From Rhodohalobacter sp. SW132 (GTDB lineage Bacteria; Bacteroidota; Rhodothermia; Balneolales; Balneolaceae): a stretch of DNA of 64,000 bases. The position numbers and the translations under genes are program-made. Below are positions 1 to 64,000 of the stretch, one piece after another. The stretch covers positions 1-64,000 of the forward strand of contig NZ_QUOK01000014.1 in the NCBI RefSeq assembly GCF_003390325.1, in the 5' to 3' direction. Under the pieces are notes generated by a model that did no database searches, had not been told where the DNA came from, and was given only the letters and a program-made list of their open reading frames with translations. Numbering within the stretch: the stretch's first letter is position 1; every line of letters begins with the position of its first letter.

Positions 1-99
1 GCATGTCAAATCACTAATTATCCAACACTCAAAACTACTACCGCCCAACTACTTACTACTTTGGCAATCTTGCACTCCACTTCATCTTAAATCTCTATT

Positions 100-996
100 C
101 TACCAGAGAAGCATTTTCATGCAGAATACACTGCCTCCGCTTTTGATGAATTCGTACGTACTGAATTCGTGCACGTAAAATCCGGCATCGCGAAGTTTTT
201 GGTTCACATCGGTGCATCCCTGCTGAATCATCACATTTTTGCCATCGGGGCAAACCGCGTTGACCGCAAACAGTTTTTCCGCTTCATAGGATGAGGCCTC
301 AATCACCGTATCAAAAACCGACCGGATCAGTTCAATTCCCTCCTCGTTAAAGGCATCGGAATAGATCAATGCTGTCGATTCGTTCAGGATACACATACAG
401 GTATCAAGATGGTAGAACTTATCATCCTGCAGCTCGAGTGCAATTACGGGGACATCAAACAACTCGGAAATCTGATCATACACTTCGAGTGAACTCCGGA
501 AACCGTATGCTCCCCAAATCAATCCGCGTTTGAAATGCCAGAGCGCATCTCCCATTCCTTCAAAAGACTCCACTTTTTCTGATTCCACATGGTGGATGGT
601 ATATCCCTGTTTTTTAAAAAATTCCTCGATGTAAGGCACTTCACCTTTGCGCTGATCACTGTTCATCACTCCCATCAGTACGTGTCGTTCCCCATCCGGT
701 GCGATATAAGGCAGGCTTTGATTTGCGCTGAAAACCATATCCGGGTATCCCTTCACTCCGTCAAGAATGTGCAGTTTGTAGCCCAGCTCTTTGTAGCCGT
801 CACGCAGATATCCCCATTCATTTTCAGCCTGCATTGTGTCAACCCGCCCAACCTGGTTTGCCATATGGGGATTAATCACATATTCAACATCAAAGTAGGT
901 CGGTTTCACCATCATCACCTGGTCAGGTAACGGCATAGTTCGCAGATCGGAACGTTGGAAACTCAACTGGTTTGCAGAAGTAATTATGGTAGACAT
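100..996 (-). CDS. DDAH / amidinotransferase-family hydrolase (CtlX-like)
   Basis: Probable guanidino-group hydrolase of the amidinotransferase fold, acting on arginine, citrulline or dimethylarginine-like substrates in the cytoplasm. The N-terminal motif MMVKPTYFDVEYVINPHM is typical of the DDAH/CtlX branch, and the C-terminal GGSVFCMKM carries the expected catalytic cysteine. I chose the ATG at 996 (MSTIITSANQL) because the 26 residues upstream, from 1074, are basic and unlike the family start. About 298 residues is normal for the family. The substrate cannot be read from the sequence; proline dehydrogenase elsewhere in the window hints at arginine/ornithine/proline catabolism, but the two genes are 52 kb apart. 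Confidence 0.85.
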   Translation of the reverse strand: MSTIITSANQLSFQRSDLRTMPLPDQVMMVKPTYFDVEYVINPHMANQVGRVDTMQAENEWGYLRDGYKELGYKLHILDGVKGYPDMVFSANQSLPYIAPDGERHVLMGVMNSDQRKGEVPYIEEFFKKQGYTIHHVESEKVESFEGMGDALWHFKRGLIWGAYGFRSSLEVYDQISELFDVPVIALELQDDKFYHLDTCMCILNESTALIYSDAFNEEGIELIRSVFDTVIEASSYEAEKLFAVNAVCPDGKNVMIQQGCTDVNQKLRDAGFYVHEFSTYEFIKSGGSVFCMKMLLW

Positions 997-1167
997 CTGA
1001 ATAAATTTAGATTGATAGAAAGGTTCGGCAGATTTTTCTCTGTAGATTTTGTGCAGATACCCGCCGGGCTCCAAATGTAAGAGTAAAAAATATGTAATGA
1101 TTGGCCAAAATGGTACGTTGGAAATTTTTCATCTTGCTGTAGCATATTTAAACCGGTAGCTTCCCAT

Positions 1168-2088
1168 ATGATTTTACAATCCGACCTTCTCAACCAGCTT
1201 GCACCCCTTGAGCTGAAAGCAAGAAAAATTATTGAGGGATTTGTCTCCGGTCTGCACCGGAGTCCGTATCACGGGTTCAGTGTGGAGTTTGCTGAACACA
1301 GACCCTATAACCAGGGTGATGATTTTAAGCATATCGACTGGAAAGTGTATGGAAAGTCGGAGCGTTTTTACGTGAAGCAGTATGAAGCAGAGACGAATCT
1401 TCGTGCACATATCGCCCTCGACACCAGCAGTTCGATGTATTTCAAACATTTTGCAGACTGGAGCAAATTGCGGTATGCGATCCACTTTGCATCGGCACTA
1501 GCGTATATGATGAATCGTCAGCGCGACGCCACCGGGCTCACACTGTTTGATGAAAAAATTCAGTTTCAACTTCCCCCAAAATCAACCCAAAGTCATCTGA
1601 GGCTTCTTTTCAGGCACCTCGAAAAAGAGCTTAAACAAGAAAAAGAGAAATCGAAAGAACAGCGGGTTTCTGCATCGGCTGACGCACTCCACTCTCTTGC
1701 TGAAAGCCTGAAACGCCGCAGCCTGGTTGTTATTCTCACCGATCTTTTTGAGAACAGAGAGAACCACGAAGCGCTCATCTCTGCCCTGCGGCATTTACGG
1801 CATCAAAAGCATGAGGTGCTCCTTTTTAATGTGTTAGAGCATCAAAGCGAACGGGAGCTTGATTTCAGCGATGGTAAATTTCTGTTCGAGGATATGGAAA
1901 CCGGGTCTGAAATTGAAGTCGTGCCTTCCCAAATAAAAGAAGATTACAAGAAAAAAGTGGCTGAATACACTCACGAATTCAAAATCGCGTGCAGCAAAGC
2001 GCTGGTCGATTTTGAAGAGATCGATACTCAAAAGCCGTTTGACCTGGCACTGCTGGCATATCTGAATAAACGTAAACGGCTGATGTAG
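1168..2088 (+). CDS. DUF58 domain-containing protein (VWA-like)
   Basis: A 306-residue DUF58 protein, a family usually encoded with MoxR-type AAA ATPases. The conserved DUF58 core is visible at HIDWKVYGKSERFYVKQYE (about residues 50-70). It is followed by a von Willebrand A-type fold whose MIDAS-like motif LDTSSSMYF lies near residue 85, and by a VVILTDLFE strand further on. No membrane segment is present, so this is the short soluble form. No MoxR gene lies within the window on either side, which leaves it an orphan here. Function is unknown beyond a likely metal-dependent protein-interaction or chaperone role inferred from the MoxR-DUF58-VWA pairing. Confidence 0.88.
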   Translation: MILQSDLLNQLAPLELKARKIIEGFVSGLHRSPYHGFSVEFAEHRPYNQGDDFKHIDWKVYGKSERFYVKQYEAETNLRAHIALDTSSSMYFKHFADWSKLRYAIHFASALAYMMNRQRDATGLTLFDEKIQFQLPPKSTQSHLRLLFRHLEKELKQEKEKSKEQRVSASADALHSLAESLKRRSLVVILTDLFENRENHEALISALRHLRHQKHEVLLFNVLEHQSERELDFSDGKFLFEDMETGSEIEVVPSQIKEDYKKKVAEYTHEFKIACSKALVDFEEIDTQKPFDLALLAYLNKRKRLM

Positions 2089-2377
2089 GTTTTAAATAAT
2101 CTTTTTTATAACTCAGCATGTTCCTACAATTACACCGTTTCTAACCAATACCCTAATTGCATCCCCTATCTGAGGTTTTCCTTTTTCATACAAAAACTAC
2201 TCATTGTAACTCTTCTGAATTCGGTATATATGAAAATATTAATCCGAAATACCATTTAAATCTACTCTGTTAACCTAAACTAACCACTTTTAAAAAAGCA
2301 CTTTCGTAGTATTACAACTAATTCAATGTTAATTGATCTTTGTAATATCATCTACTTATAAATACAGTAATATTCTT

Positions 2378-3343
2378 ATGAGAAAGAAAGAGCTACAATA
2401 TCGTTCCCTGAGCGATTTAAATCACACTATTGCCAAGAATTTGCATAAATTTCCACCCAATACAGACCTTGTTGTGGGGGTACCCCGAAGCGGATTAATG
2501 GCTGCAAATATTATCGCTCTTCATCTGCATCTACCATTAACCGATGTGAACAGCTTTCTGAACGGAAAAATTCTCTCTTCTGGTAGTCGAATGAACGATA
2601 CGAATAAGTCATTTGAATCAATGAAGAATATTCTTGTTGTCGATGATAGCCTTTCAACTGGAGCTGCAATGGAGAAGACGATACAAAAAATTCAGGGATC
2701 TTATCCCGATAAGTCAATTCAATTTGCTGTTGCTTATCTTAAACCAGGTATGACCCACAAAGTAGACATATTTCTTGAGGAATGCGCCATTCCTCGTGTT
2801 TTCGAGTGGAATATGATGAACCACTCGATAATTAATAAATCATGTGTTGATATTGATGGTGTTCTGTGTAAGAGCCCAACATTTGAGGAGAATAAAGACG
2901 AAAAAAATTATCTGCATTTTCTTGCTAATGCACAACCGTTACTCCGTACAGATTATAATGTCGGAATTCTGGTAACAGACCGACTGGAAAAATACCGGCC
3001 ACAAACCGAAGCTTGGCTGGCTCGCCACGGCATCACATTTGATCATTTAATTATGAGAAATTTTTCAAGCCAAAAAGGATCGCGTCAGGCAGTTGACTAT
3101 GGAAAATTTAAAGGTGAAATTTTTGCTAATCAGAGAAATTCTACGCTATTTATTGAAAGTTCATACACTCAGGCAAAAGAGATTGTAAAAATCTCTGGAA
3201 AACCTGTTTACTGTGTGGACAAGAGACAAATGATTTGGCCCTCTGATTTGGCCGTGGCTAAACGAAAATTTCGTAGTCTGCAACATAGAATCACCCAAAA
3301 ACTGAGTTTAGTTGCGGGTCTATCCCCGGCATCCATAAATTGA
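2378..3343 (+). CDS. Phosphoribosyltransferase-HAD domain fusion protein
   Basis: Two enzyme-like domains in one chain. The N-terminal half (about residues 1-165) is a type I phosphoribosyltransferase: DLVVGVPRSGLMAAN, then the PRPP-binding loop ILVVDDSLSTGAAM. The C-terminal half looks like a HAD-type phosphatase: VDIDGVLC is motif I, GILVTDRLEKYRPQTEAWL resembles the motif II region, and a late FIESSYTQA segment fits the acidic end of the fold. The ATG at 2378 is preferred because the family alignment begins there; an in-frame TTG at 2333 would add 15 unlikely residues. It stands alone between unrelated genes. The substrate is unknown. The pairing suggests making and then dephosphorylating a ribosyl-phosphate compound, but that is inference. 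Confidence 0.8.
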   Translation: MRKKELQYRSLSDLNHTIAKNLHKFPPNTDLVVGVPRSGLMAANIIALHLHLPLTDVNSFLNGKILSSGSRMNDTNKSFESMKNILVVDDSLSTGAAMEKTIQKIQGSYPDKSIQFAVAYLKPGMTHKVDIFLEECAIPRVFEWNMMNHSIINKSCVDIDGVLCKSPTFEENKDEKNYLHFLANAQPLLRTDYNVGILVTDRLEKYRPQTEAWLARHGITFDHLIMRNFSSQKGSRQAVDYGKFKGEIFANQRNSTLFIESSYTQAKEIVKISGKPVYCVDKRQMIWPSDLAVAKRKFRSLQHRITQKLSLVAGLSPASIN

Positions 3344-3397
3344 GAAAACCGCTGTTTATTAAAGACCTGACTAAAAACACATGATATAATTTAAATT

Positions 3398-4192
3398 CTA
3401 TGTGACCTTACTTCTCATCAAAATTTTGTTGAGCAGTTTTGGGAAAAAACGCTTCAGATAGACGGCAGCAATCTCTTTTCCGCCGATGTAAATTTCCTGT
3501 TTGCCGGCTGATAGTTTCGGCAGCAGTTTTTCTGCAAATTCATCCGGGCTCATCGCTTTTTTATGGGCATCTCCCATTTCGTTCAATTTGGTGCCGTCAG
3601 CTTTCAGCGCATTTTTCGTAACGTTGGTTTTCACATAACCGGGACAGACGATGGACACATCAATACCATCCTTCTGAACCTCCTGCCGCAGGCAATCGAA
3701 CCAGCCGTGCAGTGCATGTTTCGATGCGGCGTACGCAGATCGATAACGCGTTCCAAACTTCCCCATCACGCTGCTGATCACCACAACGTGGCCGTGACCG
3801 CGTTCAATCATCGCCGGCACAACAGCCTTCGTGAGAGCGATAGCACCAAAAAAGTTAATCTCCATCAGGTGACGAATAGACGCCATATCCGCCTCGAGTG
3901 CATACGCCCGCTGGCTGATCCCGCCATTATTTATCAGGATATCCACCCCCCCAAAGTGAGTTTTTGCCTCGGCTGTTTTTTCAGAAAACAGATCTGATTC
4001 AGTCAAATCGAGGGGCAGAACCAGGATATCTTCGGGGTTACCGCTGCAGTTCTTTTTCACCCGTTCCAGCTCTTGTTCTCTTCGCGCAGATAGAATTAAG
4101 CGCGCCCCCTTTTTGTTTAAAGCATACGCTAATGCTTCCCCGATCCCGGATGAAGCACCGGTGATCCAAACAACTTTATTTTGGTAGTACAT
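3398..4192 (-). CDS. SDR family NAD(P)-dependent oxidoreductase
   Basis: Classical short-chain dehydrogenase/reductase of 264 residues. The Rossmann glycine motif TGASSGIG is at residues 11-18, the structural NNGG motif near residue 88, the catalytic Ser in VVISSVMGKFG near residue 140 and the catalytic pair in YAASKHA near residue 155. The basic C-terminus (KRFFPKLLNKILMRSKVT) may peripherally associate with membrane, as in DHRS7/YdfG-like relatives. It is transcribed convergently with the phosphoribosyltransferase fusion and back to back with the two-component genes. The substrate cannot be predicted from sequence alone. Confidence 0.9.
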   Translation of the reverse strand: MYYQNKVVWITGASSGIGEALAYALNKKGARLILSARREQELERVKKNCSGNPEDILVLPLDLTESDLFSEKTAEAKTHFGGVDILINNGGISQRAYALEADMASIRHLMEINFFGAIALTKAVVPAMIERGHGHVVVISSVMGKFGTRYRSAYAASKHALHGWFDCLRQEVQKDGIDVSIVCPGYVKTNVTKNALKADGTKLNEMGDAHKKAMSPDEFAEKLLPKLSAGKQEIYIGGKEIAAVYLKRFFPKLLNKILMRSKVT

Positions 4193-4304
4193 AATTTAGA
4201 CCTGGTGATTTTGATTCTATTTTAAAAACAAATCTGAACGGATTAAAAAAACTTGTAGCTTTTCCCTATTTTCCTGCTCAAATGATAATGTATGACAACC
4301 ACTT

Positions 4305-5006
4305 ATGCACCATAAACACACCATTCTTTTAGTCGAAGATGAAAAAGAGCCCGCAGACATGCTGGCCAATTTTTTAGAGATTGAAAATTTTAACGTGCTT
4401 GTTGCATACGACGGTAAAGAGGCTCTCGCTCTGATTGACAAGCGGGCGGATGAAATTGATGTTGCCATTCTCGACATCATGGTGCCGCATGTGGATGGAA
4501 AAGAGATCTGCAGGAGAATCCGTAAACACCCGGTCCTTTCCGGAATCCCCGTTATTTTTCTCACCGCTCGCGATCAAGAAAAGGATGAAATTGAAGGGCT
4601 TGAGCTTGGTGCCGACGATTACATCCCAAAACCCGCCAGCCTGAAACTGGTAAAAGCGCACGTGGAGTCACTCCTGCGCAGACAGCAGCCACAAAACAGT
4701 AAATGGTTACAATATGGCGATCTTTACCTCGATACCATCGGAAAAGATCTGTATCAAAAAGAGAAACGTATCGATCTAACTTCAACCGAGTATGCTCTGG
4801 CAGAACTTTTTTTCCAGAATCCTAAAATGGTTTATAGCCGTCAACAGATTCTTGAGCATATTGGCGATGATGATAAATTTGTATTCGACCGCACGGTTGA
4901 CGTTCATGTGAAAAATCTACGCCTGAAAATGGGCGATTCGTCAGACGTCATTAAAACGTATCGCGGGCTGGGTTACGGTTTAAATCGTGATCTTTTTCAA
5001 ACATGA
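4305..5006 (+). CDS. OmpR/PhoB-family response regulator
   Basis: DNA-binding response regulator of 233 residues. The receiver domain (about 1-125) has the acidic pair in LVEDEKEP, the phospho-acceptor Asp in VAILDIMVPH at residue 57 and the conserved Lys in DDYIPKPAS. The C-terminal winged-helix effector domain (about 135-230) ends in the typical VHVKNLRLKMG...TYRGLGYGL pattern. The last four bases of its stop region overlap the ATG of the histidine kinase gene (ATGA), so the two are translationally coupled and form a cognate pair. The target genes are unknown; no obvious direct-repeat operator was recognised upstream. Confidence 0.95.
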   Translation: MHHKHTILLVEDEKEPADMLANFLEIENFNVLVAYDGKEALALIDKRADEIDVAILDIMVPHVDGKEICRRIRKHPVLSGIPVIFLTARDQEKDEIEGLELGADDYIPKPASLKLVKAHVESLLRRQQPQNSKWLQYGDLYLDTIGKDLYQKEKRIDLTSTEYALAELFFQNPKMVYSRQQILEHIGDDDKFVFDRTVDVHVKNLRLKMGDSSDVIKTYRGLGYGLNRDLFQT

Positions 5007-6397
5007 GTATTCGTGCGAAATTAGCCTGGACCTTTATTCTGCTGCTGATCTTCGGTATCACTGCCATCAGCAGTTATTCGATTCTTTTCATCCGTAATTA
5101 TCTGCTCAACGAAGGCGAAGAGCAGATTTTGAACGATACAGAGTGGCTTGCCATCACCATTCAAAATCTTCAGTCTGATGAGCAGTTCGAAACCAACCTC
5201 AATGAAGCGGCGCGTACATCAGGCTACAGAATATCGATATATGATGGCGATGGAATTTTGTTTGCGAGCGTGCCCTATTACGAAGAAGCGAATGAAGATA
5301 CCAAGCTGGAACAAAACCGGCAAAACAGCCTTGAAAATTCCGGAATCGTTCTCCTGGAAAATGAGCCTGACAGTGATGATTTAGTGGCTTATATGGCTAT
5401 CAGCGGGGGAAACAACCCGGCGCGTTATATTCGCGTTAGTATTAATAAAGATCAGATTTATGAGCCGATTCGAACGATTCGATGGATTATTTATACCGGC
5501 ATGTTTATCTCCATGGGGCTTGTGATCCTGGTGAGCGTTCTCTTTTCCCGTTCTATTTCCAAACCGATCATTCAGCTTGAATCTGCTGCCCGCGACATTG
5601 CAGACGGAAACGTAAATCGCACACTGAAACTTGATCGTAAAGATGAATTTGGCACACTCGCAAAATCGCTGAACCAGATGGCTGAACGGCTCCGTGCTGA
5701 CAACGAAACCCTGAAGGCGATGTATGAAAAACAGCGGCAATTCTTCGCAGATATCACCCACGAAATCAGAAATCCGCTGCACACAATCTCAGGCTCGCTT
5801 GAAATGCTGCAGCTGAAAAACCTGTCTGACGAGAAAAAAGAAAGATATATAGAAACTGCTGCCCGGCAAACCGGACGTATCAACCAGCTGTTTAAAGATT
5901 TGATGACGCTGCAGCGGTACGACAGTGACAGCTATTTTATTGAGAAAAAACCATTCGACATTCAGCTTATACTGGATGATATAGAAGAACTTTATAAAAA
6001 CAGGGCGGCAAAAAAAGGACTCCAGTTCGAGGTGGATAAACAGTCGGTATCGGTATATGCGGATCCTAATAAAATTGAACAGGTGCTTGAAAACCTTGTC
6101 TCCAATGCTGTGAAATATACAAACGAGGGATTTATAAAAGTATCGATAGAAGAATTTGACGATCACCTTTCGGTGGAGGTTAGCGATTCGGGAATTGGCA
6201 TATCAGAAAACCATCTCTCCCGCCTGTTCGACCGGTTCTACCGAACGGATAAAGCCCGCTCCCGTGATAAGGGCGGCACCGGGCTCGGCCTTGCCGTTGT
6301 AAAAAGTATTTTAACAGCCCATAAAACAGAAATTAAAGTAAAAAGCACACCGGGTAAAGGTTCTGCTTTTTGGTTTACCCTTCAAAAACCCACATAA
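5003..6397 (+). CDS. HAMP-domain sensor histidine kinase
   Basis: Inner-membrane sensor kinase of 464 residues, partner of the preceding response regulator. It has an N-terminal transmembrane helix (about 8-30), an extracytoplasmic sensing segment of roughly 125 residues, and a second membrane helix around 158-180. A HAMP linker follows, then a HisKA dimerisation domain with phospho-acceptor His253 in FFADITHEIRNPLHTISG, and a HATPase_c domain with N box (ENLVSNAVKYT), G1 box (VSDSGIGIS) and GGTGLGLAVV G2 box. The sensory segment has no recognised ligand motif, so the stimulus is unknown. Confidence 0.95.
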   Translation: MSIRAKLAWTFILLLIFGITAISSYSILFIRNYLLNEGEEQILNDTEWLAITIQNLQSDEQFETNLNEAARTSGYRISIYDGDGILFASVPYYEEANEDTKLEQNRQNSLENSGIVLLENEPDSDDLVAYMAISGGNNPARYIRVSINKDQIYEPIRTIRWIIYTGMFISMGLVILVSVLFSRSISKPIIQLESAARDIADGNVNRTLKLDRKDEFGTLAKSLNQMAERLRADNETLKAMYEKQRQFFADITHEIRNPLHTISGSLEMLQLKNLSDEKKERYIETAARQTGRINQLFKDLMTLQRYDSDSYFIEKKPFDIQLILDDIEELYKNRAAKKGLQFEVDKQSVSVYADPNKIEQVLENLVSNAVKYTNEGFIKVSIEEFDDHLSVEVSDSGIGISENHLSRLFDRFYRTDKARSRDKGGTGLGLAVVKSILTAHKTEIKVKSTPGKGSAFWFTLQKPT

Positions 6398-6445
6398 AAA
6401 AAGGCATCGGCTGACCTGCGTATTCCTTTGTTAATATCAGCTAAA

Positions 6446-7099
6446 CTAAACTTCTTTTGCGGCTTCAATTTCGGGATCGTTATCCCGGTTTGAGAATAGT
6501 TTTCTGTGGATGACACCCGCTATCAACGCAGCAATAAGCGGTGTAAAAAAATAAACCGGCAGGTGCCGATAGCTGTTGCCGTCTTGCAGATAATCGATAA
6601 GGGAGAACGCTGAACTGAATGCGGGGTGCAGACCAAATCCGTTTACCGGTTCAGCCGCCATCAGGCAGCCGGCAAAACCGGCACCTGCCACGATCCCAAC
6701 CAGAGACCGTTTCTGAACCGACGCCGGGTAGATCATAATCAAAAAAAGCAGTACAAAAATGAACGAGAAAAGAAATTCAAGAAAAATAAATTCGGCCACA
6801 CTGCTTGATGGTGCCGGACCGGGAATGTAGGTAATACGGGTAATACGATCTGCCAGAAAAGCCCCCACGGAAGCGCCGATAAACTGCCCGAATAGTCTCA
6901 GAGCCAGTGTACCCGAACTTTCCTTTCCAAGTGTCCACACTCCCAATGATACCGCGGGATTGAAATGTACCCCGGTGACAGAAAAACCGATATAGAGCAA
7001 GACCATCAGAACCAACCCGGCGGTAACAGGGTCGGCCGTTACTCCGAGTGCCAGCACAAGAGCCAGGGTTCCAATGGCTTCAATTGTAATTTTGAGCAT
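6446..7099 (-). CDS. MIP/aquaporin family channel with atypical second NPA motif
   Basis: Membrane channel of 217 residues and about six hydrophobic segments, the expected size for the major intrinsic protein family. The first pore motif is canonical (GVHFNPAVSLG). The equivalent second loop reads GFGLHPAFSSAFS, so the expected Asn is replaced by His, and the following aromatic/arginine selectivity Arg is not seen. Water or small-solute conduction is therefore inferred only from the family. The gene is single, facing the two-component operon tail to tail. Confidence 0.85.
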   Translation of the reverse strand: MLKITIEAIGTLALVLALGVTADPVTAGLVLMVLLYIGFSVTGVHFNPAVSLGVWTLGKESSGTLALRLFGQFIGASVGAFLADRITRITYIPGPAPSSSVAEFIFLEFLFSFIFVLLFLIMIYPASVQKRSLVGIVAGAGFAGCLMAAEPVNGFGLHPAFSSAFSLIDYLQDGNSYRHLPVYFFTPLIAALIAGVIHRKLFSNRDNDPEIEAAKEV

Positions 7100-7384
7100 A
7101 TTGCTTTAATGCAATCTATTGTACTTCAGTTCGTATATAACAGCTTAATGGCAATATCATTACTTCACGTAAACCTAAAGTGAATGTTACACTCAATTCA
7201 TTATGAGTGAGGTTACTTATCGGCATTTCTGCCTATATCTAAAAGAAACAGTATAGAATGAGTCCGCTTTTCTTATTTAGAACCTGTCTAACCATTCAAT
7301 CTTCACCACGCCTTCACAAAAAAAGAGTTATTTTCACGCGGCTCAAACTATGGAAACACATAAGCGATAATAACCCCACACGAC

Positions 7385-8503
7385 ATGAAGCTTGGAATTG
7401 TACTAATGAACCTTGGCGGGCCTACCCACGAGGATAATGTCAGGATATTTTTGAAGAATCTATTCAGTGATGAAGATATCATCAAACTTGGAGGTGGGTT
7501 TAGCCAGAACCTGTTCGCGAAAATTATCTCTAAATTCCGGGCTCCTTCTGTAGCAGAGGATTATAAGGAGATTAATGGATGCCCGAAAGGATGTACGGGA
7601 AACAAGCATTGTTTCAACAGACAGAATAAAGTTATCTCGGAATGCTGCTCACCTATTAATGGTCTCACAGAAGCGCAGCGCAGAGGTCTCGAAAAATATT
7701 TCAGAAATTTGTTACCCGAAACCGAAGTAAAAGTTTATACCTGCATGCGCTACTGGCTGCCGTTTGCAGACCAGATTATGGATGATATGCTGGAAGATGA
7801 AATTACTCATACGGTTCTGATGCCGCTCTACCCTCAATTTTCCTGGACTACAACCGGTAGCAGTTTCCGGGACTGGGAAGATGTTGAAAAAGAGAAATTT
7901 GGCAAGACAGGTGCTCCCTGGAAACAGTTTCATGTAAAAAATTATCACCGGAACGAGTCGTACCTTCAGGCAATTAATGACAGGATTGATGAATCGCTTG
8001 CTGAGCTCGATGAAGAGACACGCCAGAAAACACATTTGATTTTCAGCGCTCATGGAACACCGATCCTTGAAGTAAAAAGCGGTGATCCATATACTGTAGA
8101 GGTTAAAGAAACGATGGAAGCGGTGATGGAACGCCGGGAGGAAAAACACTCCTACTGGCTCGGTTTCCAATCTAAAGTGGGCCCACAAAAATGGACTCAG
8201 CCTAATACAGAAGACCTGGTAAGACGGCATCTGGAATATGGTATCAAAAACTTTTTGATGATACCGGTCGCGTTTGTGACCGACCACATCGAAACACTTT
8301 TTGAACTGGGCGTTGAACTTAAGGAAGACCTGGAAGAAGAAGGTTTTGAGTTCGAAAGTTTAAAAGTAATGAGTGGCTTGAACGACCACCCGCTGTACCT
8401 GAAAGCACTCGCCGAGGAAACTTTGCGCGTGTTATCACATGAAATCGATCGTTCAACCGTTCAATGGGATCAGAAAAATTCAACTAAAGCAGTTACGGCA
8501 TAA
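7385..8503 (+). CDS. hemH: Ferrochelatase
   Basis: Inserts Fe2+ into protoporphyrin IX, the last step of protoporphyrin-dependent heme synthesis. Family landmarks are the start MKLGIVLMNLGGPT, the active-site His in LIFSAHGTP, and the Glu-containing VTDHIETLFELG. At 372 residues it is longer than the usual 310-340. Part of the excess is a Cys-rich insertion between EINGC and CSPING, with Cys66, Cys70, Cys76, Cys87 and Cys88; internal [2Fe-2S] clusters are known in some bacterial ferrochelatases. It is the first gene of the heme run hemH-A-C-D-E-F, and hemA begins six bases after its stop codon. Confidence 0.96.
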   Translation: MKLGIVLMNLGGPTHEDNVRIFLKNLFSDEDIIKLGGGFSQNLFAKIISKFRAPSVAEDYKEINGCPKGCTGNKHCFNRQNKVISECCSPINGLTEAQRRGLEKYFRNLLPETEVKVYTCMRYWLPFADQIMDDMLEDEITHTVLMPLYPQFSWTTTGSSFRDWEDVEKEKFGKTGAPWKQFHVKNYHRNESYLQAINDRIDESLAELDEETRQKTHLIFSAHGTPILEVKSGDPYTVEVKETMEAVMERREEKHSYWLGFQSKVGPQKWTQPNTEDLVRRHLEYGIKNFLMIPVAFVTDHIETLFELGVELKEDLEEEGFEFESLKVMSGLNDHPLYLKALAEETLRVLSHEIDRSTVQWDQKNSTKAVTA

Positions 8504-8508
8504 TCAGG

Positions 8509-9762
8509 ATGGTTCATCCAAGTCTAAATAATTTTACTTTAATCGGAATCAATCACTGGGATGCTCCTGTAGAAATCAGGGAGAAATTCAGCCTGATCGG
8601 CGAGAGGAAAAGGCTTTTTCTTGACGGAGCAAAACGGGAGGGGATCGAAAGTATTTTCGTGATCTCTACCTGTAACCGTACCGAAGTGATTGCCAACGGA
8701 GCCACAACCCGTGAGCTCATCCGTCTGCTCACAACATATTCCAGCGGAAACCTGGATGAGTTCCACAAATACGGGTTTGAACTCGAAGGACCACGTGCCA
8801 TTGAACATCTTTTCAAGGTTGCTACCGGTCTCGATTCCCAAATCCTGGGTGACCTTCAAATCGTAAAACAGGTGAAAGAGGGGTATGAACTTTCCGGCTC
8901 CGAAGGGATGATTTCCGGCGAAATGCACCGCCTGATGCAGCACGTTTTCCGAGCGCACAAACGATCACGTAATGAAACGTCGCTCGGTCAGGGTGCCGCA
9001 ACTGTTGCTTATGCTGCCGTGAAATTTGCTGTTCAGACGTTCGAAAATCTGCACGATAAGAATATTTTACTCGTGGGTACCGGTAAAATCGGAAAAGTGA
9101 CCTGCAAAAATCTAATTAATCTTGGTGCCAGCAAACTCACGCTGATCAACCGTACCCGGGACCGTGCCGAATTTGTGGCTGACAAATTTAATCTTGAAGT
9201 AGCCGATATGGAACGACTGCCGGAACAGATCGCCGATGCCGATCTCGTGATTGTTGCTACCGGTGCGAGCGAACCGGTAATCCGCCCCGAGCATATGCAG
9301 CCATCAATGGAAAATCCAAAGTTCAAGATCATGCTTGATCTATCCGTTCCCAGGAACATCGACCCGAATGTGGCGACACTCGATTTTGTAGATGTAGCCA
9401 ATATGGATATGCTGGGTGATGTTACCGATGAGGCGTACAGCAAGCGGGAAGAGGAAGTTCCACTGGTGAAAAAAATTATAGAACAGGAACTCTCCGACTA
9501 CCAGCTATGGATCAGCGAACAGCGCGTAGTGCCTACAATTAAAGCACTGACCCGAAAATTTGAAGCGATCCGTGAGGATGAATTCCAGTTTTTCAGAAAT
9601 AAAATCAGTTCAAAGGATCAACAAAAAATTGATAATCTAACCCGCCGGATTGTCAACAAAATTGCAGCCTATAGCATCGAACACCTTCGCGATCACCATC
9701 AAAGTGATGACGTTGCCAAAATGGTGGAAGATATGTTTAAGCTGGAAACCGAAGAGAAATAA
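8509..9762 (+). CDS. hemA: Glutamyl-tRNA reductase
   Basis: NADPH-dependent reduction of glutamyl-tRNA(Glu) to glutamate-1-semialdehyde, the committed step of C5-pathway tetrapyrrole synthesis. The catalytic domain contains the nucleophilic Cys55 in VISTCNRTEV. The NADPH-binding domain has LVGTGKIGKVTCKNL, and the C-terminal helical domain mediates dimerisation. Length (417 residues) is normal. It sits in the heme operon between hemH and hemC, and its stop codon abuts the hemC ATG directly (TAAATG), which indicates translational coupling. GSA aminotransferase and porphobilinogen synthase, the next two steps, are not in this window. Confidence 0.97.
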   Translation: MVHPSLNNFTLIGINHWDAPVEIREKFSLIGERKRLFLDGAKREGIESIFVISTCNRTEVIANGATTRELIRLLTTYSSGNLDEFHKYGFELEGPRAIEHLFKVATGLDSQILGDLQIVKQVKEGYELSGSEGMISGEMHRLMQHVFRAHKRSRNETSLGQGAATVAYAAVKFAVQTFENLHDKNILLVGTGKIGKVTCKNLINLGASKLTLINRTRDRAEFVADKFNLEVADMERLPEQIADADLVIVATGASEPVIRPEHMQPSMENPKFKIMLDLSVPRNIDPNVATLDFVDVANMDMLGDVTDEAYSKREEEVPLVKKIIEQELSDYQLWISEQRVVPTIKALTRKFEAIREDEFQFFRNKISSKDQQKIDNLTRRIVNKIAAYSIEHLRDHHQSDDVAKMVEDMFKLETEEK

Positions 9763-10680
9763 ATGGCTGGTCAACCGATTCGAATTGGTACCCGCGACAG
9801 TGAACTTGCCACCTGGCAGGCCAAAAAAGTAGCTGCAGAACTTCAAAACAGCGGACATCAAACAGAGCTTATTTTTGTGAAATCGGAGGGGGATCTGGAT
9901 CTCACTACACCACTTACGGAGATGGGTGGAAAAGGCGTTTTCACCAAAGCACTGGATGACGCGCTTCTTGAAGACCGGATTGATCTTGCCGTACACTCCT
10001 ACAAAGATCTTCCTACTGAAAACCCTCTGCCTCTTATTGTTTCTGCTGTGATGGAACGGGAAGATCCTCGCGACTCTCTCGTAGCGCCAAAAGGAACCGA
10101 CTTTTTAGATGATCCAACCGTCCAGGCGACCGTCGCCACCAGCAGCAATCGCCGCCGGGCGCAGTGGCTGCACCGATATCCGAATCATAAAATCACCAAC
10201 ATCCGCGGAAATGTAAATACCCGCCTGCGGAAAGTGAGTGAAAACGGCTGGCACGGGGCAATTTTCGCCGCAGCCGGACTCAAACGAATCAATCTGGATC
10301 ATAACATTTCTGCTTACCTCAACTGGATGATCCCCGCTCCTGCGCAAGGGGCGATGGCGGTGATGGTCCGCGAAGATGACGATAAGTTGATAAATATCAC
10401 CTCAGAGCTGAATCATTCTGAAACGGCACTCTGTACCGGTATTGAACGCGAGCTGCTCAATGAAATGGAAGCTGGCTGCAGCGCTCCCGTCGGTGCCTAC
10501 GCCTGGATTGAAGAGAAACAGCTGATTTTCCAGGCCGTGGCTTTGAAAATTGACGGCTCTCTGCAGTACGATATTGAAATGACAGCACCGGTACATGAAG
10601 CCAAAGGACTGGGCCGTAAAGCCGCCCAAAAGCTTCTGGACCAGGGAGCAGACAAGCTGGTGGAAGATTTACGAAAGTAG
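9763..10680 (+). CDS. hemC: Hydroxymethylbilane synthase (porphobilinogen deaminase)
   Basis: Condenses four porphobilinogens into hydroxymethylbilane. The N-terminal motif IRIGTRDSELATWQAKKV, the substrate-binding VHSYKDLPTE, and the RRAQWLHRYP region are all family signatures. The dipyrromethane cofactor is expected on Cys239 in EMEAGCSAPVGAYA. The 305-residue length is standard. It starts immediately after the hemA stop codon and is followed by hemD, whose likely TTG start lies 28 bases downstream. Confidence 0.97.
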   Translation: MAGQPIRIGTRDSELATWQAKKVAAELQNSGHQTELIFVKSEGDLDLTTPLTEMGGKGVFTKALDDALLEDRIDLAVHSYKDLPTENPLPLIVSAVMEREDPRDSLVAPKGTDFLDDPTVQATVATSSNRRRAQWLHRYPNHKITNIRGNVNTRLRKVSENGWHGAIFAAAGLKRINLDHNISAYLNWMIPAPAQGAMAVMVREDDDKLINITSELNHSETALCTGIERELLNEMEAGCSAPVGAYAWIEEKQLIFQAVALKIDGSLQYDIEMTAPVHEAKGLGRKAAQKLLDQGADKLVEDLRK

Positions 10681-10708
10681 AACCAGTCGTTATAAACAGG
10701 ATCTGATC

Positions 10709-11923
10709 TTGCCAAACACCCGCAACATATTGATTACCCGTGAGCTGACCAATTCGCAGCGTTCTCTTGCTGATGATCTTGGGTTGAGCGTTACCGAAGA
10801 ACCTGCTCTCACAATTGAATTCAGAAGCAACTGGCTCTCTGTGCAGCGTATTCTGGATGAATCAAAAAAAGTAGTGTTTGCTTTCACCAGCCGGAATGGT
10901 GTAAAAGGATTTGATCAGTTCAGGCAGGCTGGTGTACGGTTTCCAGAAAATACACCAGTTTACGCGGTTGGCGGAAAGACAGCCGAGACGCTGAAAGATA
11001 TCGGTTTCGATGATGTGTCTGTCCCCGATCAACAGGATGGAGTCGGGCTTGCTCATCTAATCATTGATGATTTTTTGAAGATGCCTGAACTAAAAGATAC
11101 CACGGTACTTCATTTTTGCGGAGACAAAAGGCGGGATGAACTTCGTCACTATCTCACAGAATCGGAAATCGATATAAAAGATATTGTTGTATATGCAACT
11201 AAGCTGAATCAAATGAAGCTTCCATCAGAACCTGTCGACGGAATCTTGTTCTACAGCCCAAGTTCCGTACAGGCCTTTCGCCAAAGCGGCGGGTTTCGCC
11301 AGCCTGAACTTCCGGAACTCTTCGCCATTGGCTCGACCACGGCAGAGGAGCTAAGCATCGAATCAGGCCGTCACGTACACATCAGCCCTGAACCGGATAC
11401 GGTGGTTTTTTTAAGGTTTGTGGCAAGGGTTTTGGGGGAAACTGGCAATAAGCCAGTTGAGGAGTGTACCCCTTTGAAGGGGGCAATGGGGGATGACACA
11501 AATCTCCACTACAACAAAAGCCTCAAAGAACTGGCCCAAAAACTCCGAAACAACTCCACAAAAGCAGAAATTCGGCTATGGACCGAACTGTTCCGAGGTA
11601 AACAAACCGGATACACAATTCTGCGTCAGCGGCCCGTACTTAATTATATAGCAGATTTTCTTTGTAAAGATTTAAAACTGATCATTGAATTAGATGGGTT
11701 TTCACACGAGTTTGAACAACAGTGGAAAAAGGATAAAAAGAGACAGACTGAGCTTGAAGATGCTGGTTTCAAAATCCTCAAGTTTTCTGATGATGAAGTG
11801 ATGAAAGACTTAAGAAATGTAGAAAGTGAAATAATGCACTGGATTGAAAAGCTTGAATCTAATAAAGGTGATGATTCTAGTCCCCCTTTGAAGGGGGAAA
11901 GCACCCAAGGTGCAGGGGGATGA
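10709..11923 (+). CDS. hemD: Uroporphyrinogen-III synthase fused in frame to a DUF559 nuclease-like domain
   Basis: Residues about 1-245 are uroporphyrinogen-III synthase (NTRNILITRELTNSQ start, AFTSRNGVKGF, YAVGGKTAETL, FYSPSSVQAF, ELFAIGSTTAEEL), which cyclises hydroxymethylbilane. The frame then runs without a stop through a REP-like palindrome into a DUF559 domain (residues 260-404: KLRNNSTKAEIRLWTELFRG, YIADFLCKDLKLIIELDGFS, GFKILKFSDDEVM), a Vsr/PD-(D/E)XK-like fold. A TTG at 10709 with an AGGA-type site just upstream is chosen because homology starts there. The DUF559 part has its own ATG at 11486, inside the palindrome, so it may be made as a fusion, separately, or both. hemD proper looks intact. 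Confidence 0.88.
   Translation: MPNTRNILITRELTNSQRSLADDLGLSVTEEPALTIEFRSNWLSVQRILDESKKVVFAFTSRNGVKGFDQFRQAGVRFPENTPVYAVGGKTAETLKDIGFDDVSVPDQQDGVGLAHLIIDDFLKMPELKDTTVLHFCGDKRRDELRHYLTESEIDIKDIVVYATKLNQMKLPSEPVDGILFYSPSSVQAFRQSGGFRQPELPELFAIGSTTAEELSIESGRHVHISPEPDTVVFLRFVARVLGETGNKPVEECTPLKGAMGDDTNLHYNKSLKELAQKLRNNSTKAEIRLWTELFRGKQTGYTILRQRPVLNYIADFLCKDLKLIIELDGFSHEFEQQWKKDKKRQTELEDAGFKILKFSDDEVMKDLRNVESEIMHWIEKLESNKGDDSSPPLKGESTQGAGG
11464..11496 (+). repeat. REP-like palindrome, left copy
   Basis: Stem CCCCTTTGAAGGGG followed by the conserved tail GGGGGATGA, the pattern shared by the REP-like family in this window. It supplies the in-frame junction between hemD and DUF559 and contains the ATG (11486) of the nuclease frame. 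Confidence 0.8.
11880..11923 (+). repeat. REP-like palindrome, middle copy
   Basis: Perfect stem CCCCCTTTGAAGGGGG, a second small hairpin GCACCCAAGGTGC (11901-11913), and the family tail GGGGGATGA, whose final TGA is the stop codon of the hemD-DUF559 frame. It has the same orientation as the left copy. Confidence 0.8.
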
Positions 11924-11978
11924 CCAGCAAGGTCTTAAACCCTTTAACAATTTCCATTTAGATTCACCGCTCCGATTA

Positions 11979-12011
11979 TCATCCCCCATTGCCCCCTTCC
12001 AAGGGGGACAC
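11979..12011 (-). repeat. REP-like palindrome, right inverted copy
   Basis: Reverse complement of the left copy with two differences in 33 positions. It closes the DUF559 unit just upstream of hemE. Confidence 0.8.
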
Positions 12012-12032
12012 TTCGAAATTAATTACAAAACT

Positions 12033-12040
12033 TAAATTTG
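12033..12040 (+). promoter_or_regulatory. Possible Bacteroidota-type -7 box before hemE
   Basis: TAAATTTG matches the TAnnTTTG consensus of Bacteroidota sigma factor promoters and ends four bases before the hemE ATG, so transcription would be nearly leaderless. No convincing TTG at -33 was found. If real, hemE has a promoter of its own downstream of the DUF559 unit. Confidence 0.25.
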
Positions 12041-12044
12041 TCTC

Positions 12045-13088
12045 ATGCCCCACAACTTCCCAAAACTTAAAAACGACCTATTCCTCCGCGCACTGAAAGG
12101 TGAAGAGGTAGAACGCCCGCCAGTATGGATGATGCGTCAGGCCGGGCGGTATTTACCGCAGTATATGGTTCTTCGCCGGAAATACACGTTCTTTGAACGG
12201 GTGGAAACTCCTGAGCTGGCGTGTGAAATCACCCTGCAGCCGATTGATGAACTGGAGCCGGATGCGGCCATTATTTTCTCCGATATTCTCACCATCCCGC
12301 AGGCGCTTGGGATTGATGTGGATCTTGTAAAAGGAAAAGGACCTGTCCTGGAAAACAACATCAAAACGGTTGATGATGCGTTTTCCATTCTGGCTGAGGA
12401 TGTGCCTCAAAAGCTGGATCACGTTATGAAGGCGATCACGCTTACCCGTCATGAACTCAACGGTCGTGTTCCGTTAATTGGCTTTGGCGGAGCACCGTGG
12501 ACCCTTTTCTGCTACATGGTTCAGGGCGAAGGCTCAAAGACATTCGACAAAGCCAAGGCGTTTCTCTATCAGCATCCAGATGCTGCGCGACATGTGATGA
12601 AAGAGCTGACAAAAGCTACCATCGACTACCTGCAGGCGCAGGTGGAGGCGGGCGCCCAGGCGATCCAGGTGTTTGATTCATGGAGCGGACTTCTGAGTCC
12701 AGACGATTTTAACGAATGGGCGATGCCCTACTTGATGGAGATCACGCAGTCGATCAAGGATGTGCCGGTCATTCTTTTTGCGAAAGGATCGTGGTACGCA
12801 CTGGAGCGGCTGAGCTACAAAAGCGGTGCTGCTGCTCTTGGAATTGACTGGACCATCAGTCCGGAGTTTGCCCGCGAAAAAACCCGCAATGATATAACAC
12901 TGCAGGGAAATTTTGATCCCGTCAGACTCCTCTCCCCGATCCCTGAAATTGAACGCCAGACCAAACGAATGATCGACCGTTTTGGCACACAGAGATACAT
13001 CGCCAACCTCGGTCACGGAATTCTGCCACACATTCCCGTTGATCACGCCCGCGCGTTTGTGGATACGGTGAAGGGGTATGGGGGATAG
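12045..13088 (+). CDS. hemE: Uroporphyrinogen decarboxylase
   Basis: Decarboxylates the four acetate side chains of uroporphyrinogen III to give coproporphyrinogen III. The two family signatures are present: PPVWMMRQAGRYLPQY near residue 26 and GFGGAPWTLFCYMVQG near residue 146. The conserved Asp follows in IIFSDILTIPQALG. Length (347) is typical. It is in the same orientation as the rest of the heme run but separated from hemD by the tail of the DUF559 element. Its TAG stop is the first part of a heptanucleotide repeat tract. Confidence 0.97.
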   Translation: MPHNFPKLKNDLFLRALKGEEVERPPVWMMRQAGRYLPQYMVLRRKYTFFERVETPELACEITLQPIDELEPDAAIIFSDILTIPQALGIDVDLVKGKGPVLENNIKTVDDAFSILAEDVPQKLDHVMKAITLTRHELNGRVPLIGFGGAPWTLFCYMVQGEGSKTFDKAKAFLYQHPDAARHVMKELTKATIDYLQAQVEAGAQAIQVFDSWSGLLSPDDFNEWAMPYLMEITQSIKDVPVILFAKGSWYALERLSYKSGAAALGIDWTISPEFAREKTRNDITLQGNFDPVRLLSPIPEIERQTKRMIDRFGTQRYIANLGHGILPHIPVDHARAFVDTVKGYGG

Positions 13089-13149
13089 ATATTAGATGTG
13101 AGATAATAGATTTTAGAAAAAGTGAAAGGGCAAAAGTGAGAAGTGAGAA
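13087..13149 (+). repeat. Heptanucleotide repeat tract beginning in the hemE stop codon
   Basis: Nine consecutive 7-base units in constant phase. The first four have the form AGATNNN, starting at the A of the TAG stop (13087), and the last two are GTGAGAA. Related tracts follow hemF, the trans-sulfuration gene and tyrA. Confidence 0.7.
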
Positions 13150-13155
13150 GGTGTC

Positions 13156-13362
13156 AATCCCCTCCCCGAAAAATCGGGACCAGGTTTGGCTTGAGAGGGG
13201 ACAGATCAAACCGCGTACAGCGACTTTGATCAGGGGTGTGTTGGTGCGGCTGGAGACCGGAAGTGAACTCAGGAACTGTATCAACACTCCGTAAACACAC
13301 CCCTCGATCATGAAAAGCAGCTGTGCTGTTTTCATTCACTTTTCCCCTCTGTAGAGGGGATT
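13156..13362. repeat. Structured interspersed element between hemE and hemF
   Basis: Outer inverted repeat AATCCCCTC (13156-13164) / GAGGGGATT (13354-13362). The left end holds hairpin CCCGAAAAATCGGG, the right end the perfect hairpin TCCCCTCTGTAGAGGGGA (13343-13360). The centre has a 15-bp stem, 13228-13242 with 13294-13309, with one bulged base. The minus strand is open for 81 codons but shows no recognisable protein features, so I treat it as a repeat, not a gene. Confidence 0.55.
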
Positions 13363-13392
13363 TAATATATCCAAAAACATATTTCTCCCAAC

Positions 13393-14313
13393 ATGTCACA
13401 AATCAAACAAAACTTCTCAAACTACATCGACAACCTCCAGGATGAAATCTGTGCCGCAATGGAAGAGACCGACGGCAGCGGCCGGTTTCACGAGGATAAC
13501 TGGGAGCGGGATGGCGGCGGCGGCGGTCGGACCCGCGTGATTGAAAAAGGCGATCTGTTCGAAAAAGGCGGAGTGAATATTTCGAGGGTCTGGGGCGAAC
13601 TGCCTGATCCGATCAAGAAACACTTCAATGTGAAGAGCGGATGGTTCTGGGCCGGCGGTCTTTCCCTGGTGATCCACCCGGAAAACCCGATGGTGCCCAC
13701 CGTTCACGCCAATTTCCGCTACTTCGAGCTCTATGACGATGAAGCAATGGAGAACGCTGTTGACGGCTGGTTTGGTGGTGGTGCGGATCTGACGCCATAC
13801 TACCTGTTCGAAGAAGACGCCGTCCACTTTCATAAAGTGTTTAAATCTGCATGCGACCGGCACGGAGAAGAGCTTTATCCTAACTATAAAAAGGAGTGCG
13901 ATGAGTACTTCCATAACGCGCATCGCGGTGAGGGCCGCGGTATCGGGGGACTCTTTTTTGACTACCTGCGGGCAGATGACTCCATGAGCCTTGAAGATTG
14001 GTACGCGTTCACAACCGATGTGGGAAGTTCATTTATTGAAGCGTACCGGCCGATTGCTGAAAAACGGAAATCAGAGCCGTACAATCCTGCACAACGCTAC
14101 TGGCAGGAGATTCGCCGAGGACGTTACGTGGAGTTCAATCTGATTCACGATCGCGGTACACTTTTTGGCCTGAAAACCAACGGAAGAATTGAATCGATCC
14201 TGATGAGTCTGCCACCAAGGGTACGATGGGATTACGACCATCACCCTGAACCGGGGACGAAAGAGGCTGAACTGGTGGATGTGTTGAAGAATCCTAAGGA
14301 GTGGGCGGGGTAG
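13393..14313 (+). CDS. hemF: Oxygen-dependent coproporphyrinogen-III oxidase
   Basis: Oxidatively decarboxylates coproporphyrinogen III to protoporphyrinogen IX using O2, so the organism makes heme aerobically by this route. Signature segments are GGGRTRVIEKGDLFEKGGVN, NPMVPTVHANFRYFE with the conserved His, WFGGGADLTPYY, and RGIGGLFFDYL. Length (306) is standard for HemF. It is the last gene of the heme run and is followed by a heptad repeat tract and then a strong terminator. No oxygen-independent HemN is encoded in the window. Confidence 0.97.
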   Translation: MSQIKQNFSNYIDNLQDEICAAMEETDGSGRFHEDNWERDGGGGGRTRVIEKGDLFEKGGVNISRVWGELPDPIKKHFNVKSGWFWAGGLSLVIHPENPMVPTVHANFRYFELYDDEAMENAVDGWFGGGADLTPYYLFEEDAVHFHKVFKSACDRHGEELYPNYKKECDEYFHNAHRGEGRGIGGLFFDYLRADDSMSLEDWYAFTTDVGSSFIEAYRPIAEKRKSEPYNPAQRYWQEIRRGRYVEFNLIHDRGTLFGLKTNGRIESILMSLPPRVRWDYDHHPEPGTKEAELVDVLKNPKEWAG

Positions 14314-14346
14314 ATTTTAGATGATAGATGGCAGATATTAGGTAAA
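14311..14346 (+). repeat. Heptanucleotide repeat tract beginning at the hemF stop codon
   Basis: Four AGATNNN units (AGATTTT, AGATGAT, AGATGGC, AGATATT) plus a decayed fifth, in phase from the A of the TAG stop at 14312. Confidence 0.65.
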
Positions 14347-14351
14347 AACTA

Positions 14352-14379
14352 AAAAAGCCCTCCGTTTCCGGAGGGCTTT
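14352..14379. terminator. Bidirectional terminator between hemF and the NTF2-like gene
   Basis: Perfect 11-bp stem (AAAGCCCTCCG / CGGAGGGCTTT) with a short loop, an A run on the left and a T run on the right. It fits the ends of two converging transcripts. Confidence 0.85.
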
Positions 14380-14405
14380 GATTTTTTCCCAAAAGACAAA
14401 AAGAA

Positions 14406-14771
14406 TTATCCCTGCTGGGTTCCGTAAAATCGTTCTCTCACGATTTTGCCGTCTTCCCACTGCTGGGTGGCAACCTGCTCGAGTTTGGTGGATTCATCTG
14501 CACCTTTAAAGGTTACATCCATCCAGCTCTCAACAGCTGTGGTTTCTTCTTCCTCATTGGCTGTGATTGAAACGACTTCCATGCCGTTAAAGGATTCAAC
14601 ACTGCCAAAAAATTCGTTCTCTCTGTCACGGTTGGCATCTTTTCCGGACACTACAGTTCCATCTTCGAGAATCATATCTACGTTCTCTGCGTAATATTTC
14701 TCAAAGGCATCCAATGCCGTTCCGTTTTGGACATGGTTATAAACATCTTTAATCTTTTCTTTTACACTCAT
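14406..14771 (-). CDS. SnoaL/NTF2-like family protein
   Basis: Small cytoplasmic protein of 121 residues with the cone-shaped NTF2/SnoaL fold pattern: an N-terminal helix (IKDVYNHVQNGTALDAFEKYY), then AENVDMILEDGTVVSGKD, and C-terminal strands ending QWEDGKIVRERFYG. Such proteins serve as small-molecule binding enzymes or stress proteins, and the fold alone does not indicate the substrate. It converges on hemF with a shared terminator and faces away from the next gene. Confidence 0.8.
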   Translation of the reverse strand: MSVKEKIKDVYNHVQNGTALDAFEKYYAENVDMILEDGTVVSGKDANRDRENEFFGSVESFNGMEVVSITANEEEETTAVESWMDVTFKGADESTKLEQVATQQWEDGKIVRERFYGTQQG

Positions 14772-15030
14772 TGTACTTCTTTTTTTAATTATTGTTTAAT
14801 GTGGAATGATTTCACCTCTTACAACTGATCAAATAGCTGTTTCGTTTACTTAATCGAAAAATAATTGTTCTCTTTTTAAGGCAATACTTTAAAACTTCGC
14901 CACTCGGCGGCTGATATTACCTTAAACCATTTTTTTTAATTTCAGAAAAGCCTGTAATCCTTTATACTCAGTAGATACAATCCGAAAAATGGTTCGGAAG
15001 TCGCTATAACCAAACCACGATTATCATTAC

Positions 15031-15393
15031 ATGCGGGATTTCTTCATACTGCTTTTCATTTTTTGGATTACCACTCTATTTCTGCCCTGGTACGCCCTGC
15101 TGATCCCCGCAATATTGTTTGGTGCAGTACTTTTTTATAAAAGTCTTCGCGCATTTTTCACAGGATTTCTTGCAGGTGCAACTGCCTGGGGTGTTCAGGT
15201 GATTTATATCGATATCATGAACGCTTCGATATTGTCTAACAGAATAGCAGAAATGCTGGGCGCCGGAAGCAGCTGGCTGGTGCTTTTGATTACCGCACTT
15301 ATTGGCGGACTCGTTTGCGGGTGCGGAACCCTTCTCGGCAACCGGTTCAGAATCTTATTTCAGCCAAAAAACAGGCCCCAATCGGCAACCTGA
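15031..15393 (+). CDS. Small hydrophobic membrane protein, unknown function
   Basis: A 120-residue protein with about four hydrophobic segments: residues 3-18, 20-40, 44-62 and 83-106. The last contains GGLVCGCGTLLGNRF. I do not recognise a family with confidence. It is cotranscribed in orientation with the AbgT transporter 41 bases downstream, so it could be an accessory membrane protein of that transporter, but there is no direct evidence. Confidence 0.6.
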   Translation: MRDFFILLFIFWITTLFLPWYALLIPAILFGAVLFYKSLRAFFTGFLAGATAWGVQVIYIDIMNASILSNRIAEMLGAGSSWLVLLITALIGGLVCGCGTLLGNRFRILFQPKNRPQSAT

Positions 15394-15434
15394 TTATATT
15401 CAAATTCATTTATTCTCATTCAGTTTGATTTCAT

Positions 15435-17198
15435 ATGAGCGAATATCCTAAAGTTGAAGATCCCAATCCACCGGGTCCGGAAAAGGAAAAAAAGACACTT
15501 TTCACCCGGTTTTTAGATTTTGTTGAATGGCTTGGAAACCTGCTTCCGCACCCCGTTACCCTGTTTGCAATTTTTGCCATTGGTGTTGTATTTGCCAGCG
15601 GCCTTGCAGAGTGGCTTAACTGGACGGCCGTTGATCCCCGCGACCCCGAAGGCAACACCATCATCGAACCGGTCAGTTTGATGAATGCCGACGGTTTCCG
15701 GATGATTGTAGAGAATATGGTCACCAACTTCACGAGTTTTGCCCCGCTTGGTGTGGTACTCGTGGCACTGCTGGGAGTTGGGGTGGCAGAACACTCCGGG
15801 CTGATCAGCGCCTGTATTCGCGGAATCGTACTGAAAGCGGCATCTTTCAAACCGAAAAAAAAGGTATCCGGATTTCAAATAAGCATTTTTGAGTCATCAA
15901 ACCCACTTCTGAAAGCACTCGACATTGTGCTGGTGCCTTTTCGATTTGTGTACCATCTTCTGATGGTGCCGATCCGCCCGATGCTCAATTTTATCCTGAT
16001 TCCTAAAAACCTCGTGACCGTTGCCATCTGTTTCGCTGCGGTCATCTCCAACACAGCCTCAGAAATGGGATATGTTGTGCTCGTGCCCCTTGCCGCTGTT
16101 ATTTTTCATTCGATGGGCCGGCATCCGCTGGCCGGACTTGCCTGCGCATTTGCCTGCGTTTCCGGCGGATACAGCGCAAACCTTCTCATCGGGACCATCG
16201 ATCCGCTTCTGGCCGGACTCACGCAGGAAGCTGCGATGCTGATCGATGAGGACTATACGGTTCACGCCGCCGTCAACTACTACTTTATGTTCATCAGCAC
16301 GTTTTTAATAACCGCTGTGGGCACGTTTGTTACCCTCAAAATCGTGGAGCCAAAACTTGGCACGTACGATGAAAGCATGGCGATGGAAGATCTGTCTGAT
16401 GAAGTTTCGATGGATCCGCTTTCTAAAAAAGAACTCCGCGCCCTCGCCTGGACCGGCGTTAGTGTTTTCGTGATGTTTACGCTGCTTGCCCTTACGATTG
16501 TTCCCGAGTGGGGAGTTCTGCGCAACCCGGAAACAGGCGATATTCTCCGCTCTCCATTCCTTAACGGAATCGTAACGTTTATCTTCATCTGCTTTCTTAT
16601 CCCGGGATTTGTGTACGGGAGACTGGTCGGCACCATGAAGGATGACCGCGACGTAATTGAAGGCATGTCGAACGCGATGTCAACGCTCGGGCTTTATATA
16701 GTAATCGTCTTTTTTGCAGCTCAGTTTGTGGCCTATTTCGGATGGAGTAATCTCGGGCAAATTTTTGCTGTAAAAGGCGCCAACTTTCTGCAGGATATCG
16801 GGATGACCGGCCCGATTATTTTTATAGGATTTATTTTTGTATCCGGATCGGTAAACCTGATGCTCGGCTCAGCTTCTGCGCAGTGGGCCGTAACCGCCCC
16901 AATCTTCGTCCCAATGCTGATGCTGATCGGCTACAGCCCGGAGGTGATCCAGGCCGCATACCGTATCGGCGATTCAGTAACCAACATTATCACCCCGATG
17001 ATGAGTTATTTCGGTTTGATCCTCGCTTTTGCGAATAAATACGATAGGGATCTTGGAATCGGGACAATCATCGCGATGATGCTTCCTTACAGTATCTTTT
17101 TCCTAATCGGATGGATTGCAATCTTCTACCTCTGGGTATTTGGGCTTGGCCTCCCTGTTGGTCCCGAAGCACCTACCTATTATATTATTGGTGAATGA
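15435..17198 (+). CDS. AbgT family transporter
   Basis: Inner-membrane transporter of 587 residues in the AbgT (p-aminobenzoyl-glutamate / sulfonamide efflux) family. It has about eleven hydrophobic segments. Recognisable parts include the N-terminal FLDFVEWLGNLLPHPVTLFA, VILSxT-like SNTASEMGYVVLVPLAA, LMLGSASAQWAVTAPIFVPM, and SVTNIITPMMSYFGLILAFA. AbgT proteins either import p-aminobenzoyl-glutamate or export folate-pathway inhibitors. No PABA-glutamate hydrolase lies beside it, so the direction of transport is open. A small soluble gene follows. Confidence 0.92.
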   Translation: MSEYPKVEDPNPPGPEKEKKTLFTRFLDFVEWLGNLLPHPVTLFAIFAIGVVFASGLAEWLNWTAVDPRDPEGNTIIEPVSLMNADGFRMIVENMVTNFTSFAPLGVVLVALLGVGVAEHSGLISACIRGIVLKAASFKPKKKVSGFQISIFESSNPLLKALDIVLVPFRFVYHLLMVPIRPMLNFILIPKNLVTVAICFAAVISNTASEMGYVVLVPLAAVIFHSMGRHPLAGLACAFACVSGGYSANLLIGTIDPLLAGLTQEAAMLIDEDYTVHAAVNYYFMFISTFLITAVGTFVTLKIVEPKLGTYDESMAMEDLSDEVSMDPLSKKELRALAWTGVSVFVMFTLLALTIVPEWGVLRNPETGDILRSPFLNGIVTFIFICFLIPGFVYGRLVGTMKDDRDVIEGMSNAMSTLGLYIVIVFFAAQFVAYFGWSNLGQIFAVKGANFLQDIGMTGPIIFIGFIFVSGSVNLMLGSASAQWAVTAPIFVPMLMLIGYSPEVIQAAYRIGDSVTNIITPMMSYFGLILAFANKYDRDLGIGTIIAMMLPYSIFFLIGWIAIFYLWVFGLGLPVGPEAPTYYIIGE

Positions 17199-17250
17199 GA
17201 CGTATTATAAAGTCTACACAAATATCACGATAACCTGAGTTCAATCCGGC

Positions 17251-17520
17251 ATGATTACGCTTCACCGAATGAGTCAAGATTCCTATGCTGATGCCATTGA
17301 AGATCGGTTCCAGGATTTGGTTTTATCCTATCAATCCAAAATGTACACATCAGATCAAACCGATAAAACTCTGCCGCAAATTGAGGATGGTGACCGGCGA
17401 ATATCAGGAGAAAAGGAAATTGAACAATGGCTTATAAAACTTGAGGATGAACTCAAATGGCAGCGAAGCCTCAGCGGTGACGGATGCTACATCGATCCGG
17501 AATCCGGCAACGTTTGCTGA
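17251..17520 (+). CDS. Small acidic hypothetical protein
   Basis: An 89-residue soluble protein, not recognised. It is acidic and helical in the middle (KEIEQWLIKLEDELKWQRSL) and ends in GCYIDPESGNVC, with two cysteines nine residues apart that could bind metal or form a disulfide. It is 52 bases downstream of the AbgT gene on the same strand. The 12-mer TAACCTGAGTTC, which also occurs at the ends of other elements here, lies just upstream (17231-17242). Confidence 0.5.
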   Translation: MITLHRMSQDSYADAIEDRFQDLVLSYQSKMYTSDQTDKTLPQIEDGDRRISGEKEIEQWLIKLEDELKWQRSLSGDGCYIDPESGNVC

Positions 17521-17544
17521 TCAGTTTTACAGTGGGTCAGGGTT

Positions 17545-17594
17545 CAGTGTGTCAGAAATTACTGTAAACTGACACACTGATTTCTGACACACTG
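17545..17594. terminator. Inverted repeat between converging genes
   Basis: CAGTGTGTCAG (17545-17555) pairs perfectly with CTGACACACTG (17569-17579), and the second sequence is repeated directly at 17584-17594, right up to the stop codon of the aminotransferase. A terminator role is plausible, although no T run follows. Confidence 0.45.
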
Positions 17595-18446
17595 TTAACT
17601 GCCGTAAAGCATTTCTTTGTATGCCTTCTGAATTTTTCTCACAACCGGGCCAGGTTTTCCACCGCCAATTTTTTTCCCGTCAACTTCCGTCACCGGCTGG
17701 ATATCGGTTGTTGTACCTGAAAAAAAGAGCTCATCCAGCTCAAAAAGATCATCCAGACGGATCGGCATAAATTTGACCGGAATTCCCAGCTCATCAGCAA
17801 ATCCGATGACTGCATTTCGTGTGATGCCGCTCAGAATATAGTGTGTGGCCGGATAGGTATAGAGTGTTCCGTCTTTAACCCCGAAAATATTCGCATTAGG
17901 ACTTTCGGTAATCGCTCCGTCACGTATCATAACGGCGCTGTTTACTCCGGCCTCTGTTGCCTGCTGTTTGGCAAGGGTATTTGGCAGCAGATTCACCGTT
18001 TTCAGATTGCAGCGGCTCCATCGAACATCAGATACGGTTATGGCATCCACACCCGTTTTATGAAGCTCTGTGTGCGGACTGAAAGATTCAGCAGAGAGAT
18101 ATACCGTTGGCTCAACCTCTGGCTCCGGAAAGGTGTGCGTTCGCGGCCATGCAGAGCCCCGCGTTATCTGGATATAGACTTTCGCTTCACCGGTTTGCAG
18201 CGAGTTCTTTTCAATCAGCGTACGGCTGATTTCAGGAATCTCACGTTTCAGGCTTTCCCTCAGGGTGATCTTCAATCCTTCAAGCCCTTCATCCATTCGG
18301 GAAAGATGCTCATCTTCCATGATAAAATTTCCTTCCACCACGCGTACCACTTCATAGATTCCATCCCCAAAAACAAAACCGCGGTCGCCGACAGAAACGT
18401 TGGCTTCAGTGTGATCCACATAGGTACCGTTCAGATATACAAGCAT
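17595..18446 (-). CDS. dat: D-amino-acid aminotransferase (class IV, PLP)
   Basis: Class IV aminotransferase of 283 residues, closest in pattern to D-alanine aminotransferase, which makes D-amino acids for peptidoglycan. Supporting segments are SVGDRGFVFGDGIYEVVRVV near the start, and NLKTVNLLPNTLAKQQA with the PLP-binding Lys corresponding to Lys145 of the Bacillus enzyme. AITESPNANIFGV and LSGITRNAVI bind phosphate, and LFFSGTTTDIQPVTEVDG is the C-terminal family signature. A branched-chain specificity is less likely given length and the N-terminal pattern. It converges on the small acidic protein gene. Confidence 0.88.
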   Translation of the reverse strand: MLVYLNGTYVDHTEANVSVGDRGFVFGDGIYEVVRVVEGNFIMEDEHLSRMDEGLEGLKITLRESLKREIPEISRTLIEKNSLQTGEAKVYIQITRGSAWPRTHTFPEPEVEPTVYLSAESFSPHTELHKTGVDAITVSDVRWSRCNLKTVNLLPNTLAKQQATEAGVNSAVMIRDGAITESPNANIFGVKDGTLYTYPATHYILSGITRNAVIGFADELGIPVKFMPIRLDDLFELDELFFSGTTTDIQPVTEVDGKKIGGGKPGPVVRKIQKAYKEMLYGS

Positions 18447-18836
18447 AAAATTGTTTTGACTGATTATTTTTTACCGGGTAAATCTATCCTTTTTTTCGGT
18501 ATAAATACATTTCAGAGGTGTTAAAAAACTTTCGCAGAGCTCTCTCCCAATCACTGAACAATTTGCTTATCAATATCGCCGGTGGTTTTGTACTTTTATG
18601 AACCTGAATTCGATTTAAAAAAATTGCAAAATCAGTCCAACAAGGGCGTTATTTAAGTTAATTCGTCAACATTTATGTCATGCCGGACTTAGATCCGGCA
18701 TCTCCTGCCTTTGTTAAAGACAGTAGATCACGCATCAAGTGCGAGATAACGCACTTGTTTGACTGATTTTTGATATCCGTCTAATTTAAGAATAGAACTC
18801 AGGTTATGACGAATTTTAATTAACGAAGCTTTATTC
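18447..18836. other. Intergenic region with hairpin repeats
   Basis: No gene seen. It contains a composite element from 18677: hairpin ATGCCGGACTTAGATCCGGCAT, then a second perfect hairpin CAAGTGCGAGATAACGCACTTG. The 12-mer GAACTCAGGTTA lies at 18795-18806. The hairpins resemble elements at 25.1 and 32.8 kb. Confidence 0.5.
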
Positions 18837-19145
18837 ATGCACTACCTTCTGATTTACGAACTGGCCCCTGACTATCTCGAAAGCCGTGAAAAACATCGCG
18901 ATGAACATTTGAAACTTGCGTGGGATTCACACGAAAGCGGTGATTTAATCCTGGGCGGCGCGCTGAAAGATCCATCTGATAACGCAATATTGCTATTCAA
19001 GGGAGAATCGCCCGAGAGCGCGGAATCGTTTGCAAAAAAAGATCCGTATGTGATTCACGGGGTCGTAACAAGATGGGAAGTCCGCCCCTGGCACACCGTT
19101 GTAGGAGACGATCCATTTCAAGTTGTGAAGCCGGAAGAGGAGTAA
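18837..19145 (+). CDS. YCII-related protein
   Basis: A 102-residue YciI-like protein of the dimeric ferredoxin-like fold. The pattern MHYLLIYELAPDYLESREKH, the central REKHRDEHLKLAW with the family His, GDLILGGALKDPSDNAILLF, and AKKDPYVIHGVVTRWEVRPW are characteristic. The His-Asp pair of this family is thought to be catalytic, but no general reaction is established. It is a single gene meeting the RraA-like gene end to end four bases away. Confidence 0.88.
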   Translation: MHYLLIYELAPDYLESREKHRDEHLKLAWDSHESGDLILGGALKDPSDNAILLFKGESPESAESFAKKDPYVIHGVVTRWEVRPWHTVVGDDPFQVVKPEEE

Positions 19146-19149
19146 CTCC

Positions 19150-20046
19150 TTAATCCCGTGGATGATTCGGGTCACGGGGCAGTCCGAGGCGCTCGAAAAA
19201 CTCTTCGGGCTCCTCTCGAATCCGAACGGTATCGTCAAGTGGAAGGCCGAGGTCTTCATAAAATGTTCTTCTGCCCTCAATATCATCCACAAGCTCCTGG
19301 TAGGCAATCTGCCCCACTCTCACGGCTACCCGCCGGGGAACCACAACCACGCCGTCGCTATCAGCAACAATCATATCTCCCGGGTAGATCAGCGCGCCTC
19401 CAATTACAACCGGACGCTGCACATCAATCACTTCATTTCTGCCGATTCGCTCACCTCTTCCCCGCTCATAGTAGTTCGTGTAGACGGGATTTTTCTGCAG
19501 GATAATCTCATCAATATCACGAATTCCTCCGGCAGATATCACTCCCCTCGATCCCATATTCTGCCAGTCCATAATGTTTTTCGACCCAACCGAACCGGTG
19601 TCGTTGTCGTCGCGGTTATCGATCACTACAACAGAACCTTCTTTAATATAATCGTGGAAAGGCTCGTCGGAAAGCTCATTATACCACATGCCGCGCCAGT
19701 TTCTGTACTCCTCGTAGTTTTCAGGGTCTGTAAGATCCGCCCCCGGATGCTTTGGCCGGTTTGTTGGCGCATATCGTACGGTAACCGCAATCCCGGAAAT
19801 CCTGTGGCTCATCTGCTGTACATCTTTCCAAAGTGGCGCTATCATCGGGTCCATCACACCCACATCCATATAGCCAACCGTTACCATGCCGTCCACAACA
19901 TCAGCCACGCGAGCACCGTCATAAAGCTCCAGCAACACCTCATCAGACACATCCTGCCCTTCTTGCGCTAATATATCAGAACTAAACATCCCGGTTATCG
20001 TTAAAACCACCGATAAAAATGCAATTGTACCTGTTTTCCTCATCAT
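19150..20046 (-). CDS. Exported RraA-like (HMG/CHA aldolase-type) protein
   Basis: RraA-family protein of 298 residues with an apparent Sec signal peptide (residues 1-27: MMRKTGTIAFLSVVLTITG..., ending before QEG). The core matches RraA/4-hydroxy-4-methyl-2-oxoglutarate aldolase proteins: RVADVVDGMV at the start, MGSRGVISAGGIRDIDEI with the conserved Arg-Asp, and GDMIVADSDGVVVVPRRVA. The Arg-Asp pair favours a metal-dependent aldolase or decarboxylase role over RNase E inhibition. Export is unusual, as the family is normally cytoplasmic. It is divergently arranged with the next exported protein gene (87 bases apart), which may share its promoter region. Confidence 0.85.
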   Translation of the reverse strand: MMRKTGTIAFLSVVLTITGMFSSDILAQEGQDVSDEVLLELYDGARVADVVDGMVTVGYMDVGVMDPMIAPLWKDVQQMSHRISGIAVTVRYAPTNRPKHPGADLTDPENYEEYRNWRGMWYNELSDEPFHDYIKEGSVVVIDNRDDNDTGSVGSKNIMDWQNMGSRGVISAGGIRDIDEIILQKNPVYTNYYERGRGERIGRNEVIDVQRPVVIGGALIYPGDMIVADSDGVVVVPRRVAVRVGQIAYQELVDDIEGRRTFYEDLGLPLDDTVRIREEPEEFFERLGLPRDPNHPRD

Positions 20047-20133
20047 TCCATCTCCAATAAGATTTGAATTAATAAATCGATTTGAATATATATAAATTGT
20101 GGTACCGCTTCCAACCTTAACTAAATCTTCTCC

Positions 20134-21309
20134 ATGGGTTCATCATTTCTAAAATTCCTGTTTCTAACCACCTTTACCTGCCTTCTTGTAAATCCACCTG
20201 TAACAGGACAGTTTCTGGAAACGTTTGATTCGAGCCCGTCAACCGAATGGAGAACACCAACCGGCGATGGTGAAGCGGAAAGCGATCTTTTATTTGAGAA
20301 CGGATCGGCTACCTTTGTTGTAGACGCCACAAATGACCGACGCAATATCTGGTGGGCTATTATGCAGACCACCGTATCCGAGCAGCTTGATCTTGAACAG
20401 CTTGCCGACCCAAGTTATGAACTCCGGATTGAAGCAAGGGTGCGAACCAGCCACGCCCCGAGGCGAATCAACCTTCACCTGAACACGCAAAGAACCACAG
20501 ATTTTCATTCACACCTGGTGGAGTTTGATCTGCCAGACACAACAAAGTGGCACACCGTAAGCATGACCACCAGCGGATTTGACGGCCGCCCGGGTGATAC
20601 GGTAAACGGTCACATTGCGCTGATGGATTGGGGCAATGAGATCTATCGGCTGGAAGTGGAATATTTTAGAGTAGACATAGTGAATACCGATGAGGCGGAA
20701 CCCGATCACGGTGAACAGGTGGTCTACCCGCCGCCCGAGCCGGAACCGGACCAATTTGAGCATACCGTTCCGGTAGCAGATGCCGGCATGATCGACCGTC
20801 AATTCCCCGGTATAAATATGAGCGGCTGGCGTTTTGGGAATCGTTCAGTACTGACCACAGATGCCACCAAAATGATTCTGATGCGCTGGGAGCTAGATGA
20901 ATATAAAGACAAGAATGTGTCGGGTTACGGAATGCTGGAACTAACGCCATTTCATACTGCTAAAACCGTTGGAGCAGATATCCCAGAATACGACCAGGTC
21001 CGCCTGGTGGAAGTTCTCGGCGGTGATTCATCCTGGAACAGAGATGAGGTGACATTCGACAGTTTTACACACGGCCAGCCTCTGAATCGAGTTTTAAACC
21101 CGCAGATGATCATTGATATAGATCTGCCCGAAACCATGGATCAACCTGTGCAAATTCATATTCCGCGACCTGTACTGCAGAGAATGGTAGAGGGGAAAAC
21201 CAAAGGAATTGCGCTCTATCCGCTGGGACCGCTGCACGCATCGTTCTACTTTGAAAATCGCCAAGATGGGAAGCACCAGCCACGGTTATATTTTAACACA
21301 GAACATTGA
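20134..21309 (+). CDS. Secreted protein with DNRLRE/CBM-like C-terminal region
   Basis: A 391-residue secreted protein with a signal peptide ending near VTGQ (residue 26). Residues about 27-190 look like a beta-rich carbohydrate-binding-type module (FLETFDSSPSTEWRTPTGDG). A Pro/Glu linker (YPPPEPEPDQFE) is followed by a domain resembling DNRLRE/CBM96-type modules (SWNRDEVTFDSF, ASFYFENRQDGKHQPRLYF). No catalytic domain is recognisable. A role in binding extracellular polysaccharide is inferred from domain type only. It is divergent from the exported RraA-like gene and ends at a strong terminator. Confidence 0.6.
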   Translation: MGSSFLKFLFLTTFTCLLVNPPVTGQFLETFDSSPSTEWRTPTGDGEAESDLLFENGSATFVVDATNDRRNIWWAIMQTTVSEQLDLEQLADPSYELRIEARVRTSHAPRRINLHLNTQRTTDFHSHLVEFDLPDTTKWHTVSMTTSGFDGRPGDTVNGHIALMDWGNEIYRLEVEYFRVDIVNTDEAEPDHGEQVVYPPPEPEPDQFEHTVPVADAGMIDRQFPGINMSGWRFGNRSVLTTDATKMILMRWELDEYKDKNVSGYGMLELTPFHTAKTVGADIPEYDQVRLVEVLGGDSSWNRDEVTFDSFTHGQPLNRVLNPQMIIDIDLPETMDQPVQIHIPRPVLQRMVEGKTKGIALYPLGPLHASFYFENRQDGKHQPRLYFNTEH

Positions 21310-21326
21310 AGCGGTGCGAAAATATA

Positions 21327-21369
21327 AAAGGCGGGCAAAGCGTGAAATAATCCATGCTTTGCCCGCCTT
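21327..21369. terminator. Bidirectional terminator
   Basis: Perfect 14-bp stem AAGGCGGGCAAAGC / GCTTTGCCCGCCTT around a 14-base loop, between two converging genes. Confidence 0.85.
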
Positions 21370-21395
21370 CAGTCACCACTACTTAAACTGTTTTC

Positions 21396-23210
21396 TTATG
21401 AGTTCTGCCTGATGGATACCTTCCATTTTGCGGGGTAGAAATTTCCGTTATCATCATAGCTGTACCCTACAATTTCACCTTCGTTGTTGATGGCACGAGC
21501 GAGGCTGTTTCCGCCGAGTGTTGGCAGTTCAATCATACCGTTCTCTTCATCCCAGTAAAACGCCCGGTTCTGTCCGTTTCCAATATCGCCGTAACCAACA
21601 ACCTGTCCATTGTCATTTATGTCCCAAGCAGTGCTCCATGAACCGCCGAGTGTTCCCAGGTTCATCATGCCATCAACTTCATGCCAGATAAACGCCTCTG
21701 ACCTGAAACTACTCTGCATTGCCGCACCAGCTTTACCGCGAATAGCTTGATCCATTTGTGATAGTTCGATCGACACAGATTGATCCAGGCTCTCCTTCCA
21801 TGGAAAAGCCTCCCGCTGAAATGTGGAGTTTTGAACCATTTCCATCACATGGGCGTAATCGTAAGAACCACCCGCACCGGCACGCTTTAAAATTCGCTCA
21901 ATTTTGGTGATGGCCTGTTCTGCATCAGCTGAGGATGAAGCAAACCGGCTGTTATCGTTTTGGGATACCAGTACGGACCCGACTACTTCATTATGATTGT
22001 TTATGGCGTGTGCCCGTGCGGCACTAAATCCATGGAATGAGCCGAGACTCTGAATTCCGTTTTCTTCACTCCAGATAAATCCACGGTTGCTTACGTTATA
22101 ATCCGTTCCCACAACATAGCTGCCGTTGTTGATGCCTGTTGCCCAGCCGTCTGATCCAATGGTTTTAGAATCGTCACCATTGCTCCATACAAAAGCCTGT
22201 AATTCATAATCGTACTCTTCGCCGAAATCCTCATCGTAATAGAGCAGTGTTTCAGTCGTAATCTCACCGACAACCTGGCCATCTTCGTTGATATCATTTG
22301 CCTCACTTGAGTCTCCTCCAAGACCTGAAAGATCCTGTACTCCGGTGCCCGCTTGCCAATACACTGCATTTCTGCCACGGGTTCCCACAACTTCTCCATT
22401 GTTATTCATCGCACGAGCAAAAATATTCCCCATAACGGTGAGTCCGTTTTCATTATCCCAAAAATGATTTCCTCCGACAATCTGTCCGTGATCATTAATA
22501 TCCCAGGCAACTGTTAAATTATATTCATCTGACAGATTTACCAGGCCCACTGCGATGGGAACCTCCTCAATCAGAACAAAGTCTCCCTCATTTTCTGATG
22601 TAGCGATAATGGCATAATGTGTATCCGAACTGTAATGAAAACTATTCGCACCCGATTCTGCTTTTTGAACCAGGTTTTTAACTCTCTCTGTATCATATCC
22701 CGCAGCGCCATTTTCTTTCATCCCCTCGGGAAGCTGATCTGGGCTGGCATCATCTATATTAAACCCACTATGGCCGATTAGCGACCAAATTGCAGCCTGA
22801 AAGTCACGATAGGTGAGTTCAGTGTCTGAGGCTTTCATTTTTTGCCGTTCATTCAGTAAGTAATTTACTGGTTTCCAGTACTCTTCGTTATATGTGGTAA
22901 AGAGCGCTACATTTTCCAGGGTTACTTCATCTTCAAAATCATTAGTTATTGAATGCAGCCAGCCGTTCCTCGTGCCAGTTGAAAGATGTGCATTATGCCC
23001 CGTGCTATTTACGTTTAATATATAATAAGCATTATCGCTGCGATTTAATGTGATCGATGCATTTTCGCCACCGTTCACCATGCTCAGTTCAGGCTGGAGA
23101 TTCTCCCCGTTCATCTCACCGGAATTGATCGACATATCGTTCTCACACGACGCGATCGTCACCATAACCAGGAGGGCAAGAATAGTGTAAAATGTATTTT
23201 TTCTGTACAT
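21396..23210 (-). CDS. HAF-repeat lipoprotein
   Basis: A 604-residue surface or periplasmic lipoprotein. The lipobox TIASC follows a hydrophobic leader starting at MYRKNTFYTIL (23210); an upstream in-frame ATG at 23252 would add 14 hydrophilic residues ahead of the signal and is not preferred. Residues about 40-220 have no recognised fold. The rest carries at least seven repeats of the form AxxINxxGxVVG (for example AWDINDHGQIVGG, ARAINNEGEIVGY), the extracellular HAF family pattern, which probably folds as a beta-propeller. Function is unknown. It has no operon partner. Confidence 0.8.
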   Translation of the reverse strand: MYRKNTFYTILALLVMVTIASCENDMSINSGEMNGENLQPELSMVNGGENASITLNRSDNAYYILNVNSTGHNAHLSTGTRNGWLHSITNDFEDEVTLENVALFTTYNEEYWKPVNYLLNERQKMKASDTELTYRDFQAAIWSLIGHSGFNIDDASPDQLPEGMKENGAAGYDTERVKNLVQKAESGANSFHYSSDTHYAIIATSENEGDFVLIEEVPIAVGLVNLSDEYNLTVAWDINDHGQIVGGNHFWDNENGLTVMGNIFARAMNNNGEVVGTRGRNAVYWQAGTGVQDLSGLGGDSSEANDINEDGQVVGEITTETLLYYDEDFGEEYDYELQAFVWSNGDDSKTIGSDGWATGINNGSYVVGTDYNVSNRGFIWSEENGIQSLGSFHGFSAARAHAINNHNEVVGSVLVSQNDNSRFASSSADAEQAITKIERILKRAGAGGSYDYAHVMEMVQNSTFQREAFPWKESLDQSVSIELSQMDQAIRGKAGAAMQSSFRSEAFIWHEVDGMMNLGTLGGSWSTAWDINDNGQVVGYGDIGNGQNRAFYWDEENGMIELPTLGGNSLARAINNEGEIVGYSYDDNGNFYPAKWKVSIRQNS

Positions 23211-23252
23211 CTGCTTTGATTTTTTTGTGCTACTGTATGTTGATTTAGACAT

Positions 23253-23800
23253 AAATAAACTCTCTGCCTTTGGGTCATATGCCTGTTATTTCTGATCCGG
23301 TTACATTCCCAAATGGGGAATGTTCTGATCTCAGGCGTACATTTGCTTTTTTATATTTTCCAGAACTATAGAATTTTTACTCACAGAAAAATAGCAAAAC
23401 AATTCACAACAAAGCCCACATGAACGGTTATAATCTTTTAACAGATGATTGACAGATTCCTAAACAACCTCAGGACACCCTCTTATGCGCCACTATATAA
23501 CATTAAAACGGGTTACGGAAATAATAATGGAATGTTCAGGAATCATTTTTTTATCATATATGGACTCTATAATGCATAGTATCATATGTTTAATGATTGA
23601 TTATTAGCTTGATTTATAAAAATATTAAGAAAGAATTACTCCATTTTGAGCGTGTAATCGAAAAAAGGTTCCATTTAAAGATATTTCTGCAGAGGTCTGC
23701 ATCTTTTCGTTACATTTTGTTCTGTCGGATTTGAATTCTACAACATCAATTCAACTCTGACTCACACTAACTCTGAATTCACGTTTACTAAATTCTTCTT
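23253..23800. other. Long AT-rich intergenic region
   Basis: No reading frame or RNA gene recognised. A short inverted repeat, CATTCCCAAATGGGGAATG, lies near 23305. The region holds the promoters of two divergent genes, but no -7/-33 pair stood out. I found no SAM riboswitch pattern ahead of the trans-sulfuration gene. Confidence 0.4.
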
Positions 23801-24934
23801 ATGCGATTCGAAACCAAAGCGATTCACACCGGCCTGGATATCGGCAACCCATCAAAAGCGGTTATTCCTCCTATATCTCCAAGTACCATTTTTGAAATCG
23901 ATGCCGATGGGAGAAATGTAAACGATTTACATTACACCAGGCTCGGCAACCCGAACCGCCTTCAGTTTGAAAAGCTGATCGAAACTCTTGAAGAAGGAAA
24001 AGCTGCTGCCGCATTTTCATCCGGAATCGCTGCCGCCAGTGCGGTTTTGCAGGCGCTTAAACCGGGAGATCACATCATCATTCCGGAAGATGTGTATGCC
24101 GGAAACCGAAAAATGGTCACCGACATCATGCTGCGATGGGGCCTGAAAGCAGATTTTATTAAAATGACAGATTTGAACCGGATTGAAGAACATATCAAAC
24201 CGGAAACCCGGCTGATCTGGATTGAAACACCATCCAACCCGATGATGAGGATCACCGATATCGAAGCAGTTGCTGAGTTGGCAAAAGCGCATTCCGGTTC
24301 ACAGAAAATATTTACCCTGGTAGATAATACCTGGCCGAGCCCGGTGAATCAGCTTCCGCTTCGGCTGGGAGCAGACCTGGTGCTTCATTCCACCTCAAAA
24401 TATTTTGGCGGGCACAGCGATATCCTTGGCGGTGCGCTCGTTTCTGCTGAAGATGATGACTTATTCGATCAGATCCGCCTGATTCAAAAGATTGGAGGTG
24501 CCGTGCCCTCTCCCCAGGATTGCTGGATGCTGAGCCGGAGTACTCGAACACTCGCCTACCGGATGAAAGGGCATAACGAACACGCGGCAAAAGTTGCGGA
24601 TTTTCTGCAAAATCACTCTAAAGTTGCGGATGTGTATTATCCCGGACTGGAATCTCATCCCGGACACGAAATTGCTGAAAAGCAGATGTCCGCTTATGGA
24701 GGTATGATTTCGTTTCTGATTGAGGGTGATGCGCATGAGGCGATACGAATCGTTGGTCGGTCAAAACTGATCAAACGCGCGACGAGCCTGGGCGGCGTGG
24801 AGAGCACATGGGAGCACCGGGTTAGCAGTGAAGGCGAAGGGTCAATCACGCCCGATACACTTATTCGCATCAGCGTGGGACTTGAGCACGTGGATGATAT
24901 CCTTGAAGATCTGGATCATGCGATGAAGGAGTAG
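23801..24934 (+). CDS. Trans-sulfuration PLP enzyme (cystathionine synthase/lyase family)
   Basis: Cys/Met metabolism PLP-dependent enzyme of 377 residues. Landmarks are HTGLDIGNPSKAVIPPI at the start, the YTRLGNPNR segment, FSSGIAAASAVLQAL, and the PLP-binding Lys in LHSTSKYFGGHSDILGG. The C-terminal TSLGGVESTWEHRVSS and IRISVGLEHVDDILEDL are also typical. Family members catalyse cystathionine gamma-synthesis, beta-elimination or gamma-elimination; sequence motifs visible here do not decide among them. It stands alone. Its stop codon runs directly into an 18-copy heptanucleotide array. Confidence 0.92.
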   Translation: MRFETKAIHTGLDIGNPSKAVIPPISPSTIFEIDADGRNVNDLHYTRLGNPNRLQFEKLIETLEEGKAAAAFSSGIAAASAVLQALKPGDHIIIPEDVYAGNRKMVTDIMLRWGLKADFIKMTDLNRIEEHIKPETRLIWIETPSNPMMRITDIEAVAELAKAHSGSQKIFTLVDNTWPSPVNQLPLRLGADLVLHSTSKYFGGHSDILGGALVSAEDDDLFDQIRLIQKIGGAVPSPQDCWMLSRSTRTLAYRMKGHNEHAAKVADFLQNHSKVADVYYPGLESHPGHEIAEKQMSAYGGMISFLIEGDAHEAIRIVGRSKLIKRATSLGGVESTWEHRVSSEGEGSITPDTLIRISVGLEHVDDILEDLDHAMKE

Positions 24935-25060
24935 TGCAGGGTGCAGGGTGCAGGGTGCAGGGTGCAGGGTGCAGGGTGCAGGGTGCAGGGTGCAGGGTGC
25001 AGGGTGCAGGGTGCAGGGTGCAGGGTGCAGGGTGCAGGGTGCAGGGTGCAGGGTGCAGGG
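24934..25060 (+). repeat. 18-copy tandem GTGCAGG array
   Basis: Eighteen exact copies of GTGCAGG without a single interruption, beginning at the last base of the TAG stop codon of the preceding gene. A period of seven cannot preserve frame, but it lies outside coding sequence. Perfect identity points to recent expansion. Confidence 0.95.
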
Positions 25061-25071
25061 TTTTGCAAAAA

Positions 25072-25099
25072 ATAAGTCATCCCGGGCGGGATGACTTAT
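25072..25099. terminator. Perfect hairpin after the heptad array
   Basis: A 13-bp perfect inverted repeat (ATAAGTCATCCCG / CGGGATGACTTAT) separated by two bases. It may terminate the trans-sulfuration transcript, although it lacks a following T run. Confidence 0.45.
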
Positions 25100-25126
25100 A
25101 GTAGTTTAAAAATTTCAGGTGAATTG

Positions 25127-25240
25127 TCTTGGCGGGAATTAACCCCGCGATCTCCCATCTGCGAATGGAATTATTCCTTAATTGCTGATTCGTCCGATGG
25201 ATCGTAAATGGGAGATGCCGAGTCGGGGCACGGCATGACG
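25127..25240. repeat. Composite hairpin element
   Basis: Symmetric arrangement: hairpin GCGGGAATTAACCCCGC, then ATCTCCCAT (about 25150), a spacer, ATGGGAGAT (about 25208), then a hairpin with stem ATGCCG / CGGCAT ending in a GACGAG-like sequence. Each half has the order hairpin then ATCTCC-type tail, in opposite orientations. It belongs to the same family as the elements at 18.68 and 32.79 kb. Confidence 0.55.
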
Positions 25241-25303
25241 AGAATATATCTCAACTTTTGGATATCGATTCGGCAATTGAGGCCTGGACGAAATCAAATA
25301 TCA

Positions 25304-26482
25304 TCAATCAACTGGTACAATCCGGCTTATTTTTCCTTCCGATTCGTTGGCGAAATAGATGTAACCATCAGGGGCCATGTGAACATCACGAATGCGCCCG
25401 ATTCCTTCCAGGATTCTTTCTTCCCGCACAAACTGGTCACCATCAAGTTCGGTTCGGGCAATAAGCTGACCAGCAAGCGCTCCGTTCATAATATTTCCAG
25501 TCCAGTTTGGATATCGGTCACCGGTCACAAAATCCATTCCGGATGGGGCGATAGACGGGGTCCAGTGCATCACAGGCTGTTCCATTCCGGCGCGGGTAGT
25601 ATCTTCTGTTATGATGGAGCCATTATAATTAACACCGTGTGTGATTTCGGGCCAGCCGTAATTTGCTCCCGGTTTATCATGCACGTTAATTTCATCCCCT
25701 CCGCGCGGACCGTGTTTGTTGGTCCAGATCACACCGGTTTCGGGATGAACCGTCATTCCCTGGATATTCCGGAGGCCATACGCGAAAATTTCATCGAGGC
25801 CATCTTCTCCGACAAACGGATTGTCGTCAGGTACTGAGCCGTCATCATGCAGCCTGAAAAGATTTCCGTTGGAGTTTGAGATATCCTGTGCCGTGTCCAT
25901 ATCTCCACGGTCGCCTATCGAGAAATATAGATACCCTTCACCGTCGAATTCAATACGGCTGCCGAAATGGTGTCCGGCATTGGTAAATTGATTTCCGGTA
26001 TAGATCTCTTCGTGATTTACAAGTTCATAGCCGTCCAGCTGTGCACGTTCAATGGATGTGGTGGTGCCTCCTGAGCCCGGTTTGGAGTAACTGTAGTAGA
26101 TCCAGCCGTTCTCTTCGTAATCAGGATGCAGGTTAATGTCGAGTAAACCGCCCTGACCCCTGGCAACCACATCAGGCACACCGGACAAAGGGTCACTGCG
26201 AAGCTGACCGTCTTCCACAACCCGGATGGTACCGCCACGTTCTGTGATCAGCACTTTTCCATCGGGGAGAAATGCCATGCCCCAGGGTGTGCTCAGGCCT
26301 TCAACAACATCTTCAATGATGATGGTGTGCAACTCAGTTTCAATTTCATCTCCGCTTAAGTCTGGTTCAGCAAAGTAATGGTTATCGGGAATTTCAGTCT
26401 GTTGATTCTGGGCGCTTGGCGCATCAGAACTGCACCCTGCGAGCAGTAGCGATGTAAACAGAAATAGGAAAAGTGTTTTCAT
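25304..26482 (-). CDS. PQQ-dependent sugar dehydrogenase, lipoprotein
   Basis: Soluble aldose dehydrogenase/glucose-sorbosone dehydrogenase family protein of 392 residues, anchored as a lipoprotein (lipobox LLAGC at about residue 17). The six-bladed propeller signatures are clear: VEGLSTPWGMAFLPDGKVL, ARGQGGLLDINLHPDY, FGSRIEFDGEGYLYFSIGDR, FAYGLRNIQGMTVHPETG, and HGPRGGDEINV, which contributes to PQQ and Ca2+ binding. It oxidises aldose sugars in the periplasm or at the outer membrane, if PQQ is available. The LEA-type lipoprotein gene lies immediately upstream on the same strand, 28 bases away. Confidence 0.92.
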   Translation of the reverse strand: MKTLFLFLFTSLLLAGCSSDAPSAQNQQTEIPDNHYFAEPDLSGDEIETELHTIIIEDVVEGLSTPWGMAFLPDGKVLITERGGTIRVVEDGQLRSDPLSGVPDVVARGQGGLLDINLHPDYEENGWIYYSYSKPGSGGTTTSIERAQLDGYELVNHEEIYTGNQFTNAGHHFGSRIEFDGEGYLYFSIGDRGDMDTAQDISNSNGNLFRLHDDGSVPDDNPFVGEDGLDEIFAYGLRNIQGMTVHPETGVIWTNKHGPRGGDEINVHDKPGANYGWPEITHGVNYNGSIITEDTTRAGMEQPVMHWTPSIAPSGMDFVTGDRYPNWTGNIMNGALAGQLIARTELDGDQFVREERILEGIGRIRDVHMAPDGYIYFANESEGKISRIVPVD

Positions 26483-26510
26483 TTAAAGGATGGTTCAGTT
26501 AGAGGTGTGA

Positions 26511-27365
26511 TTAAAAATCGTCGATATTGAAAATTCCTTCAAGGTCGAATGGAATGGTCTGGCCGTCTACAAATCCTTCGAGGTCGGCCGCTATTTCTGC
26601 CGTTCCTGTCAGTTTATATTCGAACTCTTTTCGCCCGCCAATCATTTCAACCAGGGCAGATCCCATTTGGGATGAACTCAGGCGGATTGGTATGGTGATA
26701 TCGCGGCTTTCGGATGCAGCGACGCGAATCGATTCACCCAATTCGGTATCAAGCCAGTTTCGGCCGTTAACCTGCAGTGCATAATCGGCCCCGGCGAGCA
26801 CAATACCAAATGCATTGGGATTTCTTACCCGAAACGTAACTTCCGCCTCTGCACCTGAAAACGACATACTTTTCATATCAAAACCTCCAAACGAAATTTG
26901 CGGAACCCGGGGTATCGGAAGGGTGCCTGATGCTTCAGCCGGAACCGTTCTGGAGCCGATTACGGGAAGTGAGAAGGTTACGTCGGTGTCTATTTTATAG
27001 GAAAATTCATCCTGGTTCAGCAAAGACCGAAATGAATCATATACATTTGTAAACGACAGCGAAACAGGAACCTGAACAGTGGTGGTAGATTCCCTGCCCA
27101 CCTCAATGCGTTCGGTTTGCGAACCGGAGATAAACGATTCATCATTAATAAAGAATTCGTAGTTATAGCTGTCAGCCGAAACTCCCATCCGGTTTGGGTT
27201 GGTTACATCAAAGTCGAACAGCAGGGTTACGCCGTCGAAGGTGATTGACTGAATGGACATATCAGAAAACTGAACACTCGGTTCTCTTACGTCGGTTGCA
27301 TCACGCAATGCTGCGCAGCTTGAAAGAAAAATGAGCAGAATTGCGGAGGTCAGAATGTGTTTCAT
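26511..27365 (-). CDS. LEA type 2 (WHy domain) lipoprotein
   Basis: A 284-residue lipoprotein (lipobox LSSCA near residue 17) with two consecutive LEA_2/WHy-type domains. The first begins around VTLLFDFDVTNPNRMGVSAD, the second around AEVTFRVRNPNAFGIVLAGA. The 'NPN' plus alternating beta-strand pattern is diagnostic of the fold. Such proteins are linked with desiccation or envelope stress tolerance, but a defined activity is not established. It likely forms an operon with the sugar dehydrogenase downstream. Confidence 0.85.
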   Translation of the reverse strand: MKHILTSAILLIFLSSCAALRDATDVREPSVQFSDMSIQSITFDGVTLLFDFDVTNPNRMGVSADSYNYEFFINDESFISGSQTERIEVGRESTTTVQVPVSLSFTNVYDSFRSLLNQDEFSYKIDTDVTFSLPVIGSRTVPAEASGTLPIPRVPQISFGGFDMKSMSFSGAEAEVTFRVRNPNAFGIVLAGADYALQVNGRNWLDTELGESIRVAASESRDITIPIRLSSSQMGSALVEMIGGRKEFEYKLTGTAEIAADLEGFVDGQTIPFDLEGIFNIDDF

Positions 27366-27492
27366 GGTTGCAAACCCGGATTATTGTATTAATATCAAAA
27401 GTATGATGGCTGCTGTAAATTAACAGAGTTTTTGCCTGAATCAAGATACTTAAATAAGAGTCAACAGTTCCATAACAGTTCACGTAAATATC

Positions 27493-28077
27493 ATGCCAAT
27501 ACGTTCAACACAATCCCCCGACGATATACTAAAACAGTTAAATGATGATTTTATCAAAGCTGGCAAAGTGGAGGGGCACCCTTTCAGGATTTTCAACCTG
27601 TCTTCGGTGAAAACCGGCGGCCGATCTGCAGACAGCCGTATGGTGGTGCTTCGGGCGTTCCGTGCGGGGTGGGAATTTGAGTTTTATACCGATTTCAGAT
27701 CCCCAAAAGTGCAACAGATTCAAAAATTTCCAAATATATCGGCTCTGTTTTGGGATGCAGAAAACGGGCTGCAGGTTCGGGTGGATGCTAAAACTGAAGT
27801 ACATTACAGAAACCGGGTAGCTGATGACCGGTGGGAGGATGTACCGGCCCATAGCCGAAAAGAGTATGCGGCTGTGATTCCACCGGGTCAGAAATTGAAC
27901 GGACCGGAGCAGGGCCACCAATGGGAAAATGAGAAGGATAATACGAATTTCGCTGTGATCATCTGTAGGGCTTACCAGGTGAGAGTGCTTCAATTAACCA
28001 AGGATGGGCACCTTGCGGTGAAAAGCCAGCGCCTGAATTCGGAAGAGGAGTGGCAAAGCGAATGGATTGCGCCATAA
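27493..28077 (+). CDS. Pyridoxamine 5'-phosphate oxidase family protein
   Basis: FMN-binding split-barrel protein of 194 residues related to pyridoxamine-phosphate oxidases. The flavin-contacting segment is SADSRMVVLRAFRAGWEFEFYTDFRSPK. The C-terminus (VIICRAYQVRVLQLTKDGHL) resembles the PNPOx C-terminal strand, but the canonical RxxxE-type PdxH ending is not seen and the protein is a little shorter than PdxH. It may act on another substrate. A single gene, divergent from the LEA-type lipoprotein gene. Confidence 0.8.
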   Translation: MPIRSTQSPDDILKQLNDDFIKAGKVEGHPFRIFNLSSVKTGGRSADSRMVVLRAFRAGWEFEFYTDFRSPKVQQIQKFPNISALFWDAENGLQVRVDAKTEVHYRNRVADDRWEDVPAHSRKEYAAVIPPGQKLNGPEQGHQWENEKDNTNFAVIICRAYQVRVLQLTKDGHLAVKSQRLNSEEEWQSEWIAP

Positions 28078-28258
28078 AAAGTTGCAAAAGCTTAAATCGC
28101 AGAATTATAGAAGAAAATATATCGAGGTTTAACAATACCATAATGAAATTGAAGCGCTTTTTTAGTACCCTTAAGCTCAATGGTTGCAAAACGACTGCAG
28201 AAAATCTAAAAGAGTACAGTCGCTAAACCTAAACTAATCACAATTAAACAATTACTAT

Positions 28259-31111
28259 ATGAAATATTTAGCTACGATCAGTAAGCTATTTTTGGGAATG
28301 CTTTTGCTATTTGCATTCACAAATACAGCTGCAATCGGACAAAATGTTATAGATGAAGAGTTACGCGATGGAGCCTTGCCGGACGGGTGGACTGAAGTTA
28401 ATATGGATTTCAGAACCGGAGCCGGTGGATACGCACTTTTCGAAGAAGAGGGATCGGAACTCTGGACTCCATCCTTTGATTTAAGTGGCTTAACCGAAGC
28501 CGTTCTTACATTCCAGGTAGCAAAATTTGGATCTGGTGATGACGGCCCACTCACGGTTGAGGTCTCAGTAGACGGAGGAAATACATGGAGTGCCCAATCA
28601 TACGAATCTCCTGTCCCCACAAGCTCAGACTATCTCGCAGCTGAGATGGAATTTGATGAATCCGTTTTAGGTGAAGAGGATGTGATGATTCGTTTTATCA
28701 GAACTGATAGTCCTTCAGCTAAAAGGTTGCGTGATGTAATTGTACAAGAACCAGAAGCGATGGCCAATCTTCAAATCATTCATAACTCACCGGATCCAGC
28801 TGTATCGTCTGTTGATATTTATGTGAATGGCGAAGAGTTTCTTACCGGTGTTGATTTTCGCTCAGCAACCGAATTTCTGAGTGTACCTGCAGGAGTTGAT
28901 CTCGATATTCAGGTAGCACCAGCAGAAGCCGGAATCGAAAACGCAGTTGGTCCGGTAACCATCAACCTTGATGAAGACGGTTACTATATTGCAGTAGCAT
29001 CCGGTGTGATAGATCCGGACGATTTCACAGACGCAGCAGGATTTAGTCTGGAACTACTTGCAAATGCAAGAACATCTGCTGAAAGTGAAGAAGATGTGGA
29101 TGTAGTTATCCATCACGGATCACCAGACGCTCCGGCTGTAGATATTTACCTGACGCAAACTGGGGAAACTGCCGCTATTGAAGGTCTGGAATATCCATCG
29201 TTCTCAGATTACGTATCTCTGGATCCGGTGAATGAAGTTGTCGGAATTGCTGGTGCGGGAGGAGAAGTTATAGTAGAATTCGCTGCACCTTTTGCAACAC
29301 TTGATGCAGCTGGAGCAGCTATCACGGTTCTAGCCTCAGGATTCTTTGATGCAGAAAATGCAGATGGTGAGAATAGTTTTGCCCTGCTTGCCGTGCTTGC
29401 AGATGGGTCCACAATTCTTTTAAGTGAACCGTTTGATGGAACCATCGGTTGGGCAAATCTTCAGTGGCCCGGAGAGATGGAACTTGGATCAAACCAGGCA
29501 GATACGGCTTATGCTCAGATTTGGATCGAAGATTTCACCGGCAGCGGTGAAGACCAGGAAGAATTAACCGCATGGTTCGGTGTTTATGAGGAAGATATCG
29601 ATCCTGCAGACTGGCCTGAAAGTGCATGGCAGGAAGCTGATTTTAATATTAGCTCTGATAATAACGATGAATATTATGCCGCATTGAGCATGACCGAACC
29701 TGGAACCTACTACTATGCATCAAAATTCCAGCTTGGATTTGATGACCCGGTTTACGGCGGTTTCAGCGAAGATGGCGGTGGCTTCTGGGACGGTGAAACA
29801 AATGTTTCAGGCGTTATGACCGTTACTCCGGTTGAAGTTGAAAACCTGGCAGAACTGCGCGCCGGAGAAATTGGCGGCACGATCTACAGAGTAAACAACG
29901 AAGTTGTTCTTACGTTCAACAGTGACTTCCGCGGCAGAAAAGCTGTATCTGATGCAACAGCAGGAATTGTCTTTGATGATTTTTCGCGTGTGATTGAAAC
30001 CGAATACAACCGTTACGACGGAATCACCGGGATCACAGGTTCGCTTGCCGTATTTAACGGCCTGATTCAATTTGAGCCATCCGAAGATCCGGGTGAGGCT
30101 TCATCAACGGATAACTCAGTGTATCCAATCAAAGTGAACATTGGTGATCTTGACTTCGAAGAGGAAGTGTCATCAGTAACAGGGCAGCTTGTGATTCTTA
30201 AAAATGTAACCGTACAAGAATCCGGTGAATGGTCAAATCAATCCACATACGTACTGGAAGATGAAGACGGAAACACGCTGAATCTGCGAACCGATCGTCT
30301 TGATCCGGATGGGGATGAAGCAATTTATTACCAGGGTGAAGCTCCGTTTATTGGAACTCAAATTCCTGACGGACCTGTCAACATCGTAGGATATATGACC
30401 CAGTTCAACTCACTGCAAATCGTACCGCGTATTGCAAGCGACATCACTCCTGCAGATGCGATTGCAGAGTTTGATCTGGAAAGCCCGGAAAATGAGACAA
30501 CTCTGGTTGTAGAAGGTGAAGGTTCAGATACCATCACAATTGGCTGGACTGAAGCTGAATCTGAGGATGAGGTGACGTATTCATGGATCGCAGCCAGCCC
30601 GCTGACGACCTATGCAATTCCATCACTTGAGCTGCCATCAGCTACTCCAAGCCTTACACTTTCAAATGAAGCCATTGATGGCCTTCTGGCACAGTTCGGT
30701 GTTGAAGTGGGTGGATCAATCCCGCTGCAGTGGACCGTTGTTGCGCGAACAGAGAATGGAATCCAGTACGCCAACCAGGTATGGACTGTATCACTCGAGC
30801 GTGGCGTGGTAACCAGCCTCGATGAGGCGATTTCTGATCTTCCGCAGCAGTTTGAGCTGAATCAGAACTACCCGAACCCATTCAACCCAACCACACAGAT
30901 TGAGTACGCGCTGCCGCAGGCATCCGACGTGCAAATCTCGATATACAATGTTGTGGGTCAGCGTGTGGCACTCCTGGTGAACAACGAACAGCAGTCTGCC
31001 GGATATCACACCGTATCATTCGACGCAAGTAATCTTGCCAGCGGTATGTATCTCTACAGAATCCAGGCTGGAAACTTTATCCAGACCAGAAAAATGACGC
31101 TTATCAAATAA
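28259..31111 (+). CDS. Secreted multidomain protein with DUF4397-like repeats and type A sorting domain
   Basis: A 950-residue, strongly acidic secreted protein. A signal peptide covers about residues 1-27 (ends AAIGQ). Residues 30-165 form a beta-rich jelly-roll-like module. Two DUF4397-like modules follow, recognisable by NLQIIHNSPDPAVSSVDIYV and VVIHHGSPDAPAVDIYL. The middle contains an OB-like segment (AELRAGEIGGTIYRVNN). The C-terminus is a type A sorting domain: NQNYPNPFNPTTQIEYALP, ISIYNVVGQRV, ASGMYLYRIQAG. This predicts export by the type IX system and surface attachment or release. No enzyme domain is visible, so an adhesive or structural role is inferred. A strong terminator follows. 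Confidence 0.85.
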   Translation: MKYLATISKLFLGMLLLFAFTNTAAIGQNVIDEELRDGALPDGWTEVNMDFRTGAGGYALFEEEGSELWTPSFDLSGLTEAVLTFQVAKFGSGDDGPLTVEVSVDGGNTWSAQSYESPVPTSSDYLAAEMEFDESVLGEEDVMIRFIRTDSPSAKRLRDVIVQEPEAMANLQIIHNSPDPAVSSVDIYVNGEEFLTGVDFRSATEFLSVPAGVDLDIQVAPAEAGIENAVGPVTINLDEDGYYIAVASGVIDPDDFTDAAGFSLELLANARTSAESEEDVDVVIHHGSPDAPAVDIYLTQTGETAAIEGLEYPSFSDYVSLDPVNEVVGIAGAGGEVIVEFAAPFATLDAAGAAITVLASGFFDAENADGENSFALLAVLADGSTILLSEPFDGTIGWANLQWPGEMELGSNQADTAYAQIWIEDFTGSGEDQEELTAWFGVYEEDIDPADWPESAWQEADFNISSDNNDEYYAALSMTEPGTYYYASKFQLGFDDPVYGGFSEDGGGFWDGETNVSGVMTVTPVEVENLAELRAGEIGGTIYRVNNEVVLTFNSDFRGRKAVSDATAGIVFDDFSRVIETEYNRYDGITGITGSLAVFNGLIQFEPSEDPGEASSTDNSVYPIKVNIGDLDFEEEVSSVTGQLVILKNVTVQESGEWSNQSTYVLEDEDGNTLNLRTDRLDPDGDEAIYYQGEAPFIGTQIPDGPVNIVGYMTQFNSLQIVPRIASDITPADAIAEFDLESPENETTLVVEGEGSDTITIGWTEAESEDEVTYSWIAASPLTTYAIPSLELPSATPSLTLSNEAIDGLLAQFGVEVGGSIPLQWTVVARTENGIQYANQVWTVSLERGVVTSLDEAISDLPQQFELNQNYPNPFNPTTQIEYALPQASDVQISIYNVVGQRVALLVNNEQQSAGYHTVSFDASNLASGMYLYRIQAGNFIQTRKMTLIK

Positions 31112-31138
31112 GCCATTCTCCTGTTTTAGGAATTTTTT

Positions 31139-31177
31139 AAAAAAAGCCTCCCGGAATATAAACCGGGGGGCTTTTCT
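31139..31177 (+). terminator. Terminator after the DUF4397-like protein gene
   Basis: Stem AAAAGCCTCCCGG / CCGGGGGGCTTTT with one G-T wobble, eight-base loop, followed by T-rich sequence. Confidence 0.85.
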
Positions 31178-31382
31178 GTTTTTTAGGTGATTCACTGAAC
31201 TGATTACCGGTAGCCTTTCTACATTTGAACACCTACCTTTCAGGGAGTTTAGGATAAAACCTCTATTGAATGAGATCCCTTTATATACTGTTTACAAGAT
31301 GAAATTTTAAAATGAAACCTTGATCAAAGGGTTGGTTATGCAAAACACTCTTTGATCTAATTTTTTAATCCAGAAATAAATT

Positions 31383-32753
31383 ATGTCTACTGTTCAAGAT
31401 TATATTGATAAAAATATCGAAACGTTTCAGGGTCAGTTGTTTGAACTGCTTCGGATTCCCAGTGTTAGTACCGATTCATCCCGCAAAAGTGATGTGCAAA
31501 AAGCCGCCGGGTTTCTCTCAACACAACTCAAAGAGATCGGTCTGGATAAGGTTACGGTGCACGAGACTCCGGGTCATCCCATCATCACTGCCGAAAAAAT
31601 TGTGAACGAAAATCGCCCGACGGTGCTGATCTACGGACATTACGATGTTCAGCCGCCGGACCCCGAGGAGCTGTGGGATACGCCCCCGTTTGAGCCGACC
31701 ATTAAAAACGGACGTGTGTACGCCCGCGGTGCATCCGATGACAAAGGTCAATCCTTCACACATATCAAATCGGTGGAATCTTACCTTCAAACCGGAACCG
31801 AACTGCCGGTTAATGTGAAATTCATTCTTGAAGGGGAGGAGGAGATCGGGTCTCCAAACCTGGTGCCGTTTATCAAAGAGAATAAAGATCTTCTCTCCTG
31901 TGATATGGTGCTGATTTCCGATACCGCAATGTTCGGCGAAGATCAGCCGTCGATCACCTACGGACTTCGCGGTCTGGCTTATATGGAGGTTCATGTACAA
32001 GGGCCGAATCGTGATCTGCATTCCGGCGTATATGGCGGTGCGGTGAATAATCCCGCTAATGTTCTGGCTGACATCATTTCTAAATTAAAGGACGAGGACG
32101 GCGTGATCCAGATTGACGGATTCTACGACGATGTGGAGCCGCTTACGCCCGAAATGCGTGAGGCTTACAGCAAACTTCCGCATGATGAAGAAGCGTATAA
32201 AAAAGACCTTGACCTGAAAGAAGTTTTTGGCGAGAAAGGGTACAGCACCCTCGAACGTGCATCCGCACGTCCCACGCTTGATGTGAACGGACTTTGGAGT
32301 GGTTATCAGAAAGAGGGTGCGAAAACGGTTCTTCCGGCAAAAGCGAGCGCGAAAATCAGCATGCGGCTTGTGCCTGACCAGCACCCGGATAAAATTGCAA
32401 AACTGTTTGAGAAGCAGGTGCTTTCTCTGGCTCCTGACAGCGTGACGGTAAACGTTGAAGCACACCACGGCGGACACCCTGTGGTTATCGACCTCGATTA
32501 CTACGGTCTGAAAGCCGCTGCACAGGCGTTTGAAGATGTGTATGAAAAAGAAGCACTCTATTCACGGGAAGGCGGCAGTATTCCGATTGTGGCAGATTTT
32601 CAGAAAATTCTCGGTGTAAATTCTATCCTGATGGGTTTTGGGCTCACTAAAGATGCACTCCATTCGCCCAACGAAAGTTTTTCACTGAAAGATTTTCATC
32701 GCGGAATTAAAACCTCAGCCCGATTTTTGGAACTTCTTCCGGAATATAGTTGA
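31383..32753 (+). CDS. M20 family dipeptidase
   Basis: Zinc-dependent dipeptidase/carboxypeptidase of 456 residues in the M20 family (CNDP-like). Metal and catalytic motifs are VLIYGHYDVQPPDPEELW, RVYARGASDDKGQ with the bridging Asp, ILEGEEEIGSPNL with the general-base Glu, and ISDTAMF. A C-terminal His ligand is likely in GLTKDALHSPNES. The lid domain sits about residues 185-300. It is predicted to be cytoplasmic, with no signal peptide, and to release amino acids from short peptides. It is a single gene. Confidence 0.93.
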   Translation: MSTVQDYIDKNIETFQGQLFELLRIPSVSTDSSRKSDVQKAAGFLSTQLKEIGLDKVTVHETPGHPIITAEKIVNENRPTVLIYGHYDVQPPDPEELWDTPPFEPTIKNGRVYARGASDDKGQSFTHIKSVESYLQTGTELPVNVKFILEGEEEIGSPNLVPFIKENKDLLSCDMVLISDTAMFGEDQPSITYGLRGLAYMEVHVQGPNRDLHSGVYGGAVNNPANVLADIISKLKDEDGVIQIDGFYDDVEPLTPEMREAYSKLPHDEEAYKKDLDLKEVFGEKGYSTLERASARPTLDVNGLWSGYQKEGAKTVLPAKASAKISMRLVPDQHPDKIAKLFEKQVLSLAPDSVTVNVEAHHGGHPVVIDLDYYGLKAAAQAFEDVYEKEALYSREGGSIPIVADFQKILGVNSILMGFGLTKDALHSPNESFSLKDFHRGIKTSARFLELLPEYS

Positions 32754-33271
32754 TCAGATTAGAATCATTTGGCAGTGGCTGTCCAAAAAGCACGTCATCG
32801 CGGGCCTGACCCGCGATCTCCTGTTTTTTTCAAAGAATAAAGATTGAATAATGGCAGTATTAATCGCTCAAACCGGGATGAAAGATCCTGTAACAAGTGA
32901 GGTATGACTGTATCAATCAAGGAGATGAGGGGCCTTCAATGCATTGACTGGATTCAAAAGTCCAAATATCTTAAGTAGACTATGAAAGTTTTGTCCTGCC
33001 CCCTTCCATTTCAATGTCACAAACTTTGATAACTATCTTTCAAACGAAATCTGATATACTTTTGCACAATAGATCTTGTGTCGATTTTGTAATTCTTCCG
33101 GCCTTTGATTACTGAAGGAGGTGCTTGATTTGCGGGGAGTGCATGCGATGCTTGTAAAAACTACCGGCCAAATCTTAGATTACTGTCACGAAGTGATATG
33201 GACCTTTGTTTTTACATCGCAAAACGGACCGCAAATCCCGACTGAAGGAATCACCAGCCCGGCGGGTTTTG

Positions 33272-33297
33272 GATACTTTTGACCGCTCAAAAGTATC
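33272..33297. repeat. Perfect 11-bp inverted repeat
   Basis: GATACTTTTGA and TCAAAAGTATC separated by four bases. There is no T run, so a role as intergenic palindrome is more likely than termination. Confidence 0.6.
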
Positions 33298-33408
33298 AGG
33301 AGAATAATCCATAATTGGCTAATTTTAGTGACATTACCTTCTACATGGAGTGTATTTGCGACATAGAAGCCTATCCCACCACTGGCGAAAGGGGGGCGGG
33401 GAAGAATA

Positions 33409-33443
33409 AAAAAAACCGCATGGAGTTAACCATGAGGTTTTTT
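33409..33443 (-). terminator. Terminator of the panC-panD transcript
   Basis: Imperfect stem AAAACCGCATGG / CCATGAGGTTTT with A/T runs on both sides, placed just past the panD stop codon on the minus strand. Confidence 0.75.
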
Positions 33444-33472
33444 CATATCAATCAGTTGAAAAAAGGGAGCCG

Positions 33473-33889
33473 TTATTCAGCCTCTTCTACAAGTCCATTT
33501 TCGAGCCCGTACTTCTGGCCGTGAGAGATATTATCCAGGATATCTTTTGGATTATTATCCTCATCAACAACAACTACGGTAGGCGTGTGATTTTTTGCTT
33601 CCTCAGGCTCCATTTCCGCGTATGACATGATAATCACACGATCGTCAACTTGTGTGAGCCGTGCGGCAGCGCCGTTCATACAACAGATACGGCTGCCGCG
33701 TTCGCCCGGTATGGTGTACGTTTCGAGCCTTGAACCATTGGTGATATTCACTACCTGGACCTTTTCGTACGGCAAAAGATTTGCCATTTCCAGCAGTTCT
33801 TCATCAATGGTGATGCTGCCTTCGTACATCAGGTTTGCTTCGGTGACGCGCATCTGATGGAGCTTCGATTTGAACATGGTCAGTTTCAT
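33473..33889 (-). CDS. panD: Aspartate 1-decarboxylase proenzyme
   Basis: Pyruvoyl enzyme making beta-alanine from aspartate for pantothenate synthesis. The self-cleavage site is Gly24-Ser25 in [10 protein letters not shown], and [24 protein letters not shown], and [17 protein letters not shown] match the family. At 138 residues it is slightly longer than the 117-126 of classical PanD because of an acidic C-terminal tail. It follows panC by eleven bases on the same strand, so the two steps joined by beta-alanine are co-expressed. Confidence 0.96.
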
Positions 33890-33900
33890 AACTCGGATAC

Positions 33901-34788
33901 TTATAATTCTATCAATATGTTGTCGATCAGCCGGGTCTTGCCAAGATAAGCTGCACCCGCAATGATATATGTTTGTCCTTTCTCTAACGATTCAACGGGT
34001 GAAAGCGTTTTGAGAGCAAACACATTAAGATAATCAATTTCAAAACCTTTTGCTTCAAGCTCACTTTCCTGGTGCCGGATGAGTAGTTTAGGAGTGTGTA
34101 CACCCGAACGAATTTGAGTTTCAATGTACTGGAGCGATCGAAATAGTCCTGGCGCTGTAACTCGTTCATCATCAGAGAGATAAGTATTCCGGCTGCTGAG
34201 GGCAAGGCCGTCGTTGGCCCGGCGAATGGGTGCGGTGACAATCTTAACCCCATGATTAAACTCCCGGACCATCTGGCGCAATATCTGAACCTGCTGAATA
34301 TCTTTCTGACCAAACACAGCTACATCCGGTTCAACCATATTAAAGAGTTTATTCACTACCTGAACAATCCCTTCAAAAAAACCGGGCCGGCTCCCGCCGC
34401 ACATATGCTCGTTAAGTGTCGAAATCTTAATCTGAAAGAAGTTTTCATCACTGTACACCTCTTCTCTGTCGGGCGAAAACACAACGTCAACCCCGGCATC
34501 CCGGCACTTCTCAACATCCTTATCAAACTGGCGGGGATAGGTTTCGTAATCCTCATTGGGGCCGAACTGGGTAGGATTCACAAATATTGAAACGATAACA
34601 ATGTCCGCCTGTTCTTTTGCAATCTCAATCAGAGAGAGATGGCCTTCATGCAGAGCACCCATGGTAGGAACAAGTGCAGCGGTCTTCCGGTTGGTGCGTA
34701 GTTCATTCAGGCAGGACTTGAGCTCGTGCACTTCGCGACAGACTGTAAGCTCATCGGAGGCAGAAACACTTATGGTAGAATCACTCAT
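33901..34788 (-). CDS. panC: Pantothenate synthetase (pantoate-beta-alanine ligase)
   Basis: ATP-dependent ligation of pantoate and beta-alanine. The nucleotidyltransferase signature is [18 protein letters not shown], followed by [36 protein letters not shown], and the KMSKS-like region at [14 protein letters not shown]. Length (295) is normal, with about 15 extra N-terminal residues before the core. It is upstream of panD in a two-gene operon. panB is not in the window. The E2 gene upstream is separated by its own terminator. Confidence 0.96.
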
Positions 34789-34805
34789 GGGGCTCCAGAA
34801 AAAAG

Positions 34806-34836
34806 AAGCGGCGGAATCTGCTCCCGCCGCTTTTTA
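34806..34836 (-). terminator. Terminator after the E2 acyltransferase gene
   Basis: Perfect 9-bp stem AAGCGGCGG / CCGCCGCTT flanked by T and A runs. It lies between the E2 stop codon and panC and separates the two transcripts. Confidence 0.85.
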
Positions 34837-34856
34837 AAATTACAGCGAATTTACTT

Positions 34857-36641
34857 TCAGATTGCCCGGTTTGGGTCAAAATCTTCAAGAAGCTCTTTTA
34901 CCCGGCTGGTAAATGCCCCGCCGTGTGCTCCGTCGATAATGCGGTGATCGTAGCTCATAGACAGGTACATGATGTGGCGAATGGCAATCACATCTCCCTC
35001 TGGTGTTTCCCGAACAACCGGTTTTTTTTCAATCACGCCGGTGCCAAGAATAGCAACCTGGGGCTGGTTAATGATCGGGGTACCCATCAGGTTGCCCACA
35101 CTTCCGTAGTTGGTGAGGGTGATGGTACCACCAACAAGATCGTCAGGGCTGAGCTCTTTATTTCTTGCTTTGTAAGCAAGGTCGTTAACCGCTTTGGCGA
35201 TGCCGGCAAGGTTTTTATCCTGCGCCTGTTTAATTACGGGCACAATCAGTCCACCCTGGCCACCTTCACCCAGCGCAACAGCCAGGCCGAAATTGATATC
35301 TTTCTTCAGATGAATTTCATCACCATCCACTGAACTGTTGATCAGTGGAAATTCACCGATCGCTTTAATAAAAGCCTCAATAAAAATTGGAGTAAAGGTA
35401 AGTTTGATACCTGTTTGCTCCTGGAATTTATTTTTATTGGCGTTTCTCCATTTCACGATATTCGTTACATCCACTTCGCTGAATGTCGTAACATGAGCAG
35501 ATGTCTGCTTGGAGCGCACCATGTGCTCGGCAATCATCTTTCGCATGCGATCCATCTTGATCACCTCAACATTCTCATGCGGACGCGTAACGTTCAGCTC
35601 ACCGGCTGAAATTTTTCCATCACCTTTGGATTTTTCTGTCGGCTGTGATGTGGGCTTGGAGAGGCCGCCATTGGCAGCAGGTTTCGATGTTTTGCCGGCT
35701 TTGCGATCTTCAAGAAATGAGAGAATATCCTCTTTGGAAACCCGGCCATCTTTGCCGCTGCCTTCAATCGATTCAAGTTCTTCCTGCGAAATTCCTTCTT
35801 CTTTAGCGATAGATCGAACGAGAGGTGAGAAAAAGCGGCCGTCACTTCCCACACGCTGAGGTTCTGAGCCATTTGCGTCAGACGCTGATTTTGTTTGCTC
35901 CGCTTTTCCGGATGAAGCCTGGGCAGTTTCCTTTTTTTCTGCTTTTGCGGGCTTTTCTTTCTCTTTGGATGTTCCCCCGGATGCTGCTTTTCCGGTTGTG
36001 ATGATGGCGATCGGCTGGCCGACTTCAATGGTATCACCGGCTTCTACAAGAATTTCTGCGAGGGTTCCGGCTTCGGGTGACGGAACCTCAGTGTCAACTT
36101 TATCGGTGGCAATTTCGAGAAGCGGTTCATCCACTTCAACAGTATCACCGACCTGCTTGATCCATTCGATCACTTCACCTTCCATAACCGATTCGCCCAT
36201 CTGCGGCATCACAACCTCAATGCGCTCTCCATCACCGGTATCATCGGATGAGTCATCTTCGGATGTGGTCTTTTCTTCAGCCGCTTCCTGTTTTTCTTCT
36301 GATTCTTCCGGCTCTTCTTTATCTTCGGATGCTTCTTCAGCTTCGTTTTCTGATTCGTCTGACTCTTCACCGTTATCCGAAGATGATTCGGGCGCCCCGC
36401 CCTCGGTGTCGATAATGGCGATCGCCTGGCCTACTTCAACTGTTTCGTCGGCTTCCACCAGGATTTCCACAAGCGTTCCGGCCTCGGGTGACGGCACTTC
36501 GGTGTCAACCTTGTCGGTGGCAATCTCCAATAGTGTTTCATCCACTTCCACGGAATCCCCAACTTTTTTCACCCATTCAATAATTGTTCCTTCCATTACT
36601 GATTCGCCCATTTGGGGCATCACCACTTCGACCTTTGCCAT
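34857..36641 (-). CDS. 2-oxo acid dehydrogenase E2, dihydrolipoamide acyltransferase with two lipoyl domains
   Basis: Core of a 2-oxo acid dehydrogenase complex; transfers acyl groups from E1 to CoA through lipoyl-lysine. It has 594 residues. Two nearly identical lipoyl domains carry Lys44 and Lys181 in EIATDKVDTEVPSPEAG, separated by a very acidic Glu/Ser/Asp linker (about 85-138). A peripheral E3/E1-binding domain follows (FFSPLVRSIAKEEGISQEEL, near 275-310), then the catalytic domain with its DHRIIDG active-site His-Asp near 563. No E1 or E3 gene is adjacent, so succinyl, pyruvate or branched-chain specificity is undecided. Confidence 0.92.
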   Translation of the reverse strand: MAKVEVVMPQMGESVMEGTIIEWVKKVGDSVEVDETLLEIATDKVDTEVPSPEAGTLVEILVEADETVEVGQAIAIIDTEGGAPESSSDNGEESDESENEAEEASEDKEEPEESEEKQEAAEEKTTSEDDSSDDTGDGERIEVVMPQMGESVMEGEVIEWIKQVGDTVEVDEPLLEIATDKVDTEVPSPEAGTLAEILVEAGDTIEVGQPIAIITTGKAASGGTSKEKEKPAKAEKKETAQASSGKAEQTKSASDANGSEPQRVGSDGRFFSPLVRSIAKEEGISQEELESIEGSGKDGRVSKEDILSFLEDRKAGKTSKPAANGGLSKPTSQPTEKSKGDGKISAGELNVTRPHENVEVIKMDRMRKMIAEHMVRSKQTSAHVTTFSEVDVTNIVKWRNANKNKFQEQTGIKLTFTPIFIEAFIKAIGEFPLINSSVDGDEIHLKKDINFGLAVALGEGGQGGLIVPVIKQAQDKNLAGIAKAVNDLAYKARNKELSPDDLVGGTITLTNYGSVGNLMGTPIINQPQVAILGTGVIEKKPVVRETPEGDVIAIRHIMYLSMSYDHRIIDGAHGGAFTSRVKELLEDFDPNRAI

Positions 36642-36912
36642 GGTATTTAATTGCTTTAACGTGTTATCAGAAACCTGATGTTTGGATTCAATTTCAAGAC
36701 TTGAAAGATCAGAATAATCGGGTTTAGATCAAAATAATGAGTGAGAGCAAATAGTTTCGGTATAAGTCACTGTAAAGCGCTTAGGGCTCCTTGTAAATAC
36801 AGATTGGAAGCGCTTTTAAAATTGATCGGAAATTATGCGCCTGATGAGTATGTCTATTCAGTTTGATATGATGATGCGTATCCATTTTAGGAATCCAATA
36901 ATCTTTGCCAGC

Positions 36913-37239
36913 TCAGCAGCAGGTTTTCACCAGTTGAGTTGTGAATTCGGATAGCAGGGAGTTCAGCTCTTTGATGCCATCGGGATTCAGGCAATAGCAG
37001 GTACGCACACCTTCCACCTCACCCGTTATCAGCCCGGCATTTTTCAGGGCTTTCAGGTGCTGGGAAACTGTAGATTGCGCAAGCGGTAAAATTTCCGTGA
37101 TATCTCCGCAAAAACAGGTAGAGCGATCCGCCAGAATTTTAAGAATGGCGATACGGGCCGGGTGGCCGAGGGCTTTTGCAATCACCGCTGAACGTTCTAT
37201 CGCCGGGTCATCCATGCTGATATTGCTCACTTTCGGCAT
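36913..37239 (-). CDS. ArsR/SmtB-family winged-helix regulator
   Basis: A 108-residue metalloregulator-type repressor. The winged helix includes AKALGHPARIAILKILADRS, a Cys pair in STCFCGDITEIL matching the ELCVCDL-type metal site, the recognition helix LAQSTVSQHLKALKNAGLI, and the wing GEVEGVRTCYCLN. The C-terminus ends in TCC. Seven cysteines in total make metal or metalloid, or thiol, sensing likely. No arsenic or metal efflux gene is adjacent, so its target may be its own gene or a distant operon. Confidence 0.9.
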   Translation of the reverse strand: MPKVSNISMDDPAIERSAVIAKALGHPARIAILKILADRSTCFCGDITEILPLAQSTVSQHLKALKNAGLITGEVEGVRTCYCLNPDGIKELNSLLSEFTTQLVKTCC

Positions 37240-37334
37240 AAGATTAGGGGTTATGTTAATCGTTTAATACCGATAAATTACACGGATCTGCAGTCAACAT
37301 CAATTATGCGGAATTTCAGAGCAAAAGAAGAAAT

Positions 37335-37362
37335 ACCGGGATGACTTAGAATACATCCCGGT
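37335..37362 (-). terminator. Terminator of the pnt operon
   Basis: Perfect 9-bp stem ACCGGGATG / CATCCCGGT followed on the minus strand by a T-rich run, just past the pntB stop codon. Confidence 0.75.
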
Positions 37363-37390
37363 TCATAAAATGAAGAGGTTTAAATGGGTG

Positions 37391-38794
37391 TTAATCCAGA
37401 TCTTTGATGGCAGAAGCAAGTTCCTGGAGAGATTTTTTGGCGTCACCAAAGAACATTTGGTTTTTATCAGCATAGAAAAGATCATTGTCAATTCCTGCGT
37501 AACCGTAACTCAAACTTCGCTTAAACACAATTGTGCGCTTAGCTTCATCTACATTCATAATCGGCATACCGTAAATCGGGCTGCCTGCAGTTGTTTTGGC
37601 GGCGGGATTCACAACATCATTCGCCCCGATAATCAGCACAACATCTGTTGATTTAAATTCCGGATTGATTTCATCCATATCATAGAGCTGATCGTAGGGA
37701 ACATCCGCTTCGGCGAGCAGAACATTCATGTGTCCCGGCATACGTCCGGCCACCGGGTGAATGCCATACTTCACTGTAACGCCTTTTTCTTCTAAAAGAT
37801 TTGCCACCTCTTTGATGACGTGCTGCGCCTGGGCAACAGCAAGTCCGTAACCCGGTACCACAACCACTTTTTTAGCATAGGAGCACTGAATGGCTACATC
37901 ATCAGCAAATGTTTTCTGAACGCTTTTGTCGCCGCCATCTGCAGACACGGTTGTATCATCTCCGCCGCCAAATGAACCAAAGAGCACACTCAGCAGGGTT
38001 CGGTTCATCGCTTTACACATCACATTGGTCAGAATCAGTCCGGCAGCACCCACCAGCGCACCACTGATGATGAGCAGGTTATTATCCAGTACAAATCCGG
38101 CCATCGAAGCTGCGATACCGGAATAGGAGTTTAAAAGAGAGATCACAACGGGCATATCTGCGCCGCCAATAGGGAGTACGGTTAAAACACCGATCAGCAG
38201 GGCGAGGCCGAACAGGCTCCAGAATACAACCTGGTATTCCGGGTCAAACGTGAACCAGCCAACCAGGCCGAGTGCAACAGCAGTGAGAACCAGGTTGATG
38301 ATATTCTGCCCGGGAAGTGCAATGCGTCCGCCCCCAATAAACCCTTTCAGTTTTCCAAAAGCGATGAAGCTGCCGGAAAATGTGATCGAACCGATTAAGA
38401 TACTTAGACCTGTAGTCACCAATCCGTCTGTTGGGATCAGTGCGGGTTCAAGCCGGGCGAACTCTCCCCACGCTACAAGAGCAGATGCGCCTCCGCCAAA
38501 ACCGTTAAAGATAGCAACCAACTCAGGCATGGCGGTCATCTGAACTTTTTTAGCTAAAAATATGCCGATTAAACCGCCGAGAACCACACCGGCAACGATA
38601 AACTCAAAGCTAATGATCTCGCGATTAAAAAGAGTAACCACAACACCCAAAAACATACCAAAGGAGGCGAGTTGATTTCCCGACCGGGCTGTAGCGGGCG
38701 AACCGAGACGCTTAATCCCTACAATGAAAAAGCCGGTTGCAATGAGATAGATGAGCTGGATAACAATATGCATATCTGGTAAGAATTCGCTCAT
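37391..38794 (-). CDS. pntB: NAD(P) transhydrogenase subunit beta
   Basis: Beta subunit of the proton-translocating transhydrogenase, which makes NADPH from NADH at the expense of the proton gradient. It has 467 residues. The N-terminal half has about nine membrane helices, and the C-terminal domain III binds NADP(H): VVVVPGYGLAVAQAQHVIKE, HPVAGRMPGHMNVLLAEADV, LIIGANDVVNPAA, and GYAGIDNDLFYA are signatures. It overlaps the preceding small subunit gene by four bases. Confidence 0.96.
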   Translation of the reverse strand: MSEFLPDMHIVIQLIYLIATGFFIVGIKRLGSPATARSGNQLASFGMFLGVVVTLFNREIISFEFIVAGVVLGGLIGIFLAKKVQMTAMPELVAIFNGFGGGASALVAWGEFARLEPALIPTDGLVTTGLSILIGSITFSGSFIAFGKLKGFIGGGRIALPGQNIINLVLTAVALGLVGWFTFDPEYQVVFWSLFGLALLIGVLTVLPIGGADMPVVISLLNSYSGIAASMAGFVLDNNLLIISGALVGAAGLILTNVMCKAMNRTLLSVLFGSFGGGDDTTVSADGGDKSVQKTFADDVAIQCSYAKKVVVVPGYGLAVAQAQHVIKEVANLLEEKGVTVKYGIHPVAGRMPGHMNVLLAEADVPYDQLYDMDEINPEFKSTDVVLIIGANDVVNPAAKTTAGSPIYGMPIMNVDEAKRTIVFKRSLSYGYAGIDNDLFYADKNQMFFGDAKKSLQELASAIKDLD

Positions 38795-39081
38795 CCTTTA
38801 TCCTCCTTTTTTTTGAACATCTCCAGCATGCGGTCGGTCACCATAAAACCGCCAATCACATTGATGGTAGCGAAAACAATGGCCGCAAAACCGATCCACT
38901 GTGCGTATACCGATTCCGAACCGCCTGCAATAATCAGGGCACCGATCAGGGTGATCCCCGAGATGGCGTTGGCACCCGACATCAGCGGAGTGTGAAGAGT
39001 AGGAGGCACTTTTGTGATCAACTCAAACCCTACAAAGGCGGCAAGCACAAAAATGAAAAGGTTAAATATGAGATCTTCCAT
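38791..39081 (-). CDS. pntAB: NAD(P) transhydrogenase subunit alpha, membrane part
   Basis: A 96-residue membrane protein corresponding to the C-terminal membrane segment of E. coli PntA. It has about three helices, including FVGFELITKVPPTLHTPLMSG, a hallmark of domain II, and INVIGGFMVTDRML. In this organism the alpha subunit is split, as in Rhodospirillum-type enzymes. The ATG of pntB lies within its last codons, so translation is coupled. Confidence 0.93.
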   Translation of the reverse strand: MEDLIFNLFIFVLAAFVGFELITKVPPTLHTPLMSGANAISGITLIGALIIAGGSESVYAQWIGFAAIVFATINVIGGFMVTDRMLEMFKKKEDKG

Positions 39082-39267
39082 GATTTATTTGTCGTGAGTC
39101 ATGAGTTGGTATCGGTTTCAATAACTGAAAAACCGGTAAACTCAGGTTGTGATTTTATAGCTCTGAAATTTTTCTGAAGTGTTGCGAATCTTTTGCTGCC
39201 GAAAGACCAGGTCTATCCGTCAATTCGATCGATCCCCGGTGGTTATAGAATCAGACAGTTCCCGGTT

Positions 39268-40398
39268 CTACTGCATATTCTCTTTTACAAATGGAGAAAT
39301 CAGCTCGCCATTATGCGTAACTGTGGCGTTTACAATGATTTCATCATCAAAATTAAAATTGGGTTTGCCATTCTCTAAAAGTAAATCGAGCAGAGAGAGC
39401 TGATTTTTTGAATACAGCTTACTGGCGTGAAAAGCGAGCATCGACGGAATATTGAGCGGCCCCATAATGGACACGCCGTTATGCAGAACGGTTTCTCCGG
39501 CTTTTGTGAGCTCACAGTTTCCGCCCTGCTCGGCTGCAATATCCACAATCACGGAACCGGCTTTCATGTCATCGACCATCGCTTTGGGGATCAGTTTCGG
39601 TGCCGGCCGGCCGGGAACCAGCGCTGTGGTGATCACAATATCAGATTTTGCAACGTGATCGTGCACGAGCTGCTGCTGCTTCTCTTTGTCGCTTTCCGTC
39701 TGTTCTTTGGCATAACCGCCTTTGGTTTCGGAATCTTCGCCTGCATCTTCTTCCGCCTCAATAAAACTGGCACCGAGACTTTCAATCTGTTCTTTAACGG
39801 CTGAACGGATATCAAACGCTTCAACGACTGCTCCAAGTCGTTTTGCCGTTGCAATGGCCTGGAGGCCGGCAACACCTGCACCCAGAACAAGAACCTTCGC
39901 CGGGGGGATGGTTCCTGCCGCGGTCATCATCATCGGCAGATATTTATCCAGCTGATTTGCACCCAGCAGTGCGGCTTTATAACCAGCTATATTGCTCATG
40001 GATGAGAGTGCATCCATCGACTGCGCCCGGCTGATGCGCGGAATCGTATCCATCGCCAAACCGGAAATATTAAGCTCCTTCAAAACGTCCACATAGTCGC
40101 TGTTCTGAAGCGGCCAGATAAAAGAGATCAGCACACTGCCCGGTTTCATTTTTTTCAAATCCTCCACAGCAGGTGCCTGTACAGCAAGCAGAATGTCGCA
40201 TTCGGATAAAATTTTCTCGCGCGATGGTTCTATGGTTGCACCGGCTTCGGTGTACGCTTCATCGCTGTAGCTGGAATCTACCCCGGCCCCTGATTCAACC
40301 ACGATTTCCTGACCTTCACCGGTTAGTTTTTTAACCCCTTCAGGCGTGATGGTTACACGTTTTTCGTTTTGTTCCGTTTCTTTACAGACCCCAATCAT
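39268..40398 (-). CDS. pntAA: NAD(P) transhydrogenase subunit alpha, NAD-binding part
   Basis: Soluble domain I of the transhydrogenase (376 residues), which binds NAD(H). MIGVCKETEQNEKRVTITPE resembles the alanine dehydrogenase/PntA N-terminus; VLGAGVAGLQAIATAKRLGA is the NAD fold; RPAPKLIPKAMVDDMKAGSV is the PntA signature that follows. An acidic insert (EAEEDAGEDSETKGGY) forms the mobile loop region. It is first in the operon pntAA-pntAB-pntB, with a 186-base gap before the membrane subunit. It is divergent from trxB, an NADPH consumer. Confidence 0.96.
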   Translation of the reverse strand: MIGVCKETEQNEKRVTITPEGVKKLTGEGQEIVVESGAGVDSSYSDEAYTEAGATIEPSREKILSECDILLAVQAPAVEDLKKMKPGSVLISFIWPLQNSDYVDVLKELNISGLAMDTIPRISRAQSMDALSSMSNIAGYKAALLGANQLDKYLPMMMTAAGTIPPAKVLVLGAGVAGLQAIATAKRLGAVVEAFDIRSAVKEQIESLGASFIEAEEDAGEDSETKGGYAKEQTESDKEKQQQLVHDHVAKSDIVITTALVPGRPAPKLIPKAMVDDMKAGSVIVDIAAEQGGNCELTKAGETVLHNGVSIMGPLNIPSMLAFHASKLYSKNQLSLLDLLLENGKPNFNFDDEIIVNATVTHNGELISPFVKENMQ

Positions 40399-40607
40399 TT
40401 TTTAGCTCCTATAACATGAGTATTCGCACAAACTTAGGGAATTTTGAACGTTTTGCAACTCAAACTTTAATTTGGAAACGTTTCCATAACAAAAAATTTG
40501 AAAAATGTTGCCAAAACCTATGATTTCAATAGAAAAGATCAACTAAAACAGGCAATAAAAATTTGTAACTTAGAGCGGAAAAAATAAAAAAATCAATCAT
40601 GCGATAA

Positions 40608-41585
40608 ATGAAAGATATAGAAGGAAAAACATTCGATGTAGTGATTATCGGCAGCGGTCCTGCCGGTTTAACGGCAGCTCTTTATGCCGCAAGAGCAGAC
40701 CTCAACCCTATTGTTTTTGAAGGTCCTGAGCCTGGAGGCCAGCTTATGCAGACAACCGATGTGGAAAATTATCCCGGGTATCCCGAAGGTGTAATGGGAC
40801 CAAAAATGATGGAAGATTTTCGTGAGCAGGCCAGACGTTTTGGTGCAGACTGCCGCTACGGGTTTGTGAATCAAATCGAATTCGGCGATCGCCCATATAA
40901 ACTTACGGTTGATGAAGAGACCACGGTATATGCCAAGTCGATCATCATTGCAACAGGTGCATCAGCCAAATGGCTGGGAATTGAGAGCGAGCAGAAACTT
41001 CGCGGCAAAGGTGTGAGTGCCTGCGCTACATGTGACGGAGCTTTTTTCAGAAATGAGCACGTTGTGATTGTTGGCGGCGGTGATACAGCTATGGAAGAGG
41101 CAACGTTTCTTACAAAATTTGCCAGCAAGGTATCGGTCATCCACCGGCGTGATGAACTCCGTGCCTCTAAAGCGATGCAAAACCGCGCATTTAAAAACGA
41201 TAAAATTGAGTTTATCTGGAATTCAGAACTGGCCGAGGTGCTGGGTGACAAGGTTGTTGAAGGCGTAAAAGTAAAAAATCGCAAGACAGGCGAAGAAACG
41301 ACACTCGATGATGTAACCGGCGTATTTGTTGCCATCGGCCACAAACCGAATACCGATCTGTTTAAAGGTGTGCTAACAATGGATGATGTGGGATATATTC
41401 AAACCAAAGGACAATCCACAGAAACAGATCTGCCCGGGATTTTTGCCAGCGGAGATGCGATGGACCCGATCTATCGCCAGGCTGTTACTGCTGCAGGAAC
41501 CGGCTGCCGCGCGGCTCTCGACGCCGAAAGATTCCTTGCTGATGCTCAAAGCGAAGAGGCGATTGCGCAATCACACTGGAAGTGA
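40608..41585 (+). CDS. trxB: Thioredoxin-disulfide reductase
   Basis: FAD- and NADPH-dependent reduction of thioredoxin. The N-terminal FAD motif is VVIIGSGPAGLTAALYAARA; the redox-active pair is in SACATCDGAFF near residue 140; the NADPH motif is VVIVGGGDTAMEEATFL. LPGIFASGDAMDPIYRQAVTAAG is the C-terminal FAD signature. Length is normal (325). It shares a 209-base intergenic region with the divergent transhydrogenase operon, consistent with co-control of NADPH supply and thiol reduction. Confidence 0.96.
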   Translation: MKDIEGKTFDVVIIGSGPAGLTAALYAARADLNPIVFEGPEPGGQLMQTTDVENYPGYPEGVMGPKMMEDFREQARRFGADCRYGFVNQIEFGDRPYKLTVDEETTVYAKSIIIATGASAKWLGIESEQKLRGKGVSACATCDGAFFRNEHVVIVGGGDTAMEEATFLTKFASKVSVIHRRDELRASKAMQNRAFKNDKIEFIWNSELAEVLGDKVVEGVKVKNRKTGEETTLDDVTGVFVAIGHKPNTDLFKGVLTMDDVGYIQTKGQSTETDLPGIFASGDAMDPIYRQAVTAAGTGCRAALDAERFLADAQSEEAIAQSHWK

Positions 41586-41609
41586 TCAAAAATCGTAATA
41601 CAAAATTAA

Positions 41610-41647
41610 AAAAGTCCGGCACCGTAAAAGTTGCCGGACTTTTTTTT
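41610..41647 (+). terminator. Terminator after trxB
   Basis: Perfect 12-bp stem AAAAGTCCGGCA / TGCCGGACTTTT followed by a T run. Confidence 0.9.
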
Positions 41648-41720
41648 AGCTTTTTTCTTTCTAAATCAGGGATAAAATGACTCTGAATTCCTGAAACAAA
41701 TATCTGATTTCGGGAATGAT

Positions 41721-42092
41721 TCAATTTTTATCTTTTTCCTCACCCTCACCCTCATTCTCATCACCATCCTCAATATCGATGATCTCACCGTCTACCTCAT
41801 ATTCATCGTCTTGCGGATCGGAATCATCTTCAACTTTCTCCACGATAACCTGAACGTCGTTGGCAAACATTATCAGCATGGTGATGGCGGATATGATGGG
41901 CGCCATAGCCGTAAAAAGTGCTGTGCCGGCCACACCCACGGTGAGCTGAGTCTGGAAAAGAATCCGTCCCTCTTTGTTTTTAATAATGAGACTGCGTGCA
42001 TTTCCGGCACGGATCAACTTTCGAACTTCCCGGATAATTTCATCAATCGTACCGGTGATCTCTGTATACATTGTGTTTTCTGATGATGTCAT
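41721..42092 (-). CDS. DUF4342 domain-containing protein
   Basis: A 123-residue protein with the DUF4342 pattern: an N-terminal helix (GTIDEIIREVRKLIRAGNAR), SLIIKNKEGRILFQTQLTVG, and a hydrophobic segment (VAGTALFTAMAPIISAITMLI) that may be membrane-inserted. VQVIVEK follows. The last 35 residues are almost wholly acidic (Asp/Glu). The function of the family is not established. It is a single gene between trxB and comM. Confidence 0.75.
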   Translation of the reverse strand: MTSSENTMYTEITGTIDEIIREVRKLIRAGNARSLIIKNKEGRILFQTQLTVGVAGTALFTAMAPIISAITMLIMFANDVQVIVEKVEDDSDPQDDEYEVDGEIIDIEDGDENEGEGEEKDKN

Positions 42093-42181
42093 GACCGTTC
42101 GGATTTATTTTAAAAAAAAGTGTAAGGAAACTGCGATTTACACCTCTTACTACGAAAGAGGGTTAATAAAGATTCAGAGTT

Positions 42182-43723
42182 ATGTTATCAAAAGTATATT
42201 GCGCCTCCACTATCGGTGTGGATGCACGGTTAATAGAAGTTGAAGTGAATATGAGCGGCGGAGTTCCGAAATATTACCTGGTGGGGCTGCCGGATCGTGC
42301 GGTAAGTGAATCGAAGGACCGGATTGATGCGGCTTTGAAGAATGCCGGGGCACATTTTCCGCGCGGAAGAATTACCGTAAATCTTGCGCCGGCTGATCTT
42401 CCAAAAGAGGGAAGCGCCTTTGATCTGCCGATCGCGCTGAGTCTGCTGGCGGTTTCCGATCAGATCAATACAGAGAAAATGCCGAAATCGCTCGTACTTG
42501 GCGAGCTGGCACTCGATGGAAAATTGCGTCCGGTAAAAGGTGTGCTGCCAATTGCGGTTGAAGCACGCAACCGGGGCATTGAGTACCTGATTGTTCCCAA
42601 AGCAAACGGCGCCGAGGCCGGCGTTGTCGACGGAGTAGACGTGATGGCATTTGAATGCCTTGAAGATGTAATGCGCTGGTTTGATGACAGCTCAACACAA
42701 AGCCCCGTGCAGATCGATCCGGAATCGCTGTTCCACCAGAATGGACAGCAGGAGATTCTCGATTTTGTGGATGTGCGCGGACAGGAAAATGTAAAACGTG
42801 CGCTGGAAGTAGCTGCCGCAGGCGGACACAATGTTATTATGGTCGGTCCTCCCGGTTCCGGTAAAACGATGATGGCTCGGCGTCTTCCCACAATTTTACC
42901 TCCCCTCACACTCGATGAAGCACTTGAAACCACGAAAATTCATTCTGTAGCGGGGTTGTTGAAATCCGGCAAAGCGCTCGTTACAAATCGCCCGTTCCGG
43001 AGTCCCCATCACACGGTTTCTGATGTGGCACTGGTGGGAGGAGGAAGCATCCCCATGCCCGGCGAAATTTCGATGGCACACAACGGTGTCCTCTTTCTGG
43101 ATGAACTGCCTGAATTCAAGCGAAGTGCCCTGGAGGTAATGCGTCAGCCTCTTGAGGATGGATCGGTGAGTATTTCCCGGGCACGAATGAGCGTAAACTA
43201 TCCGAGCCGAATTATGCTGATCGCATCGATGAATCCATCTCCAACCGGCGACTGGCACGATCCCGATAACCCGGATAGCGCAACCGGAATCCAGATGCAG
43301 CGGTATCTTGGGAAAATCAGCGGCCCGCTGCTCGACAGAATCGACCTGCATGTTGATGTTGACAAAGTTGGTTATGAAGAACTTTCATCTAAAGCAAAAG
43401 GAGAAACATCTGCCGATATCAGGCAGAGGGTGGTGGCAGCACGTGAAATTCAAAACCAGCGGTTTATGGGCGTGAAAGATGTATACTGTAACGCACAGAT
43501 GAATACGAAACTGGCGCGCAAAATCTGTCCGCTGGATGAGAGCAGTGAACAGATGCTGAAAAAAGCGATGAATTCACTGGGATTGTCGGCACGGGCGTAC
43601 GACCGAATTTTGAAAGTATCACGAACAATTGCTGATCTCGATTACTCTGAAATGATCCGTTCCAACCATATTGCCGAGGCGATACAGTACCGGAGTCTCG
43701 ACCGCGAAGGATGGCTGGGATAG
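42182..43723 (+). CDS. comM: YifB/ComM-family Mg-chelatase-like AAA ATPase
   Basis: AAA+ ATPase of 513 residues. ComM is a helicase promoting branch migration during integration of transformed DNA. An N-terminal Lon-protease-like fold (MLSKVYCASTIGVDARLIEV, GRITVNLAPADLPKEGSAFD) precedes the ATPase with Walker A GPPGSGKT near residue 221, Walker B GVLFLDELPEF, and the PSPTGDW segment. The C-terminal Mg-chelatase subdomain carries RSNHIAEAIQYRSLDR. Its presence suggests capacity for natural transformation, though no other competence gene is in view. Confidence 0.95.
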   Translation: MLSKVYCASTIGVDARLIEVEVNMSGGVPKYYLVGLPDRAVSESKDRIDAALKNAGAHFPRGRITVNLAPADLPKEGSAFDLPIALSLLAVSDQINTEKMPKSLVLGELALDGKLRPVKGVLPIAVEARNRGIEYLIVPKANGAEAGVVDGVDVMAFECLEDVMRWFDDSSTQSPVQIDPESLFHQNGQQEILDFVDVRGQENVKRALEVAAAGGHNVIMVGPPGSGKTMMARRLPTILPPLTLDEALETTKIHSVAGLLKSGKALVTNRPFRSPHHTVSDVALVGGGSIPMPGEISMAHNGVLFLDELPEFKRSALEVMRQPLEDGSVSISRARMSVNYPSRIMLIASMNPSPTGDWHDPDNPDSATGIQMQRYLGKISGPLLDRIDLHVDVDKVGYEELSSKAKGETSADIRQRVVAAREIQNQRFMGVKDVYCNAQMNTKLARKICPLDESSEQMLKKAMNSLGLSARAYDRILKVSRTIADLDYSEMIRSNHIAEAIQYRSLDREGWLG

Positions 43724-43796
43724 TACGCAGCATAATACCGCGAATGGGGGATCGCTAAAATCGGAACAAACCGCTGAGTTCGTGGTTTGACCTATT

Positions 43797-43889
43797 ATGA
43801 GAGATCAGCCAACATATGAAAAACAGAACTGGGATTGGGTTTTTGCCCTGCCGTTCATCATCATGATTCTATATCTGATGCTGGGATAA
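43797..43889 (+). CDS. Possible 30-residue small membrane protein
   Basis: A short frame starting at ATG 43797: a polar, aromatic N-terminus (MRDQPTYEKQNWDWV) followed by one hydrophobic helix (FALPFIIMILYLMLG). The composition is that of a genuine small membrane protein. No good ribosome binding site is seen, which is common in this group. It lies between comM and a converging SDR gene. I do not recognise a family. Confidence 0.4.
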   Translation: MRDQPTYEKQNWDWVFALPFIIMILYLMLG

Positions 43890-43895
43890 CTGTAC

Positions 43896-44618
43896 TCAAA
43901 TACGATCCAGAACCCAGTTGGGCGTAAGCTTAATCAGCCATGCAACAAGCCGCCAGCGTCGCGTAACGTACGAGTACGATTTTTTCTTCTCGATATCTTT
44001 TAACATCTGCTTCACCGCTTTTTTCGTCTCCCCAACCCAGAAAAGTCCTTTCTTTCCTTCGATCATCTCGCTCTCAACAAATCCCGGCTTCACATCCGTG
44101 ATGGTAATATCTTCGCTGATATTGTTACAACGCTGTCGATAAGCCTGCATGTAGGTAGAAATAAATGCTTTTGATGAACTGTACGGAGCAGCCCGGGATG
44201 ATCCGAATAGAGATGCAATGGAAGAAACACCAACAATCTGACCGTGACCCTGTTTCCTGAAATATTGAAACGCTTCGCCAAATAACTGAACAAATCCGCT
44301 TACATTCACGTCGATCACTTTCTGTTCCATCGCGGTAATCGACGATGCTGGAAAGTTTGAAATCCCGGCGTTCAGCACGATCACATCCATGCCGCCCATC
44401 TGTTCAATCAATTTATTGAGCTGTATTTTTGCATCATCAAACTGAGTAACATCCATTTCGGCAAAGCTGAAATAGTTGCCCAACTCCTTTTTTAGATCCT
44501 CCAGGCGTTCCACCCGCCTGCCGGTTCCGCCCACATGATACTCCTTTTCAACACATTGCCGCGCGAGTTCTTCGCCAATTCCGGATGTAGCGCCGATAAT
44601 GATTATTTTTTTTGACAT
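43896..44618 (-). CDS. SDR family oxidoreductase
   Basis: Short-chain dehydrogenase of 240 residues. The nucleotide-binding motif is IIGATSGIGEELA; the Asn motif is VLNAGIS; the catalytic residues are Ser in VGVSSIASLFGSS and Tyr/Lys in YSSSKAFISTYM. A late FWVGETKKAVKQMLKDIEKKK and a basic-hydrophobic C-terminus resemble the other SDR protein in this window (3398-4192), with which it shares general layout but not close identity. Substrate unknown. An adjacent MITE-like repeat lies upstream. Confidence 0.9.
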   Translation of the reverse strand: MSKKIIIIGATSGIGEELARQCVEKEYHVGGTGRRVERLEDLKKELGNYFSFAEMDVTQFDDAKIQLNKLIEQMGGMDVIVLNAGISNFPASSITAMEQKVIDVNVSGFVQLFGEAFQYFRKQGHGQIVGVSSIASLFGSSRAAPYSSSKAFISTYMQAYRQRCNNISEDITITDVKPGFVESEMIEGKKGLFWVGETKKAVKQMLKDIEKKKSYSYVTRRWRLVAWLIKLTPNWVLDRI

Positions 44619-44650
44619 ATGTACAGATGCTTAGGCCTGAGCGGTAGAAA

Positions 44651-44847
44651 TTATAAGTTTTAACCTGAGTTCGATTGTTAAATTATGAATGTAAAAGTCC
44701 CCCTTAAAAAAGGGGGATTGAGGGGGATGTTCACCAAATCTTGGTAAAAACCAATGGACACCCCTCTAAATCTCCCCTTGTTAGGGGAGACTTCTTAATG
44801 GCTAATTCAAAAAGAGTATAAATCGAACTCAGCTTTATAAGTTTTAA
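44651..44847. mobile_element. MITE-like element with REP palindromes, terminal inverted repeats and flanking direct repeats
   Basis: The 13-base sequence TTATAAGTTTTAA flanks the element directly at 44651-44663 and 44835-44847. Inside, CTGAGTTCGATT (44665-44676) pairs with AATCGAACTCAG (44821-44832), a 12-bp terminal inverted repeat. The interior holds a forward REP-like unit (44697-44729, stem CCCCCTT / AAGGGGG, tail GGGGGATG) and an inverted one (44756-44793). There is no coding capacity. This is the layout expected of a non-autonomous insertion. Confidence 0.7.
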
Positions 44848-44849
44848 GT

Positions 44850-45722
44850 TTATGAGCTGTAACGGATCCAGCCCGAATCGCGGTATGTATCTACAGAGTT
44901 GAAAAACTCCGGATGGAAAATATGAGCCAGAATTTCTGCTGAGTCGGCCACCCTTGGACCGGGCCGGTTAAAATAGTGGTTTCCATCCAGAATGTAGACA
45001 TTGCCTGTCCGTACAGCGCTTAGTTTTTGCCAGCCAGGTCTGGATTCGAGCGTTTGCATTTCGGAAAGGGTTCTGCTGATAGGATAACCGCACGGTAAAA
45101 TTAAAAGGAAGTCGGGATTTACCGCGCAAATTTTATTCCATTCGATAAACGGAGAGTGCTTACCGGCCGTGGCAAGTCTGTTTGTTCCGCCAGCGATCTC
45201 AATCAGTTCCGGAATCCAGTTTCCCCCCGTCATCAGCGGATCGATCCATTCAATGGCAACCACATCCGGTTTTGGGAGTGATCCCGTTCGTTCTCTCAAC
45301 TTTGAAAACCGGGATTGAATCGATTGAATAAGCTCTTCGCCTCTCTCCGGCACGCCAAGATGTCCGGCCACGATTTGAAATGATTCCAGCATAGAGTTCA
45401 GATCGATCGGCGAAGGGGAAATGATATTGCAGTTTTTCCCAAGCTCCCGGCGCAGGGAATCAGACAGATCGGACAGCGAAACAGCACAGACTTCGCAGTG
45501 ATCCTGTGTGAGAACAGCATCCGGTTTAATTTTCAGAAGTTTTTCATCATCCACTTCATAAATTGAGAGCGCCTGCTTGAGCAGTTCAGTTACCGATTGA
45601 TGAATTTCTGCATTATCCTGATCGGGAGAAACGTTATAACGGGGTGATGTGAGCACCGGTAAAGAAGTCACAGATTCAGGGAAATCACACTCATGAGAAC
45701 GCCCGGAAAGACGGGATTCCAA
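44850..45722 (-). CDS. BtuF-like cobalamin/substrate-binding protein (start uncertain)
   Basis: Helical-backbone metal/corrinoid-binding fold of the BtuF/TroA class. GRSHECDFPESVTSLPVLTSPR, KPDAVLTQDHCEVCAVS, EWIDPLMTGGNWIPELIEIAGG, and KICAVNPDFLLILPCGYP are typical of cytoplasmic or periplasmic cobalamin-binding proteins. No signal peptide is present. The coordinates use the only TTG available (45722), but the conserved first strand, SIASLLPGLTELVCALG, lies in frame just upstream, where no ATG, GTG or TTG exists. See the next entry. The upstream DUF6580-like membrane gene is probably co-transcribed. Confidence 0.75.
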   Translation of the reverse strand: MESRLSGRSHECDFPESVTSLPVLTSPRYNVSPDQDNAEIHQSVTELLKQALSIYEVDDEKLLKIKPDAVLTQDHCEVCAVSLSDLSDSLRRELGKNCNIISPSPIDLNSMLESFQIVAGHLGVPERGEELIQSIQSRFSKLRERTGSLPKPDVVAIEWIDPLMTGGNWIPELIEIAGGTNRLATAGKHSPFIEWNKICAVNPDFLLILPCGYPISRTLSEMQTLESRPGWQKLSAVRTGNVYILDGNHYFNRPGPRVADSAEILAHIFHPEFFNSVDTYRDSGWIRYSS

Positions 45723-45830
45723 ACCTAATGCACATACAAGTTCTGTTAATCCGGGAAGGAGTGATGCAATCGAATCCGGTGTTTTCAGGTTGCCGGAGTT
45801 TTTCTCTTTCAGGCTTGAGCGAATGATAAT
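45723..45830 (-). other. In-frame N-terminal extension of the BtuF-like gene without a usual start codon
   Basis: The reading frame of the BtuF-like gene stays open to 45830, where a TGA precedes it. It encodes KTPDSIASLLPGLTELVCALG, the conserved family N-terminus. Only CTG (45788 or 45812) or ATT codons could initiate it. The first bases overlap the stop region of the upstream gene (45809-45811) in another frame, so ribosome frameshifting or coupled reinitiation, or a sequencing error or mutation, are the options. Confidence 0.55.
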
Positions 45831-46366
45831 TCAGGATATTTCAGTTTCATAAACTCATATCCGCCGAAAAGGACACCACAGTAAACCAGGTTGCCGGCGA
45901 GCGTATAGTGAAAAAACGGAATAGCTGCGGTATAGCAGAGAATTAAGCCCTCAAACGTGAGCGGATACATCGGGCTGGCGAGCCAGACTCCGAAGTTGCT
46001 GATCACATAAAAAATGACCGATCCGCCAATTGCACCGCTAAGAACACGCGGAAGCGTAATTTTATCAAAAAGGTAAATACCGAGAATGACAATCATCGCA
46101 AATGCGCCATAGATATATAAAAAACCGGGAGTGAAGAGCGAAAAACCATCATAAAAAGCAGCATAAACAAAATTATTCAGGAAAAGATCACTAAGCCATA
46201 ACGCAAGGATAGGAATGATAAATGCCCACTTCTTTTTTGGGAAATATGCCGCTCCAAAAAGAGCAATTGCACCAAGCGGAGTGAAATTAGTAGCATGGGG
46301 CAGCAGCCGTGAAAGTGCTGCAAAGAGGATAAATCCGGCGATGATGTAAAATGCGTTCTTTTTCAT
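45809..46366 (-). CDS. DUF6580-like multi-pass membrane protein
   Basis: A 185-residue integral membrane protein with about five to six helices. NFTPLGAIALFGAAYFPKKK and the central LPRVLSGAIGGSVIFYVISNFGVW match the DUF6580 type. The overall size and topology resemble substrate-binding (S) components of ECF transporters, but this is inference. I chose the ATG at 46366 (MKKNAFYIIAGF); an upstream TTG at 46390 adds eight residues. It directly precedes the BtuF-like gene, suggesting a joint role in vitamin or cofactor uptake. Confidence 0.7.
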   Translation of the reverse strand: MKKNAFYIIAGFILFAALSRLLPHATNFTPLGAIALFGAAYFPKKKWAFIIPILALWLSDLFLNNFVYAAFYDGFSLFTPGFLYIYGAFAMIVILGIYLFDKITLPRVLSGAIGGSVIFYVISNFGVWLASPMYPLTFEGLILCYTAAIPFFHYTLAGNLVYCGVLFGGYEFMKLKYPELSFAQA

Positions 46367-46594
46367 AAATAATCGTAGAGTTGAATTCAATAAGGTAAAA
46401 TAACAGAATTTTAGGAAAAGTGTGGCTTCCTAATCAGTTAAATTCGGCAAAATTTTCTTAATGCCTTTTAAAAAGAGATTGGACAAGCTCCACAATTTTA
46501 AGCTACTTTTGTGTCTGACTGAAACGGGAATGGATGAACTCATTAAAAACCCGTTTCATCTTTTTATTAACCACGGATCTATCAACTAATAAAG

Positions 46595-47725
46595 ATGGCT
46601 AATAACTCCGATCTGACCGCACAGCGGAAGCGAATTGACGAAATTGATCAGAAAATTCTGGATTTACTGAAAGAGCGCAACCATGTGTCGCGGGATGTAA
46701 TTGAGTATAAAATTGAGAATCAGCTTCCGGTTTTTGTCGCCGCACGGGAAGAAGAAAAAACCGAACGGTTCAGGGATATGGCACGCAAACGGGATCTCGA
46801 TCCTGATTGGGCTGAGGATTTTCTTCGGATGATTATGTCTGCATCGCGCGCGACACAGTCGACCAATACCTTTCCGCGCGCAACGGATGAGCCGAAAAAG
46901 ATACTGTTCGTAGGCGGAGAAGGCGGCATGGGTGCGCTTTACCGGCAGGTTGCGGAACAGAGCGGCCATACCACCTACAGCATTGATAAGGGAAACTGGT
47001 ATGAACTGGAGGAAATTGCCCCTGCACTCGATTTGGTAATCGTAACAGTGCCGATCAACGTTACGATTTCGGTGATTGAACGCCTTGGCGGCAGGCTGAG
47101 CGATCATACAATTCTGGCTGATTTTACCAGCAATAAATCGGAGCCGCTCAAAGTGATGATGAACGCACACTGTGGTCCGGTTGTAGGACTCCATCCAATG
47201 CACGGCCCCGATGTGCCGAATCTTTCAAAGCAGCTGATGGTTTTCTGTGATGGGAGATCACCGGAAAAATCGCAATGGTTCAAGGAGCAGTGCCGGCTAT
47301 GGGGTATGCGGATCATTGATGCCGAGCCGGATAACCACGATCACGTGATGAACCTGGTACAGGGACTGCGCCATTTTGTGGCCCTGCTGCACGGTTCATT
47401 CATGAAGGATTTTAACCTGAATCCACATGAAATGCTTGAGTATTCAAGCCCCGTTTACCGGGCTGAATTGATGATGACAGGCCGGATTTTCGCTCAGGAT
47501 GCTGAACTGTATGCCGATATTGTATTTGCCAATAAAGAGCGCCGCGAACTTCTGGTGCAGTTTTTTAACCACCACAAAAGCCTGATTGAAATGGTTGAAA
47601 AAGATGATAAACGCGGTTTTGTAAAAGAATTTGAAGCAGTCACCGATTATTTTGGACGATTTGCAACTCAGGCACTGAAAGAAAGCGGATACCTGATCAA
47701 CCGGCTGGCAGACAGATTTTCATGA
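46595..47725 (+). CDS. tyrA: Chorismate mutase / prephenate dehydrogenase
   Basis: Bifunctional enzyme of tyrosine synthesis, 376 residues, as in E. coli TyrA. The AroQ-type mutase domain occupies about residues 1-90 (LTAQRKRIDEIDQKILDLL, PVFVAAREEEK). The dehydrogenase domain follows with the NAD motif ILFVGGEGGMGALYR, LVIVTVPINVTISVIERLG, and VVGLHPMHGPDVPNLSKQ. LVQGLRHFVALLHGSFM supplies the substrate-binding His region. It is a single gene. Its TGA stop is followed one base later by a heptad repeat tract. Confidence 0.94.
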   Translation: MANNSDLTAQRKRIDEIDQKILDLLKERNHVSRDVIEYKIENQLPVFVAAREEEKTERFRDMARKRDLDPDWAEDFLRMIMSASRATQSTNTFPRATDEPKKILFVGGEGGMGALYRQVAEQSGHTTYSIDKGNWYELEEIAPALDLVIVTVPINVTISVIERLGGRLSDHTILADFTSNKSEPLKVMMNAHCGPVVGLHPMHGPDVPNLSKQLMVFCDGRSPEKSQWFKEQCRLWGMRIIDAEPDNHDHVMNLVQGLRHFVALLHGSFMKDFNLNPHEMLEYSSPVYRAELMMTGRIFAQDAELYADIVFANKERRELLVQFFNHHKSLIEMVEKDDKRGFVKEFEAVTDYFGRFATQALKESGYLINRLADRFS

Positions 47726-47726
47726 T

Positions 47727-47790
47727 AGATATTAGATGTGAGATGAGAGATTTTAGAGTTTCACTTCTCACTTCTCACTTCTCACTTTTC
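47727..47790 (+). repeat. Heptanucleotide repeat tract after tyrA
   Basis: Nine 7-base units in one phase: AGATATT, AGATGTG, AGATGAG, AGATTTT, AGAGTTT, then three CACTTCT and one CACTTTT. The first two units are identical to those after hemE, and CACTTCT is a rotation of the complement of the GTGAGAA units found there. Confidence 0.75.
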
Positions 47791-47791
47791 A

Positions 47792-48286
47792 TCAGTTTAT
47801 CATCCAAATAGTACCATTGAGAACAGTTGCGAATGAAACCCACAGAATGTACGGCACCATCAGCCAGCCGGCCATTCTATCTTTTTGATAAAAAAGCCAG
47901 GTGGTATAGATAATGGCTGCGAGCAGCAGAATGATCTCAGCAAATGCAAGGCCGGGATTTTGAGCGTTAAAAAATAACTGCGACCAAAGGCCGTTCAGAA
48001 ACAGCTGAATTCCGAAAAAGGAGAGTTCTTTTTTACTGCCTGAAAACCCATCAACCAGCCAGATTCGCCACGCTGCAAGGGCCATCAGGGTGTAAAGGAA
48101 GGTCCAGACCGGACCAAATAGCCATCCGGGAGGATTCCAGCTGGGCTTATTGAGCTGATCGTACCACTCCGATGAAGCAATTCCGGGAGATACCTGCGCC
48201 CCGGTCCATGCGACCCCGAAACAGATTAAAATAAAGGTTATGAGAACTCCTGCCGATAAAAAACGGTGTCGGGTGCTGTTGTTCAT
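47792..48286 (-). CDS. tspO: TspO/MBR family protein
   Basis: Five-helix membrane protein of 164 residues. The family signature KPSWNPPGWLFGPVWTFLY is at about residues 47-65, and WVSFATVLNGTIW is the C-terminal helix motif. TspO proteins bind porphyrins and influence tetrapyrrole and stress responses; the heme operon of this window would be a logical partner but lies 33 kb away. It is a single gene converging on tyrA. Confidence 0.95.
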   Translation of the reverse strand: MNNSTRHRFLSAGVLITFILICFGVAWTGAQVSPGIASSEWYDQLNKPSWNPPGWLFGPVWTFLYTLMALAAWRIWLVDGFSGSKKELSFFGIQLFLNGLWSQLFFNAQNPGLAFAEIILLLAAIIYTTWLFYQKDRMAGWLMVPYILWVSFATVLNGTIWMIN

Positions 48287-48493
48287 ATTTCTTTGGACTT
48301 ATATTCGTTTGTTCTGCAATAAGCATGATTTGAACTAATAAATCGGCTATATCATTTGATTAGGCATAAATTTGTCAATACGTGGTTTACCCCGATTAAA
48401 TCGCAAATGGGTATTTCAACTGTACTAACCATGTTATTACAATAGAAAAAGTAAACCGTTTATGTGCCAAAAACTGAAGCGAAATATATCCAT

Positions 48494-51274
48494 ATGAAGT
48501 CAATTTATACGCTTTTTCCTGCTGTTCTGTTTACCGTTTTATTGATATTCCCGTCGAGCCTTTTCGGGCAGAATACGTATTTGCTGAACACATTTGACGG
48601 GGCTCAGAAACAGATGGTGTCCGAAACACACTCGGGATTAACCCATGAACGATCCTATTTTTCTTTGAACAGGGAGCCGCTTCAGGAGCGTGAAATGAAT
48701 GTTGGAGATTACATGAAGGTGCAGTTACGCGAATCGCACGGCTCAATACTTAAAATTACACGAACGGAACAGTTTACAGAAAATACGGTCTCTTATATTG
48801 CTCGTTCAGAAGAGAATCCCGATGAGATGTTTGTGTTTACCTACTCCGATGGACGGATCCACGGGCTTTATCATCAATCTCACGAAGAAGCTTTCTTTTT
48901 TGAGTATGATCCGGCAATGGAACGCCACTATATCGCAACAGGAACTCCCTTTCAGGATGATCCGCAGCACTGTTCTGTTCATGAGATTGCAGATGATCTT
49001 CTTACTGGTTTTACCCATTCATCTGCGAAACAAAAGGCTGTTTCTGTTGACGGACGCCAGATTCCACATTTGAATGCACCCGGCGCGGTCTCAGATGATG
49101 AAGTGACGATCGATTTGCTGATTCCCTACACAGAGAATGCCAGAATTTGGGCAGAGGCGGATACCAATTTTTATTCGATTGACGCAGTCATTGCACAGTC
49201 GTTAAATTTATCTCAATCAGCTCTTGATGTAAGCGAAATTCATATCAATCTGCGGGTAGTTCACTACTACGAAACGGGATATTCGGATGATTCCATCGAA
49301 AACCTTGATGAAGATGATCCGAACTATGTAGCGCCCGGTGATCACCTGAGGCGGCTCACACGTGATTCCGAAAACCCGTTCGATCTCTGTGGTCGACGAT
49401 CAAACTGCAGCGAAAGTGACTTCGATGGCTATTTTGATGAGGTACATCAGCTTAGGGATCAGTATGGGGCCGATCTGGTTGCGGCATTTTTAAGCGAACC
49501 CAACACCGGTGGCATTGCATGGCGAAGCACATCAGTAACTGGGCTGCCTCAATATGGATTTTCTGTGAACCGTATTCAGCAAGTCGCAAACAACTACACG
49601 CTGATCCATGAAATAGGCCACAACATGGGAAATGCACATGCGCGCAATCAAAATCAGGCAGAAGCGGGCGAATTTGGAGGGATTTTTGTCTACTCAACCG
49701 GAAATCGGTTCTCTGGAAGTTCAAATGATTACGCTACGGTAATGGCGTATGATCAGGATGGATTTCAGGGTATCCCGAATTTCTCAAATCCCGATGTTCT
49801 GGTTTCCGGAATAGGTACGGGAACATCAATTTTTCATACCGGTGAAGCGGGACCGTCCAACAGTGCTTTGAGTATGAACCAGTTGCGGCGTGTCATTGCA
49901 TCTTACCGTCCGACCCGAACCGATCCACCCGTGGCAGATTTTGCGGATGTTTCTGTTTCTGTTGAGCTCAATCAGGAGAACAGCACGGCAACTGTTCCGA
50001 TCACGATCAGCAATACCGGGGATTCAGATTTGATTTGGGATATCGATTTTGACATCGCCAGCAGCACGATTGCCAAACGGCAACCCACGAATGGGTTTGA
50101 AGATGCTGTGCAGCCGGCATCTGTGGATTTGTCCGGTTCGGGCGGCGGAATGCTTACATACAGTGATGGTCCGGGTGTTCTCTTTTCGGCTGGTTTTGAA
50201 GCCGGAGAAGGTTTTACAACCGGGGATCACCTTGCACTGGCGGGATGGCGGGCCTCTTCCGAATCCGCTCTATTTGAAATTTCGGATGAAAATCCATCAG
50301 GAGGAACATATAATCTTCGGCTGCCCAGGCGATCGGGCACTTCAAATTCTGTGGGTGCCCGCTCCCCGTTTTTTGGAACCCAGCCGACCGGCGAATTTCG
50401 CATCTCGTTTGATGTTGCCATCAGGAACCTGTCGTTTGGCAGTTCAGGAGAAATATTTGATATCTATTTTTATGACGCTTCCACAGGTTCGCTCTCATCA
50501 GGTGTAATCATAGACTCCGAAAATGTGTGGGGATGGGGTGCAGGTGAAGATGGGCAGGGCGCGTTTTCAAGTTTTATCGGCTCCATCACAGAAAACGACA
50601 AGTATCATTCGTTTGAAATTCATTACAATCCAAACAACCGAACCATTGATTATTCGGTGAACGGGGTGCAAGCAGCCTCCAGTTCATATGCACCGGGAAG
50701 GACTCCCGATTACATGTATATTGGGAACAGAAATGAAGTTTCCGGGTCTTATATAGATATTGATAATATTGAAGTTCGCAGGGAATTCACACCGTTTAAC
50801 TGGATGAGTGTGCCCCGGTTTGAGGGAGTGGTTCAGCCCGGTTCGACCCAGTCGGTAGATCTGGTGTTCAACGCTGTGGATGTGGAATCAGGATCATACG
50901 AAACGGTTTTACTGCTGAGAAGTAACGATCCGAACAACCCGGTGTTTGAACTGCCGATATCTGCCGAGATTGAAATGGCCACTTCAGCGCAAACAGAAAC
51001 TGATTTACCAAATAGGATATCACTGAAACAAAATTATCCCAATCCGTTTAACCCAAGCACCCGAATTCAGTTCAGATTGAACGAATCTTCAGATGTTCGC
51101 CTTGATGTGTTTAACGTTGCCGGACAGAGGGTTGCTACGCTGGTAGATGGCATGATGAGTGCCGGATCACACGAGCAGACATTCAATGCATCCGGGCTGT
51201 CAAGCGGTGTCTATTTTTACCGGCTTCAAACACCAAAAGAATCCCTGACGAGACAGATGATCCTTGTGAAATAA
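48494..51274 (+). CDS. Secreted M12B-like zinc metalloprotease with type A sorting domain
   Basis: A secreted metalloprotease of 926 residues. The signal peptide ends near LFGQ (residue 25). A propeptide-like region (about 26-190; GRIHGLYHQSHEEAFFFEYD) precedes the reprolysin-like catalytic domain, with zinc motif HEIGHNMGNAH near residue 372 and a downstream Met-turn candidate in ATVMAYDQDGF. A jelly-roll-like region and a type IX C-terminal sorting domain follow (KQNYPNPFNPSTRIQFRL, FNVAGQRVATL, SSGVYFYRLQT). I use the ATG at 48494, since the GTG at 48464 adds a hydrophilic stretch ahead of the signal. A lipoprotein gene follows 11 bases downstream. Confidence 0.9.
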   Translation: MKSIYTLFPAVLFTVLLIFPSSLFGQNTYLLNTFDGAQKQMVSETHSGLTHERSYFSLNREPLQEREMNVGDYMKVQLRESHGSILKITRTEQFTENTVSYIARSEENPDEMFVFTYSDGRIHGLYHQSHEEAFFFEYDPAMERHYIATGTPFQDDPQHCSVHEIADDLLTGFTHSSAKQKAVSVDGRQIPHLNAPGAVSDDEVTIDLLIPYTENARIWAEADTNFYSIDAVIAQSLNLSQSALDVSEIHINLRVVHYYETGYSDDSIENLDEDDPNYVAPGDHLRRLTRDSENPFDLCGRRSNCSESDFDGYFDEVHQLRDQYGADLVAAFLSEPNTGGIAWRSTSVTGLPQYGFSVNRIQQVANNYTLIHEIGHNMGNAHARNQNQAEAGEFGGIFVYSTGNRFSGSSNDYATVMAYDQDGFQGIPNFSNPDVLVSGIGTGTSIFHTGEAGPSNSALSMNQLRRVIASYRPTRTDPPVADFADVSVSVELNQENSTATVPITISNTGDSDLIWDIDFDIASSTIAKRQPTNGFEDAVQPASVDLSGSGGGMLTYSDGPGVLFSAGFEAGEGFTTGDHLALAGWRASSESALFEISDENPSGGTYNLRLPRRSGTSNSVGARSPFFGTQPTGEFRISFDVAIRNLSFGSSGEIFDIYFYDASTGSLSSGVIIDSENVWGWGAGEDGQGAFSSFIGSITENDKYHSFEIHYNPNNRTIDYSVNGVQAASSSYAPGRTPDYMYIGNRNEVSGSYIDIDNIEVRREFTPFNWMSVPRFEGVVQPGSTQSVDLVFNAVDVESGSYETVLLLRSNDPNNPVFELPISAEIEMATSAQTETDLPNRISLKQNYPNPFNPSTRIQFRLNESSDVRLDVFNVAGQRVATLVDGMMSAGSHEQTFNASGLSSGVYFYRLQTPKESLTRQMILVK

Positions 51275-51285
51275 AAATATAGCAG

Positions 51286-51876
51286 ATGAAACAAATCCTA
51301 CAACTCCTCCTTGTACTTCTCATAAGCCTTTCGGTTTTTTCCTGCAGTGACGAACCGCAGCGTTCAGAGGTCGAATCGCAAGAGTTTGAACAAAATCATG
51401 TTATAAAAGATCTCCCAAGATTGATGATGCAGTCCGGAACAGAATTCTTATTTATCCCTGTCGGCCATTTGACGGAAGAGTTTCGAACGCCTGAACATAT
51501 TGACCGCGATGCCGTTCGTTCCTTCATATTTGTTCAGCCTAACGACAGCCTCGACCAAATCAGGCAGTATGAAAGCGGCAGGGTTGTAGAACTTTCACTG
51601 GATGAGGATCTTCGGATTTCAGCAAGAATCAACAGAAACCAGGCGATGGGCCAGCGAATACGCAATCTTTCTGCAACAATCCAGGAGCCCTATGAAGGTG
51701 TGATCACACTTTCCGTGGATAGCACACGCATAACCGGAAACATCGACCTGGTCAGCGAAAACAGACTTTTTCATTTGCGATACGACTCACTGAGTGACCT
51801 GCACTACCTTGCGGAAATCGACCGGGAAAAACTGGATGTGATGGATGGGGATGGTCCGCTGCAGGTGATTGATTAA
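51286..51876 (+). CDS. Lipoprotein resembling a metalloprotease propeptide
   Basis: A 196-residue lipoprotein (lipobox VFSCS near residue 20). The C-terminal half (GVITLSVDSTRITGNIDLV, RLFHLRYDSLSDLHYLAEID) has the same strand pattern as propeptides of bacterial M12B-like proteases, and resembles residues about 130-165 of the protease encoded 11 bases upstream. A role as periplasmic partner or inhibitor of that protease is therefore plausible but inferred. No catalytic motif is present. Confidence 0.6.
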   Translation: MKQILQLLLVLLISLSVFSCSDEPQRSEVESQEFEQNHVIKDLPRLMMQSGTEFLFIPVGHLTEEFRTPEHIDRDAVRSFIFVQPNDSLDQIRQYESGRVVELSLDEDLRISARINRNQAMGQRIRNLSATIQEPYEGVITLSVDSTRITGNIDLVSENRLFHLRYDSLSDLHYLAEIDREKLDVMDGDGPLQVID

Positions 51877-52230
51877 GCCAGATAATCAATAGATGATAAA
51901 TAGCTGCCCAAAATATTTATCAGGTTAAATAAACAGAATCACAACTGTACAAAACGATAAAATAATTTAAAAGAAGTTTGAAACCCTGAATACGATCTGT
52001 TCTTCTTTTCGCAGATTATCGCTGAGTTTATCGCAGATATGCGCAGAAAATCTTCGGGAATCAGCGAATTCATCCTCGTAACTCTGAGATAAAAAAAAGG
52101 GATCGATTTTCGGTCTAAAAAAATATCTATTCCGAATTAACAGAAACGAAGATATTTGATCAATTTTCTAAATGTTTTGACAGTGTCAACTCATCACTAA
52201 ACACTAAAAACTATTAAAGAGCTTCAGCTC
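51877..52230. other. Intergenic region with degenerate CGCAGAT repeats
   Basis: No gene seen. Around 52008-52055 the string CGCAGAT recurs with related CGCTGA and CGCAGA units at a spacing of about 10 to 14 bases, the look of a decayed dispersed repeat. The rest shows nothing I can name. Confidence 0.4.
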
Positions 52231-53094
52231 TTACTTCTTAAACATCGTAGATGCCACAAAGAAAATATTCTCTTTTCGTTCCAGGAGCCTGCGTTTGAAA
52301 TAAGGGAACCACATTGTGCCGTAAGGAACGTAGACTCGTGTATTATACCCTTCATCAGTCAGTTCAATCATCGTCTCTTCCCGAAGCCCGTACAGCATCT
52401 GGAATTCAAACCGGGATTTGCCAAGATTTTGCTCAAGCACATACGTTTTTACCCAATCCACCAGTTCATCATCATGGGTGGCAATGCGTGGGTAGGTGGT
52501 TTTATCGAGTAAAATTCGGGCGTACTCTTTGAAAGCTTCCCGGATAGCCGGCATGTTCTGTAGTGCAATTCGCTCCGGTTCGCTGTAGGCTCCCTTGCAG
52601 AGACGTACATCGGCTCCGATCGAGGCCAGATCGGGAATGTCGTCCTTGGATCGGTGCAGGTACGCCTGGATGACAATACCCACATGTTTTCCGTACTCCT
52701 TAAACGCTTCTTTGAAAAGGTCGATGGTTATCTGGGTGTTATCAGACCCTTCCATGTCAATCCGCACAAAAGTGTCGTGCTCGCGGGCGCAATCAAGCAG
52801 CTTTGAAAGATTATTCATACAGTAGCTTTCGTCGATATCGAGGCCAAGCATGGTGAGTTTAATCGAAATGGTGCTTTTCAGGCCGGCGGTATGAATATTT
52901 TTAATAAGCTGGATATAGCTTTCGACGGTATCGTCAGCCATTTGACGATCCTTTACATTCTCCCCAAGCAGATCAAGGGTGACTTTGATGCCGTGGCTAT
53001 TTAAATGGCGCACCTTAGGAATAGACTGATCAAATGTTTCTCCCGCAACAAATCGTTTTGCAAGTACAAAAGGTAATTTCATAATAGAACGCAA
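52231..53094 (-). CDS. Proline dehydrogenase
   Basis: FAD-dependent monofunctional proline dehydrogenase of 287 residues, oxidising proline to pyrroline-5-carboxylate and feeding electrons to the quinone pool. Landmarks are VTLDLLGENV, SIKLTMLGLDID, VRIDMEGSDNT, DVRLCKGAYSEPERIAL, RIATHDDELV, FEFQMLYGLREE, and VYVPYGTMWFPYFKRRLLER, which includes the substrate-binding Arg pair. It is peripheral to the membrane. A single gene; pyrroline-5-carboxylate dehydrogenase is not in the window. Confidence 0.95.
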   Translation of the reverse strand: MRSIMKLPFVLAKRFVAGETFDQSIPKVRHLNSHGIKVTLDLLGENVKDRQMADDTVESYIQLIKNIHTAGLKSTISIKLTMLGLDIDESYCMNNLSKLLDCAREHDTFVRIDMEGSDNTQITIDLFKEAFKEYGKHVGIVIQAYLHRSKDDIPDLASIGADVRLCKGAYSEPERIALQNMPAIREAFKEYARILLDKTTYPRIATHDDELVDWVKTYVLEQNLGKSRFEFQMLYGLREETMIELTDEGYNTRVYVPYGTMWFPYFKRRLLERKENIFFVASTMFKK

Positions 53095-53255
53095 AGGGTT
53101 GAAAATTTTGGGATGATATTACAAAACTGATGCCGGATTCTCACTATAGAATTGCAACATTTTTTATTATCGGTTCGATTCCAGTGTAACATTATTTTGA
53201 GGATGGCCGTAATCAGTTGATAAACGGGCTGGTTAAACGAAAATAATAAACAGGT

Positions 53256-54191
53256 ATGATGATGGATAAAATAAAAGCTATAACAGGAACTTTTTTAGCA
53301 ATGATTTTGGCGTTTTTTTCTACGCTGACAGCACAGGAACATCCGGATGCTTATCGGTCAGAGCTTTTTCAAACCAGCGCATCCCCATCGGTAACGATCG
53401 AAACAAGCGGAGGTTTTATTGAAGTTCAGGGTCATGATGCGGATGAGGTGAGGGTGGATATGATTGTGCGGCGCGGTAACCGGGTGTTATCCCCATCGGA
53501 TACCGATTTAAGTGATTTTGAGATAACGATTCACCAGGAAAATGACAGGGTGGAAGCGTCGGCAAAACGGAGTGGCGGAATCAGCCGATGGTTTGGCGGT
53601 GGTTCAAATATTTCGGTTAACTTTGTGATTCATGCGCCGCACGATTCAGAAGTGAAAGGAAGCACCAGCGGGGGTTCGGTAACGGTTAAGAATATATCCA
53701 ACAGTGTTGATATGAGAACCAGCGGCGGGAGTGTAACGGCCGAGGCGATCTCCGGGAATGCAGATTTGCGAACTTCCGGCGGCAGTATAACACTCAATGA
53801 CATTGAAGGAACACTTGTTGCCCGAACCAGCGGCGGTTCAATCCGTGCTGACGGACTTTCTGGCAGCTCCGAACTGGCCACCTCCGGCGGTAGCATCCGT
53901 CTCGAAAACATCAAGGGAAGCGTGTCGGCACGGACAAGCGGAGGCAGCATTCGTGCGCATATGCTGGAGTTCGATAACGATCTCGATTTCAGAACGAGCG
54001 GGGGAAGTATCAGTGTTCAGATACCGACTACCGAACATTTTGATGTAGATTTGCGTGGCAGCAGAGTGAATATTGATCTCAATAACTTCAGCGGGAACTC
54101 CGAAAGAAACCGTGTCAACGGCCGGATGGGCAACGGAGGCCCAAAAATAGCGGCAACAACCTCCGGCGGCAGTGTAAGTGTAGAGTATTAA
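53256..54191 (+). CDS. DUF4097-family secreted beta-repeat protein
   Basis: A 311-residue exported protein (signal peptide to about residue 26, TLTAQ). The mature chain is a DUF4097-type right-handed beta-repeat with nine TSGG units, most of the form RTSGGSI, spaced about 19 to 21 residues apart. DUF4097 proteins are usually envelope proteins of unknown function. No membrane anchor or lipobox is present. Its stop codon TAA is also the first three bases of a dispersed repeat. Confidence 0.8.
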   Translation: MMMDKIKAITGTFLAMILAFFSTLTAQEHPDAYRSELFQTSASPSVTIETSGGFIEVQGHDADEVRVDMIVRRGNRVLSPSDTDLSDFEITIHQENDRVEASAKRSGGISRWFGGGSNISVNFVIHAPHDSEVKGSTSGGSVTVKNISNSVDMRTSGGSVTAEAISGNADLRTSGGSITLNDIEGTLVARTSGGSIRADGLSGSSELATSGGSIRLENIKGSVSARTSGGSIRAHMLEFDNDLDFRTSGGSISVQIPTTEHFDVDLRGSRVNIDLNNFSGNSERNRVNGRMGNGGPKIAATTSGGSVSVEY

Positions 54192-54230
54192 CCTGAGTCC
54201 GATTGTTAAATCATGATCGTAAAAGTCCCC
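54189..54230 (+). repeat. Second copy of the MITE left end
   Basis: Matches 44661-44702 at 38 of 42 positions, starting with TAACCTGAGT. Here the TAA is the stop codon of the DUF4097 gene. A matching right terminus was not found nearby. Confidence 0.65.
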
Positions 54231-54505
54231 TCAATAGAGGCTGTGAGAATTTACCCTCTCATTTGAGGCATTCATTATTTTTTAAGGTATGAAAGCTTGT
54301 ATTAAAGCTCCTCTCCCTATCAAGTCCTGTTAGGGCACGATAGGGAGGGGGCGGGGGAGGGTCAGAAACTCCAGGGAGCTGAGAAAATGGCTGAAATCTT
54401 AATTTATTTAAGTGCATTTTCTTTGGAAAACAGTTTCCTCACAACCTTAATATAGGGGGATGTTCATCAAAAAACATTTCTGTATCAGGAATCAAATGCG
54501 ATGTA
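54192..54505. other. Intergenic region with REP-like palindrome
   Basis: No gene. After the repeat end at 54189-54230, a REP-like unit lies at 54308-54364: stem CTCCCTATC / GATAGGGAG followed by the G-rich tail GGGGGAGGGTC. Confidence 0.5.
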
Positions 54506-55444
54506 TTAAACCGCTTGATGTTCGGGGACAGGTATAGGATTGGATGTCACGTCAGACTTTGCAGATTTTTGGTGTGCTGGTTTAAAATCTTCAGGATTAT
54601 TCTTAGTGTGTTTCTTCGGGCTTTTAAACCATCTCAATGGGGCTAATAAAAACGAGCCAATCTTAACTGCTGCAGAGTTTTTAAAAAGTTCTACGGTTTC
54701 TTTGAGCTCTTTTATCTCTTTTTCTTTTGTGTAAATTACATGTTCAGTGTATTCTTTAAAAAGGTCTCTGTGTTTCTGGACCATATATTTTATGATCTCT
54801 GGTCTTTTATGATAGACTCTGTCATACATAGAACCTTTTGTTTGGCGATAGTAAAAAAGATATTCCGGAATGGAATAAACAGTCCAGCCCTGTTTTGTAA
54901 CATTGATAGCGAATTCCCAATCCTCATATCCTGGGATACCTTCATCATAGCCCCCGGCATCTATCCAGCATTCATATCTGAATAATAAACAAGAAACGGC
55001 ATTATTTTTTACCAGAAAATCCGCAACGTCTCCACCGGTAAATTGATTGGTGCTAACTTCATTATCTCCAAACCTTTTAACATAGCAAGTAACCATTCCG
55101 GTTTCTGGCTGTGAATCTAAAGCATGGAGGGCTTTTTCAATAAAAGTGGGAGCAAATTTATCATCAGAATCGAGTGTGAGAATATATTCACCTTTGCTTC
55201 TTTTAATGCCGTAATTTCTTGCAGATGCAACATCCCCGTTTTCTTTATAATAAACCCTTGTGTTACGGGTGTCTATTTCCTTTAGAACCGTACGAGTTTT
55301 CTCATCATCAGATCCATCATCCACAATAATAATTTCAAAGTTCTGATAGGTTTGATTTAATATACTGTCTATTGCTTCATGTATATACATACCATGATTG
55401 TAGCAGGGAATGATTACACTTACTAAATTAGGATCTCGACGCAT
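54506..55444 (-). CDS. Glycosyltransferase family 2 protein
   Basis: A 312-residue GT-A fold enzyme: SVIIPCYNHGMYIHEAIDSI at the N-terminus, IIIVDDGSDDEKT, and the metal-binding TLDSDDKFAP. A predicted helical C-terminus (KEKEIKELKETVELF) and basic tail may tether it to the membrane. It transfers a sugar to a glycan acceptor in the cytoplasm during surface polysaccharide synthesis; donor and acceptor are not identifiable. It is the first gene of the lower-GC polysaccharide locus. Confidence 0.9.
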   Translation of the reverse strand: MRRDPNLVSVIIPCYNHGMYIHEAIDSILNQTYQNFEIIIVDDGSDDEKTRTVLKEIDTRNTRVYYKENGDVASARNYGIKRSKGEYILTLDSDDKFAPTFIEKALHALDSQPETGMVTCYVKRFGDNEVSTNQFTGGDVADFLVKNNAVSCLLFRYECWIDAGGYDEGIPGYEDWEFAINVTKQGWTVYSIPEYLFYYRQTKGSMYDRVYHKRPEIIKYMVQKHRDLFKEYTEHVIYTKEKEIKELKETVELFKNSAAVKIGSFLLAPLRWFKSPKKHTKNNPEDFKPAHQKSAKSDVTSNPIPVPEHQAV

Positions 55445-55970
55445 GGGATGGTCATTAGCTGATGTTGATGATACACCTTTTAAATACTTTGTATAATGAA
55501 AATATTGCTAAACGAAGAGAATCAAAATTTGAAATTGTTAATTAATGATTGGTTCAAAAATGAAAGTGAGGCTTTTTAGTGAGCTTATAATCATTCAATC
55601 CTACACATCAACGTATTCCAGTAATACTCCGGAGAGAAAATAGAATTCAGAATTGATTTATATTTTTTCAATTTTTATTGAGATATATAGTGATGCAGTT
55701 GTTTTGCTCTTGGTTAAAGCCGGAGCGAATTCCATAACCGGATATTTTCGATGTATAGGGAAGCTGACAGATTGAGTAGGATGTGAAAACTTAAGTATTG
55801 TGCCGCGAGTGGAAAAATTAGGTCAATATGGTGGAGATTCTTATTGAAAACAACAGAAATTGAAAAATAAGAATTGTTGCAAAACTCGTTAAAATAAAGT
55901 TTCTATAATAATTTACCTGTATGTTCAGTCATCCCTAGTGAATTAAAATATTGTCAAATAAGCCAAGTCA
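55445..55970. other. AT-rich intergenic region
   Basis: Between two divergent glycosyltransferase genes. Strongly A/T-rich, no open frame or RNA gene recognised. It probably carries the promoters of both neighbours. Confidence 0.4.
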
Positions 55971-57179
55971 GTGAAAAGTATACTAAGAATTCATTTTCCC
56001 AAAATATTTAACTTTTTAAAAAGAGTAAAAAAGAAATTATTTAGTGATTCAAGAAATAATAATTTGGATAATTACAGTGCTGATTTTAAAACATATGAAG
56101 CAGCAATTCTGAAACAGCCTGTCGCTGACAGAAAAAGAGTTTTGCATGTAATAGTTAATTTTTGGACCGGTGGCTCTGCAAGGCTTGTGGTAGATTTGTT
56201 TGAAAATATGGGCCACGTGTACGAACAAACAGTTTTAACTAAAGATATTCCGGATGTTCCTGCATATACAGGATTTCCTATGATAATTGACGAGGATACT
56301 AAGGAATCAGGTTCAATTTTGAATAAACTAAATAATTTTAAGCCTGATTTAGTACATATTCATTACTTAGGCCATCAAAGGGATAAATGGGGTAAGAAAA
56401 GCTGGGAGTGGTATAACAAAATTTTTGACATAATTGAGGAATTAGACTGTCCTGTTATAGAAAATGTGAATATTCCTACAGACCCTTTTGAAAATAAAAT
56501 TGTCAGCTACTATGTATATGTAAGTAACTTTGTAAGAGAAAAGTTTGCACAACCTCACCATCAAAACAAAGTGATTTATCCCGGCTCAGATTTTACTCAT
56601 TTCAAAAAGTTAAAACCAACCGATATACCTGATAATTGCATTGGAATGGTGTACAGATTGGAGCGTGATAAAATAAATGAAGAATCAATCAAAGTATTCA
56701 TAGAGGTTGTTAAAAAAAGAAAGGATACAAATGTACTGATTGTAGGAGGTGGAAGTCTGTTAGAAAATTATAAAAAAGCTGTGAATGATGCCGGTCTAAG
56801 TGAATCCTTTACATTTACTGGTTATGTTGCATATAATGACCTTCCACAATACTACAATAAGATGAGTGTATTTGTTGCTCCTGTCCACAGGGAAAGTTTT
56901 GGGCAGGTTACACCAATGGCAATGAATATGGGAATTCCGGTAGTAGGTTATGATGTAGGTGCAATACCGGAAATCATTGCAAATGAAAGACTGCTTGCCG
57001 ATTCTGGTGACTATTTACAATTATCGGAAATCATTATCAATTTACTAGATGATCGTGGAAAACGATTAAATATTGGCGCCTCGAACCAGTTACGTGCTGA
57101 ATCTTTATTTTCAGTAGAAGCTATGATTCAATCCTACGAGAAAATTTATCAAGAGGTTTTGTCTGGAAAGTCAGTATGA
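55971..57179 (+). CDS. Glycosyltransferase family 4-like protein with altered EX7E motif
   Basis: A 402-residue GT-B fold enzyme. The N-terminal acceptor domain starts RVLHVIVNFWTGGSARLVVDL; the donor domain has NVLIVGGGSLLENYKKAV, LPQYYNKMSVFVAP, and VGYDVGAIPEIIAN. The nucleotide-sugar motif reads HRESFGQVTPMAMNMG, so the second Glu of the usual EX7E is a Met. The gene starts with GTG and is very AT-rich compared with the rest of the window, suggesting horizontal origin. It stands alone on the plus strand within the locus. Confidence 0.9.
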   Translation: MKSILRIHFPKIFNFLKRVKKKLFSDSRNNNLDNYSADFKTYEAAILKQPVADRKRVLHVIVNFWTGGSARLVVDLFENMGHVYEQTVLTKDIPDVPAYTGFPMIIDEDTKESGSILNKLNNFKPDLVHIHYLGHQRDKWGKKSWEWYNKIFDIIEELDCPVIENVNIPTDPFENKIVSYYVYVSNFVREKFAQPHHQNKVIYPGSDFTHFKKLKPTDIPDNCIGMVYRLERDKINEESIKVFIEVVKKRKDTNVLIVGGGSLLENYKKAVNDAGLSESFTFTGYVAYNDLPQYYNKMSVFVAPVHRESFGQVTPMAMNMGIPVVGYDVGAIPEIIANERLLADSGDYLQLSEIIINLLDDRGKRLNIGASNQLRAESLFSVEAMIQSYEKIYQEVLSGKSV

Positions 57180-57407
57180 ATCAATAACGTACATTTCAAT
57201 TTCTGAGTTCAACCTTAGTAACTCCAGTTCTTAGGCATACTTCAAGTTGTACCTTCAAGAAAGTCCGAAATAATCCGCGATGGGATTATCCTCGACTTTA
57301 CAAAACGAAAAAAACTGTAGCAAAATCATTAGTAGGCTTCATTACCCCTAACCAACCAATTGAATTCCCGAATCGTCGTTTGTGCTCGTCACTGGAATAG
57401 CAATAGC

Positions 57408-58316
57408 TTACTGGCTTGTGAAAACTCTTCGTATTTTATTTAGAATCCTTCGGGGCAAAGCATAAAATATTTTGTGGTATATAGGATGTGTATAAGGTAG
57501 TAGGTTCTTTTTTATAAGTTTATATACTTCGCTATTTTTCGAATCGCACTGCTCTAAATAACCTTTAAACCACTCTAAAAACTCTGTTCTTATTTTTATA
57601 TATGAAGTATTATCTTTTATTTTAGCTGACGCTGAATCATCTCTTTGCCGATAATGATTATTACAAGAAGAAGAAATATAAACAGGTTCGTGATAATACA
57701 TTTTACTTAAAAACACCTGATCTGTATAATTGCTATGAAAAGAGTCGACAAAACCTCCATATTTTTTAACAGCATCTTTTAAAACTATGATTCCACACAT
57801 GCAGGGAGCAGCAGATCCTTTTTTTAGTGGATACAATTTGACACTTAGTTCTCCTGGCTTATATAGTTGGTTCTGAGGAACTCCTATTAATTTCATCTCA
57901 TCATCTTTTTGTTCATTATACCAACTGTTCCAATACACGGTCGCTTCACAGACCATTGTTGCTTTAGTATTATTGAAGTTTTTCACTTGGTTGTCTAAAT
58001 AATTTGGTTCGAATATATCGTCTGCATCTAAAAAGGCAATTAGTTTTCCTTTGGCATGTTTGATTCCTAAATTTCGACTGGCACTTGCCCCTCTGTTGCT
58101 GTGATTTGCATGTTCTATATATCTAATCTGATCTGCATAAGAGCTGGCGTATTCCTTGGCTACATTTGTACTGTTATCAATTGATCCATCATCAACAAGG
58201 ATCAATTCCCAATTTTCATACTGTTGCTTAATAACACTTTGGATGGTTTCCTCTATAAATTCCTCTTCATTATAAAAAGGAGTGATAACAGATACAGATG
58301 GAGTTTTCTGATTCAT
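57408..58316 (-). CDS. Glycosyltransferase family 2 protein
   Basis: A 302-residue GT2 enzyme: PSVSVITPFYNEEEFIEETI, LILVDDGSIDNSTNVAK, SASRNLGIKHAKGKLIAFLD followed by DADDIFEP. C-terminal part includes a basic end (FYALPRRILNKIRRVF) suited to membrane association. Very AT-rich. It is downstream of the deacetylase and methyltransferase genes on the same strand, 26 bases apart from the former. Confidence 0.92.
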   Translation of the reverse strand: MNQKTPSVSVITPFYNEEEFIEETIQSVIKQQYENWELILVDDGSIDNSTNVAKEYASSYADQIRYIEHANHSNRGASASRNLGIKHAKGKLIAFLDADDIFEPNYLDNQVKNFNNTKATMVCEATVYWNSWYNEQKDDEMKLIGVPQNQLYKPGELSVKLYPLKKGSAAPCMCGIIVLKDAVKKYGGFVDSFHSNYTDQVFLSKMYYHEPVYISSSCNNHYRQRDDSASAKIKDNTSYIKIRTEFLEWFKGYLEQCDSKNSEVYKLIKKNLLPYTHPIYHKIFYALPRRILNKIRRVFTSQ

Positions 58317-58342
58317 AAATATGCGGTTTCGTTAGTTTTTCA

Positions 58343-59341
58343 TTACTTTCTGAGCCAATTACTCAGACTCCGTTCAAAGTTTTTCTGATTCAGGTCTGTA
58401 ACCTGAAACCTGCCAATTTTATAACGATCTGTTTTTTTAACGACTGGTTTGGACGTGGTTGTGAAGGCTGCCGAAAAGGCACGCTCTTTTAAGATCTGAA
58501 TTGTTGAGCTATTAAAGTTTCCGGATGGATAGGCAAAGGATCTGATTTTTTCATCTAAACAGTTTTCAAGAAAATTCTGGTTCTCCACTATTTCCTTTTT
58601 TTGTACATCTTTTGTATGCTTTGCTAAAGCTGGATGTGTTGAAGTATGTCCCCCAATAGTAAAAAGTGGATTATCGGATAGCAGTTTCAGTTGTTGTACT
58701 GACATTGTGCCCTCTACCTGACTATCATCTTCTGAAAGTCCCGCCCATTCCTTGACAAGCTTCAATAACTTAATTTGGTCATCTTTTTGTAGAGGGCTGA
58801 ATAATTTCCAAAGCTTTACGTATAACTTGGTACGTAATGTAGGTGGCTGACTGGCTCCAAAATTGGCCTGCTTTGATCGTATTTTTTCATTTAATTCACA
58901 ATCTTCTCCCAGATTAAAATTTATAGTCTCGTTTCTAAATGAGACTGAGAGAACAGAAGGTAGTTTATCAGTATGCACAATAATAGCTTCCAGCTCGTCC
59001 CACCAGAATGGCTGGCCGCCTAAATAGCTATCTGTGATAAAGAATGTTGCAGGCACTGAATATTTTTCCAGAAGTGGTTTTGCTGTGGTGAAATTATCCA
59101 GGTATCCATCATCAAATGTCAGCGCCACAGCTCCGTTTTGAATTTTTCCAGATTCAATTTGCCGTATTAATTCATGGGTACTGATTATTGAATAGTGTTC
59201 TTTCAAAAATTTAAGCTGGGCATTAAAATTTTCAGGGCTGACAGAAAGATTCCAGGGATCGGTTAAGGGGTTATTGATCCTGTGATACATTAAAACCAAT
59301 GCACGGTTTTGGAACAGATATCTAAACTTCGGCAGTCTCAT
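58343..59341 (-). CDS. Polysaccharide deacetylase family protein
   Basis: NodB-type carbohydrate esterase of 332 residues. VLMYHRINNPLTDPW at the start, ALTFDDGYLDNFTTAKPLL with the catalytic Asp and metal Asp, and TIGGHTSTHPALA with the metal His pair. FAYPSGNFN is motif 3. It probably removes acetyl groups from an exopolysaccharide or peptidoglycan precursor. No signal peptide was seen. Its start overlaps the stop of the methyltransferase gene by four bases. Confidence 0.9.
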   Translation of the reverse strand: MRLPKFRYLFQNRALVLMYHRINNPLTDPWNLSVSPENFNAQLKFLKEHYSIISTHELIRQIESGKIQNGAVALTFDDGYLDNFTTAKPLLEKYSVPATFFITDSYLGGQPFWWDELEAIIVHTDKLPSVLSVSFRNETINFNLGEDCELNEKIRSKQANFGASQPPTLRTKLYVKLWKLFSPLQKDDQIKLLKLVKEWAGLSEDDSQVEGTMSVQQLKLLSDNPLFTIGGHTSTHPALAKHTKDVQKKEIVENQNFLENCLDEKIRSFAYPSGNFNSSTIQILKERAFSAAFTTTSKPVVKKTDRYKIGRFQVTDLNQKNFERSLSNWLRK

Positions 59342-60081
59342 ACTTTACCTTTCTTAACAGCCCTTACAGTGACCGTTACCTGCATATTGGGATCATGTTC
59401 ATCTAGTTGATCTGTTGTCAGTTCATTCTCGCTCATTCCATATAAAAAAGCAGATGCGGAAAGAACATTACCATAATTATTAACTTCAAAAGTACCATCA
59501 GGAAAAGTCTCGGTCATGATTTTTTTCATCGCCATGTCGGTAAATGACCAATACCAGGTATATCCCCACTCCTCGTAATCGATTGGAGTGATTCCAGGTA
59601 CAGTTACCAACAGAGTTCCACCGGGTTTCAGAATTCGATGACACGTTTTAAGAGCTTGCTTGAAATCGTAAATCAGGTGAAGTGTTTGAAGAAGTACAAT
59701 ACAGTCGAATGTACTATCCGGGATATGTGGAGCGTTACTAAGATCTCCAATAAATGTAGCCGATTCATTGCTTTCATCTACATGCAATACATCCATTTTA
59801 GTCACTTTATCACCACCGTATTTGCGGGTATATGTATTCTCACCAACTTCCAATACCCTGCCGCGAATACTGCCCGATTCTATTTCTAGAAACTTTTTTA
59901 TATAGTAACGATCTACAGGGCCTCCTCTGTCGTAGCCGAATTTTTTGCTGAATGGAGTGGTTCTGTTCATGTCACCTAGGGATACTCTACCCGTCGGGGG
60001 AATAAAGTTTTTCCTAAGACCTGTCTGAAATAATTTTCTTTTCACAGAAACAGATAGAACTTGTCTGATTTTTTTAATCAT
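59338..60081 (-). CDS. Class I SAM-dependent methyltransferase
   Basis: A 247-residue methyltransferase. The SAM motif I is GRVLEVGENTYTRKYGG, then SNAPHIPDSTFDCIVLLQTL (motif II), and LKTCHRILKPGGTLLVTVPG (motif III). The basic N-terminal region (MIKKIRQVLSVSVKRKLF) is unlike the core. Genomic context implies methylation of a glycan or lipid carrier-linked sugar. It is first of the three-gene run methyltransferase-deacetylase-GT2. Confidence 0.88.
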   Translation of the reverse strand: MIKKIRQVLSVSVKRKLFQTGLRKNFIPPTGRVSLGDMNRTTPFSKKFGYDRGGPVDRYYIKKFLEIESGSIRGRVLEVGENTYTRKYGGDKVTKMDVLHVDESNESATFIGDLSNAPHIPDSTFDCIVLLQTLHLIYDFKQALKTCHRILKPGGTLLVTVPGITPIDYEEWGYTWYWSFTDMAMKKIMTETFPDGTFEVNNYGNVLSASAFLYGMSENELTTDQLDEHDPNMQVTVTVRAVKKGKV

Positions 60082-60410
60082 TGATCGTTAATTATATTTT
60101 TTGGAGATATAGAGTTGAAATGAGACTCATGCTAAAAAGCATCGACCAATTCTATATAAAATTTCTATTCATAATATTATTTCGGTACACCCATTTACTA
60201 GCAAAAAAGAACTGCTAATCATAATTCTTTTTGAAAGGTTAAATATTGAAAACCCATTGAAAATGGGCATTTAATTCAATTTCATTTCAATGACTCGGAA
60301 TTAAAATGTTTAATTTATTGATGGCAGTTGCCTCAAAATAATTAAACTGAACTTTTTACTGCGGTTATAAATTCAAATTTACTAATGAAATTAACCTCAG
60401 TAAATCAGAA
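60082..60410. other. AT-rich intergenic region
   Basis: No open frame or RNA structure recognised. Long A/T stretches only. Confidence 0.4.
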
Positions 60411-61427
60411 CTAAAATAAATCCTTTAATTTATTAGAGCTCCATGACGAAAGAAATTTTGCCAGCTGGTTGAAATTGCCGGTTTGGATCAACAAAGGAAC
60501 TTTATCTTTCGTAGGAATTTTTTTCAGAAATGACTTAAGAAGATGCTCTTTTTTCATTTTTGCCGCCAGTTTTATGGAGTTCTCATCTCTGTTTATATTA
60601 TCTTTTTTGAGAATGTGAGGGGTTATCACGTCCAGCTCGTTGATACATGAGGCCATATCTTTGACCCTCGGAGGGTTGCAAAGGGGATCGAAATGATTGC
60701 GATAAGCTTCCAGCCAATCATCAGGTATAGTATAATTTTCTCCTACAAAGTACCTGAGGTTTTCTTTAGTCTGTTCTATAGCAGTTGCCCTGTACTCTTC
60801 AGCCAAAACAGAATTTGACACACTTTGATTGGTTATGCGGTATTTTATGAGTATGTCATCCAAATTATGGATCAGGTATTTTCTTATAAGTTTTGACCAT
60901 AAACGATAATCCTCGGAAAATGTTGACGGATACATTCCAGCATCTATAACGTGACGCCTTTTGTACATAACACTTGGATGGTAAATCCAGCAATAAAAGG
61001 TAAGATTAAAGTAAAATAGTTTACTGTCTCTCTGATATAAATAAAGCCTCTCACCAGTTTCAGAGATGACTTCCACATTTGATGACAGAAGGCTGCATTC
61101 CGGATGGGCTTCCAGGTACGTATACTGTTTTTCCAGACGATCGGGCAGGCTGATATCATCAGCGTCCATCCTTGCAATAAGATCAGAAGACGCTAGTTCA
61201 ATTCCTTTATTTAGGGTTGCGCCTATACCCATATTTTGGTCATTTATAACCAGCCGTATTCGATCGTCGGTGTAGGAATTAATGATATCTAGGCTGCTGT
61301 CAGTTGACCCGTCGTCAATAATCAGGAATTCAAAGTCAGTGAATGATTGATTTAAAATACTATCAATCGCCTCTCTCAAATATTTTTCGGCGTTATACAC
61401 CGGCATCAATACGGTTACTTTCGGCAT
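60411..61427 (-). CDS. Glycosyltransferase family 2 protein
   Basis: A 338-residue GT2 enzyme. KVTVLMPVYNAEKYLREAID, FLIIDDGSTDSSLDIINSYT, GATLNKGIELASSDLIARM, followed by the metal-binding DADDISLPDRLEKQ. It resembles rhamnosyl- or galactosyl-transferases of O-antigen loci, but the donor is not determinable. A single gene between the methyltransferase run and the sulfotransferase gene. Confidence 0.92.
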   Translation of the reverse strand: MPKVTVLMPVYNAEKYLREAIDSILNQSFTDFEFLIIDDGSTDSSLDIINSYTDDRIRLVINDQNMGIGATLNKGIELASSDLIARMDADDISLPDRLEKQYTYLEAHPECSLLSSNVEVISETGERLYLYQRDSKLFYFNLTFYCWIYHPSVMYKRRHVIDAGMYPSTFSEDYRLWSKLIRKYLIHNLDDILIKYRITNQSVSNSVLAEEYRATAIEQTKENLRYFVGENYTIPDDWLEAYRNHFDPLCNPPRVKDMASCINELDVITPHILKKDNINRDENSIKLAAKMKKEHLLKSFLKKIPTKDKVPLLIQTGNFNQLAKFLSSWSSNKLKDLF

Positions 61428-61660
61428 AACTTATTTGTTAAATAGTACATTGCGCATACAATTACAGGTCTCTTATTCCTCAGCTTGAATGCGCTGAGTT
61501 TTAAAAAAAATACAGTAATCCTCAATAAACCGAAGACCTGTTAAGAGATTATAACTCAGAAAGGCTAAAGTGTGGTTTTTATAGGGTTTTTATAACATTC
61601 TTTGAGCATCAAACCGCAGAGATAAAACCAAATTTTTACTGCGGATGAAAAAGAATAAGA

Positions 61661-62674
61661 TCATGAAACTTTTTCAGTAATTTCTTGTCGCTGCAATGTA
61701 TTCAGATATTCATAATTAGGCTCTGCGGCATCAGTATAGATAGAGGTAAGGTTAACTGCATCTACCATGTAGAGAATATCATCAATTTGTTTTGTCGTAA
61801 GCTGTTGCTTCCATTTCAGAAGCTGTGCATCTGCATTTTCTTTTACTTTTTCTTTTACTGAAGAGGATGGCTTATCAAGCGTTTGTAATATGTCGTTATT
61901 TACCTCAGCTCCAAGGGCATTACAAATTCTTCTGAGCTCAGAATGGTTATGTGTGATGAGTTTTTCGTAGGGTACAAGTATCCAGGGATGTTCACTGGAA
62001 TGGAGAAGTGGCAGGTAGTGGTCCAGGCACCACATCAGGGTAAGGGCTTCAGTTTTTGTCGATATACGCTCTATTAACGGGGCAAAAGTATCTTGAACGG
62101 AATCGGGAAGATGGTCAATTTTTACTGTAGGTGAGGCTACTGAATCCTTTTGAACATATTCCCATGTCCATTTATCCCATTGTCCGAATCGTAGCATTGA
62201 ATTTACCACAGCGCATGGATGTCGGACGATGAAGACAATCCCGCGAACATCAAACTGTTCTGCAAACCAGGGCAACATCCGGTTGATTCGGCAAAACTTG
62301 ACAAGCAGCTTATCTCGCTGGCTATGTTCAAAAATACGTCCGGGAACTGATTGTGCCTCAAATAACCAGCGGGCAGACTGATCCATTTGTCCTTGAAGTA
62401 CATCGGATAAAAACTTCTTCTGATCTGGTACGGACTGGCCGGGGGCGATATAGCTTCGCAGGTTGAACCCGTGTTTTTTCCGGATCTTCTTTTTTAGAAG
62501 AGGTTCGTTAATTGCTTTATACCCTGGCAATTTATGCATCGCTTCCAGTAAAAGTGTTGTACCTGAACGGGGGGAACCTGCCAACACTATAGTATCTTCA
62601 ATCGCACATGAACCAATATTTCCGGCCAAACTAAAGGCGGTTCTTTGCAGTTTCCCGTTAATTCTCCTGATCAT
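61661..62674 (-). CDS. Sulfotransferase family protein
   Basis: A 337-residue cytoplasmic sulfotransferase. The 5'-phosphosulfate loop is VLAGSPRSGTTLLLEAMHKL near residue 31; the 3'-phosphate-binding segment is GIVFIVRHPCAVVNSMLRFG. A predicted PAPS-dependent transfer of sulfate to a sugar hydroxyl would give a sulfated surface polysaccharide, common in marine bacteria. Standing beside glycosyltransferases, it fits this role. Confidence 0.88.
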   Translation of the reverse strand: MIRRINGKLQRTAFSLAGNIGSCAIEDTIVLAGSPRSGTTLLLEAMHKLPGYKAINEPLLKKKIRKKHGFNLRSYIAPGQSVPDQKKFLSDVLQGQMDQSARWLFEAQSVPGRIFEHSQRDKLLVKFCRINRMLPWFAEQFDVRGIVFIVRHPCAVVNSMLRFGQWDKWTWEYVQKDSVASPTVKIDHLPDSVQDTFAPLIERISTKTEALTLMWCLDHYLPLLHSSEHPWILVPYEKLITHNHSELRRICNALGAEVNNDILQTLDKPSSSVKEKVKENADAQLLKWKQQLTTKQIDDILYMVDAVNLTSIYTDAAEPNYEYLNTLQRQEITEKVS

Positions 62675-63075
62675 CTAAAATATGTTTAAGATTTTGACAC
62701 TTTATTTATTAAATCGGATAGATTTCCTCTGTTCGTATGCAATTTCCCTATCCACTTTGTTTATAATACCTGGAAATTTTTCGAAAGTATTGTAAGTAAA
62801 TCTGTTAATGGTAACAAGTGATATTAACCTGTTCTAATATTTTTGAGGCAGGCTGAAGGCACTCTCGCAAACAGAATTAAAAGGAACGATTTTTTGGAAT
62901 CACACTATACGCCATTGTTCGGTTTGTTATACTCCAGGCCCGGTCGATAATTTGTGATTCATAATCACTTATCCTAATTTCATCGACGCAAACAGGCTTT
63001 GCAGACGATAAAACCGGAGAGCAGCCCATGTACAGAAATGTTGTTTAACAGAGATTACAGTATTAAATAATTTAT
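62675..63075. other. Intergenic region without recognised features
   Basis: Region between the divergent sulfotransferase and GT61 genes. I see no gene, tRNA or strong palindrome in it. Confidence 0.4.
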
Positions 63076-64000
63076 ATGCTAAAAACGCTTTGGGATAAAC
63101 TCCGTGACTTTCGTAACAGAATTGCCAGAAAGGCTGTCAGAGACCGGCTTCTGTCGCCTTCCTGGTTTGGTTACAAATGGGTTGAAAAAGAGTCTGTCCA
63201 TGATTATCTGGGCCGGACGAAGCACGTTAAAAAGGATGAAGTCTATGAAACAGTCCACAAGACAGAAACAGTAAAAAATCCGCTGCCCCGAAATATTGAA
63301 AAACGAAGTGAACTCCCGGATGATCGCGGATGGTGGGGATACTCATTTTGGGATGTTCCGGCCCGTACAAGTGGTGAAACATTCTTGGCTACACTGCCTG
63401 ACTGTTGCGTGGTTCCATGTATAAACCCGGACGATGACCAATTCTGGGTTACCATTCTGAATAAAGATGAGCGGTCTCTGGAGATGGACCAAATTACGTT
63501 GCGGCCATGGAATATGGAGCTGCTTCGATCAGCAAACCCCCCGGTGGAGATTGAAAAGGCAACATGGTTTCTTGAGCGTGTTTTTCGCAACCATTCTCAC
63601 TGGATTACATCACACCTTCCCAAGCTTATTCTCCTGAAAGAGCGGGGTCAGCTTGAAAATGTTATTTTTCCGCCCCCGGAACTCAGGACAACTGTTATAG
63701 AAAGTTCTTTTGAAATACTGAATATTGACCCGGATAAATATCGTACGTTTGATTATACCCGGCCCCTTAAAGTGAAGGAGCTAACTGTAGTGGAAAAAGA
63801 CCGGTTTCGTCCTGAACTCTTACAATCGGTTCGGAATACATTTTGTGCAACACCGGGAACTCCTCACCGAAGACTTTACATTAGCAGGGCAAAAGCCAAG
63901 CGCCGGCTGCTCATCAATGAGGATGAGATCTGGCCTCTTCTTGAGAAATTGGGTTTTGAGAAAATTTTCATGGAGGATCTGAGTTTCCGCGATCAGATAA
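63076..64000 (+). CDS. Glycosyltransferase family 61 protein, truncated by window edge
   Basis: Partial gene with 308 codons before the window ends, starting at ATG 63076. The translation includes RRLYISRAKAKRRLLINEDE and WPLLEKLGFEKIFMEDLSF, the conserved C-terminal pattern of GT61 (DUF563). The HLPKLILL and NVIFPPPEL segments match the same family upstream. GT61 enzymes add xylose or related sugars to glycans. It continues the polysaccharide locus beyond the edge. GC content is higher than in the neighbouring GT4 and GT2 genes. Confidence 0.85.
   Translation, partial: MLKTLWDKLRDFRNRIARKAVRDRLLSPSWFGYKWVEKESVHDYLGRTKHVKKDEVYETVHKTETVKNPLPRNIEKRSELPDDRGWWGYSFWDVPARTSGETFLATLPDCCVVPCINPDDDQFWVTILNKDERSLEMDQITLRPWNMELLRSANPPVEIEKATWFLERVFRNHSHWITSHLPKLILLKERGQLENVIFPPPELRTTVIESSFEILNIDPDKYRTFDYTRPLKVKELTVVEKDRFRPELLQSVRNTFCATPGTPHRRLYISRAKAKRRLLINEDEIWPLLEKLGFEKIFMEDLSFRDQI

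Follow-up and report, generated by a model that had tools for sequence, protein, structure and literature searches.

The question raised by this locus is whether the product of a small DUF559 gene, which lies between inverted copies of a palindromic repeat and in one open frame with hemD, acts on those repeats and spreads them, in the way that RAYT transposases are thought to spread REPs. An earlier note on the window (the whole 64,000-nt stretch of DNA that was analysed) had proposed that it might, and its description of the locus holds. The hemD gene, encoding uroporphyrinogen-III synthase (10712-11462, plus strand; Pfam HEM4 at residues 21-229 of the product of 10712-11920), is an open frame that runs on without a stop, as the note had said, through the left repeat into the DUF559 gene, and this single frame is matched by both HEM4 (E 9.8e-34) and DUF559 (E 4.9e-28). 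The DUF559 endonuclease-fold gene (11486-11923, plus strand) would encode 145 aa if the ATG within the repeat is its start, and matches Pfam PF04480 with an E of 5.8e-29 and 100.6 bits, against a curated cut-off of 20.6. As had been described, its ATG (11486) is inside the left repeat and its TGA (11921-11923) ends the tail of a middle repeat, and the outer arms, at 11463-11496 and 11979-12012, are inverted and near-identical (34 nt, 94% complementary in the repeat search). The right-hand neighbour is hemE (12045-13088, plus strand), which we used as an anchor for empty-site comparison.

The window repeat is built of a C/G hairpin (CCCCCTT..AAGGGGG) and a G-rich tail, GGGGGATGA, with either a short loop or an accessory hairpin between them. 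The left copy (11463-11496, plus strand) is a short arm, with hairpin CCCCTTTGAAGGGG, a loop and the tail directed towards the DUF559 gene; the consensus of its class was built from copies across the genome. The middle copy (11880-11923, plus strand; detected in the repeat search of the window as a third copy at 11880-11900) is a long arm, with hairpin TCCCCCTTTGAAGGGGGA, accessory hairpin GCACCCAAGGTGC (11901-11913) and tail AGGGGGATGA, and the right copy (11979-12012, minus strand) is a short arm that reads tail TCATCCCCC, loop, hairpin CCCCCTTCCAAGGGGG. Middle and right copies together form an inverted pair 3′ of the gene, one arm long (accessory hairpin) and the other short (CAAT loop), around a spacer at 11924-11978; this order of long arm, ~50 nt and short arm is that of the gene-less copies. 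Folded as plain single-stranded DNA, the short arms gave weak z-scores (-0.9 and -1.4); triplexes are not modelled by ordinary folding. The palindromes that the note had placed at 44.7 kb, and others at ~54.45 kb, do exist, but they are not copies of the window class, as both hairpin and tail differ, and they belong instead to a related class. The former is a gene-less inverted pair (44699-44790) with tail GGGGGATGTTCACC; this pair and the repeat at ~54452-54465, also gene-less, are of the second class, whose cognate-type nuclease is the DUF559 gene L042 of a sister species in the genus (loci are numbered L and genomes G). The genome of the window has four DUF559 genes, and none of them is of the L042 type.

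In the 5.08-Mb host genome a pattern scan found 63 copies of the hairpin CCCCTTNNAAGGGG, against none of the same pattern reversed. About 35 of these 63 places were inspected, and mostly they hold the asymmetric pair (long arm, ~50 nt, short arm) without a gene, though singles also occur; gene-less inverted pairs greatly exceed nuclease genes in number. Each of the four DUF559 genes of the genome is bordered on both sides by its own class of repeat, which is GGGGGATGA for two of the genes, CAGGGGTGGGTC for one and CAGGGGTGTGTCC for one, the last two classes having just a few copies each in this genome. Many of the pairs (L225, L229-L239) are embedded in a larger repeat of ~330 bp, which starts near TGAACTACCTCGGGGCAGAGCCC and ends near CCACTTATGATTAA, and which also exists with a single central hairpin (L230, L236).

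The arrangement in the window is the rule in its GTDB family, for which genomes were taken one per species. DUF559 is present in 65 of 92 genomes, and most of the genes are flanked by repeat copies: matching repeats stand on both sides of 74 of 94 (79%) when the 450 nt on either side are compared, against 5.6% with flanks swapped between genes, 2.4% for windows 500 nt further out, and one of 97 ordinary genes picked at random places in these genomes. G+C-rich palindromes are found on both sides of 59 of the 94 DUF559 genes and of none of 83 controls, and the ordinary genes gave no palindrome pair. Random genes were used here because hemE loci make a poor control, other repeats adjoining hemE in the family (8 of 22). 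Repeats of an unrelated type, CACAGATTAACACAGAT, flank hemE on both sides in another genus (L060, L071, L075, L076, L078). In the family the repeats that flank DUF559 genes are often in direct rather than inverted orientation. The finding that the earlier note had named as speaking against it, DUF559 genes with no palindrome nearby, is represented by just one gene (L117) among 89 stand-alone family DUF559 genes, which has neither a nearby palindrome nor a matching repeat.

Beyond the family, we examined 80 further loci from Bacteroidota, Chlorobi/Ignavibacteria, Planctomycetota, Acidobacteriota, Cyanobacteria, Nitrospirota and others. A G+C-rich palindrome was present on at least one side in 65 of 74 testable loci, as against 16 of 182 in-locus controls, and on both sides in 25 loci, as against no controls. 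By inspection, 14 loci from a plasmid collection (Proteobacteria, Deinococcus, Cyanobacteria; some of the records are really chromosomes) have the same arrangement, perfect or degenerate. Locus counts include orthologues and so are not all independent, which makes the quoted p-values too small. The association of nuclease and repeat is itself established by the counts, and the pattern in the window is far beyond chance; a chance origin of the gene-repeat arrangement was ruled out by the reversed-pattern count, the swapped flanks and the control genes. In three species (L028, L045, L081) a repeat-DUF559-repeat unit lies in frame, at the same position, inside a restriction-modification methyltransferase-type gene, and there the repeats encode peptides such as LSPSPLTRGRGVGE. 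Of the cyanobacterial loci, L282 is within a large DUF559-annotated gene and L271 is beside the BREX gene pglX.

When genes at non-orthologous sites are compared in pairs, the flanks have a repeat in common in 64% of cases if protein identity is above 70%, in 32% if it is 60-70% and in ~1% if it is below 50%, and the Mantel correlation of nuclease with repeat is 0.58, where permutation gave a maximum of 0.05. On these sequence comparisons, repeat class follows nuclease clade. Of the 15 genomes that encode a close homologue of the window nuclease, 14 have the window-class repeat, against 13 of the 74 that do not, and in the best-sampled genus the counts are 7 of 7 against 8 of 20; the genomes compared are related, so that p-values overstate the certainty here. 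Some nuclease-free genomes (G069, G072) retain many repeats, which suggests that repeats either outlive the enzyme or have another source.

A second correspondence is that between the tail of the repeat and its hairpin. Under the purine-motif triplex rule the third strand is a mirror image of the purine arm, G lying on G and either A or T on A, and in most classes the tail does follow its purine arm in this way: AGAGGGG goes with GGGGTGT, AAGGGGG with GGGGGAT and GGAGGAGA with AGAGGTGG. A perfect third strand was present on the 3′ side in 36% of 535 hairpin orientations (the true rate per hairpin is higher, since perfect palindromes were counted in both orientations and a tail is possible in one); the figure was 1.3% for the 5′ side, 4.6% when tails of other classes were used and 1.3% for shuffled tails. 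The strict form of the motif, with seven perfect triads, lies beside the DUF559 gene in 79 of 94 family loci, 51 of 74 broad-set loci and 10 of 14 plasmid-collection loci, so that 15 of the family loci and 23 of the broad set are without it; in controls it was seen at one of 95 genes, in no shuffled sequence and at none of 14 Y1-transposase loci. In the window both the middle and the right repeat carry the strict motif, the right one on the minus strand, and satisfy the order of pyrimidine arm, loop, purine arm, loop and purine third strand; the second loop of some arms exceeds the 1-6 nt permitted by the published triplex finder. Comparison between classes thus shows the tail to covary with the hairpin as a triplex would require, and we infer that repeats of the window class may form one. 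In E. coli, the triplex of the TM_ECO repeats is supported by CD and NMR (PMC4666352). The triplex-type tail motif, and the wide spread of the system, had been overlooked in the earlier note.

What kind of enzyme would meet such a structure? The AlphaFold model of the DUF559 protein has a confident core (pLDDT 80.5), and the nearest solved folds are 3hrl (Z 14.6), I-Bth0305I (3r3p_A; Z 11.9, rmsd 2.6 over 95 residues) and Vsr (1cw0; Z 9.5). Catalytic-type residues E, D, E, D and H are present, and all five are kept in 163 of 168 sequences, so that activity is probably under selection. A Pfam scan of the window nuclease returned DUF559 and MTES_1575 only, with no Y1/HUH domain (PF01797). Vsr is a repair nuclease; it shares the fold, but differs in its mismatch repair role beside Dcm and in having no repeat partner. 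NGO0050 (PDB 3hrl), which also shares the fold, is itself of DUF559 type; to judge by its position, a gonococcal DUF559 gene near 49.6 kb that has repeats of the CCCTCTCC type on either side probably encodes this protein.

We propose that the DUF559 nuclease works on, and disperses, the triplex-type repeat that goes with it, like REP/RAYT but with an unrelated enzyme, a reading to which we would assign a probability of about two in three. The system would have two parts, a small DUF559 nuclease (with the Vsr/EDxHD-homing-endonuclease fold) and a cognate C/G-rich hairpin repeat, whose G-rich tail would lie back on the hairpin as a third strand, giving an intrastrand purine-motif triplex. The nuclease might recognise the folded repeat (triplex or hairpin), probably when this is single-stranded during replication or repair, and nick or cut it; repair, or copying from another repeat, could then disperse singles, pairs and gene-carrying units, and the same process could also remove units, leaving a single hairpin behind.

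Sites at which close relatives differ bear on this proposal. Empty insertion sites in close relatives had been named by the earlier note as support, and they were found between hemD and hemE and upstream of pgk. At the hemD-hemE site G065 is filled and G060 has a single hairpin, in genomes whose hemE DNA is 96.3% identical; the two share sequence on either side of the site (75 nt on the left, 31 nt on the right), and between these shared anchors G065 has hairpin-tail-gene-tail-hairpin (689 nt) and G060 one hairpin (130 nt), which, as this “empty” site keeps a hairpin, may show loss rather than gain. Other species have either nothing between hemD and hemE or a gene-less pair (G048, G050). Upstream of pgk, a pair-gene-pair unit is present in G027 and G023 and absent from G030 (PGK 94% identical), where the empty site is without a hairpin; nor was the unit found there in six more species of the genus. 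The unit has also been duplicated inside a single genome, G017, where two identical copies lie 3,251 bp apart in unrelated surroundings. In another genus the hemE-hemF junction holds a window-class unit, which in four species (L064, L067, L073, L074) is joined in frame to the start of hemF. No target-site duplication was evident by eye at the two presence/absence sites, whose boundaries have diverged by some bases. To judge from such sites, the repeat-gene-repeat unit behaves like a repeat-spreading unit.

One alternative is that DUF559 is a free-standing, homing-type selfish gene, which would cut a palindromic empty site and be copied in by break repair, the repeats being both its recognition site and its borders and the gene-less copies by-products or decayed forms. 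The presence of I-Bth0305I among the nearest folds fits with this, as do the single-palindrome and palindrome-gene-palindrome alleles of G060 and G065, the alternation of one hairpin with hairpin-spacer-hairpin in the paralogous repeats of the host genome, and the units in frame inside restriction-modification genes. I-Bth0305I (EDxHD family, PDB 3r3p) is alike in its catalytic fold and in having its nuclease gene copied in at a fixed site; in the window no intron or intein host was seen, and DUF559 units differ in having repeats on both sides and in their many gene-less copies. We consider homing unlikely, because filled sites have intact hairpins on both sides and would therefore stay unprotected from cutting, because gene-less inverted pairs far exceed genes, and because the empty pgk site of G030 has no hairpin.

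The open hemD-DUF559 frame arose when a repeat inserted at the hemD stop codon. In L051 and L077, relatives which lack the nuclease gene, hemD still reads through the repeat pair, so it was the repeat that took away the stop codon. HemD terminates ahead of the repeat in G065, G076 and G055, and the long fused frame was found only in the window genome and G059. A functional HemD-DUF559 fusion was considered and rejected, since HemD is extended by the repeat even where there is no nuclease gene, and those three genomes do not have the fusion. The fusion has no evident function and is a by-product of the insertion. Thus, of what had been claimed for the fusion, the open frame stands, whereas its place in the system does not: it is neither fixed nor needed, and is a side effect of the lost stop. 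A fixed, vertically inherited fusion, the second finding that the note had named as speaking against it, was not seen, as empty or repeat-only orthologous sites exist. The note's central idea, that a REP and an enzyme of nuclease fold make up a pair comparable to REP/RAYT, is supported, and has outlasted both of the observations that were to count against it.

The same pairing is present in E. coli. The DUF559 gene of strain K-12 is ycjD, whose stop is followed, at a distance of 167 nt, by a motif of the published TM_ECO pattern (1351204-1351239); the end of ycjD is itself within a degenerate repeat copy. This motif is entry 9 in the table of a paper in which ycjD is unmentioned (PMC4666352). 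With 23 motifs in 4.64 Mb, the chance of one so close to a given gene is ~0.0025. BoxC/PIT/TM_ECO repeats are widespread, and activities giving genetic mobility were never found nearby (PMC4666352). They are like the window class in having a hairpin with a G-rich third strand, and copy no. 9 adjoins ycjD; they differ in having been described without an associated mobility gene, and the window arms (CCCCCTT/AAGGGGG), with their longer second loop or accessory hairpin, do not fit the exact TM_ECO pattern of CCCTCNCCC N3-6 GGGNGAGGG N3 GGGNGAGGG. In E. coli the two members of a close inverted pair are always of different types, one A and one B, matching the short-arm/long-arm pairs of the window class, and where such a pair is partly lost a stem-loop remains (PMC4666352); these type A/B pairs and stem-loop remnants resemble our asymmetric arms and the single hairpin of G060. 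It is a wider claim, and one on which we are evenly balanced, that DUF559 proteins including YcjD are triplex-dedicated, structure-specific nucleases and the missing makers and spreaders of BoxC, PIT and triplex repeats across bacteria, through a triplex-recognising, transposition-like process whose enzyme would be unrelated to known transposases.

Of the matched E. coli genomes, 3,364 of 5,358 hold ycjD. In a spread sample (60 of 5,382 records), TM-like places counted by BLAST numbered 11-27 per genome (median 17) in 37 genomes with ycjD against 1-18 (median 4) in 23 without, and four or fewer places were found in none of the former and 12 of the latter, a comparison confounded by lineage; several genomes without ycjD retain 10-18 copies. 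The idea that E. coli without ycjD simply have an empty site was discarded, as in the three that were read (L305, L306, L307) the genes after fabI are those of a TetR regulator and an RND efflux adaptor, in place of ycjD-sapF. These data bear also on the possibility that DUF559 is a host enzyme which processes or resolves triplex or hairpin structures, in the interests of stability or regulation, and does not spread them. Such a role would be in keeping with the fold shared with Vsr, with the position of ycjD, stable across thousands of E. coli genomes, and with the instability of TM loci in that species (PMC4666352). We think it improbable, however: the gene travels with its repeats (G017 and the pgk site), genomes without ycjD tend to have fewer repeats rather than more, and a housekeeping processor would need no clade-specific repeat class.

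Our preferred reading, of a nuclease that spreads its cognate repeat, places the system close to REP/REPIN-RAYT (PMC2817692, PMC3116915), in which, too, the gene lies between often-inverted repeats, each enzyme clade has its own class of repeat, singles and inverted pairs without a gene are dispersed over the genome, and repeat presence tracks the enzyme gene. It differs in the enzyme, which is Y1-HUH in RAYTs and has a Vsr/PD-(D/E)XK-type fold in DUF559; in the repeat, as the window copies and others of their class, read directly, have no GT(A/G)G head; in the tail, which is a mirror third strand; and in that the flanking repeats are often direct. Might it nevertheless be a Y1 (HUH) transposase that moves the repeats, as ordinary REPs, with the DUF559 genes as trapped passengers? 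Y1_Tnp genes are present in 63 of 89 family genomes (six in the host genome), and 11 of 14 Y1 loci have flanking repeats of their own. The Y1 genes L243-L248 and L249-L258, with their own flanking repeats of other sequence, make a RAYT-type positive control. Yet none of the Y1 loci examined has the window repeat class or the strict triplex motif, G013 has DUF559 and its repeats with no Y1 gene, and a passenger would neither track repeat class by clade nor keep its catalytic residues so consistently, all of which makes this explanation very unlikely. That the repeats are recombination hot spots, among which short DUF559 genes are shuffled by homologous recombination, is hardly credible, for although the repeats are multicopy and direct-orientation flanking pairs are common, the enrichment between them is of DUF559 only (other genes, 1 of 97) and the match of class with clade is specific.

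One Rfam family may have a place here. Whalefall-1 (RF01762) matches the repeats flanking the DUF559 gene L037 (1355-1412 and 1989-2046, at 54.7 and 52.5 bits), the other nine of ten loci scanned having no Rfam match at the gathering score. This family differs from our repeats in having been published as a noncoding RNA, known solely from a whale-fall metagenome, and the match at L037 suggests that it may be a DNA repeat of this kind instead. The repeats, the DUF559 family and REP/RAYT were each known before; what is new here is the pairing of DUF559 with the repeats, and the triplex rule. Among open papers, none of those that name DUF559 describes these repeats.

The finding names a candidate enzyme family for BoxC-type repeats, which are present in hundreds of genomes and have long been unexplained, and it places one such pair, ycjD with TM_ECO no. 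9, in E. coli K-12. If our proposal is true, some annotated noncoding RNA (whalefall-1) and the repeat-encoded peptides would, we suggest, be traces of the system. It would also mean that bacteria hold a second, independently evolved answer to the REP/RAYT problem, and it would give DUF559 a function. The DUF559-repeat pair is found across much of bacteria, E. coli included, and could explain the origin of BoxC-type repeats.
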